Source: Prasinococcaceae sp. CCMP 1430
Taxonomy: Eukaryota; Prasinodermophyta; Palmophyllophyceae; Prasinococcales; Prasinococcaceae
DNA length: 26,893 nt
Reading direction: 5' to 3'
NCBI GenBank assembly: GCA_013416795.1
Contig: RQSC01000003.1
Coordinates: 147,181-174,073, forward strand
Part shown: positions 1-26,893 of the stretch, piece by piece
Numbering within the stretch: position 1 is the stretch's first letter
How the letters are laid out: each line of letters begins with the position of its first letter
Notes under the pieces: model-generated
The model's input: the letters and a program-made list of their open reading frames with translations, nothing else
The model's database searches: none
What the model was told of the DNA's origin: nothing
Program-made: the position numbers and the translations under genes

Positions 1-1071
1 CTGCTCGCCGAGGTGGCCGCGGCTGCGGCAGCTGCGCAGGGCGCGCCGCTCGCGGCGCTCGGCGCGGCGCTCGTGCTGGTGGCGGCGTCGGTGGTGGCGG
101 TGCGATCGTTCAACGGCGGCAGCCGCACGTACAAGGACGGCGAGAACACCGTGGGCAACGAGTACGACGCGTGGACCGAAGAGGGCGTGCTCGAGTACTA
201 CTGGGGCGAGCACATCCACCTGGGCTACTATGAGCCCGAGGAGCTGCGCGGCGACTTCTGGCCGCCCAAGCGCGACTTCATCGAGGCCAAGTTCACCTTC
301 GTCGACAAGATGTTCGACTGGGGCTGGGAGGGCCCGGCGACGGGCCCAAAGCGCATCCTCGACGTGGGCTGTGGCGTCGGCGGCACCTCGCGCCACCTGG
401 CGAAGCGCTTCCCCGACGCCGAGGTGGTGGGCATCACGCTGTCGCCCAAGCAGGTGCAGCGCGCGACAGAGCTGGCGGCGGAGCAGGGCGTGACCAACGC
501 GCGCTTCGAGGTCATGAACGCGCTGGACATGACCTGGGCGAGCGACCAGTTTGACATGGTGTGGGGGTGCGAGAGCGGCGAGCACATGCCCGACAAGGAG
601 GCCTACATCAAGGAGATGACGCGCGTGCTCAAGCCCGGGGGCAGCCTGGTGGTGGCCACGTGGTGCCAGCGCGACCTGGCCGAGGGCGAGACGTTCACCG
701 ACAAGGAGAAGACGCAGCTGCAGTTCCTGTACGACGAGTGGGCGCACCCGTACTTCATCTCGTACGAGGAGTACGGCCGCATCATGGAGCGCACCGGCGT
801 GCTCGCGTCGGTGCGCGCGGCCAACTGGGTGCGCGAGACCATCAACTCGTGGCGGCACTCCATCTGGGTGGGCGTGTTCGATCCGTGGATCGTTGTCTTC
901 AAGGGACCGCGCATGTGGTGGAAGGTCATCCGCGAGATCGTGACGCTCGAGCGCATGCATCGCGCCTTCGACTGCGGGCTCATGACCTACGGCATGATTC
1001 GCTCCTCGAAGGAGAAGCCCTCTGGCCAGAAGGGGGGCGCCACGCGCCGGCTGGAGCCGCGCGCGGCGTAG
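1..1071 (+). CDS. MPBQ/MSBQ methyltransferase, cyanobacterial Sll0418 type (5' partial)
   Basis: SAM-dependent methyltransferase expected to methylate 2-methyl-6-phytyl- and 2-methyl-6-solanesyl-benzoquinol in tocopherol and plastoquinone synthesis, at a plastid membrane. The frame is open at the left edge and has no ATG there, so the start and any targeting peptide lie outside. Counting from the GTG at 13, residues 12-31 form a hydrophobic Ala/Val/Leu helix. The segment YDAWTEEGVLEYYWGEHIHL (51-70) closely matches my memory of Synechocystis Sll0418. SAM motif I, ILDVGCGVGG, is at 115-124, followed by GITLSPKQVQRA, HMPDKE and RVLKPGG. The C-terminal block around HRAFDCGLMTYGM also fits. The TAG is at 1069-1071. 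Known: plants and green algae mostly use an unrelated, archaeal-type VTE3. A related plastid quinol or tocopherol methyltransferase is the main alternative. Confidence 0.8.
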   Translation: MLAEVAAAAAAAQGAPLAALGAALVLVAASVVAVRSFNGGSRTYKDGENTVGNEYDAWTEEGVLEYYWGEHIHLGYYEPEELRGDFWPPKRDFIEAKFTFVDKMFDWGWEGPATGPKRILDVGCGVGGTSRHLAKRFPDAEVVGITLSPKQVQRATELAAEQGVTNARFEVMNALDMTWASDQFDMVWGCESGEHMPDKEAYIKEMTRVLKPGGSLVVATWCQRDLAEGETFTDKEKTQLQFLYDEWAHPYFISYEEYGRIMERTGVLASVRAANWVRETINSWRHSIWVGVFDPWIVVFKGPRMWWKVIREIVTLERMHRAFDCGLMTYGMIRSSKEKPSGQKGGATRRLEPRAA

Positions 1072-1435
1072 GCGGCCGGGGGCGTGGCGTGCCCCTGGCG
1101 TGCCCAGGGAAAGCGCCTCCGCGCTGCGACGCCGCTCGACGTGCGGCCACGGCAGCCAATTTTGGAGCGTGCGAGCGCCTCGCGAGGCCTGAAGAGGGCG
1201 CAGGGCGTCCGCAGCACAATCCCTCGCATCAGAGGCGCGACTGAAACACGCACGCTCTTCTTCAACTAATAGTTTACACCGCTTGCCCGAGACGCCCGCT
1301 GCGCGCGCGCATGGCGCGGCGTGCCGCCTCGCGACACCTGCCGCACGGCAGCCCGCGTGCTCGCGGTCGAAAGCGCGCGCGCGTCCGCGCGCATGAGGCG
1401 CGTGCTTGCGCTGGCGCCCGCGCCCGCGCGCGCTC
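1072..1435. other. Tail-to-tail intergenic region
   Basis: Gap between the 3' ends of the methyltransferase (+) and the two-exon gene at 1436-2280 (-). Most is very G+C-rich with CGCG runs. A slightly A+T-richer patch near 1250-1275 may hold 3'-end signals. I see no convincing gene or RNA here. Confidence 0.5.
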
Positions 1436-2280
1436 TCAATAGTGCTTGTCCCGCTGGAAGCACTCGTTGCCCCCCACCCGCCTGCCGTTGGGATAGTTGC
1501 CGCCGGTGATCACGTTGTATTGCGTGAGCTTGGTGCGCGAAGCACCCGCGCGCTCCAGCTTCCGGCTGACCTCGATTGACCGCGTGGGGAAGTGGTCGTT
1601 GGCAGAGGTGATCATCTCATCACCGCTGCGGGCGTCGGAGCGCCCGGCGTCGAGGCACGCGCGAAAAGGTGATCGTGGGTCGCATGGCCGCGGCCGCAGC
1701 TGCGTGTCAGCGCCCTGAAGCGCGCGTGCGAGAAAGAGAGACCTCGAGCGCAGGCAACATACCGTCTTGTGGTCTTCCACGTCTCCTTGTTTTCCGAGGG
1801 CACGATGAGCTCGCGCGTCTCGGCATACCCGGACTTGTCTCTGAAGTCGACCTGCGTGGTGCTCGCGAGAAACTCCCGCGAGGGCAGCGCACCAAGCACG
1901 ACCTCGGACTTCGTCTTGGGCGGTTGTCGGCGCTTCTCTGCGACGTGTGGCTGCGGTTGGAACTGCGTGCGCGTCTCGGTTGCGTCGCTCAGCGTATCGG
2001 AGCTCGGATCGGATGCGAACGAGATCTTCCAGCTCGTCTCGTAGAAGCTGCTGCCGGCGCCGCGGCGCGGGCGCGCGGCTGGCTCGCCCGCAGCGTGCAG
2101 CGACTGGCTGCGTGCGAGGTCGGGCGCGGGGTAGTGATTCACACGCTGCTGCAGATCGTTTCCGAAAGAGTCGGCGAACGAGCGAGGATCGGCGCGCGGC
2201 GCCGATGATGTCCGCGCCGGCGCCTTCACGGGCTCGTCCGTCCCCCACGGCGGCCAGTTGCTGCTCTCGTGCTGCGGCAT
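1436..2280 (-). CDS. Unidentified two-exon protein, possibly flagella-associated
   Basis: Join complement(1436..1625, 1763..2280), 235 residues. The intron (1626-1762, 137 nt) has a GTATGT donor after the Thr-Thr-Arg region and a CCGCAG acceptor. The frame is kept and forms an Arg codon across the junction. Start is the ATG at 2278-2280 (MPQHESSNWPPWG); an upstream in-frame ATG at 2478 would add only Arg/Ala-rich residues. Exon 1 is hydrophilic with a STTQVDFRDKSGYAETR segment. Exon 2 ends TQYNVITGGNYPNGR followed by RVGGNECFQRDKHY. Composition and codon use look like a real protein, unlike the overlapping frames. No enzyme motif, signal peptide or membrane helix is seen. Short STTQ-type motifs recall axonemal and microtubule-associated proteins, but that is only a resemblance. 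A nearer acceptor (GACACGCAG, about 1703) would give a different, less plausible C-terminus. Confidence 0.6.
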
Positions 2281-2573
2281 GGCCGTCGCGGCGCACGCCC
2301 CGGCCCGCAGGGAAGCGACGCCCCTCCCTCGCGCTCTCCCGAGCCGCGCTCGGCGCCCTCGGCGAGCGCTCGAGCGCCTCGCCGCGCGACGGCGGCGCGC
2401 GGCCGCTGCGGTCCGCGTGTGTGGCGCCGCGCGCCCCGCGTGGGCGCGCGACGTCCAGTCAAGCAGCGCGCGCTGCAACGGGGAACACCAACTCGTGAGA
2501 ACAAATTCAATGCGGTCCGCGAGGGGTTTATCGGTTGGCCGGTTGCACTACCTGTCAGTCGGAACATTTACTG

Positions 2574-2603
2574 TAACCCTATTTCCTATGGATTAACCCT
2601 ATT
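2574..2603. repeat. Direct repeat TAACCCTATT x2, 20-nt period
   Basis: TAACCCTATT occurs at 2574-2583 and again at 2594-2603, exactly 20 nt apart (about two helical turns). It resembles the ACCCTA core of plant telo-box promoter elements. A related TAACCCTAAC lies in the divergent promoter at 10434. Confidence 0.6.
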
Positions 2604-2684
2604 AACCGCGTTTCCAAAACCGAAATCGCGCCGAAGGTGCATGTTTTTTTGCATCGGCCGTGCAGAGATCGCCCGTTTTCTAAT

Positions 2685-2694
2685 TTGACGTCAA
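2685..2694. promoter_or_regulatory. Palindrome TTGACGTCAA (CRE/bZIP-like site)
   Basis: A perfect 10-bp palindrome containing TGACGTCA, the consensus full site for CREB/ATF-type bZIP factors. It sits inside the divergent promoter. Function is inferred only. Confidence 0.35.
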
Positions 2695-2961
2695 GATGGA
2701 TGTTTTGATGCACAGCTCTGGGATCGCGCGGCGCGCGCGCGTGGCGCCAACACCCCCCGGTCGCCCCACACACCACCACCTCCACTCCACACACCCCTCA
2801 CGCACACCTCTGCCCGCTTGTGCTGTAGCGCGCAGCGGTGCTGCTGCCGCCGCTCGCCACACGCCGCGCGCGCGACGGCCGCCGGGCGGGCGGGCGGGCG
2901 GGCAGGCTGGGATGGGGAACGCGAGGAACGCGCTCGGTGGCCTCGGCGCTGGCGAGGGGCG

Positions 2962-4440
2962 ATGGCGGAGCCCGCGGCGCCGGCGGTGTCTCGCGTGGCG
3001 ATCGCCGGCGCGACGCTCGCGCACGCGCTTGCGGATGCGGCCGCTGGCGACGCCGACGGATGCGACCTGGCGCTCCTCCTTGGGCGCGTTGAGCGCTCCG
3101 CACGCCTCGCGAGCAAACGCGAGGCGGATGCGGCGGCGGGCGCGGTGGGGGCGCAGACCGTGCGCGCGCACATCGTGCGGCTCGCGCACGCGCACGACCG
3201 CGCACGCGCGCGTAGGTCTCCACTGTTCTACGATGCGCGCGGGCGAGTCGACGTGCGCGCCCTCGATGGATGGGTGCGTCAGGCCCAGGCCCAGGCCCGA
3301 GCTGAAGCGGCACGTGGGTGCGAGGACGGCGGCGACGCAGGCGAACCATCGCACCAGCTGCTGGGATGGTGCGTCACCCGGCCGTACGCCCGCCTCGCGC
3401 CGTCGATCCGCGAGGCCGCAGCGGCCCGCTCGCTCGCGGCGACCGGCCGCTGCGCCATTGCGCCGCTGCTGCTTCTCATCGGCCTCGCAGAGCCGCAGGA
3501 CGGGTCGCTCGTGGTCTCGACGGAGTACTCGATCACGCAGGTCGATCCGCGTTCGGGGGAGCTGGTGCCCACATCGATGGACGTGCTCAATCTCGGCACG
3601 GCGCACGGCAGGTACGGCGGGCTGGCCGACGTGGCGGCAAGGGACAGCGCTGGCTGTGGCGCAGACTCCCCGAGTCTGCGCTCGCTGGCCGAGGGCGCGG
3701 AGAGCACCGCGCGTGGCATCGAGGAGTACTATCGCGCAGAGGCGAGCAAGCTCGAGAGCGTCGAGCGGGCTCTGCACGAGTCGAACGGACGCTTGGCGGA
3801 GCTTCGAATGCGACAGCGCGCGCACCTGCATGGCCACCAAGAGCAGCCGCAGGGGCGCCATGCGGAGCAATCCACGCAAGAGCAGCTGCCGCGTGACGGC
3901 GTAGACTGGGAGGCGGGACCCGATGCAGGGCGCGCGGATGCCACGCCAGGTGACGACGGCGCTGGCCAGCTGGAGCAGCCAGCCCACGAGCCAGCCACGC
4001 TCGAGCTGCAGCAGCAGCAGCAGCAGCAGCAGCAGCACGAAGGCGACTGCCTAGCTACGCATGGCGAGCAGGAGCGGCAGCAACAGCAACAGCAGGGACC
4101 GCAGCACCTGCCGCGGCAGCAAGAGGAGCACGGGCGGGTGTCCGACGCGGGCGCGGAGAGCGGCGACGTGGCCCTGTGGGGCGCTGAAGGTGCTACAACT
4201 GCGACGTTCGATCTCGGACCGGCCGCGGGGGAGGAGGGTGCGCACTCCAAGGCTGTGCAGCGCAGGGAAGACGCCGCGAGCTCGCCGAAGGGACTCGATG
4301 GCACTGCGCAAGGTGGCCACGAGAGCGGCGGCGCGAGCTCGAAAACTGCTGCCGTCGCGGAGCTCGCGCGCTCGCCGCCCACGCCGGCGCCAGAGGACCC
4401 GCCACAGCTCGCTGACGGTGTGTCCCCTCGAGCACTTTGA
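2962..4440 (+). CDS. Abraxas-like pseudo-MPN scaffold protein (BRISC/BRCA1-A type)
   Basis: Predicted 492 residues from the ATG at 2962 (MAEPAAPAVSRVAIAG); an ATG at 2818 adds only a Cys/Arg/Gly-rich leader. Residues about 8-220 follow the Abraxas (FAM175/ABRO1) MPN fold in order: VAIAGATLAHAL, LALLLGRV (37-43), SPLFYDARGRVDVRAL (86-101), HQLLGWCVTRP (131-141), PLLLLIGL (168-175), VVSTEYSIT (184-192) and MDVLNLGTAHGRYGG (206-220). LLGW is not followed by HSHP, so the zinc ligands are absent, as in the non-catalytic Abraxas subunits. A helical segment (about 240-290) may correspond to the family's coiled coil. The rest is low complexity, with a nine-Gln run and further Gln-rich stretches. Known: Abraxas scaffolds the K63-specific deubiquitinase BRCC36. 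I infer the same role here; the human C-terminal SPTF motif is not seen. Confidence 0.68.
   Translation: MAEPAAPAVSRVAIAGATLAHALADAAAGDADGCDLALLLGRVERSARLASKREADAAAGAVGAQTVRAHIVRLAHAHDRARARRSPLFYDARGRVDVRALDGWVRQAQAQARAEAARGCEDGGDAGEPSHQLLGWCVTRPYARLAPSIREAAAARSLAATGRCAIAPLLLLIGLAEPQDGSLVVSTEYSITQVDPRSGELVPTSMDVLNLGTAHGRYGGLADVAARDSAGCGADSPSLRSLAEGAESTARGIEEYYRAEASKLESVERALHESNGRLAELRMRQRAHLHGHQEQPQGRHAEQSTQEQLPRDGVDWEAGPDAGRADATPGDDGAGQLEQPAHEPATLELQQQQQQQQQHEGDCLATHGEQERQQQQQQGPQHLPRQQEEHGRVSDAGAESGDVALWGAEGATTATFDLGPAAGEEGAHSKAVQRREDAASSPKGLDGTAQGGHESGGASSKTAAVAELARSPPTPAPEDPPQLADGVSPRAL
4009..4035 (+). repeat. (CAG)9 trinucleotide repeat coding for polyGln
   Basis: Nine uninterrupted CAG codons within the Abraxas-like reading frame. 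A second, mixed CAG/CAA glutamine run follows at about 4075-4095. Pure CAG tracts can vary in length. Confidence 0.9.
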
Positions 4441-4702
4441 CTGGGCATAGCGCTCACGCTCACGCTCGCGGCGCGCGGATGGCGATGCGATGTAACGACA
4501 GTGCGGCGTGCGCAGTGTGCGCTTGTTTTTTTGTACGCGGCGCGTGACAGCAGGGACGCTCCAGTCGTCGAGCGCGGGAGCGCCACGCGCGCGCCTGCAC
4601 GGCCCACTTGAGTTAAGTGGTTTTCTTAAAGCACAGCAGCCTCAGCGAGGAGGCCGCCGCGGTAGTAGTATCCAGCCCGTTGCCGCGTTGCGAAGGGGGC
4701 AT

Positions 4703-5343
4703 CTACTTCTTGCCGCCCTTCTTGCCCTTCATGCGCGCCTTGATCTCAGCGAGCGCGGCGTCGCGGGCGGCCTTGCGCACCTCCGGCTTCTCCTGGCGGC
4801 GCTTCTGGATCACCTCGAGCGACGCGCCGACGAAGCCGCGGGTCATGTTCGAGGTCTTCGCCCTGCGCTTCTTGCGGGTGGCCTGCATCGCCTGGTCCTT
4901 CTTGTGCTGCTTGCGGTAGATAGCCGTCCACGCGAGCTTCGAGGGCTTCAGCCTGTTGTTGAAGAGGCGCTTGCACTTGGCGTCCGCGAACAGGTAGGTC
5001 TGCGTGTCGTGCGTCAGCGCTCCGTGCTGCGGCGCGCAAAACACAAGTGGGGGCTGGCGCGCCGACGCGGCGCGACGCCGCTCGCGGTGCGCGAACACCA
5101 GCACGCAGCGCCCGCCCGCGCAGGTCCCCTACACTGCGCATCGCCCATCGCGAGGAGCTTTGCGCTGCCCTCTACCCCACGCGCGGCAGGGACGCGGCCC
5201 TTTTTGACGCGCGCCGCCCGGCAGGGCGTCCCTACTGCCGGCGGCCCACAGTCGCGCGCAGTGCGTACCGTGCTGTCCGTCCTGTAGTAGCGCATGCCAT
5301 GGCCGGGGTACACCCTCTTGCCCGAGAAGCGGCAGAGCTCCGT
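4703..5343 (-). CDS. RPL24: Ribosomal protein eL24 (RPL24), initiator exon not located
   Basis: Cytosolic large-subunit ribosomal protein. Exons visible: complement(4703..4999) and complement(5269..5343), separated by an intron (5000-5268) with a GTACGC donor and GACACGCAG acceptor, phase 0. The joined N-terminus [20 protein letters not shown] followed by [18 protein letters not shown] aligns without gaps to the human protein (ELCSFSGYKIYPGHG, then RTDGKVFQFLNAKC). [33 protein letters not shown] and a Lys-rich end complete the family pattern; 123 residues are visible. No ATG precedes TELCRF in frame (the codon upstream is GTG). A TCTGCAG acceptor at 5344-5350 shows that Met and perhaps one or two further residues come from a short upstream exon I could not place. 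Confidence 0.92.
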
Positions 5344-5717
5344 CTGCAGAGGCACAAGGGCGCGGCGGCGTCGAGCAACGGCGTCGTCGGCGTCGTCGGC
5401 ACGTCGTCAGCACACGCAGGCGAGAGGCGGCGCGGGCATTCCCTCGCAGCGCTGCGCAGGCGCACACGCTCGCCCTGCGGCGCGGAGCGCCCAGGACGCA
5501 CGCAGGCGCCACGCCCCGCGCGACACGAAGTCACGTCCGCACATGCGCGTGCACGCAATGCGTCCACGCCGGGGCGCATGACGGCGCGGCACGCCGCGCG
5601 CCACACGCACGCACACACACGCACAGCGTCCCCATGCATGCATGGGAGGTTTGCCCTAAAGACACGCACACACAGCGGACACACAACACGGCCGCATGCA
5701 CGCCATCCCCTCCCCTC

Positions 5718-5754
5718 CACACACACAAACACACGCACACACACACACACACAC
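5718..5754. repeat. (CA)n microsatellite
   Basis: An almost pure CA tract interrupted by AAACACACG. Further CA-rich sequence occurs around 5600-5690. Confidence 0.85.
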
Positions 5755-5761
5755 CGCCCCA

Positions 5762-5785
5762 CGCCGCCGCCGCCGCCGCCGCCGC
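5762..5785. repeat. (GCC)n / (CGC)n trinucleotide tract
   Basis: Eight consecutive CGC-type triplets directly after the CA microsatellite, in non-coding sequence. Confidence 0.85.
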
Positions 5786-6004
5786 GGGCGCGAGGCGTCC
5801 CGCAGAGCGGCCACGNTGCACGCGCACCCGGAAAAAAAAAAACTGTCACTTCTACGTGAAAAGGGATCATGTGTCATCATACTTGTCTTGTAACTGTACC
5901 ATGATGATATACACTGTGCGCACCGTCACTACTCCACCCGCGCTGCGGCCATTGCTGCCGCTCTCTGTGCGCCTTCTCGATCGGGAGCCTTGCTCGCCCG
6001 CCAA

Positions 6005-6847
6005 TCAACAAGCCTTTGCTTGTGCTCCCTGCAGCGTCTCCCCTTCCTCGTCGGCCGGCTCGTCTGCCACAGGAGACCACTCGTTGCGCACAAATTGGGC
6101 CAAGTTGCGGGCATACGCCTCCCTGACGGCTTCGGGGGGGCCGGCAGGCACCCTCGCAAGCACACTGGAGCGTAGCTTGTCGAGGCGCGAGAAGCCAACT
6201 CTCCAAGCGTCGTTGAGATTGGCACGACCGTCGTCGTACGTGGCGTTGCCGAGCAGGCGCACTGCGCTGATCACCTCCTCCAGCATGACTGGTGGAAGCG
6301 CCGATTCGCTCATCGTCTCAGGGCGGAGATGCCACGGCTGAGGGAAGGGCTGGTGCGATGAGTGCTCGGCGCTCACGTGAAACCAGCGCAGGTCGGAAAC
6401 CTCCAGTGGCAGCAGCGGGTCGTACGGTCCAACGATTGCGCCCACGAAAGGCGTCGAGGCGCGGTCCGTACTGAACATCATCTGGTATAAGGACTGGTTG
6501 ATGCAGTCCTTGATCGAGGGAAGGGTAACAAACAGTGGATGGGAGTGGTACCATCCCACCACGCGCATGCCCGCATTGCGTATTTGCTCACGCAGCGCCA
6601 CCTCGCTCTCAGGATCCATCTCCACAGACACTCGTCCCTTGCGCCCGGAGCAGCGTCTGGAGCGCGCGCGAGGACGCGGACCGTGCGCGCGCCAGTGCGC
6701 GGGAGGGCGCGCACCCTGCGCGCGCAAGGCTGGCGCGAGGCGCGGAGGGCGCCGCGACGGCAAGAGCTCGAAAGCCAGCGCCGGAGGGTGGGGCCCGGCA
6801 TGAGCGGCGGAGAGAGAGGGGGTCCCCCGCACACGTCGCGCGCGCAT
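6005..6847 (-). CDS. JAMM/MPN+ metalloprotease, MYSM1/MPND-like; 5' end uncertain
   Basis: The C-terminal half of a JAMM deubiquitinase domain is clear. Counting from the ATG at 6847, VEMDPESE (75-82) is followed by RVVGWYHSHPLFVTLPSIKD (95-114). His101, His103, Ser111 and Asp114 fit H-x-H-x7-S-x2-D. QSLYQ and VGAIVGPYDPLLP follow. The VEMDP/GWYHSHP/PS..D pattern is closest to MYSM1 and MPND (histone H2A-type deubiquitinases) rather than BRCC36. A C-terminal helical region ends at the TGA (6005-6007). Residues 1-70 are Arg/Pro/Ala-rich and do not look like MPN sequence. The N-terminal half of the domain, with the catalytic Glu, is not visible in any minus frame between 6650 and 7110. Either an upstream exon exists elsewhere or the gene is 5'-truncated. 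Confidence 0.68.
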   Translation of the reverse strand: MRARRVRGTPSLSAAHAGPHPPALAFELLPSRRPPRLAPALRAQGARPPAHWRAHGPRPRARSRRCSGRKGRVSVEMDPESEVALREQIRNAGMRVVGWYHSHPLFVTLPSIKDCINQSLYQMMFSTDRASTPFVGAIVGPYDPLLPLEVSDLRWFHVSAEHSSHQPFPQPWHLRPETMSESALPPVMLEEVISAVRLLGNATYDDGRANLNDAWRVGFSRLDKLRSSVLARVPAGPPEAVREAYARNLAQFVRNEWSPVADEPADEEGETLQGAQAKAC

Positions 6848-7111
6848 CCCCCCTCCCCACACACCCACCTCTGCTCTAAATTCGGGCGAAATCCGAGAAA
6901 AAAAGTGCTGGGCGAGGCGCTCCGTGGCGGGTGGCTCTGCGGGAGCGCGCGCCCCGGCGCGCGGGGGTGGGCTTTGCGCCGCGGACCACCGGACGCTCGC
7001 CGCTCGCGTGCGCTCGTCCGCTCCGCAGGCGGCCGGCGACCGTGCTCTCTCTCTCGCCCGCTCGCCCGCTCGCCCGCTGACGGCCACGGCCCGCCCGCCG
7101 CTCGCGCGCTC
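6848..7111. promoter_or_regulatory. Compact divergent promoter of the JAMM and DRC2 genes
   Basis: About 260 nt between the farthest supportable JAMM start and the DRC2 ATG. It holds a short A+T-richer patch (CTAAATTCGGGCGAAATCCG then an A-run, 6876-6904) and three tandem CGCCCGCT units just before the DRC2 ATG. Promoter role inferred from position. Confidence 0.4.
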
Positions 7112-8743
7112 ATGCAGGTCAAAAAGTTCAAGAACGAGACCGACGAGGAGCGCCTCGTGCGCGAGCAGATGCTCGCGCTGCAGCAGGAGGAGGAGCGTAG
7201 GAAGACCGCCGAGCTCACGAAGGCGAGGCTGCGCGCGCGCCAGCTGCGTGAGGAGTCGTACGCCAAGCTGAACGGCACCAAGATACACAATCAGTGGCGA
7301 AAGATCATGCGGCTGGCCAAGGTGGAGGACCTGCGCCGCGACATCGAGGTGCTGTCGCAGAACCACGAGCGCGAGGTTGACCGCAAGGATGCTGTCCTCC
7401 AGATGCTCGATCGCGACCTCGAGGACGCCGAGGAGCAGTTCCAGACGAGCCTGCGGGCGCACTCGCAGACCGTTGACTCGCTGCTCGACCTCGAGTACAC
7501 CAGCGTGAAGAAGCTGCGGGCGGCCTTCGACGAGAGCGTGCGCGAGCTCGAGGAGGAATTCGACACCGAGCGCGCGGAAATTGCGAACAACCACGCGCGC
7601 CTGAAGAAGGAGTTCGGCGACATGATTGCGGCGATGGAGGCCGAGTTCCACGGCGCCGAGCAGGACGCGTGGCACGACTTCGAGTCGCAGCGCGAGGAGA
7701 TCAAGAACCGCAACTCGGAGGAGTACAACGTGCTCAAGCTCTCGCTGGAGAACATCATCGAGGAGCTGGAGCATCACTTCGAGCAGGCGCACCAGGCATA
7801 TCTCGCCAGCACGGACGCTCGCACGCAGTCGTTCAAGGAGCTCACGGAGCGCGACACGCAGAGCGCCACGCAGATCGAGCGCCGCATGCGCAAGCTCGTT
7901 CGCCTGCAGGACGCGCTCGCGCACTGGCGCAACAAGATCGCGTCCAACTCGCGCGAGTGGGAGGAACGCAACAGCGCGCTGCGTGGCGAGAAGGACGTCG
8001 TGTCCAAGCACTACCATAGCCTCAAGGCGCGCATGAACAACTTCCGCTCCGTCGAGGCAGAGCGCCTCAAGGCGCTCACGCTCGACTCGGGCGCGGCCAT
8101 CAAGACGCTCAAGGAGAAGGTGCAGGCCGCGGAGCGCATGATAAAGCTCGCGGAGCTGAACCGTAAGCTGGAGACCGAGCAGGAGAAGGTGGTGCCTTTT
8201 CAGCCCAACGGGCCAGTGCCCGCGGCGGCGGTGACCGAGGTGGAGGAGGAGCTCGCCAAGGCGAGGGCGGAGGCCACAGGTGGCCTCAAGGGCAAGGGCG
8301 AGGAGGAGGACCTCGAAGGCACAGGCGCTTCCTCAGCGCACGTCGACGCCGGAGCGGAGGGCGGGGCGGACGCCGACGGCGAGGGCGAGCAGCTGAGCTC
8401 GCAGGGCTTGGGCGCCGACGGCACGGCGGTGGACGAGTGGGACTATCTGAACAACTTCTACAAGCGTTTCAACAAGGTGGAGCTGGACAGAATCGCCATC
8501 GACCGCGAAAAGCAGCGCTTGGAAAGCGAGAATGTTGAGCTGCGCAACATCCTGAAACAGTACCTGGATGGCGTCAGCGTCAACGAGGACGTCATCAATA
8601 ACCCGAGCAACCCGCTTCTGGTGGTGAACAACAGGCTGCATCTGAATGTGCAGTCGCTCGTGCAGCGGGACGTGCCTCGCACCGTGGTGGAAGCGAGCCA
8701 CGTCGTGCAGGAGCGGCGCGGCACGGCGTTGCGGAACCGCTGA
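7112..8743 (+). CDS. DRC2: Nexin-dynein regulatory complex subunit DRC2 (CCDC65)
   Basis: Predicted 543 residues; the human protein is 484. Start is the ATG at 7112 (MQVKKFKNETDEERLV), where homology begins; upstream frame is promoter. It is mostly long coiled coil (about 1-340). Family signatures in order: KIHNQWRKIMRLAKVEDL, RRDIEVLSQNHEREVDRKD, EEQFQTSLRAHSQTVDSLL, LENIIEELEHHF, KLAELNRKLETEQEKVVPF, FYKRFNKVELD, and YLDGVSVNEDV followed by NPLLVVNN. These match the human DRC2 pattern, including the 'YLDG(V/I)SV' end. An Ala/Gly/Glu-rich insertion of about 80 residues lies between the VVPF and YKRFNKV blocks and explains the extra length. Known: DRC2 partners DRC1 in the N-DRC base plate on doublet microtubules and is needed for ciliary beating. 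No introns are seen. Confidence 0.93.
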   Translation: MQVKKFKNETDEERLVREQMLALQQEEERRKTAELTKARLRARQLREESYAKLNGTKIHNQWRKIMRLAKVEDLRRDIEVLSQNHEREVDRKDAVLQMLDRDLEDAEEQFQTSLRAHSQTVDSLLDLEYTSVKKLRAAFDESVRELEEEFDTERAEIANNHARLKKEFGDMIAAMEAEFHGAEQDAWHDFESQREEIKNRNSEEYNVLKLSLENIIEELEHHFEQAHQAYLASTDARTQSFKELTERDTQSATQIERRMRKLVRLQDALAHWRNKIASNSREWEERNSALRGEKDVVSKHYHSLKARMNNFRSVEAERLKALTLDSGAAIKTLKEKVQAAERMIKLAELNRKLETEQEKVVPFQPNGPVPAAAVTEVEEELAKARAEATGGLKGKGEEEDLEGTGASSAHVDAGAEGGADADGEGEQLSSQGLGADGTAVDEWDYLNNFYKRFNKVELDRIAIDREKQRLESENVELRNILKQYLDGVSVNEDVINNPSNPLLVVNNRLHLNVQSLVQRDVPRTVVEASHVVQERRGTALRNR

Positions 8744-8925
8744 GCAAGCTGTTCGCATGAGCTCTTTACCATAGTTTGTGCGCGTGTGCCCGCGTGGCGC
8801 AGTGGGTGGTCGCACATGTAATATCATAGTACTAAAGTACAAAGTGTCGACTCAGGCAGTGTACATCAGTCGAGTCGCACGCGCACATGCCACGGGAACG
8901 CGCGCTCAAGCCGCCTCCTTCGCGC
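8744..8925. other. Tail-to-tail intergenic region
   Basis: Between the 3' ends of DRC2 (+) and the WH2-protein gene (-). An A+T-richer patch (ATGTAATATCATAGTACTAAAGTAC, 8815-8840) may carry 3'-end signals. A tRNA A-box-like string at 8795-8806 has no matching B box. Confidence 0.4.
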
Positions 8926-10265
8926 TCACGCGATGGTCTTGACCTTGATGGGGCCGCCCTGCGCGGGCCGGGGCTTCCTGGGCGGTGCCTTGGGCAGAGG
9001 GGGCGGGCCCTTCGGGGGAGGAGGGGGCACCCCAACGACCCTGCGCGAGCTGCGCGTCGGCGGCGGCGGCGGGCTGGCACGGTCGTCGCCGATGTCGCTG
9101 CAGCTGAAGTTCAATGACTTCCGCGCACCGGCTCGGCTGTGGCCAACCGAGGAGATGCGCCGGAGGTGGGCGCCAGAGCGGGCGCCGCGAGCCGCAGACG
9201 CGGGTGGTGTGCCTCCGGTTGGCTTGGGCGCGACAGGTTTGGGCGGCGATGGCGGCGGTTGCCTTGACCTTGAACTCGAGGAGAAGGCTGCAGACGAACA
9301 TGCCGGTGGCGTTGCTGGTCCCTTTGGTGCAGCAGGCTTAGCACTGCTTATGGATGACTCGCGGCGCCTGAGCTTGATGGCCGCCATCAAGTGGTCGTGA
9401 GGGCTGGCCGACATTAGCTGCGGGCGTGCCGCGGAGGTTTTCGGCACCTTGCGCTGCGATAGCGTGCGCAAGGAGGGCGCGAGTCCGAGCAGGGCGCGAG
9501 CGCAGCAGACAGCGCGAGGGCGAAAACGTCCGCGTCAGTGCGCTGCGCGTGAATAGGGCCGCGCGAAGCGTACTGTAGATCGCCCGCGCGAGTCTTCTGT
9601 GCGCGGTATTGTAACGCAGCGCTCGCGGAGGCACGTCGCGCCGCACTCACCAGGTTGGTGCCTTTGCGAATAGCTGCCATGAGGTCTTCGCGCAAGCTTC
9701 CGCCGCCGCCTGGCGCGTTTGGATCCGATGAGGCTTTGGGAGCAGTGGGGGGCACCTTGCGCAAGGACTTGCCCGCGCGGATGGCCGCCATGAGATCGTC
9801 GTGCCCACCGCCCGCGGCATTGGACGGCGGCACCGCCGGAGCGACCTGCACGAGGACGGAGGGCTTGGGCGTCGACGGTTCGGCCGCGTGCTGGAAGCCG
9901 AACGTCTTGACTTCCCGCTGAGACGCGCGCCTCTGCTTTAGCGGGGCCTCGCGGTTGGTGGGTGCTGCCTTGGGCACAGGCAGGGGTGCGGGCATCGGCG
10001 CAAGCGCCACTCGCGTGTACGGCTCGGCTGTCCTGTGGGGCGGCGGCGCCACGGGCGCGGGCTGCATCGGCTCGGCATAGTGAAGCACCGCGGGCGCGTT
10101 CGCCGCGCTGGTGCTCGGCGTGGGAAGTGGTGGCGCCTCCGCGCAGATGCATTCGCGCAGCTCGGCCAGCTCCGCCAGGAACGCGTCGCGCTCGGCGACG
10201 TCGGCGCGCAGCCGCGCCTGGAGTACGTCGTCGTTCGCCAGCCACACCCGCAGCGTCGCCGCCAT
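8926..10265 (-). CDS. Proline-rich protein with three WH2-like actin-binding motifs
   Basis: Join complement(8926..9453, 9651..10265), 380 residues. The intron (9454-9650, 197 nt) has a GTGAGT donor, TATCGCAG acceptor and keeps phase 0. Splicing is supported by the product: motif 1, DLMAAIRAGKSLRKVP (157-172), is almost duplicated by motif 2, DLMAAIRKGTNLRKVP (194-209), whose LRKV is split across the junction. A third, HLMAAIKLRRRESS (226-239), lacks the LKKV end. The pattern fits the WH2 consensus (amphipathic helix, then LKKV) that binds actin monomers. The N-terminus (about 13-43) is a short helical, possibly coiled-coil stretch. The C-terminal 110 residues are Pro-rich with PPPPP runs that could bind profilin or SH3 domains. 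It could be a WAVE-, WASH- or WIP-type actin regulator, but no family-specific domain is recognisable. Confidence 0.78.
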
Positions 10266-11124
10266 GCCGCCCCCGCTGGCCCGCTCGCCCGCTCGCGGGC
10301 CGACCTCCCACCTTCGCGCGCGGCCGGGGCGCCGTCCGGCGCGCCCGTTCGTTCCCCGCCCGTCGCGCAGCGCGCGCGCTGCCCCTTGGGCTCCGCGCGT
10401 CGCGCTCGCCAGCCCGCTCGAGCCGCGTCGACGTAACCCTAACCAGACTGGCAATATTTACGGTTATTCTCTGTCTCGAGGCATGGCATACTGGAACAAG
10501 AGTCTCTGTGTGTCCTGGCCTGTACAGTACCAAGTAGAGTTGCTTTTTAGGGTCTGTTTTGATGTGCAATTCGATGGAAAGTGATGGGAGGGTGCGACCG
10601 GCGCCGCGCGGCGGTGCGGCGGCCGGTGCTCGCCGCGTTCCCGTTCGGGCGCGCGCGCGCCTCCAAGGCGTTTTGACGGGCGTTTTTTTTTTCCCTGACG
10701 AGGACGAGTTTGTTCTGTCTGAGCGTACAGTACGTATGTCCATGGAGGAAGGCGAATTTTGGTGGAAAAACTTTTTTTTTGGCGGCCTCGGGCCGGCGCC
10801 ACAGCGCGCGCGCGCCGCGCCGCGCNCGGTGGCGGCGCTCATCGCCCGCGCTCGGCCCGGCGCGTGCGCGCGCGCGGGAGTGGGGCGGAATGGGATATAC
10901 GCGCCCGATCCCGGAGCGCCCCCGCGCCGCGGCGCAGGCCCCGCGATGCGCTCGCGCTCGCGCTGGGATGGCGCCTGCTCGCCTCGCGCGCTCGCGCCAG
11001 CGCATGGCCGCGCACGTGCCCTATTGCATTTCGTCTGCCATGCGCTGCTGCTGACGCACGCCCGTGCGCTGCGCCACCACCCACACACGTGAAACACGCA
11101 CACGCACACGTGCACTCCGCGCAG
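10266..11124. promoter_or_regulatory. Divergent promoter and 5' region of the dynein gene
   Basis: Head-to-head gap between the WH2-protein gene (-) and the dynein gene (+). It must contain the missing first coding exon of the dynein. TAACCCTAACC lies at 10434-10444 and its inverse TTTAGGGT at 10546-10553. GTACAGTAC occurs at 10522-10530 and 10725-10733. Two T-runs are at about 10683-10692 and 10770-10779, and an ambiguous base at 10826. CTGACGCAC (11051) plus CCGCGCAG (to 11124) form a likely intron end. A possible first exon, ATG-GCC-GCG-CAC (11004-11015), keeps the frame but has a weak GTGCCC donor. Confidence 0.5.
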
Positions 11125-14100
11125 GCTGTAGTCGCCGACGAGGCATGCATCGAGTGGGTGCGTCAGCGCCTGACGTCCGTCGCACCAACCATCCAGGAAG
11201 TGTGGTCGGCGGACACGCACCTCAGCGCCGTGAACGACTTCCTCACAAGCGCGTCGTGCGGGCGGCTATTCGCGTATGTCCGCAGCACCGCCGGTGCGGA
11301 CGACTGCCCGTCCGACGCGGCCGAACCGCCTGCGGACGGCGGCGCCCATGGAGGGAGGCGCGTGCTCACGCTGCAGACCACCGTGCCCCCGGCGTGGGAT
11401 AAGCTGCTGTACATGGTGCGTGACACCAGCAAGCTCGTCACCGCGGACAACATCGGCCAGTGCGTGCACTTCGGCCTCGTCAACGGCGGCACGATGGACA
11501 ACATGCTGCAGATGATGGCCGGCGTCTACGTGCCGGCAGTCATAGGCAACAAGACGTGGCCCGACTCGGTGCGCAAGGAGTTCATGGGACAGCTGCACAA
11601 GTTCATGGCCAATTTGACCGAGGCGGCGTTCGAGGCCAAGGGTCGGACGGTCCTGTACATCCCCAACGAAGAGCTTGGCCGCCCCGACGTCGCGGCCGCC
11701 GAGAAGGACCTAGTGCAGCGCCTGGAAAGCACGCTCATCCACTGGACGCGCCAAATCAAGGAGGTTATCCTCAACCAGGACAACTCAGAGGTCGGCGAGG
11801 AAGCGGGCCCGCTCGCCGAGATCGAGTTCTGGCGCTCGCGCAGCGTCGACCTGAGCGGCATCCGCACGCAGCTCGACGACCCGGGCGTCGCGCGCATCGT
11901 GGGCGTGCTTGAGATCGCCCGATCGAGCTACCTGTCGCCCTTCTCCGACCTGAGCTCCCTCATTCAGCACGAGGCCGCCGCCGCCGAAGACAACCTCAAA
12001 TTCGTGTCAAGACTCGAGGCGCCGTGCCAGGCGCTCAGCAAGGCCGAGCCCGAGGGCATCCCGCTGCTGCTGCCCACGCTGCTGCACTGCATTCGCATGA
12101 TCTGGAACATCAGCGGTTTCTACAACACCCCGGAGCGGCTGACTGGCCTGCTGCGCAAGGTGTCCAACGAGATCATCAATCGCTGCAGCGCGTCCATCTC
12201 GCTGAGCGACATCTTCGACGGCGACCTGGAAAGCGCCATGGGCGCGCTGCGGCAGTCGATCCGCGCCGGCGAGGCGTGGAAGCGTGCCTACCGCTCGACC
12301 ACCGCGGCCATTTCGCGTGCGGGTGAGCGCGCATGGGACTTCGATGTGTCGTCGATCTTCGCGCACATCGACGCTTTCGTGCAGCGCTGCCGCGACATGC
12401 TCGAGGTCTGCGAGGCGCAGACGCAGTTCGCGCCCCGCACGCGGCTGCCCGCCTTCGGTGGCGCGCGCGGCCCTGAGATCTCCAAGTCGCTGCTCGACAT
12501 CCAGGCGAGCTTCCGCCGCCTGGTGGTGTCGCTGCGCTCGCTCGACTACAACATCCTCGACGTCAAGGCAACGCGCTGGCACGACGACTACAACTCCTTT
12601 AAGAGCGGCGTCAAGGATCTCGAGGTGATGATGCAGCGCGTCATCGCGCTGGCGTTCGAGTCGGTGTCGGACCTCTTCGTCAAGGTGGAGCTGCTCGAGG
12701 CCTTCCAGGCGATGGCCAAGCGCGAGTCCATCTCGCGAGCCGTCGAGAAGAAGACAGCCGAGGTGTACGCCGCCTTCATCGCGGAGCTCAACGCCACACG
12801 CAAGCACTTCGACTCGCATCGGCGCTCGCCGCCGGTTGACCCGGCGTTCCCGCGCCACAGTGGCGCCGCGCTGTGGGCGCTCGGCCTACAGCGCCGCATC
12901 GATAAGCCCATGGCGCGCCTCGAGAAGGCCGTGCCGTACTTGCCGCATGCAGGCGAGGCGGACGAGCTGCGCGCGGTGCACGAGGGCCTCAGCTCGGCCA
13001 TCGAGATGTTCATCAAGGACCAGAACCACAACCAGTGGTTCAACTCGCTCGACGCCTCGCTGTCGCTCAAGCTGGACAACACACTCATCGCCATGGGTGA
13101 CGACGGCCTCCTGCGCGTCAACTTCGACAAGCAGGTGCTCAGCATGTTCGCCGAGGTGCGCTACTGGGAGCGTTTGAACATGGAGATCCCGTACGTGGCG
13201 ATGGAGATCAGCTCGCAGCGCGAAAAGTTCCGCGTGCTCTGCGAGAACGTCAAGCTGGTCGTGCGCGACTACAACCGCGTCGTCACGAGCCTCGACGCCA
13301 GCGAGAGGAGGCTCTTCGCCAACCGCATCCACCACCTGGACCGCCGCATAGCTCCGGGCATCCACAAGCTGCAGTGGACCTCCCCCAAGCACACACTTGA
13401 CTACTACGTGCGTGAGGCGCGCAAGTACGCCGGCGAGGCGTACAGGATCGTCCTCGAATGGCAGGCTGTAAACGCGCGCATCGCCGCCAACGCTCGCCTC
13501 ATCGCCGAGACGAGCCTGATCTCGATCGAAAAGAAGCGCGTCTACGAGCAGTTTGAATTTGAGGAGCGCCAGCGCGAGCACCGCGAGCTCGTGCGCGCGC
13601 GCTTCGAGAAAGCCCACTCCGAGATTCAGGCCACGCTCGAGGACATGTACCAGACCTTCGCCCAGGACTCGCAGGACGTTCAGGAGGCCTGGCACGCCTA
13701 CACCTCCGTCGTGGACAAGCGCTTACTCGCAGCGCTGCGCACCGCGGTGAAGCGCTCGCTGCTGGAGCTCTCGCGCGCGCTCACCGGCGACGGCAAGACC
13801 GAGGTGACGTCCATCTTCACCGTGAGCGTGGTCCTCAACCCCCAGAAATGCTGCGTGGAGCTCAAGCCGAGCGTGCAGGATCTGTTCAACATGATCCACA
13901 ACGTGAGCCGCGAGCTGGTGAGTGTGCTCAAGGCGGTGCCGCGCATCGCTGAGCCCACGCGGCTTGGGGGGGAGGAATACGAGCCGCCGGCGTTGCCCAC
14001 TTTCTTCGACATCATCAGCACCGATGACGACACGACCCTCAAGACGATCGTGTCGATCACCACGGGCATCACGAAGATCGTCGACAAGGTGCAGCAGTTC

Positions 14101-17100
14101 ACGTTCTACTGGAGCTCCAAGTACAAGCACATCTACGACCAGGACAAGGACGCGCACATGCGCCGCTACGAGGAGGCCAAGAAGCCGCTCGCGTCCTTCG
14201 ACAGCGACATCGTCAAGTACAGGGACCTGCAGGACAAGGTTCAGGGTGAGGACACGAGCATCAACATGAGCTTCCTGCACCTCGACTCCGCGCCGCTCAA
14301 GCAGGCGCTGGTGGCGCACTGCGAGGAGTGGGCCGGCCGCTTCCTCAAGCTGCTCAACGCTTTGGCCGCCGACGAGCTGCGTGCCATCCACTCGCACTTC
14401 AGCAGCACCACCGAGGAGCTGCGCCGCCCTGTGGTCAACTTGGATATGCTCGCGGACAGCGTGGCGCTCCTCAAGCGCACGGTCGCCGACGCGCCCCACA
14501 TGGAGGCGCGCTTTGAGCCGCTCGAGGAGAAGTACCGCGTGCTAGAGAAGTTTGACCACGACGTGGGCGAGCAGGAGCAGGCCCTGCGCGAGTCCCTGCA
14601 ACCTTCGTACGCGGCATTCTGCGCGATGCTGCAGGAGACCGAGCTCGACCTCGAGCGCGCCAAGGAGCAGTTTCGCGAGCAGCTGCAGAAGATGGTGGCC
14701 GAATTCACGCGCAGAGTCGCTGAGCAGCGCGAGCTCTTCTCGCAGGAGGCGCCCTTTACGGTGGAGGGCTTCACGCACCCCCAGGCTGTCGAGTACATCG
14801 AGGGCGCGCGCGAGGAGGTGGCCTCCAACCGCAAGAGAGAGGCGGAGCTCGCCAAGGGTCTCGAGATCTTCACAATGGCGCCGCCGCCGTACAAGGAGCT
14901 CGACGACACCGAGCGCGACCTCGCGCTGCTCGAGGGCGTGTGGGCCATCATCGACGAGTGGCAGCGCCGCTTCGACGGCTGGAAGGACGGCAAGTTCCGC
15001 GAGCTCGAGGTTTCGGCCATGGAGGAGGAGGCCGTGCGCGTCAACAAGAAGATCGCTAAGATCGGCCGCGAGATCCGCCAGTGGCCCGTGTGGCAGCACA
15101 TCCGCGCGACGGTCGACTCGTTCAAGTTGACCATGCCGCTCATCACTGACCTGCGCAACGAGGCCATGCGCCCCCGCCACTGGGAGCAGCTCATGGAGCT
15201 CATCGGCGAGCGCTTCGACCCCCAGGGCGACGACTTCACGCTTGGGCGCGTGTCGGAGTTCCGCCTGGACACCTTCGCCGACAAGATCGGCGAGCTCTCG
15301 AGCAACGCCAGCAAGGAGCTGCAAATCGAGGTGGCCTTGGAGAAGATCGACGAGAAGTGGCAGGTGAACGAGCTCGACATGGTACCGCACAAGGAGGGCG
15401 TGCCCGACGTGTACAGATTGCGCTCGGCTGAGGACGTCTTCAACGACCTCGAGGAGAACATCGTGGCGCTCTCCACCATGAAGAGCAGCCGCTTCTTTTT
15501 GTCGTTCGAGGATGACATTACGAAGTGGGAGCGGGCGCTCTCGCTGGTCAGCGAGATGATCGAGATCATCCTGCAGGTTCAGAGGAATTGGATGTACCTC
15601 GAGAACATCTTCGTGGGCTCCGAGGACATCCGCAAGCAGCTGCCGGCCGAGTCCAACATGTTCGACTTCGTCGACACGACCTTCAAGCGCTCCATGCTTG
15701 CCATGTTCGAGGCGAAGAACGTGCTCAAGGCCACGCACCTGCCCAAGATGCTCGACACCTTCCAGGACATGGACGCAAAGCTCGAGCGCATCCAGAAGTC
15801 GCTCGACGCCTACCTCGAGAAGAAGCGCCAGCAGTTCCCGCGCTTCTACTTTCTGTCCAGCGACGACCTGCTCGAGATCCTGGGCCAGGCCAAGGATCCG
15901 CTGAACGTGCAGCCTCACTTCAAGAAATGCTTCGAGGGAATCAAGAAGCTGGACATGCACGCGCCGGCGCTGGCCGAGGGGCGCCGCCACTTCGAGGCGA
16001 GCGCCATGACGAGCCCCGACGGCGAGACGCTGCCCTTCGCCGACGCCGTGAAGACCGAGGGCAGGCCTGAGGATTGGCTGAACGATGTGGAGGCCACGAT
16101 GTACGCCACCACCAAGCACTTTCTGCTTCGGACCATCGAGGAGGCCAAGGGCATGAAGAAGGATCGCTGGGTGAAGGAGTTCCCCGGGCAGTGCATCATC
16201 TCCGCCGGTCAGGTGCTGTGGACGGCCGACTGCGAGCGCGCGCTCTCCGATGCCGAGACGAGCAAGGCCGCGCTCAAGCTGCTCAAGAAGAAGTGGGTGA
16301 ACTACCTCAACAAGTTGACGGCTATCACGCGCAGCAAGCTCAACAAGGTCGAGCGCAAGAAGACCGTCGCGCTCATCACCATCGAGGTGCACGCGCGTGA
16401 CGTCATCGAGAAGCTCGTCAAGGCCGGCTGCTCGAGCGACTCGGCATTCGAGTGGGTGTCCCAGCTGCGCTTCTACTGGGACCGCGAGATCAACGACTGC
16501 GTCGTCAAGCAGGTGCTGAGCATTTTCAAGTACGGCTACGAGTACCAGGGCAACAACGGCCGTCTCGTCATCACGCCGCTTACTGACCGCTGCTACATGA
16601 CGCTGGGCGCGGCCATGTTCACGCGCCGTGGCGGCAACCCGCTCGGGCCCGCGGGTACCGGAAAGACAGAGACCGTCAAGGCGAGTTCAGCCCGAGCGCA
16701 CTCCGCTGCCACGCGCGCACGGGCACATACATACACACACACACACAAACGTACGCACACGCGCTGACGCACGCGCGGCACACACACACACACACAGGAC
16801 TTCGGCAAGGCGCTGGCACGCTACGTGGTGCGTTCCGCGCGCGCGCGCGCGCGCGCGCGCTGGGTGCTACGTTTCGCGGGGCGCCACAGCACGCGAGACG
16901 CCGCAGCACGCGAGATGCCGAGTCCTCCAAACCTCGCGCGACTGACCCCGCGTGCCTACACTGCATCAAAACTCGCAGATCGTCTTTAACTGCTCGGATG
17001 GCGTCGACTACAAGATGACCGCCAAGATGTTCAGCGGGCTTGCACAGACGGGGGCGTGGTCGTGTCTCGACGAGTTCAACCGCATCGAGGTGGAGGTCCT

Positions 17101-20100
17101 CAGCGTCGTCGCCACGCAGATCTCGGTGGTGATGTCGGCCATCAAGGCGGGCAAGAGCCGCTTCATCTTCGAGGGCGAGGACATCCGGCTCATTCCGTCC
17201 TGTGGAATTTTTGTGACCATGAACCCCGGCTACGCCGGGCGCTCGGAGCTCCCCGACAACCTCAAGGCGCTGGTGCGCCCCGTGTCGATGATGGTTCCCG
17301 ACTTCACGCTCATCGCCGAGATCATGCTCTTCTCGGAGGGTTTCCAGACGGCGAAGCCGCTCTCCAAGAAGATGATCTCCATCATGGAACTCTCGCCGCA
17401 GCAGCTGTCCAAGCAGGACCACTACGACTACGGCCTGCGCTCGTTCGTCATCCCGATCGCGCGCGCGGCCGGCGCGCTCAAGCGCGCCGACCCCGACGTG
17501 GCCGAGGACTTCATTATGTACCGCACAATGCTCGATCTCATCAAACCCAAGCTGGTGTACGCCGACCTCCCGCTGTTCCAGGCGCTGCTCTCCGACCTCT
17601 TCCCGGGGCTCGAGCTCAACGACGCGGGCAGTGCCGAGCTGCGCGCGGAGCTGGAGGCCCAAGTCAGGGCCGCCGGCCTGCAGATCGTGCCGGACTGGAT
17701 CACCAAGATGGTGCAGATCTTCGACTGCAAGGTGGCGCGGCACGGCAACATGATCGTCGGCAAGACGGGCGCGGGCAAGTCCGAGGCGTGGAAGTGCCTC
17801 ACGCGCGCTATGGCCGAGCTTAAGAAGCGAGGCGCGCAGGGCGAATACGAGCGCGTGACAGTGCACACCATCAACCCGCTATCGCTCTCCAACGACGAGC
17901 TGTACGGCTCGTTCGACGCCGCGACGCACGAGTGGTCCGACGGCGTGCTCGCCAAGCTCATGCGCACCATCTGCCGCGACGAGGGGCTCGACCAGAAGTG
18001 GGTGCTCTTCGACGGCCCCGTCGACACCCTGTGGATCGAGTCGATGAACACGCTGCTGGACGACAACAAGCTGCTGACGCTTCTCAGTGGCGAGCGGATC
18101 TCCATGCCAGCGCAGGTCTCGCTGCTCTTCGAGGTGGAGGACCTCTCAGTGGCCTCGCCCGCGACGGTCTCCCGCGCGGGCATGATCTACATGAATACCG
18201 AGGACCTGGGCTGGCAGCCCTTCGTCACCAGCTGGCTTGAAAGGAAGACCGACGCGGCCATGGTGCAGACGCTGCGCCGCATGGTCGACAAGTATGTGGG
18301 CGCCACGCTCGAGTTCAAGCGGCTCAACTGCGCCGAGAGCGTGCCCGTCGACCAGCTATCGTCGGTGCGCTACACGTGCGCGCTGTTCGACTCGCTGGCG
18401 ACCGCCGAGAACGGCGTCGACCCGTCCGAGGGCGACGAGCGCCTCCCCCTCGTAGAGATGTGGTTCCTCTACGCGCTGATTTGGGCGATGGGCGGCACGG
18501 TCGACGAGGAGGGGCGCAAGAAATTCGACATGTTCTTGCGCGAGCTCGACGCGCGCTACCCGAGCCAGGACACCGTGTTCGAGTACTACGTCGACCCCAA
18601 GAAGAAGGTGTGGACGCCTTGGGAAGAGAAGCTGGGCGCGGCCTACCGCCCGGCCCCCGACACGCCCTTTTTCAAGATGGTGGTGCCGACGGTCGACACG
18701 CTGCGCACGCGCGCCGTGCTGGACGCCTACGTGCGCGTCGGCCGCCACGCGCTGCTGACGGGGAACGTCGGCGTGGGAAAGACGCTCGTGATTGAGGGCC
18801 TGCTCGCGGCGCTGCCGAGCTCCAAGTCGAGCGTGACCATCAATTTCTCCGCGCAGACGGGCGCCAAGTCACTGCAGGAGACCATCGAGGGCAACCTGGA
18901 GAAGCGGACGAAGGGCGTCTTCGCGCCAGTGGGTGGCAAGAAGCTCGCCGTGTTTTGCGACGACCTGAATATGCCCGCAAAGAGCGTCTTCGGATTCATG
19001 CCGCCGCTCGAGCTCCTCAAGCTGTGGATGGACAACGGCTTCTGGTACGACCGGCAGCGCCAGGAGGTGAAACACGTCAAGGACATGCAGCTGCTGGGCG
19101 CCATGGCGCCGCCCGGCGGCGGCCGCAACGCCTTCTCGCAGCGCATCCTGTCCTGCTTCGGCGTGCTCAACATGACGGCGCCGAGCGACGCGCAGGTGCG
19201 CCGCATCTTCGGTGCGCTGCTCAGCAGCCGGCTCAGCGACTTCGACGACGAGATTAAGCCGCTCTCCGAACCCATCGCCGCGGCCACCACCGAGATCTAT
19301 AACGCGGCGCTCGAGCACCTCCTGCCCACGCCGTCCAAGTGCACGTACCTCTTCAACCTGCGCGACGTGGGCAAGATCGTGCAGGGCGTCCTGCAGGCGA
19401 GCCGGTCCTACTACGACAGCCGCGAGTCGCTGCTGCAGCTGTGGTGCCACGAGACGCAGCGTGTCCTGTCGGACCGCATGTGGTCGTCGGACGACAAGAC
19501 GTGGCTAGTGTCGCAGATCGACAAGCGGCTGAACGAGGACATGTCGACGAGCTGGGGGGCGCTCTTCGACCGCGGCGAGGTGCCGCCTTTCGTGAGCTTC
19601 ATGCGCGAGGTGGAGTCGCCGCCGTACGAGGCCGTTAACGACATGAACGCGCTCAAGGACCTGCTCACCGAGAAGCTGGAGGACTACAACCTCGAGCCCG
19701 GCACCAGCGCGATGGACCTTGTGCTCTTCCGCGACGCCATGCACCACCTGTGCCGCATCCACCGCGTACTGTGCCTCCCGCGCGGGAACGCGCTGCTCGT
19801 GGGCATTGGCGGGTCGGGCCGAAAGTCGATGGCGCGCCTGGCGGCGTACGTGGCCGAGCTCAAGGTGTTCTCCATCGAGATCACCAAGAATTACCGCCTG
19901 CAAGAGTTCTACGAGGACCTCAAGATGCTCTTTAAGCAGGCGGGGGCCTCAAACAAGCCCACCGTCTTCCTCTTCGACGACCAGCAGATCGTGCACGAGA
20001 CCTTCCTGGAGGCGATCAACAACATCCTCACCAGCGGCATCGTGCCGAACATCTTCCCCAAGGACGAGCTGTCACCCATCCTCGATGAGTGCCGCGCGGA

Positions 20101-23100
20101 CGCCAAGAAGGTAGGCATGGGCGACACGGCCGACCAGGTGTTCAAGTTCTTCCTCGAGCGCGTGCGCAGCAACCTGCACGTGGTGCTGTGTCTGTCGCCC
20201 ATCGGCGAGGCCTTTCGCAACCGCGTGCGCATGTTCCCCGGGCTGGTCAACTGCACCACCATCGACTGGTTCACCGAGTGGCCGGGCGACGCGCTCTTTG
20301 AGGTGGCCGCCAAGCTGCTCGAAGAGGAGAGCCTCGGCTCCGACGAGGTGCGCACCAACATCTGCAAGGTGTTCGTGACGGCGCACACCTCCGTGTCGGA
20401 GGCGTCCGACCAAATGCTGCGCTCGCTCAAGCGCCACAACTACGTGACGCCCACCAACTATCTGGAGACGCTCAACACGTACCGCATGCTGCTCAAGGAG
20501 AAGCGCGCGAGCGTGGGCGAGCAGGCTAACAAGCTGAGCGGTGGTCTCGAGAAGCTCGGGGAGACGTCGGTGCAGGTGGGCGAGATGCAGGTGGTGTGCG
20601 AGGACAAGAAGGTGGTCGTGGCCAAGGCAAAGAAGGACTGCGAGGAGCTGCTCGTGGAGATCGTGCAGGAGAAGCGCATCGTGGACGAGCAGGAGAAGAC
20701 GGTCAACGCCGAGGCGGCCAAGATCGAGAAGGAAGCTGCGGAGACGCAGGTTATCGCCGACGACTGCCAGCGCGACCTCGACAAGGCGATGCCAGCGCTG
20801 AATGCGGCCGTTGAGGCGCTCAACGTGCTCACGAAGAAGGACTTGTCCGAGGTGAAGGCGTACGCCAAGCCGCCGCCGGCCGTCGAGACGACCCTCAACG
20901 CCGTCCTGACGGTGCTGAAGCGCCCCGCGGGCTGGGACGAGGCCAAGAAGCAGCTCAACGACTCCGCCTTCCTCACCAAGCTGATGGAGTACGACAAGGA
21001 CCTGCTCAACGACGCGCTGCTGAAGAAGATCGGCAAGTTCACAGGGCAGGAGGACTTCACGCCCGACAAGGTGGGCAAGGTGTCGGGGGCGTGCCGCGGC
21101 CTGTGCCTGTGGGTGCACGCTATGGACACCTACGGCCACGTGGCCCGCGACGTGGCCCCCAAGCGCGCCAAGCTCAAGGCGGCGACCGACACGCTCAACA
21201 AGAAGCAAAAGGCGCTCAAGCAGGCCAAGGCACAGCTCGCCGAGGTGCAGGCGAAGGTCCAGGCGCTTAAGGACAAGTACGAGCAGTCGACATCCTCCAA
21301 GGAGGCGCTGCAGCGCGAGGCCGAGGACCTCGAGCTCAAACTGCAGCGCGCGGAGAAGCTGGTGAACGGCCTGGCGGGCGAGAAGGGCCGCTGGGAGGCG
21401 TCGATCGGCGTGCTGCAGGAGCAGCTCACCCAGCTGCCCGGCGACGTGATGATGGCAGCAGCCTTCATGTCGTACGCGGGGCCCTTCCCCAAGACATACC
21501 GCGAGGAGCTCGTCGAGCACACGTGGATGAAGCAGCTTCAGCAGCTGGCGGTGCCCAGCTCGCCCAAGTTTGACTTCGCGGGCTTCCTGGCGGATCCATC
21601 CGACGTGCGTGACTGGAACATCCAGGGGCTGCCCAGCGACTCGTTCTCGACGGAGAACGGCGTGATGGTCACGCGCGGCCGCCGCTGGCCGCTCATGATC
21701 GACCCGCAGTCGCAGGCCAACCAGTGGGTGCGCGCCATGGAGGCCAAGAACGGCCTGCAGCTCATCGACCTGCAGATGCCAGGCTACATCCGCACGGTGG
21801 AGAACGCCGTGCAGTTCGGCTCGCCCGTGCTGCTGCAGAATATCCTCGAGGAGATCGACCCCATCCTCGAGCCCCTGCTCTCGAAGGCCTTCATCAAGAA
21901 GGGCAACTCGACGCTCATCAAGATCGGCGACAAGGAGCTCGACTTCTCGCCCGACTTCAAGCTGTACATCACCACGAAGCTCTCCAACCCGCACTACCAA
22001 CCGGAGATCTCCACCAAGGCGATGATCTGCAACTTCGCGCTTTCGGAGCAGGGCCTCGAGGCGCAGCTGCTGAACACCATCGTCAAGAAGGAACGGCCCG
22101 ACCTGGACCAGCAGAAGGGCGAGCTGGTGGTCAAGGTGGCCGCCGGCAAGCGCAAGCAGGCCGAGCTCGAGGACACCATTCTGTACATGCTCTCCACAGC
22201 GACCGGCTCGCTGCTCGACAACGTGGAGCTCATCAACACGCTGGACAGCTCCAAGGTGACCTGGGAGGAGGTGAACGAGTCCCTCAAGGTGTCCGAAGAG
22301 ACCTCCGAGATGATCGACCAGGCGAGCTCGGCGTATCAGCCGAGCGCGCTGCGCGCGTCCGCCCTGTACTTCGTGCTGAGCGACCTCGCGATGATCGACC
22401 CGATGTATCAGTTCTCGCTGGACGCCTACCAAGAGCTCTTCCTCACGTCGATCGCCAAGTCAGATAAGTCTGAGGTCATCGCTGAGCGCATCAAGAATCT
22501 CAACGACTATCACACGTATGCCGTGTACCGCTACACGTCGCGCGGTCTGTTCGAGAAGCACAAGCTGCTGCTCTCCATGCAGCTGTGTGTCAAGATTCTT
22601 CAGAGCTCTGACGCCGTCAACATGCAGGAGTGGACGTACCTGCTGCGCGGCGGTTTCGTGGTGGACAAGGCGGCGCAGCCGGCCAACCCCGCCCCGGCGT
22701 GGATCAGCGAGGAGATGTGGGACAACGTCTCGATGCTGGAGGAGCTGCCCAACTTCAAGGGCGTGGTAGCATCCTTCGAGCAGGCCAGCATGGTCTGGGA
22801 GTGGTACCGCGAGGGCGAGCCCGAGGTCGCCGAGCTGCCAGGCGAGTGGGAGGCGAAGTGCGACGAGCTGCAGCGGCTGGTCTTCGTGCGCTGCCTGCGG
22901 CCCGATCGCGTCATCTTCGCGGCCACCTCGTACGTTGCCAACAACCTCGGCCGCAAGTTCGTTGAGCCGCCGGTGCTGGATCTCGGCGAGGTGTACGTCG
23001 ATTCGAACCCGCTGACGCCCATCATCTTCGTGCTGAGCCCCGGCGTGGACCCCACGTCCAACCTGCGCCAGCTCGCGCAGCAGCAAAGCCAGGACGACCT

Positions 23101-24784
23101 GGTGGCCATCGCGCTCGGCCAAGGCCAGGCGCCGCACGCAACGAAGGCCATCGAGGCCGCCGTGGGTAGCGGCGGCTGGGTGTTCCTGGCCAACTGCCAC
23201 CTGATGACCAGCTGGCTGCCCGCGCTCGAGAAGATCATCGAAGACCTGCCAAACAAGAAGCCGCACGCCAACTTTCGGCTGTGGCTGTCGTCCAACCCCA
23301 CGGCCGACTTCCCGATCAACATCCTGCAGGGCGCGCTCAAGCTCACCACGGAGCCGCCACGCGGCCTGCGCGCGAACCTGCTTCGCATGTACTCGACCGT
23401 CTCCGAAGAATCGTTCGCCGAGTGCCGCAACGCGCAAAAGTACTCCAAGCTTCTCTTCTGCCTGGCGTACTTCCACTCCGTGCTGCTCGAGCGCCGCAAG
23501 TTCCAGTCTCTTGGCCTCAACATCCCGTACGACTTCAACGACACCGACTTCGCAGTGTCGGACGACCTGCTCAAGACGTACCTCGACGAGTACGCTGAGG
23601 TGCCCTGGGACGCCCTCAAGTACCTCATTTCGGAGGCGAACTACGGCGGGCGCGTCACGGACGAGCTGGACAGGCGCGTGCTCAACTCGTATCTCGAACA
23701 GTTCTACTGCGAGGACGCGCTCAACGTGCCCAACTACCCGCTGTCGACGCTCACGCACTACTACGTCCCCGAGCACGGCACGCTGCAGTCGTACAGGGAC
23801 TACATCCTCACGCTGCCGTCGGTGGACGACGCCGAGGCGTTCGCCCAGCACCCCAACGCGGACATCTCGTACATGATCCATGACTCGAAGACTATCCTCA
23901 ACTCGCTGGTCTCGTTGCTCCCGCGCCAGTCCGAGGGTGAGGGCACGTCCACCGACGACATCGTCACGAGCGTGCTGGAGGACCTCACCACGCAGGTGCC
24001 AGGCCCATGGAATCTCGAGGAGGTGCAGAAGGCCAAGGCCGGCGATCCGAGCGCGCTGCACGTTGTGCTCTTCCAGGAGGTGGAGCGCTACAACGTGCTG
24101 CTGAGCCTGCTCCATCAGACGTGCGAGGCCACTAAGAAGGGCATCAAGGGGCTGGTGGTCATGTCGGCCGAGCTCGACTCGATCTTCAACGCGGTGGCCG
24201 CCGGCAAGGTGCCTGACGCGTGGAAGAAGACCTACCCGAGCCTCAAGCCGCTGGGCTCGTGGATGCGCGACCTGGTGCAGCGCGTTGAGGAGCTCAACCA
24301 GTGGATCACCGGTTCGTACCCCAGCGTTTACTGGCTGTCGGGATTCACCTACCCGACGTGCTTCCTCACGGCCGTGCTGCAGACCACCGCGCGCCGCGAC
24401 GCCATCCCCATCGACACGCTCAGCTGGGACTTCTCCGTCGTCAACCTCAACGAGAGCGAGATTGCGCAGCCGCCAAAGGACGGCGTGTACATCAAGGGCA
24501 TCTTCCTCGAGGGCGCTGGCTGGGACTTCGACAACGGGTGCCTCACAGAGCCCGAGCCGCAGGAGCTCATCGTATCGATGCCCATCCTCCACTTCAAGCC
24601 CGTGGAGAACAAGAAGAAGTCGGCGAGGGGGCTGTACTCGAGCCCGCTGTACCTGTACCCGCTGAGGACGGGCACCCGCGAGCGGCCCTCGTACATGATC
24701 TCGGTCGACCTCAAGGCCGGCGCGCACGACTCGGACGTCTACGTCAAGCGCGGCACCGCACTGCTGCTCGCGCTCGACCAATAG
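11125..24784 (+). CDS. DNAH2: Inner-arm dynein heavy chain, DNAH2 type (I1/f dynein 1-beta, Chlamydomonas DHC10)
   Basis: Join 11125..16680, 16798..16827, 16979..24784, about 4,463 residues plus a missing first exon (human DNAH2: 4,427). Axonemal motor. The tail has HTVLYIP- and IHWTRQIKE-like blocks (GRTVLYIPNEELG, LIHWTRQIKEV) and GPLAEIEFWRSRSVDLSGI, as in DNAH2. Then: linker with RDKWVKEW-like RDRWVKEF; AAA1 P-loop GPAGTGKT (16645-16668) with Walker B CLDEFNRI; AAA2 GKTGAGKS (17759-17782); AAA3 GNVGVGKT (18761-18784) with CDDLNMP; AAA4 GIGGSGRKS (19802-19828); stalk coiled coils about 20490-20830 and 21150-21410 around the microtubule-binding tip; AAA5/6; and the C-terminal domain. The end, with PPKDGV, EGAGWD, KKSARGLYSSP and KRGTALL, matches DNAH2 better than monomeric-dynein or outer-arm chains. 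Start inferred from acceptor CCGCGCAG, phase 0. TAG at 24782-24784. Confidence 0.93.
16681..16797 (+). other. Dynein intron with GC-AG ends and a CA-rich tail
   Basis: Donor AAG|GCGAGT, acceptor CACACAG|GAC. Using the nearby GT in ACC|GTCAAG would drop the conserved Val-Lys of the family's TETVKD motif, so the GC donor is preferred. CTGAC lies at 16764-16768. The final part is nearly pure CA repeat and acts as the acceptor tract. Confidence 0.75.
16798..16827 (+). other. 30-nt dynein microexon (10 codons)
   Basis: It encodes DFGKALARYV, joining TETVK to IVFNCSDG exactly as in the AAA1 region of other dyneins (typical TETVKDLGKALG.YVIV.NCS.G). It is bounded by CACACAG and GTGCGT. Both flanks are phase 0, so skipping would remove ten residues without a frameshift. 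Confidence 0.85.
16828..16978 (+). other. Dynein intron with (CG)n tract
   Basis: Donor GTG|GTGCGT, acceptor AACTCGCAG|ATC. It contains a 25-nt alternating CG run (16836-16860) and CTGAC at 16942-16946, about 32 nt before the acceptor. Confidence 0.8.
16836..16860. repeat. (CG)n dinucleotide tract
   Basis: 25 nt of strictly alternating C and G inside the second visible dynein intron. Such alternating purine-pyrimidine sequence can favour Z-DNA. Confidence 0.9.
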
Positions 24785-24969
24785 CGGCGCTGAAATTACA
24801 TCACATCCATACTACAGTACAGTAATGTTTTTTTTCGAGCGTACAGGTCACGGAGGGGTGTGGGCGCAGAACCAGAACGCGTATGTCAGTAGTCACGAAC
24901 GCCGGGGCGGGCATTCGCGTGCGCTGGCGTGCAGCAGAGGTCGGAGGTCTCAGTGAGTCACGCGTGGAT

Positions 24970-25060
24970 ACACACACACACACACAACACACACACACAA
25001 ACAACACACACACACGCTCGCACGCACACGCACGCACGCACACACACACACACACACACA
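24970..25060. repeat. (CA)n-rich tract
   Basis: About 90 nt of CA repeats with occasional interruptions. Its complement, a TG-rich tract, lies at 25305-25390, so the two could pair as inverted repeats. Confidence 0.85.
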
Positions 25061-25075
25061 TGGCCATCGACTCAC

Positions 25076-25249
25076 CCAGAATAGTCCCACCGACGAAGTC
25101 GACCGACCGCGACGATGTTGAGACTGACGAGCCGCCGCGACCTTTCATCGAGCCCAGCCTGAAGCAGGGCTCTCCAGGCGCAGCGAGGGCGTGCATAGAG
25201 ACTATGCACGTCGCACGGACTGGCTGAGGACAGCCATCCGTGTCCCCAT
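25076..25249 (-). other. Possible internal exon, product unknown
   Basis: On the minus strand a pyrimidine-rich tract ending CCACCACCAG (to 25250) and a GTGAGT donor (25075-25070) bracket 174 nt. Two of the three frames are open across it; one contains MHALAAPGEPCFRLGSMKGR, another LQAGLDERSRRLVSLN. No homology is recognised and no CTGAC element lies before the acceptor. The splice signals alone are weak evidence. Confidence 0.2.
25190..25210. other. Perfect 9-bp hairpin with 3-nt loop
   Basis: CGTGCATAG, AGA, CTATGCACG form a fully paired stem-loop. Role unknown. Confidence 0.6.
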
Positions 25250-25304
25250 CTGGTGGTGGGGAGAGTGGTGGAAGAGAGGGTGTGCGTGTTCGTGCCTGCG
25301 CGCG

Positions 25305-25390
25305 TGTATGTGTGTGTGTGTGTGTGTGTGAGAGAGAGCCTGTGTGTGAGGGCCTCTGTGTGTGCGTCTGTGTGCGAGCATGTGTGCGTG
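25305..25390. repeat. (TG)n-rich tract
   Basis: TG dinucleotides, pure at about 25309-25330, then interrupted by GAGAGAG and GC-containing units. Confidence 0.85.
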
Positions 25391-25435
25391 GGTGGTGGGG
25401 GTGCGTGCGTAGGGCGGGTCACATCGGACCGGCGC

Positions 25436-26030
25436 CTACTGGCCAGTGTAGAGCTGAAGCATGATGTTGCGTGCGGCGTTGTCGTCCCGGCCCATGCTGC
25501 GTGACTGTCCTGCCAGGCTTGAACATCTCCGCATGCTTGCACGACTGGGCGGTGATGGTGATGGTCCAGGCCGAGCGTTCGCGTTTGTTCTTAAAGCGCA
25601 GCTCGAAGGCGTGCGCCGGCTGCCCACGTTTCAGTCGCTCCTCCTGCTTGCTCACGTTTGAGGCGTGGGCGTGAAACGCGTCCCGGCACGCGTGCTGCCG
25701 GACACAGGCAGCGATGTTGCTGAGGCCCGGGTGCTGGCGTATGAAGTGCCCCTTCGTCCTGGTCCCCGATGGGATGCGCTGTGCCTGGTCCCTGCCGTCG
25801 TTGATCTGCTGCAGCGCTCTCTTGAAGTCCTCGCTCTGCGACATGAAGGTGGACTCCTTGGGCCCTCTGCCCGTGTCCTCAGTGGCCAGGCATTGCATGA
25901 TGACCTTCTCCACCCACTTGGAGAGGGGCTCGGCGGCCTCAGTGCCGCCCGCGTGCCTGCCAACGCCTGCGTTGCGCAGGAGCTCGACCGCCAGGTTATA
26001 AATCTTCCTGGCGCCGCGCATTTGCTGCAT
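25436..26030 (-). pseudogene. Decayed TnpB/Fanzor-like (OrfB family) RNA-guided nuclease remnant
   Basis: Minus strand, two frames. Frame one (from about 26030) has ARKIYNLAVELLRNAG, then VRQHACRDAFHAHASN, KQEERLKRGQPAHAFELRF and KNKRERSAWTITI. This order (R..YN.AV; VR..A..D...A...N; F.L.F+.K+....TI) is typical of the N-terminal half of TnpB/IS607 OrfB and eukaryotic Fanzor proteins. The frame then shifts by about 25500. A second frame gives GRDDNAARNIMLQLYTGQ and a stop at 25436-25438; RDxNAARNI is the last RuvC motif, with its catalytic Asp, at the C-terminus of that family. The RuvC segments carrying the first Asp and the Glu, and the zinc-finger cysteines, do not fit in the few residues between, so the core appears deleted. 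Known: intact relatives are transposon-encoded RNA-guided DNA nucleases. This copy is inferred to be inactive. Confidence 0.6.
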
Positions 26031-26893
26031 CAGCCAGCGCCGCTGACGAGTCGATGGTGCGCTGCAGGTTGAAGGGGACGCTCTGGATGGCGAGCTTGTC
26101 CGCCCCGATCTTCGAAAAGCCGGGGATGTCGCTCACGGTGGACAGCAGGCTCTCGGACGACGCGCTGACGGTGCTCACGAGGCCGCGCTGCTCGCGGGAG
26201 GGCGGGGTGGACTCCAGCAGCTGCGTGACGCCGATCATGCCGTTCAGCGGGGCCCTGATCTCGTGCGACATGGTGGCGAGGAAGCGGCTCTTCAGCGCCG
26301 CCGCCGCCTCCGCCTCCTGCGCGGCCGCCGTGGCCTCGGCCTCGGCCTCGCGGCGCCGCACGAGCTCGCTGATGTCGCTCTGGATGCCCACGTACTGCGT
26401 GAGGTTGCCCGCGGCGCCGCGGATGGGCGTCACCGACGGGTAGTTCACGAAGGGCGTGCCGTCCCTCTTGTAGTTGAGCATCTCCACGCTGACGTGCTCG
26501 CCCGCCAGGATGGCGTTTCGCAGCTTGGCGAGCGGCGCGGGGTCGGTGCCCTCGCCCTGCAGGAAGCGGCAGTTGCGCCCGAGCGTGTCCTCCACGCTGT
26601 ACCCCGTCATGGTGTAGAACGCCTCGCTGGCGAAGACCAGCGGCATGTCGGGCAGGCGCGCGCCGGCGATGGTGATGCCCTCCGAGAGCATGCTCATGGC
26701 GCGCACCTTGAGCCACATGGACGCCCCCTGCCGGACGGCATGGTCGATCAGCTGCTTGGCGTCCAGCGCCTGCTGATGATCTGCCGCAGCTCGCGCGCCG
26801 ACTTGTTGTGCAGGGACGCGTCGGCCGCCGTGCCGCTGGGCATGCGCGAGCGCCTGCCGCCGCCCGCGCGCGCGCCCGAGTCGGCGCCCGAGC
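25996..26893 (-). CDS. LOV-domain sensor histidine kinase, truncated (partial at window edge)
   Basis: The gene enters from the right edge. From the ATG at 26718: LOV/PAS domain (about 13-118) with the flavin-binding GRNCRFLQG, Cys50 being the expected photo-adduct cysteine; a helical linker (about 118-142); then HisKA with FLATMSHEIRAPLNG, phospho-acceptor His152. The domain looks worn: the usual ILDFSKIEAGKL block reads IPGFSKIGADKL. After FNLQRTID (216-223) the frame ends at a TAA (25996-25998), with no HATPase domain. The last residues overlap, in another frame, the start of the TnpB/Fanzor-like remnant. Upstream of the ATG, a frame change near 26768-26776 separates SLHNKSARELRQIIS from ALDAKQLIDHAVRQG. 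LOV-HKs are known as blue-light sensors in some algae. This copy is probably a pseudogene or interrupted allele. Confidence 0.7.
   Translation of the reverse strand, partial: LGRRLGRARGRRQALAHAQRHGGRRVPAQQVGARAAADHQQALDAKQLIDHAVRQGASMWLKVRAMSMLSEGITIAGARLPDMPLVFASEAFYTMTGYSVEDTLGRNCRFLQGEGTDPAPLAKLRNAILAGEHVSVEMLNYKRDGTPFVNYPSVTPIRGAAGNLTQYVGIQSDISELVRRREAEAEATAAAQEAEAAAALKSRFLATMSHEIRAPLNGMIGVTQLLESTPPSREQRGLVSTVSASSESLLSTVSDIPGFSKIGADKLAIQSVPFNLQRTIDSSAALADAANARRQEDL

Follow-up and report, generated by a model that had tools for sequence, protein, structure and literature searches.

The locus described here, on the minus strand next to a dynein gene, is very probably a Fanzor pseudogene that is truncated at its 5' end, internally deleted, frameshifted and dead, and it is the sole copy that we found. 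It lies in a window of 26,893 nucleotides (147181-174073 of a eukaryotic contig; all other coordinates are those of the window) from an assembly of 24.5 Mb in 145 contigs. The eukaryotic genes of the window include those for a NYD-SP28 sperm-tail protein, a methyltransferase and an L24e ribosomal protein that is split across two frames, and the relic adjoins a gene for a dynein heavy chain, an axonemal motor protein (16952-24784). Isolated N bases occur at 5816 and 10826. Judging from the first-pass annotation and from a LOV-type kinase beside the relic, the source genome would be of algal type. A past TnpB/Fanzor gene is thereby recorded in a eukaryotic genome with axonemal genes in which no working copy was found; the record contributes a single observation on how protists gain and lose RNA-guided nucleases, and it offers no usable enzyme.

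The motifs on which the first-pass annotation had based a TnpB/Fanzor relic are present on the minus strand where it had placed them, and profile ranks and shuffles put them above chance. The front half of the protein (25518-26057, minus strand) is an open frame without stop that matches the family profile and contains helices around ARKIYN, a REC-like stretch, VRxxAxxDA and FELRFKNK..TITI. RKIYNLAVEL, VRQHACRDAFHAHASN and AFELRFKNKRERSAWTITI all fall within a listed 203-aa ORF that extends on the minus strand from its ATG at 26030 to a stop at 25419, covering the front half and then crossing the tail out of frame. The front frame itself is open from 26132 to 25422 (237 aa), and family similarity reaches about 26057, slightly past the start given previously. 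The tail (25436-25504, minus strand) reads SRSMGRDDNAARNIMLQL(YTGQ) followed by the stop TAG and is recognised as RuvC-III by profile match, by translation and as the sole match to the pattern RDxNAARNI in the genome. Its motif GRDDNAARNIML, at 25492-25457 in a frame other than that of the front, continues to LYTGQ-stop; this tail frame bears GRDDNAARNIMLQLYTGQ, with the TAG at 25438-25436. The locus therefore shows both marks of TnpB/Fanzor ancestry, a front with TnpB-fold blocks and a C-terminal RuvC-III of the form RDxN.A.NI, but not in one uninterrupted frame.

Reference sequences were collected without the relic by running two DNA patterns around DPGVRT on viral contigs (15 and 43 stretches). 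An ORF whose motifs stood in the expected order was obtained from seven stretches of three kinds, each of them a match to the second pattern, and the set was then widened by relatives gathered in two rounds (15 and then 45 loci) and by a protein search with 2582 hits, of which 120 were listed. The first profile comprised ten Fanzor2-like proteins, the relic being excluded, and a larger one 142 sequences. Six of the ten proteins (L079-L084) are themselves devoid of the zinc-finger cysteines, with TSKTVSW or TSKTASW replacing TSKTCxxCG, while their E and RD are retained, and one 259-kb viral contig (IMGVR_UViG_3300031087_000527) carries two similar Fanzor2-like genes (L120 and L121) about 150 kb apart.

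Against 1320 targets (320 window frames of at least 40 aa and 1000 front-frame shuffles), the ten-protein profile placed the front at rank 1 (20.3 bits, E 1.5e-5), followed by the tail at rank 2 (8.5 bits, E 0.058). The front match covers hmm positions 160-271 of 522 in two stretches that score 8.6 and 9.9 bits singly and 20.3 bits jointly, and that of the tail positions 489-506 at 25504-25451. Both ranks persisted after frames from eight other loci of the genome and 5000 shuffles of each piece had been added (10,000 in total; best shuffle 5.0 bits). With the 142-sequence profile the front scored lower than before, at 15.5 versus 20.3 bits (second stretch 4.5), and the tail reached 9.9 bits, the best shuffle being at 7.8. 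Profiles resampled to 30 sequences, which were drawn from the same 142 and are hence mutually non-independent, put the relic frames first and second among the 379 window frames of at least 30 aa in eight of eight cases (front 9.7-19.7 bits, tail 5.3-10.4 bits). The tail score by itself is not significant; it is position, order and uniqueness that carry weight. The DNA pattern for RDxNAARNI was matched only once on both strands of the 24.5 Mb, at the relic, and its reversed control gave 0 matches.

The TnpB/Fanzor origin proposed in the first-pass annotation was thus borne out by profiles built without the relic, and its expectation that the N-terminal frame would match a family profile held for the purpose-built Fanzor2-like profiles, where it ranked first, and failed for curated ones. 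None of the four curated libraries (Pfam, NCBIfam, PHROGs and PADLOC) gave a family match to the relic, the best scores being a Pfam DUF at E 0.12, which is chance level, and E 1.6 in PHROGs. Such libraries can evidently overlook relics of this sort, whereas a small profile made for Fanzor2-like proteins detects both pieces. A sequence search of the PDB was empty, the protein database returned the relic itself and no relative, and no relative appeared among viral and genome contigs, all of these searches reaching as far as fairly close relatives. Low absolute scores, silent curated libraries and an unusual internal spacing might together suggest GC-rich frames that resemble TnpB blocks by accident. 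We consider this extremely unlikely, given two pieces on one strand, in family order and 13 nt apart, that took ranks 1 and 2 with ten of ten profiles, and given that the only RDxNAARNI pattern match of the genome falls exactly here. As a matter of sequence ancestry, the identification of the relic as TnpB/Fanzor appears secure, though individual scores are modest.

Comparison by eye with the ten Fanzor2-like proteins gives evidence for the identification and some against it. In its favour, eight alignment columns in the retained parts show no variation among the ten, and the relic keeps seven of them (R, N, A, R, D, A, I), with N in place of the S of FKSRK. Against it, among nearly invariant positions, the R of FKSRK has become K and the G of RDxNG has become A. 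Also against it, the front matches the profile as two separate stretches because the N of ARKIYN and the A of VRQHA are 102 residues apart, compared with 41-53 in the ten profile proteins and 40-53 in all 142 references. The parts of the relic were placed inconsistently in MAFFT alignments, and a structure model reached a pLDDT of 50, too poor for use.

The coordinates of the two profile matches define a deletion junction at 25505-25517 (minus strand), where about 13 nt replace profile positions 272-488, i.e. 217 positions. Both the internal deletion and the frameshift that had been claimed for this copy are thereby supported, front and tail being in different frames, and so is its state as a relic: the absent positions comprise RuvC-I, including the DPG, RuvC-II, including the glutamate, and the zinc finger. 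An excerpt of PMC10711439 describes the catalytic triad of the Fanzor family as D-E-D, divided among RuvC-I, II and III. With two of the three triad residues missing, no working nuclease would be possible, and the relic is accordingly predicted to be unable to yield a functional one. Either the relic probably began to decay not very long ago, or the gene was of outside origin. GC content by codon position in the relic frame is 0.85 at the third position against 0.60 and 0.48 at the other two, and since this gene-like pattern is still kept, a fairly recent pseudogene seems plausible; at third positions the kinase reaches 0.99, and the dynein gene, over its final 4.8 kb, 0.93.

The 5' end of the relic is formed by another broken gene. 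A LOV/PAS-HisKA histidine kinase fragment occupies 25996-26892 on the minus strand (Pfam PAS_9, 2.3e-16; HisKA, 2.4e-14) and ends after HisKA at the start of the relic; no HATPase domain was matched by Pfam in the kinase ORF or in the five ORFs beyond it up to the dynein gene. The kinase bears the LOV motif GRNCRFLQG. The junction between kinase and relic lies at about 26035-26080, its exact point being uncertain as two possible readings overlap. The KIRxxPT strand, conserved near the start of the fold, is also missing from the relic, and the frame upstream enters the kinase gene. That the kinase and the Fanzor gene are both broken and lie side by side suggests a single event that joined the two fragments.

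Upstream of the kinase, a run of at least 5.9 kb of N starts at the right end of the window (from 174074 of the contig), about 0.8 kb from the relic, and the start of the kinase gene would fall inside it. This proximity, together with a relic frame free of stops and with gene-like codon periodicity, might indicate an intact Fanzor gene of which about 650 bp, and with them the frame, were lost in assembly near a scaffold gap. Such an artefact is very unlikely, however: the deletion junction is free of N and 1.4 kb within the sequenced stretch, and the protein also lacks its start, where kinase sequence stands instead. The N run, moreover, may represent sequence that was withheld and no scaffold gap.

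A decayed Fanzor gene explains the locus best, and its history was probably as follows. The ancestral gene, presumably delivered by a transposon, would have coded for an RNA-guided nuclease. The copy would have lost its 5' part at the histidine kinase junction (about 26035-26080), possibly in the same event that broke the kinase gene, and an internal loss of about 217 codons, comprising RuvC-I, RuvC-II and the zinc finger, would also have shifted the frame and separated two parts that were once joined. What remains would be a REC/WED-like front and the RuvC-III tail, from which no nuclease would be made.

The flanks of the relic showed no convincing TIR or TSD, the upstream side being bounded by the N run; the repeats seen were of 8-10 nt between the flanks, along with dinucleotide-type inverted repeats among the 25 listed of 60. 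Five neighbouring ORFs contained no transposase, nor any Pfam domain. Downstream of the relic, a two-hairpin stretch (25066-25276, minus strand) is located between two dinucleotide-rich stretches, one AC-rich and one GT-rich. Folding of 25150-25500 gave a z of -3.0, with 0 of 100 shuffles equally stable; Rfam had no match in the window at gathering score, and no second copy of the 25066-25276 stretch was found in the genome. This stretch is possibly an omega-RNA remnant or an element end.

The stable fold, the open 203-aa frame and its third-position GC could also be read as signs of a short gene that has been kept (the 203-aa ORF itself, or else the tail plus a 3' RNA), used by the host or acting in trans as a ghost locus with omega-RNA for a Fanzor elsewhere. 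Fanzor ghost loci with omega-RNA and without protein are indeed described in an excerpt of PMC10432273. Yet the ORF ends in out-of-frame sequence, had no homologue in the protein database or among viral and genome contigs, and comes without an Rfam match for the RNA, and genome searches revealed no intact Fanzor that would use such an RNA. A kept gene is consequently very unlikely, and it seems just as improbable that the site, besides marking where a Fanzor element broke the gene of a light-sensing LOV histidine kinase, is a Fanzor gene reduced to a 3' end and an omega-RNA that still guides in trans.

A dead and solitary copy also fits the searches for further ones. The first-pass annotation had supposed that intact relatives exist in the same genome, and this was not upheld: the relic protein, its DNA and the motif pattern found no second copy, full-length or otherwise, nor did the Fanzor2-like L122, a relative taken from a viral contig, as query or the families PF01385, NF040570 and PF12323 searched over the genome. 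PF07282 gave one doubtful match below threshold. This match (G000:C1:84674-84787) is a TNB-type zinc ribbon of 23 bits, below the cut-off, beside a Kelch protein, and is probably unrelated to Fanzor. The empty family searches say little about other relics because PF07282 and the other families missed the relic itself; strongly diverged or intron-rich copies could escape. The protein search of the genome runs exon by exon, and an empty result for a single protein without a positive control proves nothing.

Among known systems, the relic shares with Fanzor2 and IS607-type TnpB (pro-Fanzor) the front helices around aRyxYN, xxAxxDA, FkSRK..sI and the RDxNgARNI tail, in identical order. It differs from them in having no DPG, RuvC-II or zinc finger and no transposase domain seen nearby, and from the Fanzor2-like references in its ARKIYN-VRQHA spacing of 102 versus 40-53 residues (n=142). 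The REC domain is enlarged by insertions in Fanzor1 according to excerpts of PMC10711439 and a figure legend of PMC10432273, and the long REC-like stretch of the relic fits such insertions in Fanzor1 (SpuFz1, GtFz1 and others). The spacing is thus a hint, from sequences compared with Fanzor2-like and TnpB references only, that the relic may be of the Fanzor1 kind. Decayed, truncated and deleted Fanzor1 copies are already known from a green alga: in an excerpt of PMC3627910, those of Chlamydomonas (CRe-1, 2 and 3) are linked to Helitrons and form many-locus families, whereas we found one copy of the relic and identified no Helitron end at it. The same excerpt describes the Chlamydomonas copies as often 5'-truncated and internally deleted, with almost all 3' ends intact, and the relic shares this pattern of 5' truncation, internal deletion and retained 3' end.
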